NCBI RefSeq assembly: GCF_021917145.1
Contig: NC_061072.1
Span: 12,173,707-12,237,706 of the forward strand
From: Hypomesus transpacificus
Lineage: Eukaryota; Chordata; Actinopteri; Osmeriformes; Osmeridae
Direction of reading: 5' to 3'
DNA: 64,000 nt
Made by a program: the position numbers and the translations under genes. The notes under the pieces were generated by a model, which was not told the DNA's origin, did no database searches, and was given only the letters and a program-made list of their open reading frames with translations. Of the stretch, positions 1-64,000 are shown one piece after another (within the stretch, counting starts at the first letter, position 1; each line of letters begins with the position of its first letter).

Positions 1-78
1 ACAATTTGAGTTTGGTTCATTTTTACATGTTGGTGAAATGTTGTGGTTTTAAGTGCTTGCATGGGTTCCGTCCAGCAG

Positions 79-2349
79 GCACCCAGGCTAACGAGCGCCT
101 GATAGCAGGCATGCGAGAGGCTCTCTCGGAGCAGGAGAGGACCCAGAAGGAGCAGGAGGACGCTCTGGAGGACCGGGTCAGGGAGATTGAGACGCTGACC
201 CAAGGTGACAGTCTCCCAGTGTCCCTTCTGTAACTAACCCGTTAGTTGACTGTACGGGAGGGATCCAGTATGTGTGTGTGCTGATGTTGTTTTGGGTTTC
301 CAGAGCTGACCAGCCTGAAGGATGGCTGCCTCCTGAAGACCTCTGCAGCAGCTAATGAGGTGAGATTCTGGGGGATCGAGAAGAGGTTGGAGGGAAGGGT
401 GGAAAGATGGAAGGGAGGATAGGACGGCTGGCAAGAAGAGATGGAGGGATGGAGAGGAGAGAAAGAGGGAGTTTTAGAGGAAGGTCGTTAGTGATCTGCT
501 TTGATCAGCCAGCACTCTGATCCTCACCTCCGAGCATCTCTCTGTAGCCCAGCCCTGTCGCCAGGGCCCCCTTAGTAACTAGGAACACGTGTGTGTGGAC
601 GTGTGTGTTCCCAGGTTGTGCATGTACAGTGCAGAGTGGCACGCTTGTGAACTTGGTGCGTGTGCGTGCATGCCTATTGGGTGTACTTTGGAAGCAGCCA
701 GGGAGAGTTGGCAGGCAGCAGAGACTCTCCTTCAGTGCATTGATCTCCAGTAACAAGGTGTTCCTCCTCACAGCTCCCTGGTGGAGAGGAGCTTCTGAAG
801 AGAAGAGAGGAGGAGGAGGAGAGGGCTCGTAGGGCGGAGGCCCTGAGAGAAGAGGACAGGGCGAGGGCGGAGGAGCGGTGGAGAGGAGAGGTAGAGGCCC
901 TCGGCGAGGAGGTGAGGAGGCTCCAGCAGAGCGGTGCTGAGAAGGAGCGCAGGCTGCTGGAGCTGCAGGAGCAACTCTGCCTCCAGACACCAGAGGTCAG
1001 CAGAGAGCACACTACATGCTTGATTGTGTGTGTTTTATGTGTTTGTACTTGTGTGATAAGTGATGTTTTTATTTGTTTTGTCTTCCTCTATTTCTACCTG
1101 TCTGTGATTGTCTAGGTGTTGGAGATGAGTACAGAGGGGGGCCGGGAGTCTCGGTTCCCCAGACCGGAGGTAGAGATCCAGTTCTCTACCCTGCAGCCCA
1201 ACACATTTAACCTGCGTCGTCAGGGAGACGCACACTCCACCACCGTCAAGGTCACAAAGAGAAAGAGTGTTGAGATGGTAAGTGTACTGTGTTTGCGTGT
1301 GGGACATCAAATACACCACAGCCTACAACACACACTCATACTGAAGCACTTTGCGTGCTTGTGCCAGTCTGTTAACCCCTAACATGATTGATATCTGGGT
1401 TTCAGGTGTCTGTAGGGAGTGAGAACAGGAAGAACAAGCGCCTGAGAGGAACCCCCAAGGTCAACCTGCAGGTCAGGAGAGTGAGCTAGCACACCAGTGC
1501 TACCCTTGGACCCTACCATCTCTGCCCCTAGCTAGACCCTGGTCCCTCACTGGTCTATTAGAGAGTTGAGAAGAAACAACTGACCTGGAATGTGTTTGTG
1601 GTTCCTGTTGCCAGTCTCCCACAGTGCTGCGAGTGAAGTCGGAGCAGAGGAACCAGCAGTCTCCTGCCAGCCTAAAGGCCAAAAAGGACAAGACTCTGCA
1701 GAAGATCGGAGACTTCCTACAGAGCTCACCCACTCTGCTGGGGAGCAGAGGTCAGTCAATCTTATGTCCCTCTCAACATACCTCCCACTCAACCTACAAC
1801 TGTATATCATTCATCTGTAGCACAGAAACACACTTCCATTCTGTATGTGGATGAATTCCAACCTTCAGTTAAATTTATATATTTCCACATACATCTTGAC
1901 TGTCTGCTTCTTTCTCACTGCCTGTCTACCTTTTCTCTCGTCCCGTCTGTCTGCCTATACCTTTGTCCCTCAGCCAAGACCATTATGGGCATGGTGAACG
2001 GCAGGTCTGTGGATCAGGAGAAGCCCTCAGGCCCTCACACCAAACCCAAGAGGACCAGGAGGAAGCTGTACAAGACTGACATCTCATCTCCTGTGGACAT
2101 CCTCTCCCACCCGGTCAGTACACTATCGCTTGCATGTCATCAACCTTAAGGGTCAGCTGTTAAATGGATTAAACAGCCCCATACACCAGGATGATTCCAA
2201 TGGTTCAATATTCCATGGTTCTGATCGAGCTTATCTGATTTTTTTTAATTATTGTCTGATTCCAGATCATCGGACTAGATCAGGAAGAGAAGGAGAGCGA
2301 TCACCTGATTATCAAGAGACAGCTAAGGTCCAGGACGATCAAGAAATGA
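79..2349 (+). CDS. kif20b: kif20b, 3' end (last eight coding exons), kinesin family member 20B
   Basis: Exons read from splice sites: 79-204, 304-359, 774-995, 1116-1277, 1406-1471, 1615-1750, 1974-2113 and 2266-2349 (stop TGA). Phases agree throughout and give about 329 residues; the motor domain and most of the stalk lie left of the window. The first three exons encode Glu/Arg-rich coiled coil. Later exons match the human KIF20B (MPHOSPH1) tail as I remember it: a RFPRPEVEIQF segment, a TLQKIGDFLQ-SP-LL segment, an RKLYKTDISSP segment and a basic C-terminus with ESDHLIIKRQLRS. KIF20B is a plus-end kinesin-6 needed for late cytokinesis and midbody maturation. The tail after the coiled coil is the cargo and phosphorylation-rich region. 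The flanking htr7 and pank1 genes support orthology. Confidence 0.93.
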
Positions 2350-3408
2350 ACTAAACAGCAAGTGATGGCACATCACAAGCAAGAAATGTAACAACAAAAA
2401 AAGTATTTGTCTTTAACATACTCAAGTGGGGTTCTTGCTCCACTTTGTCTCAAAGTGCAGCTGTATTGTCTCGCCGCCTCCATACACTTGACCACAACCA
2501 AGATATGACCAAGCAATCAACAGGACATGGCAAGACTGAAATTCAGAGTTTTGAAACTGAGAGGTCTGTGATATAAAGACTGACTCCTCATCAATACTGG
2601 CAGGGAATTGATATGCATACTTGCAGTTTGAACATTAGAATACTTTTTTGTGTGTGTGTACTATTTTTATATATCGCATTTCTTTCACGTCACAAGTTTG
2701 CTTCATCGGAATCAAATGGGGAATCAAAATGAGTGTCAGCTGCATGTATTTATCTTTTAGGGTAAATCTGTCTTTGTAAAACAAAACATGCTGGGTTTGT
2801 CAGACCATGGGACAGTCGGAGAGGACTGGTGTTTGTAGTTTTATACAGTTTTTTCTTGTGCTGTATATAGTTTTTGTGTATGTCAAAGGCCAAGTGTAGA
2901 ATGTCACTGTCATCTATCTTTTGTTGTCAGTAGTCAGACAGGGGGGGGGGTGGAGACGTACTCATTTGTCAAACACAAGTTCGTTCTGTCTACACTCTCC
3001 CCATCTCTCTTTCTCCCTCAGAAACGCTTGTGTCCTGGACAGGTCACTGGTCTAGCCAATCAGAGCAAGTCTCAGGTGGCCTATTAGCGTGCCATTGGCC
3101 AGTGTTTGTCTTTGTCATTGCAACTGTCTTTGTATGTGTCAGTGATGATTAAATACTTTGATCTCCTGCAGAGATTGGCTTGCTGTCGGAATGTCTATCT
3201 TTAAATAGATTTTTTTGTTGTTGATATTTTATTGTCTGAGGTTTGCTCTGAACAGCTAATTTGCTGATTAAGCACAAATGGGTTTAAGGTAAGAGAGCTA
3301 ATGTCCTCTGTTGCCTCCTTGGTGCCATTAGCTACAGTGGGCCTCTTTATGTCCTAATTTAACAAGGACCAGGAGTTCTCAAGAGAAGATTACCATCTGT
3401 TCAATAAA
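2350..3408 (+). other. kif20b 3' UTR and candidate polyadenylation signals
   Basis: This is non-coding DNA after the kif20b stop. ATTAAA at 3148-3153 and AATAAA at 3403-3408 are candidate poly(A) signals, and I cannot say which is used. A run of ten G at about 2941-2950 lies inside the stretch. Confidence 0.5.
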
Positions 3409-4354
3409 CGTGGGATAGTATGATCTGTATCCAAAGTCAGAACGGAAGAGATATTATTTTGGGTCGCACAAGAAGCTTGTTAAGACAACATTGGTGGACA
3501 ACATCTAGTTGAACCAATATTATGCCTCTTGTATTTGGACACAAGCAAGAAACAGGAAATGTATGTGTGGGGTGAGATTTGTTTACTTCTGAAAGATGAA
3601 ACAAGTGACTTTCTTTCCCAGAGGAGCATCTATCAGCATGCATTATGGGCTATAGCCTGAGGCCCCAACGGTCCCCATGGCAATGGGGATCTAAAATAAA
3701 TACATGGATGTATAGCTACCTGGTGTTTGTGTATATGTGTGTGCAGGTGTACATGGCAACACACTCAGTCCTACCACTGAAAACATTCCAAGGAAATTGT
3801 TTGGTCAGCGTTGGTGTGTATAGCCACGTGGGTGGGTGTCATCAGGTAATTAATCAAGGTCACATACTGCAAAACAAGAAGACAAACCGGCTTATATTTA
3901 CTACCTTACCCTTTCCTTCCAATTACCTGGAGAAAGTAATGGATTCATAGGAACTCTAGTTAGGCTCAGAGAGTGTGAAATACCTGAGGCAAAGATAGAT
4001 GAATGTTTCATGCTGCCTCAGCAGAGCAGAGAGGAATGGAATATAGGCCATGATTTGTGTGTCCCTGTGTCCCCTGGTGCATCCCTAGTGTGTGTATGAA
4101 CAGGGAGATGCAAACTAGTATCTCTAAAATGCTGGTTCTCTCTGATGTCCTCTAAATGTTCTTAATTTACAACATATTCAGTTCAGTTTGACTAAATATT
4201 ATTACAGCAGGTGAACAAACTTAGCGTCCATCTACAATCTAGCTGCATATTGATGCAGTAAAGCATGTGTGGCAAGTGATTGATACCCCCCCCGCGCCCT
4301 TCTTGACCGATCAAACGCCACTGTGTCAACCAGCCAATCAGAAAGAAACATGGC

Positions 4355-4760
4355 TCATGCTGCGGTGGTTATTGATTTGGTCGGTAAGGGCTTTCAGTGC
4401 AAGGTATCGACGTGGTTGCCTATGCTGATCTAGCTTTGATTTAAACTATACACAGTCACAGTCATTAACAGACAAAAAGCATTCGTCAATATGTGATGCT
4501 AAGGTGTTTCATCAGCCGTAAACCGGATTTTGGATACAAGCTGGACACATTGTTTGGATACGTGACGTAGTGGTTATCGATGCGGTCGTTAAGGGCGCTC
4601 AACCGCAAGTCAGCATGTGGTCAGATTTGCTTAGTTAATTGAAATTAACCTTATTTCCTCAAATGAAAATACATTCGTTCAAAGGCGCAGAGCTGTCGAC
4701 TTAATCGTGATTGATAGCCGTGTTTCATTAGCCATGAACTAGTGTTTTCCATGTATTAGA
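4355..4760. repeat. Diverged tandem duplication, two units of about 200 bp
   Basis: A block beginning near 4365 recurs in diverged form near 4567. Both share GTGGTTAT-GAT--GGTCG-TAAGGGC at the left and GTTTCAT-AGCC-T-AAC about 140-150 bases later. I do not recognise the sequence. Similarity was judged by eye. Confidence 0.45.
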
Positions 4761-7700
4761 TGTTCCCATGTATAGCGGTGCTTAAACTTGAAAGGAGTTT
4801 GTTAGCCTATACTGTACTCTGGTTCGTGTAGGTATTTGACAAGAGAGGAATTTCAGTCTAACTCAGGAGAGCAGTCAAGTTCCTTTTATTTATCTTTCTG
4901 ACTTCGGACTTAATCCAATGTGTATATTGGATTGAGAAACAGTATAGCTGTTAAAATCGTTTTGCCCCAGTCTGTAATTCCTGAAATGGATTTGGTTGCG
5001 TTTTTAAAATTGGCCTTCCAGGTTTCACCCTTGGTGAGTAGACAGATCCGTTAGAGAGTCATGTCCTCTCACGGAGCTCCGTGTACCCTAGTCTGATTGT
5101 CGACATAAAATATCTGCTCGTCTAATTCACCGAGTCATTCAGTTTTATAATTGAAAATCTGTCACCGGCGAGGAGCGTCCCGGTTTCAACAGCTCATCTA
5201 AAAAACTCAGGGATAAACTCAATGTAACTGGGGGAAGCATATTTGAAATATCTTCTTCACACGTCTGAGGACAAGGCTCGTGAAGTGTTTCTAAATAGGT
5301 ACGCAGAAACATTGAGGTATTTGATGGCTTCCGATTGGCTAAAATGGAATGTTGCTTGATCAGAAGGTTATAGCCAAATCTCCCCAAGCAGGGCTCTGTC
5401 CCCAAGGAAACAGAATGACCTATCCGAGAAGCTGTTTTTTGTCATCAGCGCATCGCTTGCCTCTCTAGCATACAACATGTAATTTCTGTCAGCTTTCTTT
5501 CCTATTCCAAATCAACTGCACGTGGAAAAAAATGCTTGTGAGAGATATGAGATACAGTCTTACTTTGTAGATGTTTATCCTAAGATCACACTCTTTGAGT
5601 CAGACAAACTCAGAATGCACAGCTGAGGGATTTCCTCATGGCTTTGCTGAGAGTCAGGTTCTTGTTTCGGATCTGAACAGTGTTTGTTGATCTGGATTTG
5701 ACTGTACTTATCAACCTTTGCAGACCTACTCTGACTTCCGTGTCACATTGCAGGGGCCTGTCCACATGTTTGGCAGAAGGGCTTGGCCATGTAGACAGAC
5801 CCCCAGCATGGGTCACTGCTGGAACCTCCATAAATCTCTCCCAGCTTTTTTAAACCAGTCTATGCCAGAGGACAAAGTCATGACAGTGAACAACACAGCT
5901 GTACTTTAGATGGTATACCATAGCTGCTCCTTTACAACTAGCACCAGCACACCAAAAGGATGTCCATCTGGTCTGAATAACACACACTGACCTTGTTACA
6001 AGACCTCACCACAAATGCAGAGCCCAACAGCTGTAACGTGTTTGTCCTGCTGAAGAAAAGCTTTGGGTCTGTAGAATGGATGTGAGTAGAATAATATGAC
6101 CCCCTGCTTCGCACCGCTGCATGAAAAAGAAAGAAAGAAAGAGGAGTACTGTTTTAAATTAGGTCCTCATGCTATAAACCTGGTAATAGTAATCCAGGGT
6201 ATAAACCCTTCCACCCTCCTTTAGGAGTCCTTGAGGAGCCCAAAGTGGGTAACAAGTGCACCTCACCTCAAACAGCCACGATTACTGTGAATCTACTAAT
6301 GTTCCTAGCCACAGATGGGGTCTAACCAACCTTGGATTGAGCGTGGTATCCAGAAGGGACTATAATGATCTGTAGCAAGTGATTTTGTTAATTACTCATC
6401 TGTGGTTAGCGACAGTAGACATGTCTCTGAGGAGGTGTTGCAGCCTTAATGAGGTCACTGGATATTCAGACAACATGCCTACTAAGTCACACAGACCCAG
6501 GGACACAGAGACAGATGTAAGTTGCATTAGAAAGGGCCAGTCTTAGTACACCAGTCACTGATGTTGGGTTAGGGCTTGATCTAACCTGAGTGAAGGTGGA
6601 ATTAGACCCAATGGGGTCGTTATGATATCAGGTCAAAAGCTTTTCCTGGTCTGTGTAAGAAGGATTTCAGAGCTTTCTTTTCCTCGCTTCTCCTGTCCTG
6701 TCCTCTCCTGTGCCCTCATCATTCTTTCCTTACGACCTCATTTGAACTACAGGCTGATGGGAGAGAACATGTCATCCTACTTTACAGTCTACATGCATTC
6801 ACTGTTTGGAATGTATCTGCATGTTCTGCAGAGCCAACTTGTAAAATCTCACAAATGAATTACATTTTTAATTGGGAGGTCAAATTTATTACTGAGATTG
6901 TGTGAAATGTGTCTGTTCTTCCAAGCCCCTGGACAGACTGTGATTGGGCAGGATTAGATAAGTACTTTCTCCTGACACAGTGCAGATTCACAAGGCCTTG
7001 TTTGAGTACTCAGGATGTGTCTTTCCTTCCTGCCGCTTCTCATCCCTGCTGGTCATTGTACATGTTGGATCAGTTGGATCAGGAAACAGCATAATGATGA
7101 GATTATTACAACTGAACATCTCTAGAACCTTTCTAAAGCTACAGTAAATGGCATTGAAAAGCTGTTTTACAGATTGATCGGGTGTGTTTGGCAGCTAATC
7201 TCATGTTCTCTCAGGATCTGATAACCTGCTTTCCGGAAGTGGGGATCCTCTCTGTGAAACATTAAAAGAGAGAATGTATGTGTGTGTAATAACACGGTCT
7301 CTGACAGTGGCGTTCATTACATGTCATCATCTTTCAGCTCAAAGGTTGTCTGTATGTCAGACCAGTCCAACACTTGGTCACCATCACCCTGTGTGTTAGA
7401 GGGGAGAGAGGAGGGGAGAGGGGCAGACTGCTGTGTTTGTCTTTTGACTTGAAGTTATGCAAATCCAGCAGTTTAAATTCAATGTCATCTCAAACTGAGC
7501 ATGATAAATCGCAGCCTATTGACTGTGTTATTATCTTTAGCAGATGCAGTGTGAGCGAGAGAATGAGAGTAAATCACAGAGGACACCAATCCTTTTTCTT
7601 TCTAAATTGCTGTCATCTCTTTATCCCTGACTTATGTCCAGAGGCATTAATTACAAACTTCCTTTTCTTTCCTCCCCAGTCTCACAGGTGCCATCCCAGG

Positions 7701-9304
7701 TGCCCCTGCTCCAGACAGAGAGTGCAGGGCAGGGACATGCCATGGGTCCTCACAGCAAGTCAGGGGCCCAGGGTCAGCAGACCAGTGTCCGCGCCGCTCT
7801 GTCACCCGGTGGGGACCCAGTGAGGTCAGACCAGGTGCATGTCTCTGTGGAAGCGTCGGAGGATTATACTGCACTCACAATAGCTGTGCTGTGTTTTCCT
7901 GTACAATACTGTGCTCCATGCATCACACTGTATTGTGTTTTGCTGTACACTAGTATAGCATGTCTACACTGTGGCACCAGACATAGCACTCTGCACAATA
8001 GCAAGGAAACAATATAGAAGGATGAGTAGCAGCTGAATAAAGAACCATTGACATTCCCACACAGCATGTACATAAAGCCGCTTACAGTAGGCCAATTTGA
8101 TGTGGGCTATTAGGTCACTCCCCCCTCTACAGTGATTGTATGCACAGAGGAAGTTGCATGGCAGAAACCCTCCCACTCCTGTGTAATGATGACCATGATG
8201 GATTCATTTTCAGTCTCCTCCTGACGCTCACAATGCCCAGTGTCACCTTTTTCGTTTCTACGAGAATTGTCCGGCGGGCTTGCGTGCCCAATTTGTGTCA
8301 AAACTCCTCCACTGGCGGTGGGTCTATTAATATGGAGGCTTCTTACTCTGGTAGCACCAGGGAATATTCTGCTGGACGGAGTGATTTATGTGTGCAGAGA
8401 CTTTCGTGTCTCCGAGCTGAGCTAGTTCGCCCAGGTTTAGATCACTCAAGATGAGGCCAAGCTAAGACCTGTGGTCCTTGCCACCAGGCAGGCCACTCCA
8501 GCTTATCCCAACATTCTGAAAATGACTCTGTGCCATATAATCAAAGTCTGACTCTTCTTACTAACTCTAATTAAGTCTGGTTGTATTGCAGATTGCTTTG
8601 GGATTATAATCAGAGCAGAAAGAGTTCCAATCTTCCACATTCAAGGGACAATTTCTACCCAATCAAGGTTTCTAGTTTTCACTTCAACTAACAATATTCT
8701 TCATTCCACAGAATAATGCACAATAGATAATACAGAAGCTGCAGGGGAAGGCTTTCCAGTGATGAATAAGCAATGAACCAATTGTCTCATTATTTTTCCA
8801 TGCAAAGGCAGAGACTAATGGCACGCCATTCCAAGCTATACCATCCACCTGTTCCTAGTTATACCTGACACACACACACACACACTCCCCATGTGTGAAT
8901 GCCATATGTAAATGCTCTTTAGGGTATGTTAAGCACTTTAGTATTAGAATCAGCTTTTATTTTACTTAAAAAATAAGATTGGTATCTTGAAAAATAAGAT
9001 CCGTATATGTTTATTGTATGCACCTCCCTGCCACAGTACATTCTGTGTTTGTGTTAACCCTCATGGCAATACAAACACTTCTGATTCTGATCAATTAGAC
9101 TGGATAAGAGAAGTGGCACCTGAACGGTCCACATTCATGTTCTAACAACTTACCACTGAATACATCCATGTCATGTGTCACTTGTGTAACACAATTATTA
9201 CACTTATGTGAGACAAAGAGCATGTGTATGTGCATGCATATATTTGCACTTGATTGTGTATTGCAATGTCTGTGTATACCAGACATCCCCCTGTCCTTTA
9301 ACAT

Positions 9305-9480
9305 CTCAGGGGACCCCTTTGGTCTAGTGGTTAGATTTCTGGGTTCCCAAGCGAGATGTTGAGCAGGTGTGTGTGTGGATTGGGGGGTGCTCTACTCTAT
9401 GGTAGAATAGTTATAAGGCGACCAATTGAGAGGATAAGCTGTGTGTTTGATCCTGGGCTATGCATGTTATGTGTTATGTT
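9305..9480 (+). repeat. Degenerate tRNA-headed SINE relic
   Basis: The stretch starts with a box-A-like GGTCTAGTGGTTAGA followed by CCCAAGCGAGATGTTG, a pattern typical of tRNA-derived fish SINE heads. No intact acceptor-stem pairing was found, so it is not a functional tRNA gene. Confidence 0.4.
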
Positions 9481-11329
9481 ATGATGTTATGATTCTAGAT
9501 ACATCTGTTAGAATGTAGAATACACCATTGTATCTATTGGATGTCTCAAAGTTAAAATCAAGTTGAGTGTCTTTTATGAAAAGAGTATAATGATAGCTAG
9601 AGTCCCTTTTTGTGAGATAACCTTTCTTTGTTAATTTGTGTGTGCGTGCTCACGGGCTGCCTTGCGATGGTTGAAAGGAATTAACTTTTTTATTATTATA
9701 CGTCAGCAAAACACCTGGACCCTTACCTAAAGATGCTCAAGGTGATGTCTAAGCCCAGGAGAATAGGAACTTGCTAACGTTGTGGCAAATTTGAAAACAA
9801 AGCACTCACCCGCAATGTTTCTCTGTCTATCTTTCTCTCTTGTTCAAAACACACACACACACACAACCAAGCACTCTCTGACAGATGTGGACCACCCAGA
9901 CTGAAAAGCGTCCATGGTGATTGGGATAATTATTTGCAGGAGTTGAGGAAAACTTTCAGACCCACCAGGTAGAACAATTACCCTGCAGGAACACCACTTT
10001 AACCTAGCTTCCTGAAACCTTCTTCAGAGCAGCCGAGGAATGGTGAGCAGAGGAGAGGAGAGGGGGAATAAAAGAGTTGAATAGAAGAATGAAAGGGAGG
10101 AGGGAACATCTCTTCCCCTCCCTCAAACCTACACCCTTACTCCCTCTCATACTATCAATCTGGATGGAGTTGAGCTGTTTTGTAGGGACAACTGCATCTG
10201 TTTGGGAAGGTCCCCCACATGTCTGATTTATGTGGTTTACAAGGACTAATGTGAAGGTTGTAGTTAATACTTACTGCCTCTATCACACAGTCTGCCCCTG
10301 CTCCAATGATGCCACAGTGTGTCTGGATGCCTTCCTATCCACTTATCTGCTTGCCTGTCCATCCCTTTGTCTGCTTGTGCCCCTGCCTGCCTGTCTATGT
10401 GTCCTCTGACCCACCAGTCTACTTGTCTGTTTTGTGTGAGATCTCCCTCATAGATGGGCACATTCTACACGAGCCTGGCACCCAGTGGACAGGAGATCCG
10501 TTTCCTGTCTTTCATTTCCTTCTCTAAATCCCAAATCACTGGGAATTATATCTGTTCAATAGGCGTAGTCTAGACACTTCAGGGGTAAACTACAGGATTA
10601 GAAAAAACACTGTGGATCTGCGGAGCGTCAATCCTGTCATCACCTACTGGTTGTAGACCGGTTCTCAGTCTCTGAAATATGCCCTTCCTTCCTGCCCTGA
10701 TTGGATACATCACTGATCTGACATAAGTGGATTGGTAACAGCTGTGTGGAGAAGAAATTCGTTTTCAGCCATTCAGAGTAGTTAGATCAGTGATTACCTT
10801 CAGTAGGGAAGGAAAGTTGAATTTTCAGAGAACTCAGGGGGCTAGTTCAGACTGGTGTCCTTCACAATACATTGACACTTAAGCACAAATTGTACGATCC
10901 TCCCTATAGAGGAATGACTGCCAATACCCTATCATGACATATGGGCAGAGAGAGGTAAACAGCAGAGATGCATCCAAGAATATTTAATGTATTTATTCAG
11001 AGTCAGTGCCCGCGCTGTTTCAGTCACAAGGTGTTTACCCATATGTTGCACAATGAAGGTGGTCGTGTTTCTTGTGGGGTGTCCGTTATGTGTCGTGTCT
11101 GAACAGGTCACAGATAAGTAGCTGGTTTGTGTGCCACAGACTGGCATGCCAGACAGAATACCTGCTGCCAGGGAGAAATCCTGATGCCAGAGAGAGAGAG
11201 CCCACTCCTCACTGGTACAAGACAGCAGGACTCGCTCATGTTGATCTATGGTTTGCCATCTGTTAGCCGAGCCCACAACTAGGCAGGGGGGTGCAGTGGG
11301 GTGTTCGGGGTGCTTACTTAGCCCCCATC

Positions 11330-11770
11330 CCTGCCACTGTCTCCGTCAGCCCACATGCCACTTTAATTTATCATCCCTCACCATGTTTCGCCCCTGTATT
11401 CGTATTCTACTTCCATCTGATCCCGTGCATCCCCATTTCTCCTCTAACTGATTCACCTCCCTACCTCCCGCTATTCTTCCTCTATCTGATTCCCCTCCCT
11501 GCCTCTCCGTATTCTACTTCCATCTGATTCCTTGCCTCCCCATTTCTCCTGTAACTGATTCACTTCTCTACCTCCCCCATTTCTCCTCTAACTGATTCAC
11601 CTCCCTACCTCGCCCTATTCTTCCTCTATCTGATGCCCCTCCCTGACTTCTCCTCCCTGCCTCTGTTCTTCCGGCACAGCGACCCTGTCCCCTGTCGTCT
11701 TTCGCCAACCATTTCTTTCTGACCTCTCTTCCCGCTGCCTCCCTACCCCCCTCCCCCTCTTCTCGGCCTT
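11330..11770. repeat. Pyrimidine-rich imperfect tandem repeat
   Basis: Runs such as CTGATTCACCTCCCTACCTC and TATTCTTCCTCTATCTGATT recur at irregular spacing. Low-complexity CT-rich DNA; open frames on the minus strand here are a by-product. Confidence 0.6.
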
Positions 11771-13506
11771 CCTCTCCACAAGACAATTACTGGCCTGATT
11801 CTAATAATAATACTGCTCTCCTCAGGTGCGAGGCAGCCTGTGTGTTTCTCCACATTAGAACTGCTAATCACCACAGCTACCACAGGGTTGTCTGAAGGAG
11901 ACCCACACAGAAGACTGCCCACCTGTGGAGGAAGCTCTGTCATCCACTAGTCTGGTTTACTCAGTGAAACACCGCCCCATGGCTCTTCAGTAGGGATATG
12001 TGTCATGTGATGTGTACTGTACACACAATGAAGGCAGACTAAACCAAAATATTGCAAAAACATTATACACTTTTACTTTAAATAATACAAGAAGACATGT
12101 TATCTTGCACAAAAAATTACATTTCTGACTTCCCCTTCAGTTGTCCATCTTTACATTTAGTATTCCTTTAGTATCCTTTACATACAAAAACGTACAAACA
12201 TGACCAGCCACCTTGACAACATCAGTTACCTACATTTTGCTCTCCACAAGACCCTCCAAAAAAGATATTTTAATGACATAATGTTTTACATTAAGCTACA
12301 ATATCTCTTCAAATCATGTGAATTCACACCACTCAAATGATGCTGTACAGTCCTGTACAGGATAAATGGGTTTATCAGATCTTATCACAAATAATCAACA
12401 TTTCACTTCTACTTGTTTACGCTTAGAGCAGGGGGAACATTGAATTTGACCAAATATGTCAGTGTGACCAGCTGGAAAGAATATTCATAGGATAAATATA
12501 GATGACTGACATAGTGCTGCTTCTGACCTACAGATTTCTGTCAGAACGCCATTACTCACACATGAATAAATGCATTCACATGCTGTAGGACAGGTTAGAG
12601 TGGACTGTTTACAAACCTTTAAAGGAAAGAACGTCCGCTTATTCTTAGTATGCTGTATTGTTATTTGATATTTATTATTCAGATCTAGAATATGACTTAT
12701 GACCCAAAGTGGCAAATGGTTGCATGATATTACTGTCATAGGTTGTTCATAAATGATGTAAAGGGTGACAGTGTCCTCATTAATTGTTTGTGGAGTGAGT
12801 CATACTTAACATGCGTGTGCAGTGTAATTTTGCATGCATGTCGGTGTCATCTCAATCATATCTTAATGTTATTGAGAAAATCATTATAGGTGACATGTTA
12901 ACCTTGATTGGTACAGAACAAATTCAGGGGATGAGTCCTCAACATTTTTGAGGGAGGGGGCATTTTTTTTATCTTTTGGAATGACTGTATCTGTCTAGTC
13001 ATCTACAGGTCTGTCTGTCTTTCTGCCTATTTATCTCTCTTGCTGTCGAAGTCTTTGTTTATCCAAGTGTATCAAATATTGTATGTGGATATCCTGGTGA
13101 GATCTTTCCATTCATACCTTCTATTAATAGCTTGGGTTATCTGGTCATGCTAACATGATGAGTAATCCAGCCTGAAGTCAGGAAGTGTTCCAGACTCGAG
13201 AAAAAACTCAAGATGTTGGCTCTGCACATGGATACTGGCATGCAGATTACCTGTACACAAAACCCCAACTGGTTCACATAATTGTCTCAGAAATAGTTAT
13301 TTTAATGTACAAGTATCAACCACTAAGACCTCTCTCTCTCCAGTTCATATAAAAAGAAATTAGAATCTCTCCAGGTTTCTCTCTTGTTAGGAGAGAAACC
13401 AGTCTATTCACCAAGTGTTGGTCTCACTTTGACCTTAATGACCAATATCTGTCTATCTCTCTCTCTTTAGACCTAAAAGGACTGGACTGACCCTCCCCTC
13501 TCTCTC

Positions 13507-14974
13507 CTACATAACCTTAATGACCAGGTCATGTCTCTCTGTCAGTTTGAGCGCCTCCTGCATGCTGGCTGCAGAGAGTTTACGGTTAATGTTGCGGTAG
13601 CGGCAGAGGAGGATGTTGCGGTAGGTGGTTCTCAGGTCGCGGTTGAATAAAGCGTAGATGAAGGGGTTGATGAGGGAGTTGGCGTATCCCAGCCACAGCA
13701 GGATCCTCTCCACCCACAGAGGCACACAGCTGCACTCCACCCCACAGATGAAGGGCCGGGCCGTGGAGAGGAGGAAGAAAGGCAGCCAGCAGACACCGAA
13801 GCACCCCACCACGATCCCCAGCGTGGCCGCTGCCTTCTGCTCCCGCTTGAAGATGGAGATGTTGTTCTTCCTGTCGTTTCTGAGGAGACGCGAGAAGCGG
13901 GCACAGTCCTCCACCTCCCGCTGGAGCTTCAGGGCTGCCGCCACGCAGTCCACTCCCTCCCCCGCCTCCCGCACGCCCTCTCTCCCACCCCTGTCTCCTT
14001 CCCCCGGCTCCCGGGGAAAGCCAGCGATGGTGTGCTTGGCCGCGCTGACCTTGGCGGCTCGGTAGATACGATAGTACATGATGAGCATGACAGACATGGG
14101 GATGTAGAACGCCACAGCGGTGGAGTAGACGGTGTATCCAAAGTCTTGGCTGATCAGACACACACGGTCGTCATTGACGTTCTGGGCCCAGCCAAAGAGA
14201 GGGGGCAGTGTGATGGAGGCAGAGAGGAGCCACACCGACAGGACAATCTTGGCCATGCAGCGGCCACTCTGGCGGACAGGATAGGTGAGCGGCTTGGTTA
14301 TACCCAGGTACCTGAGAGGACGAGGAGCACAAGCGGAGAGACAATCAGATCGATACTCAAGGTGTAAATAAGAGCACACAACATTTTCCTCCTGTATTCA
14401 TCAAAAGGCTTCATCACGGGCTAGGTGTGTTTTGGTAGCCTGTAATTCTTTGGTCTGAAAGGAGGCATTTGGCAGGAAAAGGAACTGGCCTGATTAGTAG
14501 CAGGTGCATGTTGTCTCACCTGTCTATGCTGATGACACACAGCGTCATTATGGACGCAGTGCAGCACATCACGTCCATGGCGATGAAGACGTTACAGAAC
14601 ACCTGTCCGAAAATCCACCTGCCACCGATCAGGTCCGTGATGCTGACAAAAGGCATTACAGCCACCGCAACCGACAGGTCCGCCACTGCCAGAGACACGA
14701 TCAGATAATTGGAGGGTTGCTTAAGTTTCTTCACAAAGCACACAGATATAACCACCAGTAAGTTTCCGCAGATGGTGAGAAAAGTGAGCATGGTGAGGAC
14801 TGCTCCGATGAGGACCTTTTCCATGCTCCCGTGGCTAAGAATCTGCTCACCGCAACTCGTGTCGTTTTCGGCAGGGTACAAAGTTGGTGAAGTTGCGGCG
14901 GTTGAAACTGGAGACCTGAATAAGCGCACGTCCATCATCTCCGTAGTCATGCTGTTCCTTACAAGGTCCTTCAT
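13507..14974 (-). CDS. htr7: htr7, 5-hydroxytryptamine (serotonin) receptor 7
   Basis: Two coding exons, 14974-14520 and 14311-13507, join in phase (AG+G, Arg) to give 419 residues. It is a class A Gs-coupled receptor that raises cAMP on serotonin binding at the plasma membrane. Visible landmarks include an N-glycosylation site NDT at 37-39, GN in TM1 (69-70), LAVAD in TM2 (Asp99), the amine-binding Asp134 in TM3 and DRY at 151-153. An ICL3 rich in Gly, Glu and Arg follows, then CWLPFF in TM6 and NPFIY in TM7. After TM7 comes YRNINRKLSAASMQEALKL, which is close to human HTR7. The intron right after DR of the DRY motif is the known HTR7 intron position. The last residues (HDLVIKVM) differ from mammalian isoforms, which are made by splicing at this point, so a further 3' exon may exist. 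Confidence 0.95.
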
Positions 14975-15506
14975 CTGTCCAACAATAATCTTTGATGATC
15001 AGTTTATTGTAATTGTATCCACTGAAGTCAAAATGTCTTTCATTAGCAGTTATTTTTTATTGCAATCGGCTTTCCAACTTTATTTTAACCAACTGTATTT
15101 TCAATGTAATTAGCCTACCTGTACACCGTTATCCGTGCCCCAGCTCCACCAACGCATAATAAGGTTAATAAGGATGGTAGGGAGGATTACAGGGATAACA
15201 CGACTCCGGTTAACAAGCTTGAAGAGTGATAGTGTGAGGCGATTCAGTGATAGTTGGTGGCAGTCACTGTGGAAATCTGTGGTTTGGTTAGAGAGAAATA
15301 CACCGGGATGACGTCAGAGAACGAGGATTCGATTTAGGCAATTACTTTAGCTTAAAAGAAAAGTAGACTGCACACATTATTTTATATTTGCTGCCTGCAG
15401 TTGTCTTAACCATTATTTTGTGGTAATGAATGGAGAGAAATCAGAGAAAAAAAATTGTCAACTGTAATTGATGATATCCCTCTCTTTCTCTCTCCCCCTT
15501 CCCCCC

Positions 15507-15679
<173 letters not shown>

Positions 15680-16366
15680 GTAATGTCAGAACCTGTTTCT
15701 CTGGTAATGTCTTTGAATCCAGGGTATTTAACTTTTAGGCCAGCTACTATGTGGCGCCATCATGTGGTATCATAGGCTATAGCACACAGCGAGATAGGAA
15801 CAGCCTTACACTTATGACAACAACACACGAAAACGAAAAAAAGTATTGTTTACCCTGCTATTTATGCAGATAGACCTACTTTTACAGTGTTTTGATAGTT
15901 CAAGATACTATGCTGCACGTTTGTTTCAATTCCAAATAGTTTAGGTTACTAGAATATGCTTAGGTGGTCATTGTCGTTTTATCTAGGCAACAAAGGACAG
16001 CAACAGCCTTACACGAATAACGGCTAAAGGTTGTAGAGAACAATGCTTTAGGAAATTACTGAAAGATGGAGACATTATTTGGCCACTAGTTTAAGGGATG
16101 TTCCATTCGAAACCTGAGCTGTAGATACAATGACGTAGGCTGTCGGCTGTTAAACTCTCGGAAGCTGCCGCAAGGGGAGAATGAAGAAGCAAGATGACCG
16201 ACAGTGACCTCAGTTGAACGGTTAGCAGTAAGCAGTAAGATTCCTTTCGAGAGGTATTAGAGAAAGATAGGCTACGTTTCAAACCATTTTGAAACGTTCT
16301 AAACGCGGACTAATTTCCCTTTTCCAAGGCTTCCTGCTGCGCTGCCGCTCTCCTTCCTCATTGAAC

Positions 16367-19300
16367 ATGGATCATAGCAACACACCGGACCTGACAAGGA
16401 CGGGTGCCTGCCACGGGAACGGTCTAACAAACGGATTTCATTCTACGTCAACCAGCAACGGGAGTTTAAATGCCTTAAGTGTAAACGGAACGAGTTGCAG
16501 CGGTAGTGGGGGCGGTAGCAGTAGCAGTGGAAGCCATAATGGAATTGAAAATTTTCGCCATCTTCAGGAGGATGTTCAGAATAATGGGTCGCCAGCCAAA
16601 CGATGCAGACTTCGGAGAAGAATGGATTCGGGTAGAAAGAACAGACCACGTAAGTCGATGTTGCTGTTGGAACTGCTGTCAACCTCGCAGTTCTCAATTT
16701 GACAGCTGTCAAAGAGCAGTCGGTTTCAGTGGAAGCCATGGTCATTGTACTGATTATGTTAATTAGAAGACGCTTAGTCTGAAACCCAAACTAAATTGGC
16801 CCCGGTTAATGATCTCTCTTAAATCAATGACTTCTCAGGAAATAGAGCATTGCTTCAACATCGCAATCCAAGCATGACACTAAAAAACAGTTAAACTGGC
16901 CGGCTGCAGGGAAGAATAAAGCTTTGTACGAGAGCCTTGGCAGAGAATGTCAGTAAACCCACTTTCTCCTGTTGTTCAGTTGTCTCAGCACAATACCTAA
17001 GCTGTAGGCCTAATACTAATACTTCTGGCATTTAGATTCCTACGAGTCTTATCGACTTTAAGATGCTGTCAGCAACATTTCCAGCACATTTCCAATCGCT
17101 ACTCTTAAAAGATAAACCGTTTGCTATTTGTATTGCCTTGTGAATAATAATTTGCATCGTGTCTATATTGACACGGTGGATAGTATCTGATATAATGTCC
17201 CACCAAGATTAATGATGCTATCACCATTTTACATTATATGTTGAATGTTATCCCCGGTCAAAGAGTATGAGGAGTAACTCTCCTCCCTCTCTAGTGTTTT
17301 TGTGAGGCCTTTGACATGCTCTGGTATTTCATTGGCTTATGCAGAGTCAGGCGGTGTGCAGAGGGCACTGCTGTTATGATAGACAACTGTTCATAGCCAA
17401 TCACAAGTCAGTACTTCCCAGGAGGGCGGTCTGAAGGAGATGCAAGAGCCAACCCCTAGATAGCAAAGGGGTCTCCCAGCTTCCTCCTTTACTCCCCCAG
17501 GCCACTAGATACATGCGACAATGTCTGAGGGGTAGGATAGTTTGCTGCCCTGACACCCTCACACCAACAGATCATAAGCTCTGTATTTGACTACTTATGT
17601 CTTGGATGGTGGCGTAGACTGTCCAAGCATCTGAGACTGAGTGTCAGGATGAAGCTCATAGTAAAAAAACCAGGTAAGACAGCACTGTCTTTCATTGGTA
17701 TGTTCCCACAGATGCGAAATGCAGATAAGGTTTAGTTTTGTGTATTTTTTTTTACCGTGTGTGTGTGAGAGAGAGAGACACACACACACACACACACACA
17801 CACATTCTGTCAGTGTGTATGAATGTGTACATATGTGAGATAGATAAGATGTGCTCATTCTTAAAACCCAGCCTTGTGTTCTAGAGGTTGCCACAACAAC
17901 TCTAGGCTGCCTGTCTGCATTCCTCTAGCGACTGAGCAAATATGACTGGAACGCAACCAACTCACTGCTATTATGGTTTGGAATTGGAGAATATTGGGAA
18001 TCAACAGATGGCTGTAGGTTGCTAAGAAGCTGTTATCAAGATGATATCATGACATTCATTAGTTTTTGATCCATAGATAAATAAAAATATTTTGTTGTTG
18101 TTTTTGTTTGCTATCCTTTTTATATAATGTTGTCTGAAATTATTCTTAGTATTAGTTTGTGAGTGTGAGTGAAAGAGTATGACTACACAACAAATTGAAC
18201 ACCGGGAGTGTTTGTGTGAGAGTGGACCGAGGGTATATAAACTCAACCAATATAATGGACACTCCTGGTGAGTGAGCATGAGAAGGGAGTTTGAGAGAAT
18301 GAATGAGTGAGAGAGTGAGAGAGAGAGAGAGAGAGAGCCAGCCTAAGCAGGGCTGTGGCAGAGTGCCTCTGGCCTAACCTGGCTCTACTGGAGCAGGTAA
18401 ACAGGACTATACAGACCTTTAACCCACATGCGGCTTTCCAGTCAATTGACTAGTCAATGAAGTAGCCATTTAATCAGCCAGTGAACTAACATGACAAACA
18501 GTAAATCAGCCAGCCATGGAACCAGCCAGATCTAATCAGTCAGAAAGCCAGTCAGTGATTTATTTAGCCGACCCCCATCAAAAGTTGCACCCTGACCTGC
18601 CCTAACCTCTGACCCCTGTTGACCCTAACCTCAACCCCTTGTGTGTGTGTGTGTGTGTACATGCCTTTCAAATATGAAAAATAATATTTATCGGCTCATA
18701 CAGAGCTGTACAGAATGTGTATCCTTGATGCTGTAGGGACAGAACATTTCAGTCTGCTGGATAAGAGGGGGTTAACAGAGGGTTGGTTGGGATCTCCAGG
18801 CAATCTTCTCTCCATTGCCATGTTTCCATGGCAACAAAGCCCTCTGCTTTTGTTGCTGAACTTGGCTGCTCAGTGTGTGAGAGCCCTGCCCTCCCCCCCT
18901 TTCCCTCTCATTCTTGTCCCCCACACTCTCTCCTCCCCTCCTCCCCTCTTCGTTCTCCTTATCCCTTCTTTACTTCCTCATGCTCTCTCCCTCTTCTCCC
19001 CTGTCTCTTAGCCTCTCTTCACCTCCGGGCTCCGGCCCCCCTTCTCAAGTAAAATAACCTAGAAGCATTTCATTAGAATGATGTGTGCATCGTGTCACAA
19101 GTCCTTTGCTCATCTATTCTGTGAAAGACTGGTTTGGATGAATCATACAAGGAAATACCATTGTCATCCCACACACCTTACAGGTGTACTGGGACTGTGT
19201 AGATACCAGTGGGCCTTTTCCTAGTGTCTCACCCAGTACCTATTATGACCGGTGTCCATCTGTCCCCCTCCAGCCTTCCCCTGGTTCGGCATGGACATCG

Positions 19301-22300
19301 GGGGCACCCTGGTGAAGCTGGTCTACTTCGAGCCCAAGGACATCACGGCGGAGGAGGAGCAGGAGGAGGTGGAGAACCTGAAGAGCATCCGCCGCTACCT
19401 CACGTCCAACGTGGCCTACGGCAACACAGGCATCCGCGACGTGCACCTGGAGCTCCGCAACCTGACCATGTGCGGCCGCACGGGGAACCTGCACTTCATC
19501 CGCTTCCCCACGCACGACATGCTGGGCTTCATCCAGATGGGCCGCGACAAGAACTTCTCCAGCCTGCACACCACGCTCTGCGCCACCGGGGGAGGGGCCT
19601 ACAAGTTCGAGGACGACTTCAGGACGGTGAGAGAATGGAGAGGGCGAGGTAGAGGTTAGGGATCCCTTACAGAAAGAATAAAAGACCGACAGAAAGAGAA
19701 AAAAAAAAACGAAAGCAAGAAAGGGAGAGAGAACAAAAGAAAAAAAGAAAACAAACAGCGAAGGGTAATTACTGGGTAGGACTCAGGCCCGGAGTGGCCA
19801 TCGGGAGAATTACCAGTAGGCCGCTCTGCCCACTCAGAAATTGGGCCAGCAGATGCAAAATAGTTTTTTGAGCTTTGTGTAATATAAATGGGTGGGTCAA
19901 ATATGTATTCTCAAAAGCCCCGAATCTTTCAGGTAAAAAATTGGGTTGTAATTTCTGGCAAATATAACAGTTTGAGTCCAACGTAATGTTTGTATTACAT
20001 AAGGCTCCAAAAACTATTTTGCACTGAAATTAATGCAAAAAATCTCGCTTGCGCGCTATGCGCCCTTGCATTCCAGTAAAGTTCCGATTTTTGCTCACAT
20101 CAAAACCTTGACTAGGTCCTAGGTTCGGGTTAAGCCCGAATGTTTACAACGTGTGGCTCGGCCCCCTGGTGGGGATGGGCTGGTTTTGGCCTTTACACTC
20201 CCGGGACGAAAAAGCTTCCCACTCCGGCCCTGGTAGGAATGGGTCATATTCTGCCACCCAGTCTGACTAGGCTTGAATAAATGGGTGATCTGAAATAAAG
20301 CCTATTTAGTGAATTGGAAGTCACGTCCTGGTTCTCTGTATCACTCAGATAGCCGACCTGGAGCTTCAGAAGCTGGACGAGCTGGACTGTCTGATCCACG
20401 GCCTGCTGTACGTGGACTCAGTGGGCTTCAACGGTCACCCCGAGGGATACTTCTTCCAGAACCCGTCTGATCCAGAGCACTGTGTCAAACAACCTTGTTG
20501 CCTTGACAACCCCTTCCCCATGCTCCTAGTCAACATTGGCTCAGGAGTCAGCATCCTGGCTGTCTACTCCAAGGACAACTACAAACGGGTCACAGGCACC
20601 AGGTACACACACACACACACACACACTTGCACACACTGCCCTGTACTTCACTACTGCTGGATCAGTATACTGTGGGTAAACAGAGATTGCACTGTTGTCA
20701 AGTAGACCATAATATGTGTGTTTGTTTTGATATGGTGTTGATACCAGTCCAGTTTGAATACCATGCTCCCTAAGGAATGGGTAGGTTGTGCGTGTTCATA
20801 TTATGGAGTCAGCATAACGCAGTACAGAAGATCTTGATGTTAGTTGACGTGGCACACAAGGATGCTTTTTTGTACATAAAAGCGACCAAGTCTGACTGGT
20901 TACATTTAAGCGACACCAGACCCTGTACACACTGGGTGTACTGTAGAGGACTTACAGAAGATGGTTCCTTCTCTCTCAACCCCCCTATTAGCCTGGGAGG
21001 TGGTACGTTCCTGGGGCTGTGCTGCCTGCTGACTGGCTGTGAGACGTTTGAGGAGGCGATGGAGATGGCTGCCAAGGGGGACTCCACCAACGTGGACAAG
21101 CTGGTGAAGGACATCTACGGAGGGGACTATGACCGTTTCAGCCTGCAGGGCTCTGCTGTGGCCTCCAGGTAAGAAGCAGGGGCACACGGACATGAACCAC
21201 CGAGGCGGCGAGGGCTGTTTTTCCTGAGGGCTCTTTGTGACGTCATTGATTAATGGATGCGTGGGTGGATGGATTGATTTACTGATGGATTGATTGCAGC
21301 TTTGGTCACATGATGAGTAAGGAGAAGAGGGACAGCATCAGTAAGGAGGACCTGGCCAGGGCCACGCTGGTCACCATCACCAACAACATCGGCTCCATCG
21401 CACGCATGTGTGCTGTGAATGAGGTACTGTCACGTGTTCATATATAGGACTTGTATTGAACTGGTCTTTTACCAGTTGCATGCTGACATGTGTTGTGTAG
21501 TCATGAGCTCGTCTGGTAGATTGAAGCCAATGGGCTTGTTCCAAAATCTCCTTCTACTCAGCTGACAGTCACACAGACTCAAGTTCATGCTCTGTTTTTG
21601 AATGGATTTGAAAAACAATTGACCTAAGCTCTAGTGGTAGATAACTCATGTGTCCTGATGTCCCTGGTTAATCTCAAACATGAAAGAGGAGGAGATACGT
21701 TGATTAAAGTCATTTAGAATAATCAATTTTCGGCTGGTTAAGCTGCAAGGTTAGTTTGAGGGGATGCTCTATGCTGCTGGTCAGTCCACTTCCTGAACCC
21801 TGAGTTTGACCCCACCCCTATCAGACACAATAACAAGACAGTGCTTAACAATCATGTCTAGTCTCACAGCTTGGCTTTTTCTGAGGTAAGTTTTCCACAA
21901 CAAGACTTGACTTCCTTGTGGAGGTGTTAACAGCAGAGGAGGTGTGTGCATGTGGAGGACTGGGAGAGAAGAGCACTCTGTGTGCTTTCAGCTTCTTTAC
22001 AGTGTTGCCTTGTGGACTGGAGATCAAGCAGCATTGTACAGGGCTATCAAAGCACACAGTACAACCGCATTGACAGCATGAACACACACAAACACACGTA
22101 CATAGACATGTTGAAAGATTTCATGACCTGTAGGTACCCTGTCAATATTGCATATTGCTTTTTTTAGCTCTGTGTCCTCAGGCTTGCCTGACTGCCACCC
22201 CACTCAGTTTGTTGTTGTTTGTTGTTGAAGTCTTTTATTAGAACGACAGATGGAGTTGTGATGCAGTGATGCAGTTGGCAGGAGCGTAACTTCCATTGAC

Positions 22301-22845
22301 TTGCGCTGACATGGGCTTTTGGCTGTTGCTTAACCCTAGTTTTCCTCTGCTGAGTCACCATGGTCAGCTAGGATTCAGTTTGGATTCTCATACTGCAGTG
22401 ACACGTTCTCTCCACCAGGTGGCAGTCAAATCTCACTGCACATAGTCATAAACTTCTGGCTTTTGTAAATTCCTTTTGTATTATCTTGCTTTTGAAACGT
22501 CAATCTCTTATCAGTTTTTTGGTGCAACAGACATCGTGGTGAACTTTCCATTTGATGTTATGTTTCAGAAAATTGAGAGGGTGGTGTTTGTGGGGAACTT
22601 TCTGAGGATCAATACTGTGTCCACCAAGCTGCTTGCATATGCCATGGACTTCTGGTCTAAAGGCCAGCTCAAAGCCCTCTTCCTGGAGCACGAGGTCAGT
22701 CACAAACTTAAATAACGCACGCACACAAAATACACATTCACCTTTTAGTGACGTGATGGTATGTGATGTTGCTCCTGGTCCGCAGGGTTACTTTGGAGCT
22801 GTGGGTGCCTTCCTGGAGCTACTCAAGTTGTCAGATGACCTCTGA
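16367..22845 (+). CDS. pank1: pank1, pantothenate kinase 1
   Basis: Coding exons 16367-16649, 19274-19626, 20349-20602, 20992-21168, 21300-21423, 22569-22694 and 22786-22845 (TGA) join in phase to give 458 residues. Pantothenate kinase phosphorylates vitamin B5, the first and rate-limiting step of coenzyme A synthesis, and is inhibited by acyl-CoA. Exon 1 encodes a Ser/Gly/Asn-rich N-terminal extension ending in a basic RCRLRRR run, as in the long PANK1 alpha form. The first ATG (16367) is taken as the start; the frame is open upstream but has only a TTG. The kinase core begins at [14 protein letters not shown], the phosphate-binding loop. It continues through [53 protein letters not shown] and [11 protein letters not shown], all near-identical to the human enzyme. 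Intron 5 carries mir-107, as in other vertebrates. The exon 3 donor abuts a CA repeat. Confidence 0.96.
17765..17804. repeat. (GA)n/(CA)n microsatellite in pank1 intron 1
   Basis: A short GA run followed by a CA run inside the first intron. The rest of the 2.6 kb intron shows no recognisable gene; a further GA run lies near 18313-18337. Confidence 0.8.
19784..20232. mobile_element. Non-autonomous hAT-like DNA transposon in pank1 intron 2
   Basis: The 449-bp block starts CAGGCCCGGAGTGG and ends with the imperfect inverse CCACTCCGGCCCTG. It is flanked by 8-bp direct repeats, GTAGGACT (19776-19783) and GTAGGAAT (20233-20240), which differ at one base. An 8-bp duplication with CAG-ended inverted repeats is the hAT signature. 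No transposase frame is present. Confidence 0.75.
20603..20626. repeat. CA microsatellite fused to the pank1 exon 3 splice donor
   Basis: The donor after exon 3 reads GTACAC and runs directly into CA repeats, so donor positions +4 to +6 do not match the GTAAGT consensus. CA repeats near donors are known binding sites for hnRNP L. Confidence 0.8.
21978..22058 (+). ncRNA. mir107: mir-107 microRNA precursor
   Basis: The 3p arm at 22027-22049 begins AGCAGCATTGTACAGGGCTA and matches mature miR-107 over all 23 bases as I know it. The 5p arm at 21990-22012 begins AGCTTCTTTACAGTGTTGCC and matches miR-107-5p. The arms pair into a hairpin with the loop at about 22013-22026. It lies in pank1 intron 5 on the same strand, the conserved vertebrate location, so it is probably processed from the pank1 transcript. 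miR-103/107 target lipid and acetyl-CoA metabolism genes. Confidence 0.97.
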
Positions 22846-23771
22846 GGCCACCTTGAAGACCTATGAGGAACCCACAGAATGAAATTTGAATCCCTCTTAA
22901 ACCTGAGATGCTGCTGGAGTACTGTTCCACTACAGCACCTGACCTAGCCTGGGTCTAACCTGGGACTCACCTGGTGATGGGGCCATGGGGCAATTATGTA
23001 CATAATTTAAAACAGAACTTTTAAAAGGTTACTAATTATTCTAATCAACACGCCCTCGTCGTCATCCTTTTCCCACAGAGGTGGGATCATCATATTTCCA
23101 CACAATGCAGGTCGGTGGAGAGCTGTGTGGGTAGGGGTTGTGGGTAGGTAGGTGTTGTGGGGTTATATCAACCGCTGAGAATCATCAGCTTCCTCCTGGT
23201 ACTGTTTCTATATCCCTGCCTGTACATAGACTCAAGCCAAACACTACTGATCCTCTCATAAGTGTGTGTGTGTGTGTATATATTTAAATATTTTTGTTTG
23301 AGAATTAATCAAATATTTTTAATGACGTCTGTATAATTCCCCCCCCCCCTGTCATTTAAAAAAGGATTGACCTACAGTATATGCTGTAAGGGGCAAATCG
23401 CTTAAAAATGTTGCAGCATTAACTTTCTCACTCAGCCTTTGCACTTTCTACCAACCAGTCAACATGACCGTCAGCATTCTCCCGTGTGACTACCAGATAT
23501 GGTCGTCATGGTACCAAGCATGGTTTAGAAGCCTTTGTCCCATACAAACACCCTAGAATAATGGATGGTTGTATTATGCCAGTTTACAAAACAAAGACCA
23601 TGATGCAGTATGTTAAATATGACTGGAAATAATGAGTGTACCTCCTAATATATGAGTGGAGACCTCTGGAACCTGCTAGATCTGTATGACCAGGGATCCA
23701 GCCTCTCCTGTGTTGGCTGTCACCCAATCTCCTGTCTTTCCTCATCTGTCCTTCTGCCTTATAAATGGCCC

Positions 23772-23806
<35 letters not shown>

Positions 23807-25232
23807 CACTGAAAGCGTTAAGCAGGGACCAAGTCTTGATGAGTTAGTAATGACCCTGTCAGCCCACTGTAACTAGTCCACGCTATCCTAGTTCTGGACG
23901 GAGGAGAGACTTGACCACTCGGACAGCTTGGCCTGGTCCAAAACAAAGCCCTGATCTGGTGCTGAAGCAGATCTCACAGGAAATGGTAGGCTTCATCAAG
24001 AGGCTGTCGCTCAGTCTGACAAACTGTTAAGCGTAAAGCTACTCAATAACCTATTACATCTTCTCAGATCTACATGTCAGAGGTTGTTTTTGGATGACCA
24101 GTATTGCAATCTTAAGTCTTTAGTTTATAGACCAGTTTATATGTGGCACTACCCACTAGTATTGAGTTCTATTTGTATGACTGCCTTCCTTCTTTCCTTC
24201 CTTCCTTCCTGCCTTCCTTCTTTCCTTCCTTCCTTCCTGTCTTCCTTCCTTCCTGTAAACTGTGTCTTATGTTTATGATTTGGGGTTCTACTGTGACTTT
24301 TTTGAAAATCCTATTTTGTGATTCTATTTTATTGTAAATATGACATGGTGTTGTTTGGGTTTATGTTGTGTAAAGCAGCATCTGTGGCCTGTGTGTTCTG
24401 TGTGTATTGTCACCTTCCTGACTGACTCAGACACTCTTCTTCTCTGTCTCCATCAGCCATCCTATCGCCCCATCTAGGAAGACTCTGCTCTTCTTGAATT
24501 CAATGTGAATGAGTTCAAATGATTAGAAATGCTGTTTAGTATCAGCCAAGTTCATTTTCCTGCACTATGGGGTTTTCCTGATGCGATGACGTTCTTAAAA
24601 AGTGTGGCCTTTTATTAAGTCAGTTGGACCATTCTCCACTTATGCGCAAGTGATCACATCTGTTCTGCAGGAGCAGTAAGGCATGACTGGAACGGTGTCA
24701 GTGGTTTATCCTGTTTGTTTGCAAACTGACAGAACACGCTGAGACCTGAAAATAGTCCAGTGAGCTTGACTGAGCCACAGGCCATTACCACACCCTTCTA
24801 AATCAACAGTCTCCTGCCTTCAACTTGTTTTTGGACTGCCTTGTTAACTCATTGGGTTTTTAAAGTTCAGTCAAATATCATTCAGCCTAGCTTTCAGAGA
24901 CAAGCTACACAGGAAACTATGGCATTCCTGCGCCACAGTACCCCCCTATAACGACACACTGAAACTCCCAGACAGAATGGGCTGACAAATGATAGACACC
25001 AGGCCTAACTTCTGTGTGTATGCATGTGTGCAAACAGGCATGCATGTGTGTGCATGGGTATGGATGTATTCTGCTGTTTTTAATTTAGAGCTAAGTATGG
25101 CATGCAGCCACTGAATCCCCCTGTCCCAGTGTCTACTCTGCTCTGAAGTAACTCTACACTTGTGGAGTTGGCCAGGGTAGGTGTCTGTTAAATTCACTGG
25201 AAATGTTCAACATTCACACCCTGTGTAATAAA
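22846..25232 (+). other. pank1 3' flank and probable long 3' UTR
   Basis: No coding signal after the stop. It holds a GT repeat near 23777-23801, a TTCC-rich repeat at 24186-24256 and, at 25227-25232, an AATAAA that could end a 2.4-kb 3' UTR. An earlier end cannot be excluded. Confidence 0.4.
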
Positions 25233-28200
25233 GTATTAAAACTGAGAATGTGTCCTGCTCTGTCTGTCAGCATCAGTCAAACCAAAATGTTGGTCATTAT
25301 TCTCAGTTTTTGCCTCTCTGGTCATGTATGATGTAATCTGAAATCCCTGCCTTTCGAATTAATTTACATGTATTCATTTAGACGCTTTTATCCAAAGCGA
25401 CTTACATGAAAGAGCTTTACAAAAATGGCATAGGTCAATTATCATAAACAACAAGACCCAAAAACATTGCGGGTAACTAAAACATGAAGCAAATAAGTGC
25501 CAATGAGTAGAACCAAAAGAGCATGTAGTTAAACAAATTACAATTAAACAGCATGATCTTTGAAAGTGCTAGTGTACCTGGAGGTAAGCAAGCAACAATA
25601 ATTTATTCACAGCGAGTACAAGTAGTAAAATCAGTTACAACTAACCAACAAGTGCAACAAGTCCCTCGATAACTGTCATTGTGTTCCTGGGGGAAAAACT
25701 AACATATGATCCAACAAATCTTTCTTAAGTACCGTTGTACTCCCGGAACAAGTGCGTCTTTAGCCTTTTCTTGAAGGTGGAGCGACAGTCAGTATCTCTG
25801 ATGAAGGTGGGGAGATGATTCTACCATTGTTGGGCCAGACAGGAGAAGAGCTTGGGTTGGGGGCGGGCGCTCTTGAGAGGTGGGAACACCAGAATTAATC
25901 CACAATATACAAGTGTATTATTTTCAATAATTCTCCATCCATCCATCATCTGCCGCTTTTCCGGGGGTCCTCCAGCGTGTCCTGGGTCTTCCCCGGGGCC
26001 TCTTCCCAATAATTGTTCCCATGTTATATAATTATGTGCTAATGATTTATTTTTGTCCAATCTCAAGTGTCAAACATGAAAAAGTCACTGCATCTGTTTT
26101 GCACATTTAAACAGATGTTGAAACAATACTAGACTGTGTCCATGTGTGTTGAGGTGTACAAAGACTGGAACTGACCTTCAGTTGTTGGGTAAAGTATATT
26201 CTATTGTCTTGGTCTGTTATGTGTCCCTTCCCTCAGACCATTATGTCCATCCTTCCCTTCACCCATCCAGGTCTTTCACATGAGAGTCAGATTCAGGACC
26301 GATATTGGGCCTAACCTGAGCAACTAGCCATGATTCATCATCTACAGTACATTCATGACACCACACCATCATGTTGGAAGTTAGGATTGGGCGAAGGGTC
26401 CTTTTCACGCTCTTTACCCTCAGAGAAAATGCCTCAATCCAGAAAAATATCTGTGATAAATTTATTTATGCAGACAATTGATAGCAGAGGGTAATGCATG
26501 TTGTTTTTATTTGTATATAATATTATTGCTTTAACTTGCAGGCCTTACACATTGTATGTGAATGAATGTTCCTGGTTAGGAGCTGTAGGGGATACAAGAA
26601 ATAAAGGCGTTTTAAAACTGGCTGTCATAACGGTTATTGAATAGGCCAGGGCACATGTTGTGTACCACAGCTAATGGTTTACGCCGATGCATAAAACTTG
26701 TTGGAAATCGTCAATTAAGGTAGTAAATGGCCACCAGCCAACAATCTCTAGTTCACTGACGCACAGTAGCCAATTCCGAGGTGTCCCAGTCTCCCATTCA
26801 CTGTCAGTTAGGAACTGTACATTAGGGTACATTTGCTCACGATGTTAAGACGTGTATAATTGCATAATTTATTTTCACGTGTTGGGAGGAGTGTGTTAGA
26901 AAGAGTGGGGGTTGGCGATTTCTGCCCGGCCACTTTCGTATGCTAACTTCAGCCATCCTTATAGCGCTATGAAGTTCAAAGACAGGATCAAAGGTTCGGC
27001 ACAGTGGAATCGAGGTTCATCCTAAATGCTACCGAGAACGAGCTGGTATTTGGAATTGATGAAGCTGCTGAGAAGAGGCTTAACAAGTGACGAAAAGCTG
27101 GGTAGGCTGAGAGTGACAAAGAAAAGGTAATGACGGATAAAATCATGACACAAATCAAAACGACTATAGTCTGGCTATAGCCCTACAAATTTCTCTGAAG
27201 TCACGCAAACTTTTCAATAGTTTTTTTATGCTGCATTCCTTTTCACACATTTATGTTTCAAATGTTTTTTTTTCTTTTCTTTCTGCAGCCGTCTTTTTCA
27301 GGTGTTGATGAATGTTGTGTTATCCTAATAAATGATGTTCCAGTGTAAAGTTTTAAAACTATCGAAAAAGGTTAACTTTTTTCCAAGTACATTATTTATA
27401 ATATAATCAAGTCGAGAAACATTACAATTAACATTACATCTTTCCCACATGTTTCACGTCTGCACGTTGTACTTCATTGGCAATTGAACGTGTTCCACTT
27501 GCAGTAGCTACTGTAAGTGGAACACATCGGCTAGCCCGATAGGAAAAGATGTAGGCCTACGACTTCGAATAAACAACGATTAGGCTACCGAATGTTGCAT
27601 ACAAAAATGAGTCTTTCACAAGCTTAAAATAACGCAAAGAAAAATGTCTCAGTTGGACATATTTTTGCAATGTTCAGACCCAAGCCAGTGGTTAAGCTGC
27701 AGCCGCGTGACCAGTCCAGTAGGCTACAGTATGTTGGGGTCTATCAACGGACGCAGAACAAAGTATTCTTATCATGTTATTACTAGCCTGCCTTTACAGA
27801 ATCTTTCTGGATTATTGGTCATACAACTTCAGAGACATAGTACAGCAACTGCACTATTCTGAAATCATACGCGCCCACAAAATACCGAAAACGTTTTGAC
27901 ACCGTGGTAATTTCAATTATCCATCAAAAATAATATTTTAAAATACGATATTTAACTAAAAATACATTTTCGTATAAATCAATTTAGTTATTCAGATTGG
28001 ACCCCACTACAATTGGATTGTTTTCTATTAAGTGGTTGGCTACCATATCAAATATAATTTCTGTAATAAATCTCCAGGTGTATGGCTATATAAACTAGAT
28101 ATACCCTCAAAGTTGTGCTGGACTCTTTGAACCCAGACTGCGCAGGCCCCCTGCAGTGCAGCAGTGTAACTGCACCCTGGGAGACTGCCTGGGGTTGCCA

Positions 28201-29301
28201 CGGGCTGGCCAGCTGGGGCCATGCAGATATGCAGTTCAATCATTCACACTCTCCAACTGCCTGCAAACCAGCCTTTAGGATAGCTTGATTAGAGAGCTTA
28301 AAGTAAAGGAATGTTCTAAAACTGTATGCTAATTTTATGCATATGTGCTGAGGGGAATGTGTTTTTGAAACAAACAAAAGTCAGAAAGGGCAGTAGTGTG
28401 AGTGTATTTTCCTCAGTTAACATGTATTTAATGATAACCAATGCAATACTATTATTGGAATGCTTTATATCACAATTGATTGGATGTTCTTTAGCAAATG
28501 GGGAATCCTGTTGTTATGCTCCTTGGGGTGAAGGAGGATGTTGTTCTAACGTGTTAGAGCCAGGCACGTGGAACATGTACTCAAAAGGGTCTCATAGGAT
28601 GACAAGGTCAGAGAGTAAAACTGGATATCTGGAGTTACCACACACACAGGTCATAAACACCAAATTAGGACCGTCTCTTCTTAAAGGAGTGGGTGTGTAT
28701 GTTTGTGAGTGTGTCTAAGGACATGTCAGCATACACCTACATTCATTAGCTGACTTAAATTGTTAGGGTTAGGGTTAGGGTGGTGGTGTCACTTGAAGAA
28801 TCAGACCAGACTTGACCAGACCAGAAGAGACTTTTCAGTCACAGCCAGCACACTTGGTAACAGATCACATTTACTGGACAACTTTGGGACCTAGATTTTC
28901 CCGCAGACGTTCGAAAAGATCTTGGTGGTGTTGGTTAATGCATCATCATCATCTTTCCAAAGGTCAGTTAATGATTGCTGTCCACTTTGTGATTTATTAA
29001 TGGAGGTCCAGCCACGGTCCAGAGTGGGTATATCCTGTACCTATCAGCAGCTGTGGTAACTAAAGGCTGAAGGACCATTCCTGGGAGCTCTGGGTCTGCC
29101 TAGCTACTGCCTCCACTCTGGAACTCCCTCTCCAAGCTGCCTGAGCTGAGAGCTAGCCTGCCTTGGGACACCTGCCCTTGGGAATTGGCAGACAAAAGAA
29201 GAGAAGATATAGAAAAAGGAGCCTGAGACAACAAGAGACACCATAAAGACAGATAAAAGGACAGAAGAAAAGAGAGAGACGGAGAGCGAGGGCTCCTAAA
29301 C
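25233..29301. other. Intergenic interval between pank1 and slc16a12
   Basis: No recognisable protein-coding exon. A dispersed-repeat tail (TTAGACGCTTTTATCCAAAG) starts near 25379. The widespread fish motif CATCCATCATCTGCCGCTTT lies near 25938. Three TTAGGG-like units sit near 28764. Non-coding 5' exons of slc16a12 may be here: a stretch ending GAAAAG/GTAATG near 27126 is a possible one, but this is weak. Confidence 0.45.
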
Positions 29302-32300
29302 ATGGTGCACGCTGCTGCAATGGCTCAGGGGAGGAAGCGGGCCCCAGTGCCCCCTCCTGATGGGGGCTGGGGCTGGGTGATCGTGATGGGCTGCTTCATG
29401 GTCACCATCTGCACGCGGGCCGTCACCAGGTAAGCAACATCCTTCGACATACACACACACACATCATCCAGGCCACGCTATGCCTGAGCAAGTTCTGGGT
29501 CCAACCCACCCCAGGGTCTGAACAGTATGAATGGGTCTAATGTAGGGGACCACTGACCCTTAAGCTGGCAATGCTATTAAGACTACTGGTTGCATCATAA
29601 TGTCAAAATTACCAGCAATATCATATAAAATATGTCCTTATAGTATGTGAGACAAATTCAGTTTTGTTTTTGTTTTTAAGTGCAGTACAGCAACATGTAA
29701 CATAATATCTCAAAAAAGAGATGTAGCTTTCTCCTTAAGATGAGATAGCATTGCCAGGTCTATATTATGGAAGATTATCTTGGCTTGAGTAACACACTGG
29801 TATTCAAAACAAGAGGAAACACATACATCGTCAATATAGATCATAGCCAAGTCTATGTTTAGCTTACCTTGAAGCAAGTGTCACTTTCAACCAGACAGGG
29901 TTACCAGACTGACAAGCAGACTGGGTTCACGATGCGACACAAGGAGAAAGTAACCCACCGAGCTCAGGTTACAGAGGTGTGTGTAAACAACATGCACAGC
30001 TACTCTAGCAGAGGGAACAGCTACAGGACAACATGCTAAAGTGACCCGAAACCTTGGTAAACACAATATAGAAATATCACTGCTGGAACGTTAACCCCGG
30101 TCTCATGCCTACTCCTTTAGTGATTGCCAAAATAAGAACTTTCATGTGGTTTCATTATGAGTATGCTGGCCCAAATGACCTCTGCTACACCCTGATTTTA
30201 ACGTATACTAGTTAGACAACTGTAACCCAGCAGTCTGAGTCTTTGACTAGTCTGATGTTTGACTAAAACAAACACACACAGACACACACACCCAGGGTGG
30301 TTTGGTATGACAACACCATCTGGTCCCTCTTGGCCCTTTAGATCTCTGTTTGGTTACAGAGTTCTATTAACCGAGGTGACAGCTAATGTGGACGATTGTG
30401 TAATTGGTTGTAGGAAGCTGGTGAAGAGCCTGGTGTATGCATGTATATGTGTGCATGTGTAACTATAGTAGGTACGTGCTCTCATGCATCAAGGCTAGAG
30501 AATAGGGGTAGACAGTGGATTAGAAGGGTGTGTACATCTCTTTCAAGTGTCATATTCCAGTCAGTTAGTCCTGATTCAGGGACTGATCTTGACAGACTTG
30601 TATGACCACGGCCCTGCCCTGATCTCTGTCAGATCTCTGGTCTTTCTGGTTCTGTCTTAGCTGTGAGGAAAGAAAGCAGGGGAGGGGGCTTGGGGGCAGT
30701 ATTCTCACTGTTCAAAAACAACCTCTCGCCGGTACACAGTGTTCAGGTGCCCTGCACATTTATTTGACCCTAAGTGACGAACAGTTTATCGCTTGCTCAC
30801 CCCCCCTTCCACACACACACACACACTCACACACACACACACACACACACTTATCGCATGTGTGGTGCTGTTTGTTCAGGTGTGAACTGTTGGGGAGGCG
30901 GGAGGAAAGGGAGGTTTAACAAATTGCTCGCTAGACCCCCCCCCTCCCACCACTTCTCTCTCCAACATCTTTCCACTTTTGCTCTCTCACTCCGTCCCCT
31001 GCTCTCTCTGAAAAGTTCACTGGTGTTGGCAGGTTTTAACCCTAGAGCACCACAAACAAACTAAGTTGCAAGTAGAATTCCGTTTACTATTCAATCCGGC
31101 AAGGTCAAAACCAGGATATCCGTCAAAGAGGCAAACACATACTGACAAGGGCCAGCCAGGGGATCCCAGGTCCAGAAAGCAGGCAAACAGGGTCAAGAAC
31201 AGGCAGCTCTGGGGAAAACAGGACTGAAGAAATCTGTCAAACTTGATGAGAAACATCTATCAGAAAACTAAGAAGATCTATAAGTATATTCAAGCTTGGG
31301 GCCTAATGAGGGACTGAGCTGCAGGTGTGGAGATGGACGGGGAAGACCAAACGAGGTCAAGGCAGGGCGAGAGCGAGTGGTGGGATCTGATATGACATGG
31401 GGAGTTTCAGTGACGTGGCATGAGAACAACCTTAGGTGACCCAGACGAAAGTAAAGAAGAGTTAGTGGGGTCGTGACACTCGCCCCCTTCTCTCAGGACT
31501 GGCCTCTTCTTCCCTTTCTCTTTCACTCTCCTGTCACTCCTGTAGCTTTTGCTCTGAGCCTTTCCCTCTTCAACAACTGACCAGCCTAGAAAGGTACCTG
31601 CTGTGTGTGGTTCAGCTCAGGATGTAGGGTATTTGTGGAGGCATACAGAGTATAACCACAAGAACATACACCATGTCCCCCTCTTAAACAGCACAGGCCA
31701 CCCAGCCTAGTCTTACACAAGGCTAGCCTATTGCATCACGACCCCCAGCCTCCCAATCTCTCTGTGCGACCTGCTAATGACATAATCCTGGAGAGAGCTC
31801 AAACAAGATCCTGAGAAAGCCTATCTGCATGCTAGCTGTGTGTGTGCGTGCGTGCGTGCGTGCGAGGCAGAGAGATTTGTTATCAACGTCACATAGATAG
31901 AAAAAATAAGGAAAGATAAGGAAAAGGCAAGTCATGGAAGTAGATATTTTACCTCAAGTCACGTTGTATGTTGTATCAGCATGTGTAAACACATATAACA
32001 TATTATATAAACATATATATGTATATTAATAATCTGAACAAAAAGTACACAATGAACTGTATAGTTTTGTATACTGTATAACTGTATTTCCCTCCTCTGT
32101 GCTCTCGATCTCCTGGTGTTATTCCAGATGCATCTCCATCTTCTTTGTGGAGTTCCAGATCCACTTTGGGAAAGACTACTCTGGTACCGCCTGGATCCAC
32201 TCACTGGTGGACTGCACCACCATGCTTTGTGGTAAGATTGGAAGCACACACGCACCCCAGAGGTTTTGCCCATAAACCATTGGGCCTTTCAAACGGTAAT

Positions 32301-34948
32301 GGTGCTTCACAAGTTATGTGTGACTGCCTCTGTCCATATGACTAGAACAGTTAACAACTTGGTGTGATGTTCTGTTGTGTGGTGTCTCCGATAGCTCCTC
32401 ACACTGGCCAGTAAAGGAATTGCAATGTTGAGGTGCTGAATAGGTACTGTAGGCTGCAGCATGGTTCTTGGCTGACTATAGAGCTATTAGATTGGCACTA
32501 GGGGATCAGGGATCACTGATGTGTACTTGCTGCCTGACATATCATGATAATAGAAGTAGAAGTAGAACAGAAGATAAATCATAGACTTTTCACAACAGTG
32601 TTTTTAAACAACAGTTTACTCATCTAACACAAAACGTCATATTTATTATTTATCACTGTTCAGGAATTTACGTTGAAGTGAAACGTTAACAGATATGTTT
32701 GTTTGCGTTTATATCTACAGCCCCGATGGGCAGCTTCATAGGGAACCGTCTGTCCTGCAGAGTGGCTGTGATCATGGGAGGCTTCCTCTCCTCCACTGGC
32801 CTCATTCTCAGCTCCTTTGCCTCCAGCCTGGAGAACCTCTACCTCACCCTGGGGGTCCTCACAGGTAAGGACATTTGAACAGGCATCTCACAGGCCACCT
32901 AACCTCTACCTCACCCTGGGGGTCCTCACATTTAGGCGCTATGGAACAGACACCTTAGAGGCCACATATCAGTAAGTTGTCATGAAAAAACAAGACACTT
33001 ATCGAAAGGGTCTTTATTTTAGATTAGATAATCCTTTATTTGTCGCGCAGTGTGGAAATTGCAGTTTGCAACTGCAGCAGTACAGCACTCAGAGTAACAA
33101 TTTAAATATAGAAAATATCAAATATACGAGATACAAGTTACAGGGAGTCCTATAAATATGAAGATAAAGATCAAGGGTATAAAATAGTAAGACCTAAGAA
33201 GGCACTTCATTCGATCCTTAACCAACTGGTGTCTTCATTTCTAAAAGTCACATTTATGGTTGCAGGTGTAGGCTTTGCCCTGTGTTACACCCCGGCCATT
33301 GCCATGGTGGGTTCCTACTTCTGCGAGCGAAAGGCCCTGGCGTACGGCATCGCCATGTCTGGCAGTGGTATTGGTACTTTTGTCCTGGCGCCTGTGGTCC
33401 AGCTCCTGATTGAACACTACTCCTGGAGAGGAGCACTGCTCATCCTCGGAGGCTTCGTCTCCAACCTCTGCGTCTGTGGTGCCTTGCTCCGTCCAATCAC
33501 GCTGCGGGAGGAGGAGGAGCCCCTCCCAGTGGACCCTGAACGCGGGTCATACCCCGTGAAGGTGGCCACGGTGACAGAGAAGGACAACAATGGCGTCCTT
33601 GTTAGCCCCGCCCTGCAGCAACGACCCACCAACTGGCCCTGTTTCCTGTCCAGTAGGGATTACCGCTTCCTGCTGCTGCCTGACTTCCTGGGTCTGGCTG
33701 GGTCCTTCCTGTTCCTGGCCAGTGGCTGTAGCCTGCCGTTTGTATACCTGGTGCCGTATGCACTGGACGCCGGTGTCAGCCATCACCAGGCTGCTTTCCT
33801 GATGTCCATACTTGGGGTCATCGGCATCGTAGGAAACATCACGTTTGGCTGGCTCACTGACATGAGGTAGAAGGAACACTGTCTCCTGTGTTGTTATTTG
33901 GTATAGAGATGTGTACACAAATAATATTTACATAAAATATTATTTTAGTATCACAGTCAAAACAACTCACCCTCCCTCCCTGTGTTGTTGTTGTTGATAT
34001 TTTTTTGTTTAGAAATGTGTAAATCGTATGCTAATATTGTCGAGAACACGATTGGCTAATTGACAGGAAGTGAAAAGCTTGTCCTGTTCCCCTCAGATGC
34101 CTGAAGCCGTACCGTGCCGTGTGCTACATGGTGGCTGTGGGCATGGAGGGCCTCTGCTGCCTCTTCATCCCCCTCCTGAGATCCTTCGCCCTCCTGGTCC
34201 CCTTTTCTGTCCTGTACGGGTACTTTGATGGTGCCTACGTGGCCCTCATCCCCGTGGTTACCTCAGACGTGGTGGGAACACCTTACCTTTCCTCTGCGCT
34301 GGGGATTGTCTACTTCCTGCATGCCATCCCTTACCTGATCAGCCCACCAATAGGAGGTAAGCTTTCCAGTCCTAGTCCCAATATTTTTTGCATCGCCAGA
34401 GATGTAATTAAAGGGTATAGTATATTCAAAAGTAATGTCATTGAGTTCACTGTGTGGACCTCACTGGTAAATGAATGACTTTTTACTTTTTTTACTAATT
34501 TACTTTTACTTTACTAGTTTGACATTAGACCTGTAATCCTGAATCTCATCAATATATAACTTTATCACTTGAACAAAACGTATTCAGTTATGTAATTTCT
34601 GCCCTCCACATGTAAGAATGATTTATGCTTTGAATGTGGCATAACTATAATATAACCTCCCTCTCCCCAGGCTGGCTGGTGGACACCACAGGCACCTATA
34701 CAGCCACCTTCTTCCTCAGTGGTTTTGCCCTCATCTCCAGCTCGCTGGTCTTAGCCACCGTCACGGGAATACGCCACTGCAGAAAATCCATGGCTTCACG
34801 CACCGTCCCCCCAGAAACCAAACAGGAAGTCCAATCACCTGTCCAGGAAGTCCTTAGTAAGCCCCGCCCAGACAGCACTGCGGCAGACTGCTACATAGCC
34901 TTCAACACGGAGGCCAAACTCTTAAACAACAACACGGCTGATTCTTAG
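29302..34948 (+). CDS. slc16a12: slc16a12, monocarboxylate transporter 12
   Basis: Coding exons 29302-29429, 32128-32231, 32721-32864, 33266-33866, 34097-34356 and 34671-34948 (TAG) join in phase to give 504 residues, near the 516 of the human protein. It is a twelve-helix major facilitator transporter. Human MCT12 carries creatine and guanidinoacetate and works with basigin. The family signature [10 protein letters not shown] lies at 19-28 in TM1. [45 protein letters not shown] and [20 protein letters not shown] follow the human sequence closely. The large cytosolic loop between TM6 and TM7 is diverged (positions around [13 protein letters not shown]). SLC16A9 is the nearest alternative, but the synteny with pank1 and IFIT fits SLC16A12. 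Confidence 0.94.
31030..31480. repeat. Possible dispersed repeat in slc16a12 intron 1
   Basis: Phrases such as CAAAGAGGCAAACACATACT and GGGGTCGTGACACTCGCCCC recall fish retroelement or SINE-like dispersed sequence. I cannot name the family. The rest of this 2.7-kb intron shows only a CA repeat near 30811-30850 and GTGC repeats near 31850. Confidence 0.3.
33010..33190. repeat. Dispersed repeat tail in slc16a12 intron 3
   Basis: The motif ATCCTTTATTTGTCGCGCAG followed by GTGTGGAAATTGCAGTTTGC is a very common fish interspersed sequence, thought to be a retroelement 3' tail. Confidence 0.4.
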
Positions 34949-36512
34949 TGTTTTCCCAGAGGTGTTCTTCTCTGCCGTTTTCATGTGTCATGCCAAGTGT
35001 ATTGGCGGAGGTGACAAAAGGGTATTTTTTGGAGTGTTGTATCAGCTGACGTTTTGTGAAGATTTGTTGACAATCCTTCATAGACAGCGCCATTCAAACT
35101 GACCAAAACTCCTGTTTTTAAAGCAGCATTTGCAACCAAATATACAGACCATCCCTCTTCAACCAATCTGTCAGCGTGCCATCATTAACGTGCCTCTCTT
35201 GCAGGGATGCCATTGGTTGATAGAGATCATTGTTGTTGTCTTGTTGTTGTTTTTTACAAAAATGCACATGTGCTGGACTCTTTATGAAGCTGGCTGATGC
35301 TCCTAATTCAGTCATGAAATGACAGATCCCATGTTGATGTTACAAAAGACTCTTACTACACTGAACATTATAAACAACTACATTGAGAAAGAAATCATTT
35401 CCACTATCACCCTAACCCAGAACTTCTGTTCTACATTAGAACAACTCTGACCTGGGTCCAATATTTACATCAAGTACTCAGTGTTTGAGATGTGATTTTT
35501 CTCTGTACTTTTGACTGTTCCACTGGGTTCATAGTAATGTTTTACAGAGTCAAACCGCTCCAGGTTCTTGTGGTAACCTCTTAATAGCAGGTGAATCAGC
35601 ATAACCAATTTACATTTAACCAGATCTGGTGGGAATATTTATGATGAGCAAAGTTTTATGAGGTGGAAGGTGCTTCTGGAAAAGTCATGTGTATACTGGT
35701 ATGGCTGTTTGACACAAGTCTGTGATTAATTAGCTGACACTCACCAAATATGTTAGTGCTACATACGCAGCTCGTCTTGAAGGTATCTATGCTGAGATAC
35801 TAAGTTTATTGTGTCCAAACAAGACAATGTGTCAAAGGACCATACTTGTTTTGATAGAAGAAGATAAAACAGCTGGACTGGTCTCCAGGTGATTTTATTG
35901 ATGATCAGGAAACATGCTGAGGACAGTTGTGAGGTTGCAGTTGTAGGACTGACAAGCATACGGTGGTAACTTGATTACAAGGTTCTAATACCCTCTGTAT
36001 AACTGCATTGACACTGACAGGTAGACTACACACACACATACACTGATGTCATTGTTCGCGTTAACTCAAAACAGCACAAAAAGTAAACTGTCATGTTCGT
36101 TTCTAATTTTATGTTTCATTCAATATAAATATTAAATGTTATAAAAAATATGAACAATTTTTTGTTGTCTTTAAGGATGAAAATGCATTATGGTTAAGAG
36201 TAACCTTAAAGCAGCATAGCATACCAGGACGATACGAATATTACAAATAGATCATACAGAATCACAGTGTTACAGATTTAAGATCATTACATGTTTGAAT
36301 TAATGCACTATATATCAACGGGCTAAACATGAACTTTTTTATATGATCATCTGGCTTTAGTGATTCATATTGGGTCAATTAGAAACCACATTATAGTGTC
36401 TGTAAATAGCTGAGGTGTACTGATTTTTAGAACTTGGCCAATGGGTTACATGAACGAAATCTTGTTAGCTTTGGCAAAGAGGGTTTTGAACCATATCTGG
36501 ATAGCATGGTAT
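34949..36512. other. Convergent 3' region of slc16a12 and the first IFIT unit
   Basis: AT-rich non-coding DNA between two genes that face each other. TTTATT at 35894-35899 reads AATAAA on the minus strand and is a fair poly(A) signal for the IFIT transcript ending at 36513. I found no clear signal for slc16a12. Confidence 0.5.
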
Positions 36513-37953
36513 TCAGACAGTTTGTTCATGTAAGTTAATATGTAGCTCAAAGAGAACAGAGAGGTAGTCTTCATTCTCCATGTCAAGCTCCAGTGCCTTC
36601 TTGTACCACTCCATGGCCTGGCTGTTCTGCTCCTGTATCTTGTATACCAGCCCCAACAACCCACACGCTTCTCCATCACAAGGGTCCCTGGCCACCCTCG
36701 CTTCTGCAATCTTCCTCAGCTTAGCCGCACATTCCTTCCCCTCCCTGGAGTCCTTGTCCAACTGTAGGCCAGTGGTGTAGTGCTCGATGGCTCGCGGCTC
36801 ACACTTGGCCTGGTACTGCAAGAACTGAGCGTAGAAGGTGTGGACAATCTGGGCAGGCTCCTGATTCTCATCGCTTGTTTTCAGGGTGCTCTTGAACAAT
36901 TCCTCTGCCCTGGAATGTTGACCATCCTCCCCGTAGTGCAGAGCCAGTTCAGCCATAGCAAAGATGAAGAAGGATTTCAGAGAAGTGGCCTTAGTAAGGT
37001 GTTCAATGACCAGACACCTCAGCCGTTTGACCTCACCCTTTTTTGCATGATAACTTCCTTGTTGTTTTAGCATCTTAATCTTCTTGCTCTTGTAGCAGAG
37101 AGCCAGCTGATGGTGGATGAAAGCAGATTGGCCTGTGTGATCAAGGGCTCGTTTTAACAGGTCAATCGACTGGTCGACATCACCGCGCTGCCTGAGATAC
37201 TTACTCACGTAGCGCATTACATTTGGGTCGTCAGGTGACATGTCTAGGGCTTTCTCCACCAGCTCTTCTGCCTCTTCAAACTCCCTGTAGAGGGACAGTT
37301 GTATGGCCAGCAGGGCCAACAGCTCCCCATTTTCTGGGCTGGTCTCTGAAGCTCGTCTCAGCTGTTTGATAGCCAGGGAGTCCTGGGGACTGGATCGCTT
37401 CTCCTCTGTACGATGCAGGGCAATAGCATAGCCTATGTTCCATTCACTTTCCTCTGGCTGTAGTTCCAAGGCCCTCTGGAAGTACTCGAGGGCCTGGTGG
37501 TAGTTCTTCCGTGAGAACTTGAGGAAAGTCCAGCCTTTCTCCCCATACACCTCAGCGTGAAGGCATCCCGATCTCACGGGAAACTTCTCCTTGATCTGCT
37601 CCAGTTTCTCCAGGTAGCCCTGACTCTTTGTGTAATCTCCATTGTGGTAGTGAAGCCAGGCCAGGTCACCATAGGCAACAATAAGCTGCTTCTCACAGTC
37701 TCTGTGTTTCTTTCTGATCAGGTTCTCAGCCTCACACATGTGTTCCATGGCCTCCTCAGGGTAACCCTGGAGATACTTAACATAAGCCAGAAAGATGTAG
37801 GAGCGAGAAACACCTGCACCTCTGCCCAGATCTTGTTTAATGTTGTTCTGTAGTCTGATCTGGAGGTTTCTAATATCGATGTGATCTTTCTTCAGGTCCC
37901 AGGTGAAGTGACATTCCAGCTGGCATAGTTTAGTTTTAAGATCACTGTCTTTA
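36513..37953 (-). CDS. ifit: IFIT unit A, interferon-induced protein with tetratricopeptide repeats
   Basis: A single large exon of 1441 nt begins after a splice acceptor (TTCCAG/T at 37954) and encodes 479 residues plus one split codon. IFITs are cytosolic TPR proteins that bind viral RNA 5' ends and block its translation. Family marks include CHFTWDL near the start, YGEKGWTFLKF, a NIGYAIALHR helix, VMRYVSKYLRQRGDVDQSI and FIHHQLALCYKSKKIKML. The start codon is not in this exon. Many IFIT genes have a tiny first exon ending ATG-AG, but none is visible in the 600 bp upstream and there is no ISRE there either. The only strong donor in that gap is at the end of IFIT unit B, in the matching phase. 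It is therefore either the second half of a B-A fusion or a gene with an unseen distant first exon. Confidence 0.88.
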
Positions 37954-38556
37954 CTGGAATTGAAAACATGAAAAAAGGCTTTTGATCAACCAATGGTAAA
38001 TCACATTGACAATCTAAGTATGCTACTTTGGAGGACTTTGAAGCTAAACAAATACACAAAGATGTAAACGTGCCACATTACTAACTTTTTTGGATCCTCT
38101 GTTTACAGTGCAGATCACCGAGTAAAGAAAAGTTTTATTTTCAACATTCAACATGCATTCGTTTGCTGCCTCCCCAAACTTCCACAAAACACAGCAGATT
38201 TTTTCCAAATGAGACTGTTTGCGTTTCTGAACATACTTTGTGTTTTTGTTTTTCATAATTGTTTTTCTTAATAGTTTAATACAAGAAACCAACTTGCCAA
38301 ATGGCTGTGGACAACCTTTACTACCCTTCATTTTGACCCTAGAATTCAAGAAATTGACTAAATGTCTTTTGATACTTTTTAACTCTTCATTGGTACATTA
38401 TTTAAAAGCATTTAAAATCTGGACTTTTTCCCCCCTTTCTCCACCCATACAATCAAAATGAATAGTTGGTTAAATGTAGGTTTTGTGTCATGTAGTTCAT
38501 ATATATATATAAAAAAAATGGGTATTAGACAGAGCAAAATAACCCCTGCAATACTC

Positions 38557-39438
38557 CTACCTGAGAGCCTTGGCCACATCGTGGGTGTCCTGGGGCACGC
38601 CCTGAGCCCGGCTGATGGCCTGCTGTTCACCAGTTTCTTGGCTCAGCAGTTTGACCTTCAAGAGATCACTCACTTGAAACTTGGCCACGTAGCGTGTGAC
38701 CTGGGGCACGTCTGGAGCCAGACAAAGGGACTGCTTTACCAGCCTGGTGGCCTCCTGTCTGCCTGTGCTCTGGTTCTGCAGCTTCAGGGCCAAGAGGGCC
38801 ATCACCTCCGCATTGTCAGGATCCAGGACTAGGGTCTTCCTCAGCTGTTGGATCACATCTCCAGCCTCCTCTCCTCCTCCTGCTCCTCTCTGCCTCCCCA
38901 TGTTCTCCAACCGGCACAGCAAGAAAGCATAGCCCACATTGAAGGACACGCTATCTGGCATCCCCTCTAGGGCTTTCTGGAAGCTGTCCCTGGCCCTCTG
39001 GTAGAAGGTGACCCCTAACCTCAAGAAGCTCCAGCCCTTCTCTCCATGGATGATGGGAAGATCACAGGGGTTCATAGAGACCTTGGGATGGGCCTTGTAA
39101 AGCTCTTCCAGCTTCTCAAGGTAGACCGTCACCTCATCCTTGTTCCCAGCGTGGTAGTGAACCCAGGCAGAGTTACCATAGGTTACCAGCAGCTCAGTAT
39201 CATCCTTCCTCTCTCTCAGCACCTTCTCTGCCTTTTTAAGAAATCCTAGCGCAACACCACTGTCTCCCTCTAGGTGGCTCACAAATGCTAAGATGTTGAA
39301 ATAAATGGGGTGGTAGCGAGCATGGCATGACATTTTAGCGTTTAAGAGTTCTCTGAAGAGACTTTTCAGGTCTTCAATGTCAGCCTTGTCAATGCCCCAT
39401 GTAAAATGACACTGGAGAGCTTTCAGTTTAGCTTCCAT
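38557..39438 (-). CDS. ifit: IFIT unit B, C-terminally truncated IFIT paralogue
   Basis: ATG at 39438 opens a 293-residue frame that stops at TAG 38559-38557, about 200 residues short of a full IFIT. Residues start MEAKLKALQCHFTWGIDKAD; GEKGWSFLRLGVTFYQRARD and VTRYVAKF follow. It closely resembles unit C until VTRYVAKF (about 38676). A short diverged second copy of the same helix then ends in THDVAKALR. The 5' UTR continues to an acceptor (exon start 39459) and a likely non-coding first exon whose donor is at 39739, below an ISRE. At the stop, CTCAG/GTAGGAG is a good splice donor (exon end 38561) and is phase-matched to unit A. Either this is a truncated gene or pseudogene, or the coding sequence carries on into unit A. 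Confidence 0.8.
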   Translation of the reverse strand: MEAKLKALQCHFTWGIDKADIEDLKSLFRELLNAKMSCHARYHPIYFNILAFVSHLEGDSGVALGFLKKAEKVLRERKDDTELLVTYGNSAWVHYHAGNKDEVTVYLEKLEELYKAHPKVSMNPCDLPIIHGEKGWSFLRLGVTFYQRARDSFQKALEGMPDSVSFNVGYAFLLCRLENMGRQRGAGGGEEAGDVIQQLRKTLVLDPDNAEVMALLALKLQNQSTGRQEATRLVKQSLCLAPDVPQVTRYVAKFQVSDLLKVKLLSQETGEQQAISRAQGVPQDTHDVAKALR

Positions 39439-39823
39439 ATTGGATTAAAGAGAGACACTCTGGAAAACAGGTGATGGTTGTTTAGTTTAGATTTAATGTA
39501 TGAAGTATAACTATTGTTCTATTGCAAAACTGTTATTAAAGTTCTGTTATATAGTTTCATTTATCTTTATCTTAATGAATGTCAACCATTTGCAAGGCCA
39601 TCGTAAATACAAAGTATTTTAGTTTTGACAAATAGTATTGCATACATCAATTCAATTCGTTTTTGTATTACTAGATTATTAGATTTTACAGTAAGCTAAT
39701 ATAGTTTAGACTAGCACTTTTACTAAACAACATCCTTACCTTATAGGCTGTGTATTACGTAAGTCGATCTGTAATGATAAGGCAACATGGTCAGTTGTCA
39801 AACACATAATTTATGTTTTAATC

Positions 39824-39835
39824 AAAAACGAAACT
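39824..39835 (-). promoter_or_regulatory. ISRE-like element upstream of IFIT unit B
   Basis: AAAAACGAAACT matches the interferon-stimulated response element GAAANNGAAACT at all but the first base. It lies about 85 bp upstream of the exon 1 donor and is followed by ACATGTGACGTGG, which is shared with the unit C promoter. Confidence 0.75.
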
Positions 39836-40234
39836 TATAAACATGTGACGTGGCGTGGGCCAAAGACAATGGGCTGTGACATTCATTGTAGTAGGCGTGT
39901 GTAAATAGCACGGTTGAGTATCAGGTTTGGTTCTCGGAAAGTAAGATTGTGTCACACGATTGTGTTTTACGTTGGGATTGAATTGCTTGTTCCAAATGTA
40001 AGCCCCCTACTTGTTTTATAACCCTCACTCCATTCGCAATTATATTCCAAACTACGGTACAAACTAAATTTCACAGAACTGAGAACTCCCATCTGGAATT
40101 ACAGATCAGGTATTTTTGGAAATAGCCATTTTGAGGTGCGAAGTCGTCAGTCGTTAGCGCAATCCCAGGTTTGCTTTGCCTTAGCTATAGTGTCAGGTGT
40201 CTTGATGAACGAGTAAGTAAACAATGTTTCCTTT

Positions 40235-40263
40235 AGTTTCGTTTCCTGTTTAGTTTCGTTTGC
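40235..40263. promoter_or_regulatory. Two IRF-like half-site pairs between IFIT units B and C
   Basis: AGTTTCGTTTCC (40235-40246) and AGTTTCGTTTGC (40252-40263) carry GAAA cores one base closer than a canonical ISRE. They could be weak IRF or composite sites, or relics of a duplicated promoter. The surrounding 39840-40370 holds no gene that I can see. Confidence 0.35.
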
Positions 40264-40371
40264 AGTGAACATCTTGAAACGCTATGGTGTACATCGCCAT
40301 CAAAGCAACAGAACAACCTACCAACCTAAACCCTAGAGAAAGACAGGCAAACCCATGTCATTTGAGAGTGT

Positions 40372-40377
40372 TTTATT
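40372..40377 (-). terminator. Poly(A) signal of IFIT unit C
   Basis: TTTATT on the plus strand reads AATAAA on the minus strand, about 390 bp after the stop codon. Confidence 0.55.
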
Positions 40378-40760
40378 ACATGGATTTTCATTAGAGTAGA
40401 GAATCACAAACTGCATTCTAAGCTACCATTCATTCATTATAAAAGTACATGTGAAATGTAAATGTCATTGATAATGATATATTAATCCATACACCCAAAT
40501 ATGTATTCAGTACCCTTTGCAAGAGACAGATTAGGATATGTAACTGGACTGATGAAGCTACAATGTTGATGTCAATCATCTAAGGCCACAATAAGAAAGT
40601 AGTTTACAATTTTAAGTAATAAAATATAATTATGTTACTAATTAAAGGATCTTCAACAAAGAACTGTCTGCACAAACTGCATGACCAGATGTGTAATAGG
40701 ACAGCCTTTAAAAATAGAACAGTTATACATTAGATATGTTTTGGGGAAAAAAGCATCTTA

Positions 40761-42236
40761 TCATTCAAATCTCAGGCCTGTATCACAGGCACTAGCCAGG
40801 TCATCAATGATTCCAGCCGTCTCTCTCTTCTTCCTCTCCTTCTCCTGCTTCCCCCTCTCCTTCCTTTCTGCTTGTATTCTCTCCACATCCTTTTTGTCTT
40901 GGTCAGTGAGGAAGGCCTGTATCTCCTGGGCCTCTCGTGGTTTCTGCTTGGTCCACCTTTCTGCTATCATCCTCAGCTTGTTCCCTGCTCGCTCACGGTC
41001 AGCGCTCTTGGCTGGTATCTGATACGCTGCTTTCAGCTGAGTGACGGCTGCTCCCTCAGTCTTCCTCTTGTAGAGCAGGTAGAGCCCGTAGCAGCAGAGG
41101 AAGTGTTGACGGTCAGACTCCAGCAAGTTCTTGTCCTTCTCCAGGGACATGAAGATTTTGGTGGCTTCCTCCATTTGTCCGTGGTCAGCGTAGGCCTCAG
41201 CCAGACTCACCCGGGCGTGGTTGTTGGAGGGCTTCAGCTCCACGGCTCTGGAGAAGTGACGGATGCAGTCAGCTGCCATAGCCTTCATCTTAGCCACAGG
41301 GACCCCCCCTCCCACAGGCCTTCTCCCTGGCGCCCCCCTCCCTTCCTCCTGCATCTTGATCATCTGCTTCTTGTGGCAGAGGCCTACTTGGTGGTGCAGG
41401 AAGGATGAGTTAGGGCTGAGCTCCAAGGCTTTCCCCAGCAACTCCAGGGACTCTTTAATGGAGCCGTCCAACCTGAGAAACTTGGCCACGTAGCGGGTGA
41501 CCTGGGGCACGTCTGGAGCCAGACGAAGGGCCTGCTTTACCAGCCTGGTGGCCTCCTGTCTGCCTGTGCTTTGGTTCTGCAGCTTCAGAGCCAAGAGGAC
41601 CATCACCTCCGCATTGTCAGGATCCAGGACTAAGGCCTTCCTCAGCTGTATCACATCCACAGCCTCCTCTCTTCCCCCTGCTCCTCTCTGCCTCCCCATG
41701 CCCTCCAACCGGTACAGCACCACAGCATAGCCCACATTGAAGGACACGCTATCTGGCATCCCCTCTAGGGCTTTCTGGAAGCTGTCCCTGGCCCTCTGGT
41801 AGAAGGTGACCCCTAGCCTCAAGAAGCTCCAGCCCTTCTCTCCATGGATGATGGGAAGATCACAGGGGTTCATAGAGACCTTGGGATGGGCCTTGTAAAG
41901 CTCTTCCAGCTTCTCAAGGTAGACCGTCACCTCATCCTTGTTCCCAGCGTGGTAGTGAACCCAGGCAGAGTTACCATAGGTTACCAGCAGCTCAGTATCA
42001 TCCGTCCTCTCTCTCAGCACCTTCTCTGCCTTTTTAAGAAATCCTAGCGCAACACCACTGTCTCCCTCTAGGTGGCTCACAAATGCTAAGATGTTTAAAT
42101 AAATGGGGTGGTAGCGAGCGTGGCATGACTTTATGCGATCTAGGAGTTTTTCCGAAATACCTTTCAGGTCTTCAATGTCAGCCTTATTTATGCCCCAGGT
42201 GAAATGACACTGGAGAGCTTTCAGTTTTGGTTCCAT
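40761..42236 (-). CDS. ifit: IFIT unit C, full-length interferon-induced TPR protein
   Basis: A single coding exon encodes 491 residues from ATG 42236, with no internal stop. The start follows a 5' UTR acceptor (exon start 42257), and a small non-coding exon 1 ends at a donor (GTAAGA) at 42526. It contains the IFIT hallmarks CHFTWGINKADIEDLKG, YGNSAWVHYHAGNKDEVTVY, GEKGWSFLRL, VTRYVAKFLRLDGSIKESLE and SFLHHQVGLCHKKQMIKMQ. The tail is unusually basic and charged (KERGKQEKERKKRE) before a short acidic end. It is probably the one complete cytosolic antiviral IFIT effector in the cluster. Its ISRE is now about 920 bp from exon 1 because a foldback element sits between them. Confidence 0.92.
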   Translation of the reverse strand: MEPKLKALQCHFTWGINKADIEDLKGISEKLLDRIKSCHARYHPIYLNILAFVSHLEGDSGVALGFLKKAEKVLRERTDDTELLVTYGNSAWVHYHAGNKDEVTVYLEKLEELYKAHPKVSMNPCDLPIIHGEKGWSFLRLGVTFYQRARDSFQKALEGMPDSVSFNVGYAVVLYRLEGMGRQRGAGGREEAVDVIQLRKALVLDPDNAEVMVLLALKLQNQSTGRQEATRLVKQALRLAPDVPQVTRYVAKFLRLDGSIKESLELLGKALELSPNSSFLHHQVGLCHKKQMIKMQEEGRGAPGRRPVGGGVPVAKMKAMAADCIRHFSRAVELKPSNNHARVSLAEAYADHGQMEEATKIFMSLEKDKNLLESDRQHFLCCYGLYLLYKRKTEGAAVTQLKAAYQIPAKSADRERAGNKLRMIAERWTKQKPREAQEIQAFLTDQDKKDVERIQAERKERGKQEKERKKRETAGIIDDLASACDTGLRFE

Positions 42237-42540
42237 ACTGGATTACACAGAGATGATCTGGAAAACAGATGAGAGTTGTTGTGATTATTATGCATATTAT
42301 GTATAAAGAATGACGATTGTAATGTTGCAATGTCAAAGTTATGTTTTAAGTCTGCAATTGTATATAATTTAATGTGTGTAAACCATCTACTTGGATATAA
42401 TAAATAAAAAGTACCAAATGGTGTTAAATATTGCATACATCAAATCAATGGGTTTTTGTATTATTAGTATTATATTATTGTTAATAAAATTATAGTTCAG
42501 AGCAGTTTTACCAACAGCATTCTTACCTTAGCGACTGCAG

Positions 42541-43353
42541 TATGGAGTTAGATTAGTTTCATAATTCAAACAAACAAACGCAACACGATTCAAACAAACT
42601 TAACACGATCCAAACAAACGTAACACGATTCATACAAACATAACACGAATCAAACAAACAAACGTAACACGATTCAAACAAACGTAACACGATTCACAAA
42701 TGTATTTCGTGATTTGGAACTTTCCTCACGCGCTTTGATCCACAAATGCATTTTTTCTAAAAGATATCCTCAGCAGCCTATCAGATCGTCTCTTCCAATT
42801 TAAGCCAATCACATTAACGTGTCTATGTGGACTTCAACAACCTGCCATAATGACGGACATCGTCTCCTTCAGATCACGAGCAATGTCGTCTGGTAGCATG
42901 TAGGTGAAATATTGCTTGTTAATCTTATTAAACCGATGATCATACCTGATTAAATATTGTTGAGAATGGCAGGATTCATGTTTAGTCATTTTCCGTGTTT
43001 CCTAGGCTAACGCAGAGCCCGTCTACCCATATTAGACATTTTCCGGTGATTGGCTAAAATTGGAGACATCTGATAGGCTGCAGAGGATATCTTTTAGAAA
43101 AAATGCATTTGTGGATCAAAGCGCGTCAGGAAAGTTCCAAAAATCCACACGAACGAATGCAAGGATTCACACCAACGAATGCAGGGATTTGTAACTTGTG
43201 TTTGTCAGGTTGCAAACGAATGTAATAGGGTCATTTATTTGTGAATCGTGTTACGTTTGTTTGAATCGTGTTATGTTTGTATGAATCGTGTTACGTTTGT
43301 TTGAATCGTGTTGCGTTTGTTTGTTTGAATTATGAAACTAATCTAACTCCATA
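42541..43353. mobile_element. Foldback (long inverted-repeat) DNA transposon upstream of IFIT unit C
   Basis: The first and last roughly 300 bp are inverted copies of each other. The left end starts TATGGAGTTAGATTAGTTTC and the right end is its exact inverse. Both arms carry repeats of CAAACAAACGTAACACGATT and share CGCGCTTTGATCCACAAATG and TTTTTTCTAAAAGATATCCT. Flanks are CTGCAG on both sides (42535-42540 and 43354-43359), or ACTGCAGT if eight bases are counted; the palindrome leaves the exact duplication unclear. No transposase is present. It is inserted about 8 bp upstream of the unit C exon 1 donor. Confidence 0.85.
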
Positions 43354-43445
43354 CTGCAGTGTCAAGTGCGAAGATTCGATCTGAAATGCTACTGTAATAA
43401 GAGAGAAAAGCTAATTTTTCAACCTACGTCACTGATGTTTGAATC

Positions 43446-43457
43446 GAAAACGAAACT
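43446..43457 (-). promoter_or_regulatory. Canonical ISRE of IFIT unit C
   Basis: GAAAACGAAACT fits GAAANNGAAACT perfectly. The neighbouring AAACATGTGACGTG is shared with the unit B promoter, showing that the two promoters are duplicates. Confidence 0.85.
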
Positions 43458-43665
43458 TATGATAAACATGTGACGTGTGCCCTTGGCAATGGTCCTAAAT
43501 GATTACGTTGTCGGCAGGTGTGTGCCACTAGGTGGCGGAATGCACTGACAAAAAACAAGCATACGGGCTTTTCTTCTATACGAAATTACAGAACCAATAG
43601 CCTAACAATCGTAAAGTGAGAGTGGAAAGAGAAGAAGAAAACTGGGCAGGTGGGGTAGGCCGGGC

Positions 43666-44168
43666 ACAGATGTATACCACATGATATAACACAGGTGTAT
43701 ACCACATGATATAACACAGGTGTATACCACATGATATAACACAGGTGTATACCACATGATATAACACAGGTGTATACCACATGATATAACACAGGTGTAT
43801 ACCACATGATATAACACAGGTGTATACCACATGATATAACACAGGTGTATACCACATGATATCACACAGGTGTATACTTCATGATATCACACAGGTGTAT
43901 ACTTTATGATATAACACAGGTGTATACTTCATGATATAACACAGGTATATACCACATGATATAACACAGGTATATACCACATGCTATCACACAGGTATAT
44001 ACCACATGCTATCACACAGGTATATACCACATGCTATCACACAGGTATATACCACATGCTATCACACAGATGTATACCACATGATGTAACACAGGTGTAT
44101 ACCACATGATATAACACAGGTGCATACCACATGATGTAACACAGGTGCATACCACATGATGTAACACT
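43666..44168. repeat. 25-bp minisatellite, about 20 copies
   Basis: The unit begins ATGATATAACACAGGTGTAT and ends ACCAC. Copies are nearly identical on the left and more variable (GATATC, GCTATC, GATGTA forms) on the right. Because 25 is not a multiple of three, all three minus-strand frames read the same cycling peptide; these are not genes. Confidence 0.97.
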
Positions 44169-44561
44169 ATAGACTGATCCAATCATGTCTGTTGATGTAA
44201 TCGTTGTGTCCAGATTAAGTGGTCGAACCACTAATGTGGTATGAGATTGTGAAATCATTCTTTTCGCTGCTTTATGACCGGTTCTTGGATCTCATATCCT
44301 CAAAGGAAAGCACCCGATGGTGATCTATACAGAAGTGGGACTTTCCATTTTACATTCATGGACAATGAGAAAGTATGTGTCTGTATGTAGGCTAAGTGTT
44401 CTTTTAAATGCATTGAATTCTTGTGTTCGTAAAAAGAATATTGCTTCTAGATTACAACAGGTTGTTCTTCATTAAGAAGTCTCGGATGGATTCTCAATAT
44501 AAAGATAAAACAATGTCAAAATAAAATGTGACAAAATTAAAATATGTTGTATACATCAGAT

Positions 44562-44567
44562 TTTATT
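44562..44567 (-). terminator. Poly(A) signal of ch25h
   Basis: TTTATT on the plus strand gives AATAAA on the minus strand, about 600 bp after the ch25h stop. Confidence 0.55.
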
Positions 44568-45165
44568 GGTAAACATAACCAATTGTTCTTCATCTTACTT
44601 TCCATTTTCTCATGTGTTTTTTCACAAACATTGATAAGCCACAGGACATTCAAAGTATTCAGCAGACACTGTTTGAATCCAGCACCCCTGAAACTATACA
44701 GCTCCATAACAGTGTTGGAAATAAATACTGAAAGACATTCTGGAACAATCAACTACATATCAAGAACATCCAAATCAACAAAAACAACAAATGATTGAAC
44801 AGCACAGTAAATCCTGATGATACTTAAAAATAGATAAATAAATATAATGATGTGATAGCTGTTTTAAATAGAATGCATACAGAATTCATGCAATATATTA
44901 CAGATTGCTCTGCCAATGTCTTTTAATGTAAAAGATACTCGTCATTGTCATACTCATAATTGAGTACTGCTACATCAATGTGTCTCAATAGACCTCAGTA
45001 CTTCATCCTGCATCATGACAGAAGGGCTGGCTTCAGTGCATCAGAATTCCAAACAACCCGTCTCTGAACAGAGACAGCATTCAGGAAGCTGTATAGTCCT
45101 TTCCTCCATTTAACAGTTCATCCAACTTGTTCTTTAGTGCTTAGTTCCATCTCTCTCCTTTTCTG

Positions 45166-45918
45166 TTAGTGTTCATGCAGGGTCCCAAACAGACGGTCCC
45201 AGTGTGTGAAGTAGGGTGCAAAGTTGGACTTGAACTTGAGGTGGTGTAGGTCGTGATGCGGAGCTCCGCCATAGAGTCCAAAGGGCACCAGCCTGTGAGT
45301 GGCCCACGGCAGGTCGTAGCCGCAGTGGTCCTCCACAGACAGCCAGATGTTGAGCACGTAAAAGAGCATCTCTGTCAGTGGGTGGCAGCCCATCAGGTAG
45401 GGGTTGATGGATGCGAAGAAACCCAGAGAGAGAGTCTCCCAGACCCCAGAGTACTGGGTGGTGAGGACGGAGGTGGAGGTGTGTTTGTGGTGCACCTTGT
45501 GGAAGGTACGGTACAGCCAGGGCACTCTGTGGTGCAGCAAGTGCCAGAAGAAGTACTGGAAGTCGAAGAGCAGCAGGCAGGCTAGGACATCCCAGACCAG
45601 GCGAAGGCTCTCTGGGGCCTGGGCAGGCAGGCTGATGGGCCGCAAGTACCAGTTAACCAAAATCATATGAAAGAGGTAGACCACGTAGTTGTAGAAGAAC
45701 AGACCCAGGCATTGGCCCATGGTAGTCCAGGAGATTTGGCTCTCACCCTGGATCTTGTATCTCCGAACCCAGGCCAGGTGAGGAGAGAGTAGGTCCAGTA
45801 CGATGAAGGGCAGGCTGAAGGAGATGTAGACGCAGGGGTTGAAAAGAACTGGGAAAAAGGGCGAGCTGAGCAGAGCCGAGTGCCCCAAGATATAGTCCCA
45901 TAAGCTCTGTAGAAGCAT
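45166..45918 (-). CDS. ch25h: ch25h, cholesterol 25-hydroxylase
   Basis: A single-exon gene, as in mammals, encoding 250 residues from the first in-frame ATG (45918); the frame is open further upstream but offers only GTG. The enzyme is a di-iron membrane hydroxylase of the fatty acid hydroxylase superfamily. It makes 25-hydroxycholesterol in the endoplasmic reticulum, an antiviral and SREBP-suppressing oxysterol. The histidine boxes are intact: HLLHH (126-130), HKVHH (140-144) and HHDLHH (221-226). WLSVEDHCGYDLPW and FAPYFTHWD match human CH25H. Several hydrophobic helices precede the first box. The human protein is 272 residues with a longer N-terminus. I saw no ISRE in the 1 kb upstream. 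Confidence 0.94.
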   Translation of the reverse strand: MLLQSLWDYILGHSALLSSPFFPVLFNPCVYISFSLPFIVLDLLSPHLAWVRRYKIQGESQISWTTMGQCLGLFFYNYVVYLFHMILVNWYLRPISLPAQAPESLRLVWDVLACLLLFDFQYFFWHLLHHRVPWLYRTFHKVHHKHTSTSVLTTQYSGVWETLSLGFFASINPYLMGCHPLTEMLFYVLNIWLSVEDHCGYDLPWATHRLVPFGLYGGAPHHDLHHLKFKSNFAPYFTHWDRLFGTLHEH

Positions 45919-48900
45919 GTCCAGTCTTTTGTTAGTGAACACGTGTGAGAATGTGTGGAAGCACCTCTATCTGAGCAATGCCATGTGTGTTGTATTTATT
46001 GCCTCCGTTTGTAAATGGGCGGGACAAATGGGCAGCCAAAGGTTCAACCCCCATATGCCCTTATAAAGACAGCTTCCTGTAGTGTTAGGATTATGTTACA
46101 CTTGCTCATTACTTCCCCCTGCAGGCATTTCGTCTCACTCCTTCATTCAGAATCTCAACACATTTAATGTGTATTTTGTCAGTCATTATTATTGAGCTGC
46201 AAATATGCTGCAATGTGGGGAAAAAAGTTTAATCACTAACGTTTGTCATTCGTGAAACCCCGAATAGAGTGTGTCATAGTGAACGTTTCCACCGTACACG
46301 GTTTACTTTCCCAAATCGATTCGGTCCTTTCTTAGGGATGTGTTTCTTGTTTTGAAAACAGATTGACCCCAAACATTTAAACTTGTCTATAAAGTTATCT
46401 AAACATCCTGGTCAACAACTGGACAAATAATAACCGGGTCAATAACAGTATCACACCAGAGTAATCCTAATAAGATTTGCACTTTGCTTTTCGTTCCATG
46501 ACATGGAAGGAGGTGGGTTTGGATACCGGTGAGAGAGGGAAGGAGGTGGGTTTGGAAACAAGTGAGAGAGGGAAGGAGACAGAAGGCTTATCGTTGATCA
46601 ATCAGAGGAAGTGATGCGAGAAAGAATGTACTCTCATCTGCTTTGAGTAGAGCCTCTATATGTCTCATGAGGGAAAGTCCATAATAGTGACTCACCATGA
46701 CTAGAAAGGCCAAACTAGAAATTCCATAGAGAGACAGGGAATTCAGCTTGAAGCACAAATATAGGAGCGAGTTGCCAGCTAAAAAGGAATGCTTTAATTA
46801 ATTTTGCATTGGTTTAGTTAAGTTCTTTCGACAATGGTCCAAGTCCCAGATGCCCTTTTAAAGTCATCTTCCTGTTTGTGTTTCCTGGAACTGCCAGACT
46901 CTCTTCCAAGAGTACAATCAGGGACAGAATAATGCAACTATTCATGAAGTGAACTTGGGAGTCTGAAATGGAAAGTACTGTCAGGACGTGTAGGCTAGCT
47001 TGACTGAGTTGTTACTGTTCAATAACTAATGCTGGTATAATGACTTTGCTGGTAGCAAAGTCAAGCTCCATGTTAGATGATGAGCTGGTAGCAATGTCAA
47101 GCATTTATCACCCTGTAGACACATAGAGCAATGCAATATCAAGAAACAAACATTGGATGCAAAAATTATATTTCAGTCAAGATACTCACGTATTAGGTTT
47201 GACCATTCATTGATAACCATGACATGGAAATAGGTTTGACTTTGGCGGAGTGGATGATCTAAGGGAAGCGCTGAAATATGAGGCAGGGAGCAGTAGAGAT
47301 ATAATCCCCCTGATGAAAGAACATACAAACAGCAAGGGGGAGAAGGGGATGGTGGAGGGGGGCAGCAGCACAGATCATACAGAAACCGGGGCTAAGTGTG
47401 TGTATATCTGCATATACAGGGTTAGGGTTAGCAGATATATGTATATATAATATATATATATATATTAATGCCGCCTCGTCGGACGTGGCCCAATGGGCTA
47501 ACACAGGTGTAGATAATGAGCGGATGACACGTGCTGCCCGAGTGACATGCCTGAACTAGCTCCGCCCACATGTTGATTAAAAAGCAGACAAAAAACTCTG
47601 GGTGAGGCAAAAAGTCCCTAAGGCCGCGGCTGAGCAGAAGCACAAGCAGATCCTTCCCCTGAGTGCCTGGAGAGGATATAGCTGGAGAGCAGGGCGAGGC
47701 AATAGAGGAAGGGAGGGCTGTGCAATAACATGAGGGAACAATGACGGGAATCTGAGAAGAATAGACAGGGGAAACCTTTGTTAAAAGGGGAGGAGTTTAG
47801 GTGAGGTCTTCTCCCACCAAACCTAATTTCTATCTAACACCATATGTGTGCTCACCTCATGCCTCAGGTACAAGGTACAAGCCCCTATGCCGAGAGAATG
47901 AATGCTGTTAGACTGTGAGGCTATTCCAGTGGGACATGACCAGGGTTTACATGGGCTTTACGAGGCACACAGTCAATTAAGTCAATTCCTGAAGGGAGTT
48001 CTTTTTATAAACAGTCTTTGTGGGGTTTCCAGTAAGTCAAGGGGTTTCAGTAAAAACCCCACAGTGTGTTTATCGTCTGCTCATGGCCAAATCCCCTAAT
48101 TGCTCCCAACAAAAGGAACAAGGAGCAATAATCCGCCCATTAGTGTAAGTGAACCTAATTTGCACTGACTGGTTTCTAAGCATTGGAATATTTTGAACAT
48201 GTTGAGTTTCGAGTCTGGTCAATATCTGCATTACCAACTGAGTTCAGCTTTTAGACTATCTTACATCTTTTAACAGGGAGGTGGATTCTAATTATTCTGT
48301 CTTCAACAGAACCTGACCTTTTTAGAACTGGCTACTGATGAAAGCAATCATTTTTCAGATTCAAGTAAAGTCCGGGGACCAGTGAGATTCACCACCTCAC
48401 TTTTTGTCCCCGGTTCTGTCTTTTGGAGAGATTAACCGCAGATATGCGTCTGTGGTACCAAAGTTTGTGTGCATCAAATGGCATCCGAAACATACGTAAA
48501 ACTGTTTCTACGTGTATCATAGTTCATCAACATAGCTCATAGTTGACAGAACCCTGGTGATTCTAGTTGTGACCGTTCTTGGCCAATCCTCATTCTGATT
48601 CTCTTGTTTTTGGACTAAGACCATCATCCCTAAGGTTTCTGGTTCAAATCCAGAATCAGCAGGATGTACGGAGTGACGAAGAGGGAAATGATGGCCTGTT
48701 CACAAGGGTGGGGCTTGTCTGTGGCCTGTTAAAACATGAGTGATGCTCAGATAATCTACATCATCTAGAACATTTCATCTTAAACGATTGATTCTCTCAA
48801 GAACTCCCACGACAAACATCACATTCTACAGGACTGAAGTAGCACTGATCGTTCCAGACTAAAGAATAGCAGGAATGACTAGAAGTGAAAAACTGATATG

Positions 48901-49906
48901 TTACACTTACCATAGATCAATAAAGGTCATTCACAATTTTCCTGGCTGGAACGTTTTACAAAGCTAGAGATGGTGTTCTGAGAAACAAAAGACAAAGAAA
49001 ACAAAGAAAAAAAGAAAATTTTTTACAGCAACCTTCAACCCCAGACTCAAGCAGAAAACAACACACAGATGTGATGAGAAACAGATGCTGGAGGTTTACA
49101 GTTAGTCCTAATCTGACAGGACATCTCTAACTAAAGTTAGATAAGAATGTTATAGAATATAAGAATGTTTGTGTAATTTCACTACAATGTTTGTGTAACA
49201 AATCACAGTTTTCAATTTTGCAGTCACCATGTAAAAGTCTCCCAAATCCATCTGTAACCAATGTACGGTCAGGCATGTACAGGGGAGGGAATAAGACATG
49301 CAGCTGGGGAAAATCCCGCCATTGTTTAGACTGGAAAGCATGGATCAAGACAGGAGTTACGCAACCGGGCCCTGAAGTGCAAGAACATGGTGTTGTGAAT
49401 AAAGAATACATTGACTCAGCTTATGTCCCAATAATACAAGTGCTCACACAGTCAGTGTGTTAACTACTAAGATAAACATACATGTTCAGCCTGCAAAGGT
49501 TCTTTCAGACTTTATACATTTATCATTGGATTAATCAATTAATAGATTAAATAAATGATTAGTTACATACAGATAATGCTTATATTACTTAATTTCATGT
49601 GATCAGTTTGCACAAAAGTGAGGAGCATATAGAACATATTCTTCTTGCCAGTTTTTCTTCAAAGACATGTTGCAATCAATCTGTTTTCTCTCTCTCTCTT
49701 TCTCCGCCCCCTCACGCTCATCCCCATGAAGAAATCCCCTGCACAAACTTGCCACAACTTCCCTACCTGCATTCTCAGAGCCTACAACTGTTCATCTCCT
49801 GTCTCTGGCCTCTCTCTCTCCTTTCACTTTTCTTTACGGATCAACGAAACCAGTTCTAGAAACAGAGAGGACAGTAGACATGTTGGCATTCAACACTGAT
49901 GTATGT

Positions 49907-50084
49907 CTCAGGGAGTCAGATGGCTGAGCGGTGAGGGAGTCAGGCTAGTAATCAAAAGGTTGCCGGATCGATGCCATGGCAAATGACGTTGTGTCCTTGG
50001 GCAAGGCACTTCACCCTACTTGCCTTGGGGGGAATGTCCCTGTACTTACTGTAAGTCGCTCTGGACAAGAGCGTCTAAATGGAA
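49907..50084 (+). mobile_element. V-SINE-like retroposon
   Basis: A tRNA-like head (TGGCTGAGCGG box A, GTTGCCGGATCGATGCC box B region) is followed by the V-SINE core TTGTGTCCTTGGGCAAGGCA and a LINE-like tail TAAGTCGCTCTGGACAAGAG. ATGTATGT occurs on both sides (49899-49906 and 50085-50092) as a probable target duplication. Confidence 0.75.
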
Positions 50085-51129
50085 ATGTATGTGTGTGGGT
50101 GTAGGCCTTGAATACATGTATAATCATTGGCATCTGACTATGCAGGTTTGGCATTCTGTAAGTTTCTGCTATTCATGTTTTGTGTGTGCGGGAGTCTCAT
50201 TTATTGGACTTCATGTGAAGTGAGATAAAGTGAAGGTCATGTTTACCTAAGGTTGGATCTGTGTTTTTATCTATGAAGCACACACAGCCTCCAGTATCTG
50301 ACGCTTGTAGTTTCATGGGCAGGCTGATTTGGGTTCAGAATCGTAGCAGTGTTGCACAAGTTAGGACCATGCAGGTATGTATTGGTTACACGAATCCCTA
50401 CCAGTTGTAACAAGACTCCTTTCTCCTCTATTAAACGTCTTTACTCACGTCACTCCTGACTGCATGCGTAAAGTGTTTGGCACCTGATGCACAATAATAA
50501 TAATAATTATCTCCTGCACTTCTATCAAAATACCCTGAAGTCTACACTGTTGCCCTGCAGGTATTAAAGATAATCAACTGACTCAATCATTCATGAAGAA
50601 ATAAGAACTTTAACACTGTGCCAGTGTTTTCCTAAAAGATTCCAGGGAATTCGGTGAAGTGGTTTGAAGAAATTGAATTGAATCAAACACAGGGAATATC
50701 CATGGGCTGGGTAATCATCATATTATACATATCCAATCACACAAAATTTCATAGGCCGGTCTTAAAAACACCACATGCTGACTGCTGAGTAAGTGTGTTA
50801 CTGTACATGGGAAGGTCCATGTTGCTGCCTCCACCACCACAGCTCTTACTGTCCAGCGGAATTATGGATATTACAGTATTTAGCTCTCAGTCATGGTGTT
50901 GTCTCTAGACTGTAGAAGAAGTTTTAGAAATATAGTCTCAAGTTTAGTTTCTAAGGGGTTTTGTTGTGAAGCAGAACCACACATGCTGCATGTCATGTTT
51001 TTGATTTATCTCTGTACTGTGTCCTTTAGTGCCAAGCAAGGCGCCTTGGAAAATAATATGTATTATTATCGTTATAGAGATCATTACAACAATTCATTAC
51101 ATAGGAATATGCAAGGAAAGCAGGGCTAA

Positions 51130-51930
51130 AAAAGGCTCTCATGCCAGTGTTCCCAGATCTTAGAGGTGTTCTTGACAGAGCTGCGGCCAGGGTCTGTCAT
51201 CAGATTAATTATAACATTTGCAGAGCGGTTCAGCCGACTCATAAACTTAAATGTAAGATTCCTCAACAGGCCATGAAGGTGGTTAGACCCACATTGCAGA
51301 ACAGCTCACTAGCTCTAGTACTCCTGGGTTTCTTCAGGAGTATCCTAAGACAATTATTATAGGCTACTTTCAATTTACGCAAGCTCTCCTTGTATTTCAC
51401 CCAGAGTGGAGCTGTACAGAGAGGGATGTAGTAGGCTCTAAACAAATCAATTTTAACGTCAAGTGTTCAGTGGTGGAATTTTCCAACCAACATGTTGGCT
51501 TGGACATACAGTAATCCCCCCTGTCTGAACATGTTGGCATCATCCTCTAACGTGTCTGTCATAATGTGCCCTAAGTATTTGGTACTATTGGACACCCCCA
51601 GAGTTTGCCCAGAAAGTTGAAAGGCAGGCAAATTAATATCCATGTCATCGTTAGTTCTACAGACCATTACCACGCTCTTCTTGGCATTATGGCTATCATC
51701 AAAATCGACCCCACAGTTAGAGCAGATGTTAAGCAGCTGTTGAAACCCACTGCTACTAGGGGATGGTAAAGCTAGGTCGTGGTTGACCAGGAAATCACCT
51801 ATCATACAACCTGTTCAGCATCCCCCCAGCTGCCTGGAAAGGTTGTCCATATAGATATTAAAAAGGGCTGAGGATAATATAGCCCCCTGCTGGAACCCGT
51901 TACCAACTTTAAACTTTTGATAGGTGTGAT
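51130..51930 (-). pseudogene. Non-LTR retrotransposon reverse transcriptase fragment, inactive
   Basis: Minus-strand reading gives NGFQQGAILSSALFNIYMDN near 51905-51846. Then comes a 112-residue frame (51805-51467) with GFQQLLNICSNCGVDFD and TKYLGHIMTD, and a frame-shifted piece (51445-51263) with APLWVKYKESLRKLKVAYNN. This order fits a fish non-LTR reverse transcriptase. The YADD catalytic motif expected just after LVNH is missing: LVNH runs straight into DLALPSP. Stops and at least one frameshift confirm it is dead. Confidence 0.75.
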
Positions 51931-52918
51931 GGTTGGATTTCTCATATAAATACTATATGTTCAAGAATGAATGACCAAAAAAACATAAGCATTGACAGCA
52001 AAGCAGAACTCTTATCGTATCATCAACAGCAGCAGAGAAAAACTCTCAAGTAAAATCATCAACGGCAGAGTGGAAGCAGACGCAGGCCTGTTTCAACAGC
52101 GCCACCTGCTGTTTGGCTGCAGTCATGCAGGAGTCAGACAGAGGTCAGTCCGAGCTGGTTAGTGTACTTACATGTGACCTCTAGGGGTAGGCCAACCAAG
52201 CAGACCACAGAGAAGCACGTTTTGAGCCACTTCAGAGATTGTGAGAGAGTGTACAGTTGTATGTGTGTATGTGTGTGTATATGTGTGTGCATGTGTGTAT
52301 GTGACAAAGAGGTATGGGTTGTATTGATGTAATCATTAATGTCATCAATCCACGTCTACCTCATATGAGACTAAATTTGATTGTGTCTTTGTCAAACCTC
52401 TATTGTTGCTTTATCATTTTTGTTTGCTGGCAAGCAACCATCCCATAAGCAAGTGAAAACCCCTGTAGAGATGACTGTGAAATGATCTTAAGCCTGTTTT
52501 AGACCATCCCCTGCGGATGTGGTAAGTCAGTATTTGATAGTGATCGACGTTTTTCTACAACCCCCAAAAACTTTTTTTGAATGTGAGTTGATATCATCAT
52601 CCCATTTTACAGTTGATCACACAAACATTTATATTGCTAAACAATTTTGATTTTATTCTAACATACAGATGGAAACTCCAAAATAGCTTTTTAACAGGTT
52701 GACAGGCAGTCAAGGTTTGAGTGACTACACAACTTCCTTCTCTTGAGATTTGACTAGACATCTGTGTTTCTATAGGTCCTATTCTGGGTCTTAGTAGGTT
52801 TCTGTAGGTGGCGTGTTTCCCTGTCACAACTACTAGAAATAACAGAGCTGGTCCAGGTGCAGAGAAAGCAGATGGTTTTAGTCAGTCGACCAAGTCAGTA
52901 GTTCTTTGAGTACTGGGA

Positions 52919-52970
52919 CCCCCCCCCCCCCCTCTCCCCCTCTCCCCCTCTCCACCGACCCCCCCCCCCC
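52919..52970. repeat. Poly-C tracts (G-quadruplex potential on the minus strand)
   Basis: Two runs of a dozen or more C flank three CTCCCC units. The minus strand therefore has at least five G runs within about 50 bases. Confidence 0.85.
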
Positions 52971-53688
52971 TGGCTGTGTTCCTGCCTGTGATAGAAGGGG
53001 GAAGTCCCAAACAAGTTGAGATGTGGTTGTACCCAAATCATCCCCCATCTGACATAAAGCCCAGAATCACCATGTGGACCAGCCTTCAGACTGAGGACCT
53101 GCCACACACCTGCCAGATGGTCATCCCTTCCACTTAGGTAACTGACCGTCCTGCTGTATTCTTAGCTGTTTGAATTAGAATTATTTGATGGCTGATATCC
53201 AAATTTAATGAATCAATGTCAGACCTTTATTGGGGAATGTTTGTGAAGTCAGAATGCAGTGGTCCATCCTGTAACACAGACAGAGTTAGTGTTACTGTGG
53301 AATACTGGGGGTATGAGGTGGAATACCTGAGCTATCAAAAATGTAATGACTTGGTAAGAATTCATGAATACAATTATGCTGGAAGAATAGAAATAACAGT
53401 CAAACAAGTGAAACACAGATGTGAAGAGTTGTGAATTAGCAGAGCATCTGCAGTGCTCTGCATTAATGTTTGTCAGTGGTCAGTTTGGGAAGTGGTCAGC
53501 TTCAAGGATAGGAAGCATAGGATCAGCATAACACCACAGGATGGTCAGGTAGGAACCAGGAGCTCAGTGTGCACCATCAGAGAGCATCAGAGACCTCATT
53601 GTCGTCCAGTTTCAAGATGGTGTAGGAAGTCTAGGACCACAAGAGGATCAGGATGGGGCCGGAGCTCTATGTTATGAGGCCCCATCTG

Positions 53689-53960
53689 CATATCTGTAGC
53701 AGTGTATATCTGTAAATCTGTTACACTGCATATCTGTAGCAGTGTATATCTGTAAATCTGTTACACTGCATATCTGTAGCAGTGTATATCTGTAAATCTG
53801 TTACACTGCATATCTGTAGCAGTGTATATCTGTAAATCTGTTACACTGCATATCTGTAGCATTGTATATCTATGAATGTTACACTGCATATCTGTAGCAT
53901 CGTATATCTGTGTATCTGTAGCACTGTGTATCTGTATATCTTTAGCACTGTACATTGGTC
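53689..53960. repeat. 40-bp minisatellite, about five clear copies and a degraded tail
   Basis: The unit starts TGCATATCTGTAGCAGTGTA and ends TCTGTTACAC. Later copies lose parts and mutate. Confidence 0.93.
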
Positions 53961-54364
53961 TCAGTTGAGCATGTGTACATTTCACAGCTCACTGGGTTTG
54001 AACCCAGCAGAGCAGAGCACAGTAGGGCCTCTGTCATGAAACTGCACGCATGATCTCACTCCACTAAAGTAATGTCTTTAGGTTGGGTCACTGAGATGAT
54101 AACTGAAAGTATTGGAGAAGAATGGATCAGTCTTCTGGTCTTTGAGTATAAACTGAGTTCTTGCAAGTGTCTGAGAACTACAATATAACCTAATAATAGG
54201 TCCATAGATACATTGATATAGAGTTGAATGAACTCTACAGAAGTGATACTGTCCTCAAGAGTCAACCCTGATTTACCCTCTGTGTATTCCACCCAGTGTG
54301 TGTGTGTGTGTTTGTGTGTATGTGTGTTTGTGTGTATGTGTGTTTGTGTGTAAGAGGGAGAGCC

Positions 54365-55541
54365 ATGGTTGAAGTTTGTTCTGAGGGCCACTACTGGGAT
54401 GGTCTGGTGAAAAGATGCATCTCTTGTCAGATGGTGTGTAAACAGACCCAGCACATTGTTAGATGTACAGACTACTGTGGTGAGTTTATACATACACACA
54501 GACATTTTCCACAGACCTTTCTACTATCACACTGTACTACAGTAATACTTACTGCCACGGTGTGTGTGTGTGTATAAACTCACCACAGTAGTCTGTACAT
54601 CCTATAATGTGCACCTGTGTGTATGTGTGGCCGCAGTTTCCCAGCAGTGCAGGGCAGTATCTGGTCAGTACTATGACAGGCTTCTGAAGCAATGTCTGCG
54701 TTGTGCCGAAGTGTGCGGCAGTCACCCCTCTGAGTGCTCTCACCACTGTCAGAGTAAGTGTAACACATCACACTGATTCTCTGCCAATCAAACCCCGACT
54801 TCTAATGCTCTCTGAATCCTAACCGTCTCTGTAACGACACCCTCTCCAGCCCAGGGACCAGTCCAGCCCTCTCTGAGCCCTGTGGTTATCACTGCCCTAC
54901 CAACTGCCCCCCATGGAGGGCACTCTCCACCCAGAGGCCTGCACCATTCTGCTGTACTGATCTATTCTCTGCTGGGCCTGTGCCTGGTTCTGCTGCTGTG
55001 TACTCTGTCCCTGGCCCTGGTGGTGGTGCTGAGGAGAGCCAGGGCCAGGGCCCCACCCTCCAGACCAGGGGTCACAGCAAATGGTGATGCCCAGGGATAT
55101 GAGGGGCAGGTGGAACAAGGGCCCAACCAGAACGGTCTGTCCTCTCAAGGTTAGTCTGTGTACATTAGCATGTGGGCACAGTGTTACCAACATTGTTTGC
55201 GTGTATCTGATGATATTCATGTGTTTGTCTTCATAGACCGCCTAATGAACCCTGGTGGGTCTCAGTTCAAAGTTCTCCCATCTGTCCGGAGCCCGAGCCC
55301 CACTGAGACCTGTGAGTGTGTACACTGCTTCCCCGACCTCCGAGCACCGCCACGGGGGGACAACCACCAGCACCCCCCCTCTCTCTCTGTCTACCAGGCA
55401 GTCCCACCGACGACAGCCCCATGCTGGGGGGAGCAGACGTCTCTCTACCCCAGGAACCAGGGAGTGGGACTTGGGTCGAGGGGTTTCCCTGGGAGGTCAT
55501 GCAATACGAACGCTGCCCACAGGATCACCATCTCACCGTAA
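54365..55541 (+). CDS. tnfrsf13b: tnfrsf13b (TACI), TNF receptor for BAFF and APRIL
   Basis: Exons 54365-54479, 54637-54753, 54850-55149 and 55237-55541 join in phase 1 to give 278 residues. TACI is a type III membrane receptor on B cells that binds BAFF and APRIL. There is no signal peptide, as expected. Two cysteine-rich domains are visible. CRD1 spans residues 5-38 with HYWDGLVKRCISC; CRD2 spans 43-76 with YYDRLLKQCLRC. Both keep the D-x-L ligand-binding motif and the CxxC spacing of human TACI. A stalk and a transmembrane helix at about 111-138 (SAVLIYSLLGLCLVLLLC) are followed by an Arg/Ala stop-transfer run. The cytosolic tail has PSPTETCECVHCFPDLRAP, matching the human ETC-CFPE-RAP motif. 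BCMA has a single CRD and FAS a death domain, so neither fits. A short upstream coding exon, as in human, may be missed. AATAAA lies at 55825. Confidence 0.88.
54451..54612. repeat. Inverted duplication across the TACI exon 1 splice donor
   Basis: Bases 54463-54500 (starting ATGTACAGACTACTGTGGTG) recur as the reverse complement at 54563-54600 with a single mismatch. Weaker pairing extends about 12-15 bases further out. The arms surround about 62 bases of intron. The left arm includes the last coding bases and the GTGAGT donor at 54480. Confidence 0.93.
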
Positions 55542-55586
55542 CATGTGACCACAGGACAGAACGTCGCTCGACACCATTGAGTCATA

Positions 55587-55690
55587 GCACACCAACAACA
55601 CCACTGAGTCATAGCACACCAACAGCACCACTGAGTCATAGCACACCAACAGCACCACTGAGTCATAGCACACCAACAACACCACCTCTA
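55587..55690 (+). repeat. 27-bp tandem repeat, about four copies, 3' of TACI
   Basis: The unit starts CACTGAGTCATAGCACACCA. It has a length divisible by three and encodes a repeated PLSHSTPTA-like nonapeptide in a frame that stays open to 55732. It is 3' UTR for the unspliced TACI reading but would be coding if the 86-bp intron at 55312-55397 is removed. Confidence 0.9.
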
Positions 55691-55739
55691 AGCCAGCTGG
55701 CTTCAACACAGATCCCGTCAGACCTGGTGTAGAACGCTA

Positions 55740-57704
55740 GCATGCTTCTCTGTCTCTGTCCAGGACCTGAACATCAAACTCTGGACACTGACCTGTTTGA
55801 CTTTTAACTGCACAGCACAAAGCTAATAAATAGTTGAACATGTTACTGTGACTTTAAAATGATTCAGCATTTGGATTTTCTTTGTGTGAACACTAGACAT
55901 TTAGAAAGATACCTCCTAAACTATTTAGTTATTCATGTCATAATGGAAGTTACCATTTTCCCCTGGCTACACAGTCACCTCATTACCTTGATTTTAAAGA
56001 GTTGATGCCAGCGATAAAGAATGAAAGCACAGCCAGATAGAGATATAGAGCTTTATTGAGTGTTTCATTGTGTCCAAGTCTTGCAGCAGAAGTGTGTGGA
56101 GGATTATAGATCAGACCTGCTCTATTAGGGTCATTGGTCCAGGTAACCCAGCAAACATGGAGGGCATTTGGGATTTTGAACCATGTTTATATTTTATTAA
56201 CATACATACAAACTGTACATAGTCAACCTTTAACATACATACAAACAAGTCCTCTGACCCAACTTAGATGAATCTTCGACAGCATGCTGAATGCAAGTAC
56301 TGATTCAGTACACAAACATGCGCACGCGCACATCACACGTGCATACGTACACACACACACACACACACACCGACTGAATGAACACACAGGGGCACACGCA
56401 CGTCACATTTGCATACACGCACAAACACATACACACACTGATTTAGAACACAAACATGCACACTGACACAAACACACCTGTTCTCTCTCTCTCTTTTACA
56501 AACCCACACATCCGTACATATGGAATTGGAGGACCCCGTGGCTGAAGTGAACCCAGCAGGATGGAGCCAGACACGGGCAGGATACAGATGTGAGAACAGC
56601 GCTGTCTCATGGTTTCACAACCCTTTACACCCAGGCATCCTGCAGACACACACACAATACGCCATCATCATCACCACGACGACAGACACACACAAACCTA
56701 ACGGACCGTTGGAACACAGGTTCCACAACAGCAGGGTCATGAGAACACAGGCTCCACGAAAGCATGGTCATGAGAACACAGGCTCCACGACAGCAGGGTC
56801 ATGAGAACACAGGCTCAACGACAGCAGGGTCATGAGAACACAGGTTCCACGACAGCATGGTCATGAGAACACAGGCTCCATGACAGCAGGGTCATGAGAA
56901 CACAGGCTCCACGACAGCAGGGTCATGAGAACACAGGCTCAACGACAGCAGGGTCATGAGAACACAGGCTCAACGACAGCAGGGTCATGACAGAAGCATG
57001 ACCTGGCTTTCTTCTTCTGAAAAGGACGCAACGACACGGCACAATGAACGCCAAGCTTCGGAAAGATGGTCGGGGGGGTACACCGTAAACAGAGCTTTGA
57101 ATGACGTATAAAAATATACCTATGTGTTGTCCCTAACCCTCGACATGACTAAAGAAAGAAGGGAAAGAAAACACGCGACAGACTCCTCCCCTCCCCACAG
57201 ACTCCTCCCTTCCCCACAGACTCCTCCCCTCCACAAGACTTCTCCCCTTCACAAGACTCCTCCCCTTCACAAGACTCCTCCCCTTCAGAGACTTTGCTTT
57301 TTTTTCATTTAACAAATAAAAATGTGTGCTAGGTTCATACAGTATTTTGCAACTGAAATTCACAATGATTTCCATATTCACATCTGCCATACTCTTAATA
57401 CCATTTCTCTGTAGTTTTTGTTGTTGCATTTAGAGCAATAATGCATGTCCAGATACAAGCCAAACTTGTCTCCTCTTCTTTAAATGCTTGGTCGAGATGA
57501 TTTGTGTGGTCAAACGGAATTAAGGATTCGGAAATAAAAAAGGAAAAAAAAGACTGAATGTGTAATGTTGACAATAACTGAGCTACTATATTCATTGTCC
57601 ATTTGTCTACGAAGAGGCAAAATATGCTTCCTCTTCTAATACCCTGCACCTCCTGTTCTATCAAGTGGATCCTATAGCAGTTCAGTGCAGATTGTTCTTG
57701 TTTG
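55740..57704. other. Convergent 3' region between TACI and usp22
   Basis: No gene seen. It contains a CA-rich block at 56340-56440, a 31-bp minisatellite at 56718-56995 and an imperfect CTCC repeat at 57178-57290. The start is the TACI 3' UTR and the end is beyond usp22. Confidence 0.55.
56718..56995. repeat. 31-bp minisatellite, about nine copies
   Basis: The unit begins GGGTCATGAGAACACAGGCT. Copies alternate CTCCACG/CTCAACG and GGGTC/TGGTC variants. Confidence 0.93.
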
Positions 57705-57786
57705 TTTATTAAAGAGGAGGCATGATTCTGATCCATGATTCTGATCCATGATTCTGATCCATGATTCTGATCCATGATTCTGATCC
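57705..57786 (-). other. usp22 3' UTR: poly(A) signal and 13-bp tandem repeat
   Basis: TTTATT at 57705-57710 gives AATAAA on the minus strand, about 155 bp after the stop. Five copies of CATGATTCTGATC lie at about 57720-57786 within the 3' UTR. Confidence 0.6.
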
Positions 57787-57862
57787 ACTTCCCCATCTCC
57801 CCTCTCTCCTCGTCTCTCTGCTGTTTGGATGTGTGCGTGGACATCTTCATGCAAAGGAGGGT

Positions 57863-62482
<4,620 letters not shown>

Positions 62483-63725
62483 CTGGAGAGAGAGGGAGAG
62501 AAAGAACGAGAAGGAGGAAGGAAAGAATTAAACAGGTTTATTTTCATCATGACTCAAGGCTATGTAGGAGCATTTCAGTTCATCTGTAGGCCAAAATTAA
62601 GATTAGTCAGAGAGAGAGAGAGAGAGTCGGGCTAGTAATCAGAAGGTTGCTGGTTCAATTCCCGGCCGTGCAATATGACGTTGTGTCCTTGGGCAAGGCA
62701 CTTCAACCTACTTGCCTCGGGGGAATGTCCCTGTACTTACTGTAAAATGCTAAATGACTAAATGTATATGTAATCTTTTCACCCATGTTCTGTCCTGTCG
62801 GCCTGCAAGGCCAGCTTAGAGCTGACATCCCCACTGTGTATGAGCAGGCCTGGAGCTCCGCTGGCAGGGCAGGGACAAGCCCAGGGCAGGGACAAGCCCA
62901 GGGCAGGGACAAGCGCCCAGCGGAGGAGAGGACCCAGTGATTACACCTACTACCAGGTGAGGGGTAAGCACCACTCTCTCTCTCTCTCTCTCTCAGCACA
63001 CCTAAGCTTAAGGCAGCTACCTGTTGGCAGTAGCTATGACAACCTGCGTGTGGGCCACTCGAGGCGGACGCTGTCATCCTCGGCAGGTGGAGGAAAGAGG
63101 GATGGATGAAGACAGAGAGGTGTGTTTCAGAGGGAGGTAACGAGCTGCAGTGAAAGATGGGTCTAAAAAGGGAGTTTGACAGAGCGTGTGAGGGAGGGAG
63201 AAACGTATAGAGATGGAGACCAGCAGTAAGAGATGTATGTAGAGTGAGGTGTAGAGAGAGAGGCACAGAGAAAGAAAGAGAGATGGAGGGAGAGAGAAAG
63301 AGGGCTATAGAGATGGCAGTGAAAGAGAGGTGCGAAGGGAGAGGTAAAGAAAGAGTGGACAAAAAGCTCCTGTCTAAATGGTCTCCTTGACAAGTGTTTC
63401 AGACAGTAGGACTGCTACCCTCTCTGGAAATGGAATTCAATGTCACTCTCCCTATTTCTCTCACACACCGACATACACACACTCACACACCAATATAATA
63501 CAGCTGTTCGTGAGAAAGCATACATTAACAGCATCTCCTGCTGTTTCACCTGCTGGGAGGGAAGAAAGGAGGAGAAAAGAGAGAGGTAGCATTTCTCCCT
63601 CTCCTTCCCCCTCCATTCCTCCTTCGCTCCCTCTATCTCTTTTTCTTAACAATAAACAATTCCCCTAAGTGGAAAAGGCCTGCGGGTAACCATGGGAACC
63701 CAGTGAGGGATGAGAAACGGGGAAG

Positions 63726-63782
<57 letters not shown>

Positions 63783-64000
63783 CACCGCCTGGACAAAGGG
63801 CAGGAGTCGAAGAAAGAAGAGAGGGAAGACAGGTGGAAGAGAAGAGAACGCGAGAGGAGGAGGATGAGAGCTCTGTGTAGCTCCGTGGGAATTTACCACC
63901 CGACTTAATTACTCTGCACTCGTCTGGAGAGATGCCTTCTCCTCTCGTCTCCTTCTGGGAGGTTTCCTTCAGGAGTTCACTATCATTTATCCTGTCTCAA
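62483..64000 (-). other. usp22 upstream intron (no further exon found)
   Basis: The zinc-finger exons expected upstream of 62482 were not found here, so they lie beyond the window. The stretch holds a V-SINE-like element, an 18-bp tandem repeat near 62866-62912 (GGGCAGGGACAAGCCCAG) and GA runs at about 63732-63780. Confidence 0.6.
62627..62763 (+). mobile_element. V-SINE-like retroposon, 5'-truncated
   Basis: It shares TTGTGTCCTTGGGCAAGGCA and GGGAATGTCCCTGTACTTAC with the element at 49907, preceded by a box-B-like GGTTGCTGGTTCAATTCC. The tRNA-like box A region is replaced by a GA run. Confidence 0.75.

Follow-up and report, generated by a model that had tools for sequence, protein, structure and literature searches.

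A truncated IFIT unit ends in a splice donor in frame with a startless neighbouring IFIT exon in Hypomesus transpacificus

The standard IFIT gene has two exons, with exon 1 providing the ATG and two further bases and exon 2 the rest, and IFIT loci have been published as syntenic with CH25H and SLC16A12 (PMC3688568, in excerpt). Zebrafish IFITs span 302 to 483 residues, with IFIT5A in addition at 1038 (PMC4065003, in excerpt), and the size of about 480 residues that the original prediction for this locus gave for known IFITs was too narrow. The same excerpt gives IFIT5A more than five exons and IFIT12D a mass of 34.92 kDa, with ORFs reported as PCR-confirmed; in the excerpted part of PMC3688568, both genes are described as lacking typical ISREs and as not induced in the assays used. 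Truncated and more than double-length fish IFITs thus both have precedents. Rearrangement among tandem paralogues has precedents as well. In mammals, the 5' parts of IFIT1 and IFIT1B have been homogenised by gene conversion (PMC4887208, in excerpt), and the chimeric HERC5/6 genes of rodents and bats arose when tandem paralogues of the interferon pathway were joined by unequal recombination (PMC7775381, in excerpt).

Here we analysed a stretch of 64,000 nucleotides (the window) in which three IFIT units lie in a row on the minus strand, in the order C, B, A (Table 1). Near them are a gene with the Pfam domain FA_hydroxylase, which we take to be CH25H-like, a gene with the domain MFS_1, which is presumably SLC16-like, and a gene resembling the 5-HT7 receptor; given these neighbours and the published synteny, the window holds a vertebrate IFIT locus. 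The units go with the two-exon vertebrate genes IFIT1, IFIT2, IFIT3 and IFIT5 by similarity to human IFIT chains or to one another. They depart from these genes in three ways: the ATG of B and C lies within exon 2, behind 5' exons that end in ATAAG and CTAAG, respectively; B is missing its 3' part; and no exon 1 can be recognised for A. The spacing is 1301 bp from the C stop to exon 2 of B and 603 bp from the B stop to the A exon, the latter being short for a 3'UTR, a promoter, an exon 1 and an intron.

Compared with the precedents above, zebrafish IFIT12D resembles B, and IFIT5A a joined B-A, in length, and these are separate genes on different chromosomes as far as the excerpts describe them. 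IFIT1 and IFIT1B both stay full length in the excerpted account, whereas here the tract lies inside the exon (39318-38959) and the presumed recipient has been cut short. Chimeric HERC5/6, as excerpted, is one gene of normal length replaced part for part, while B-A has two bodies in series. Titles and opening lines of abstracts in one open-access library described no fused tandem IFIT in fish. The B-A arrangement is unusual, and as a fact of sequence it is sound.

Table 1. Features of the IFIT units in the window.
Feature	Position	Strand	Evidence or content
C promoter end and 5' exon	42527..43457	-	ISRE match, alignment with B, donor
C exon 2	40761..42257	-	ATG 42236, 491 residues
B promoter and 5' exon	39740..40263	-	ISRE-like matches, TATAAAA, ATG 39807, donor
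B exon 2	38557..39459	-	ATG 39438, 293 residues, stop TAG 38559-38557 inside donor
B exon 2 as internal exon	39459-38561	-	899 nt
B/C near-identical tract	38959..39318	-	3 differences in 360 bases
B tail	38560..38676	-	39 codons, diverged second copy of a piece like C 210-255
Competing donor CAA/GTGAGT, last base before	38674	-	9.15 bits, phase 0
Fusion donor CAG/GTAGGA, last base before	38561	-	8.43 bits, phase 2
Gap, 607 bp	37954..38560	-	between B donor and A acceptor; AATAAA, weak first-exon candidate
A exon	36513..37953	-	T of split codon plus 479 full codons, IFIT body complete

Units B and C match each other from the end of the promoter through the 5' exon and the intron into exon 2, and the 5' exon donor, intron and acceptor of B align with those of C. 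The 5' exon donor of B (AAG/GTAAGG, after 39740) scores 11.2 bits and is the strongest donor between 39800 and 37960, and that of C follows 42527 (AAG/GTAAGA); donor scores throughout were computed with a simple donor matrix. C has a perfect ISRE match (10/10, 43446-43457), which 0 of 200 random sequences reach. Upstream of B there are three ISRE-like matches of 9/10 each (40263-40252, 40246-40235 and 39835-39824) and a TATAAAA at 40020-40014. Since 23 of 200 random sequences equal one such 9/10 match in the region upstream of B, and a lone one is therefore no better than chance, the case for a B promoter rests on the alignment of 39835-39824 with the perfect ISRE of C. By their motif matches, B and C are candidates for an interferon response.

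The 5' exon region of C also contains, between ISRE and donor, an inserted element of ~830 bp (42534-43360) with long inverted ends (TATGGAGTTAG...CTAACTCCATA) and CTGCAG on both flanks. Directly upstream of the C promoter lies a minisatellite of ~20 copies of a 25-bp unit (43665-44167). At its other end (40764-40960), the protein of C no longer follows the last IFIT repeat and turns into a charged tail rich in K, E and R.

Divergence between B and C is uneven. In the intron, 55 of 259 aligned bases differ and there are 29 gap columns, compared with 3 of 360 bases in the exon tract 39318-38959. The longest identical run, 187 bases, is equalled in 7 of 10,000 shuffles, and the tract is a probable product of gene conversion. 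Over 253 codons dN is 0.047 and dS 0.120, with all differences keeping the frame; split by region, dS and dN are 0.66 and 0.16 in the 5' part, 0.013 and 0.007 in the tract, and 0.117 and 0.057 in the 3' part. The difference counts depend on the alignment used (46 in 253 codons versus 37 in 758 bases). With A as the outgroup, the body of B up to residue 254 has 14 B-only versus 15 C-only bases, and 2 versus 1 residues. We rejected B as a plain decaying pseudogene, because dN/dS and the even B/C rates show no decay before residue 254; near-identity in the tract weakens this test.

The protein of B has an N-terminal IFIT body and not a full-length one: its match to human IFIT5 is confined to residues 3-255 (E 8.7e-43), and its homology to C stops at the donor. 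The truncation of B, which the original prediction had named as one half of an alternative to a chimera, is well supported, while both the chimera and a hidden first exon of A are possible. Residues 7-255 of B match the 273-residue IFIT1 chain 4hou, and since this body amounts to most of that chain, B could fold even in its truncated form. An AlphaFold2 model of B from a 3-row alignment had a mean pLDDT of 58, with the tail below 50; it was too poor for a fold search and lent no support to the tail as a TPR. From residue 255 onwards, B repeats, slipped and in diverged form, the upstream piece that matches C 210-255; this second copy agrees at 21 of 39 residues and has a gap of 7 codons. This tail differs from C at 35 of 117 bases (dN 0.34, dS 0.53) and, with A as the outgroup, has 8 tail-only versus 1 C-only residues; it looks to be under little constraint and decaying.

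Unit A, by comparison, has a full-length multi-TPR body in which Pfam finds TPR families, with human IFIT5 as the top PDB match (E 3.5e-82, query residues 4-473 of 479). Its exon starts at the acceptor TTCCAG/T AAA with a single T, first base 37953, and has no start codon, just as had been read earlier. Judged by sequence, this exon, the first base of which belongs to a split codon, is an ordinary IFIT second exon. The single T and the acceptor fit the phase-2 layout, and between 45200 and 37954 there is no ATGAG/GT outside coding frames. Two occurrences inside coding frames, at 39137 (B) and 41935 (C), were considered as starts and taken as chance, being out of phase. Because the acceptor is an ordinary exon-2 acceptor, any ...AG/GT donor in that phase fits it, and a phase match alone has a chance of 1/3; the agreement between the B donor and the A acceptor is thus less surprising than it first appeared. 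When relatives of A were sought in non-fish collections, there were 4 pattern matches in viral contigs, and a search by alignment (A1) matched 32 genome contigs and 18 viral contigs; none was confirmed in either case.

The B-A junction itself stood up as the original prediction had described it. The frame of B, from ATG 39438, ends in the donor CTCAG/GTAGGA (last base 38561), with the stop TAG inside the donor, and joining it to A forms Ser and keeps the frame through 772 codons to the A stop ending at 36513. On paper, one open frame runs through two IFIT bodies. At the equivalent position C has CTCAGGTTGGA, a site that scores 4.40 bits versus 8.43 in B. Base matches between B and C are 36/48 before the donor, 10/12 across CTCAGG (CTCAGGTAGGAG) and 12/48 after it, the last being at chance level; of the bases after the AG, 5 of 7 match C. 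Donors scoring at least as high as that of B number 88 in 128,000 positions on both strands of the window, or one per 1455 bp. That a donor this strong should lie within 7-15 bp of the point where homology ends, and in the phase that A requires, has a chance of ~0.2-0.3 %, a post hoc figure whose threshold is the observed score.

Other products can be derived from the same sites. Three features that bear on the choice were missing from the original prediction: the stronger donor of B at 38674, an in-frame direct splice from the 5' exon of B to A, and the slipped copy in the tail of B. Splicing to A from the donor at 38674, which lies 113 bp upstream of the fusion donor and scores 9.15 versus 8.43 bits, would give 255 residues because CAA/TAA forms a stop at once. 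The 5' exon of B can also be joined directly to A from 39740, in phase 2 and with an open frame, yielding 502 residues from ATG 39807 with B skipped; such a frame is available by chance in ~25 % of random exons of the same make-up. B alone, ending at the AATAAA, would give 293 residues. In an mRNA that includes B, ATG 39807 opens a 34-codon frame overlapping the ATG of B, and if transcription starts upstream of ATG 39807, this frame would hinder the translation of both B and the chimera.

The gap between B and A was claimed to lack an ATG-AG mini-exon, a further good donor and an ISRE, and these absences were borne out. Between 38560 and 37954 there is no ATGAG/GT, none of the 42 GT dinucleotides reaches 8.4 bits, and the best ISRE match has 9 of 10 fixed bases, which 24 of 200 first-order random sequences equal (27/200 in a repeat); at this chance level the gap provides A with no distinguishable ISRE promoter of its own. 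A tblastn search of the gap with the A and B proteins yielded no convincing IFIT remnant, with no match better than E 0.02. A nucleotide self-search with the true sequence of C gave no match to C in the gap, and blastn found no second copy of the gap within the window. The gap does contain an AATAAA (38139-38134) and a candidate first exon with ATG 38256 or 38331 and a donor that follows 38237 (6.1 bits, with A at -1), which enters A in frame to give 486 or 511 residues, respectively. A site of equal quality is found in 29 % of 1000 random gaps. A hidden first exon of A could possibly be this one or the 5' exon of B; since the direct-splice frame arises by chance at ~25 % and the gap exon at ~29 %, neither route is proven by its reading frame.

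The reading that we favour, at a probability of roughly 0.4, is that a deletion between tandem IFIT genes has turned B and A into a single transcription unit. The deletion would have joined exon 2 of B, at the CTCAG/GT that it has in common with C, to the exon-1/intron-1 boundary of A, for which the expected form is ATGAG/GT (predicted as ATGAG/GTAGGAGTATTG in the A-type IFIT of relatives). It would have removed the 3' part of B together with the promoter and start codon of A, so that the donor at 38561 would be A's own and the gap A's old intron 1. An origin of the donor in A would account for where it lies as well as for its phase. As a single event, a deletion would be the simplest way to explain why B is short, why A has no start, why the two are so closely spaced and why a donor sits at the break. 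Any expression of A would then come mainly from the promoter and 5' exon of B, by two in-frame routes that either include B (772 residues) or skip it (502 residues, ATG 39807).

In favour of a shared unit, homology between B and C is lost at an AG/GT donor and A is a complete IFIT body behind a canonical phase-2 acceptor, with 479 codons open and a near full-length match to IFIT5. The low chance of a strong in-phase donor so near the break, the short B-A spacing, the absence from the gap of ATGAG/GT, of donors of 8.4 bits or more and of an ISRE above chance, the alignment of the 5' exon donor, intron and acceptor of B with those of C, and the even B/C rates up to residue 254 point the same way. 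Several points argue against it or against the chimera. The tail of B looks unconstrained, the stronger donor at 38674 would create a stop, and the AATAAA at 38139 could end a B mRNA inside the gap. The 34-codon frame from ATG 39807 would overlap the ATG of B in a B-including mRNA, and the ISRE-like matches of B are singly at chance level (23/200). The chimera would also need an internal exon of 899 nt, a length well above what is usual in vertebrates. Given the 5 matches to C among the 7 bases that follow the AG, a plain deletion ending a few bases further on, plus one TTG-to-TAG change, would fit as well.

A more specific form of the deletion, in which it ran between two short AG/GT matches, one mid-exon in B and the other at the end of the ATG exon of A, and in one step made a working three-exon gene that expresses a 772-residue double and a 502-residue skip form from one promoter, is doubtful. 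Such a deletion would pass the donor of A to B and preserve the phase, since ATG-AG is the invariable end of exon 1 in IFITs. If this were true, splicing would choose between one and two RNA-binding bodies. IFITs act as monomers, dimers or hetero-complexes, and a natural tandem fusion would therefore amount to a ready-made covalent dimer; if made, it would test whether linking two bodies alters the choice of RNA. Since the exon-1 layout is common to all members, the route from a mid-exon AG/GT to a tiny ATG-AG exon could recur in any IFIT cluster, and this gives a simple genome-wide test. It also calls for caution in gene annotation, as such units may be wrongly split or fused.

Among the alternatives to a shared unit, the first to be weighed is that B is a truncated gene or pseudogene ending at the AATAAA in the gap, and that A is independent, with an unrecognised exon 1 in the gap (e.g. 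ATG 38256, donor 38237) and a non-ISRE promoter. The position of the AATAAA and the in-frame gap exon with its 486 or 511 residues are consistent with this, as is the lack of typical ISREs described for zebrafish IFIT5A and IFIT12D (PMC3688568, in excerpt). The gap donor is weak, however, with 29 % of random gaps holding one as good, the exon is not of the ATG-AG form, and the gap ISRE does not rise above chance, so that independence of A seems unlikely, if worth keeping in view. Comparably unlikely, and slightly more so, is that exon 2 of B is a dead relic and A is expressed solely through the splice from 39740, with ATG 39807 and 502 residues. That splice would use the strongest donor of the region, in phase 2 and with an open frame, and would avoid the 899-nt exon; against it, the frame is open by chance in ~25 % of cases, ATG 39807 has to lie within the transcript, and exon 2 of B keeps its acceptor and a frame of 293 codons.

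Tandem copies with a near-identical tract of 360 bases invite collapse during assembly, and the B-A junction could be an artefact of collapsed near-identical IFIT copies or of a haplotype switch. This is improbable given that the break lies outside the tract, the window contains no N, and the gap has no second copy within it. Least probable of all, A could be a recently orphaned pseudogene without transcripts whose frame is still unbroken, as the missing canonical exon 1 and the ISRE at chance level would allow, but all 479 of its 479 codons are open, its match to IFIT5 is full length, and the promoter of B is close by.

Elsewhere in the window, three overlapping minus-strand frames of repeats rich in Ser, Leu and Pro (60260-61153) adjoin a ubiquitin-hydrolase (UCH) exon; they look like a translated simple repeat and not like genes. 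In the SLC16-like gene, a 67-bp unit occurs twice (32834-32965): the first copy includes the end of an exon and its donor, ACAG/GTAAGG, and the second copy has lost the GT (ACATTTAGG).
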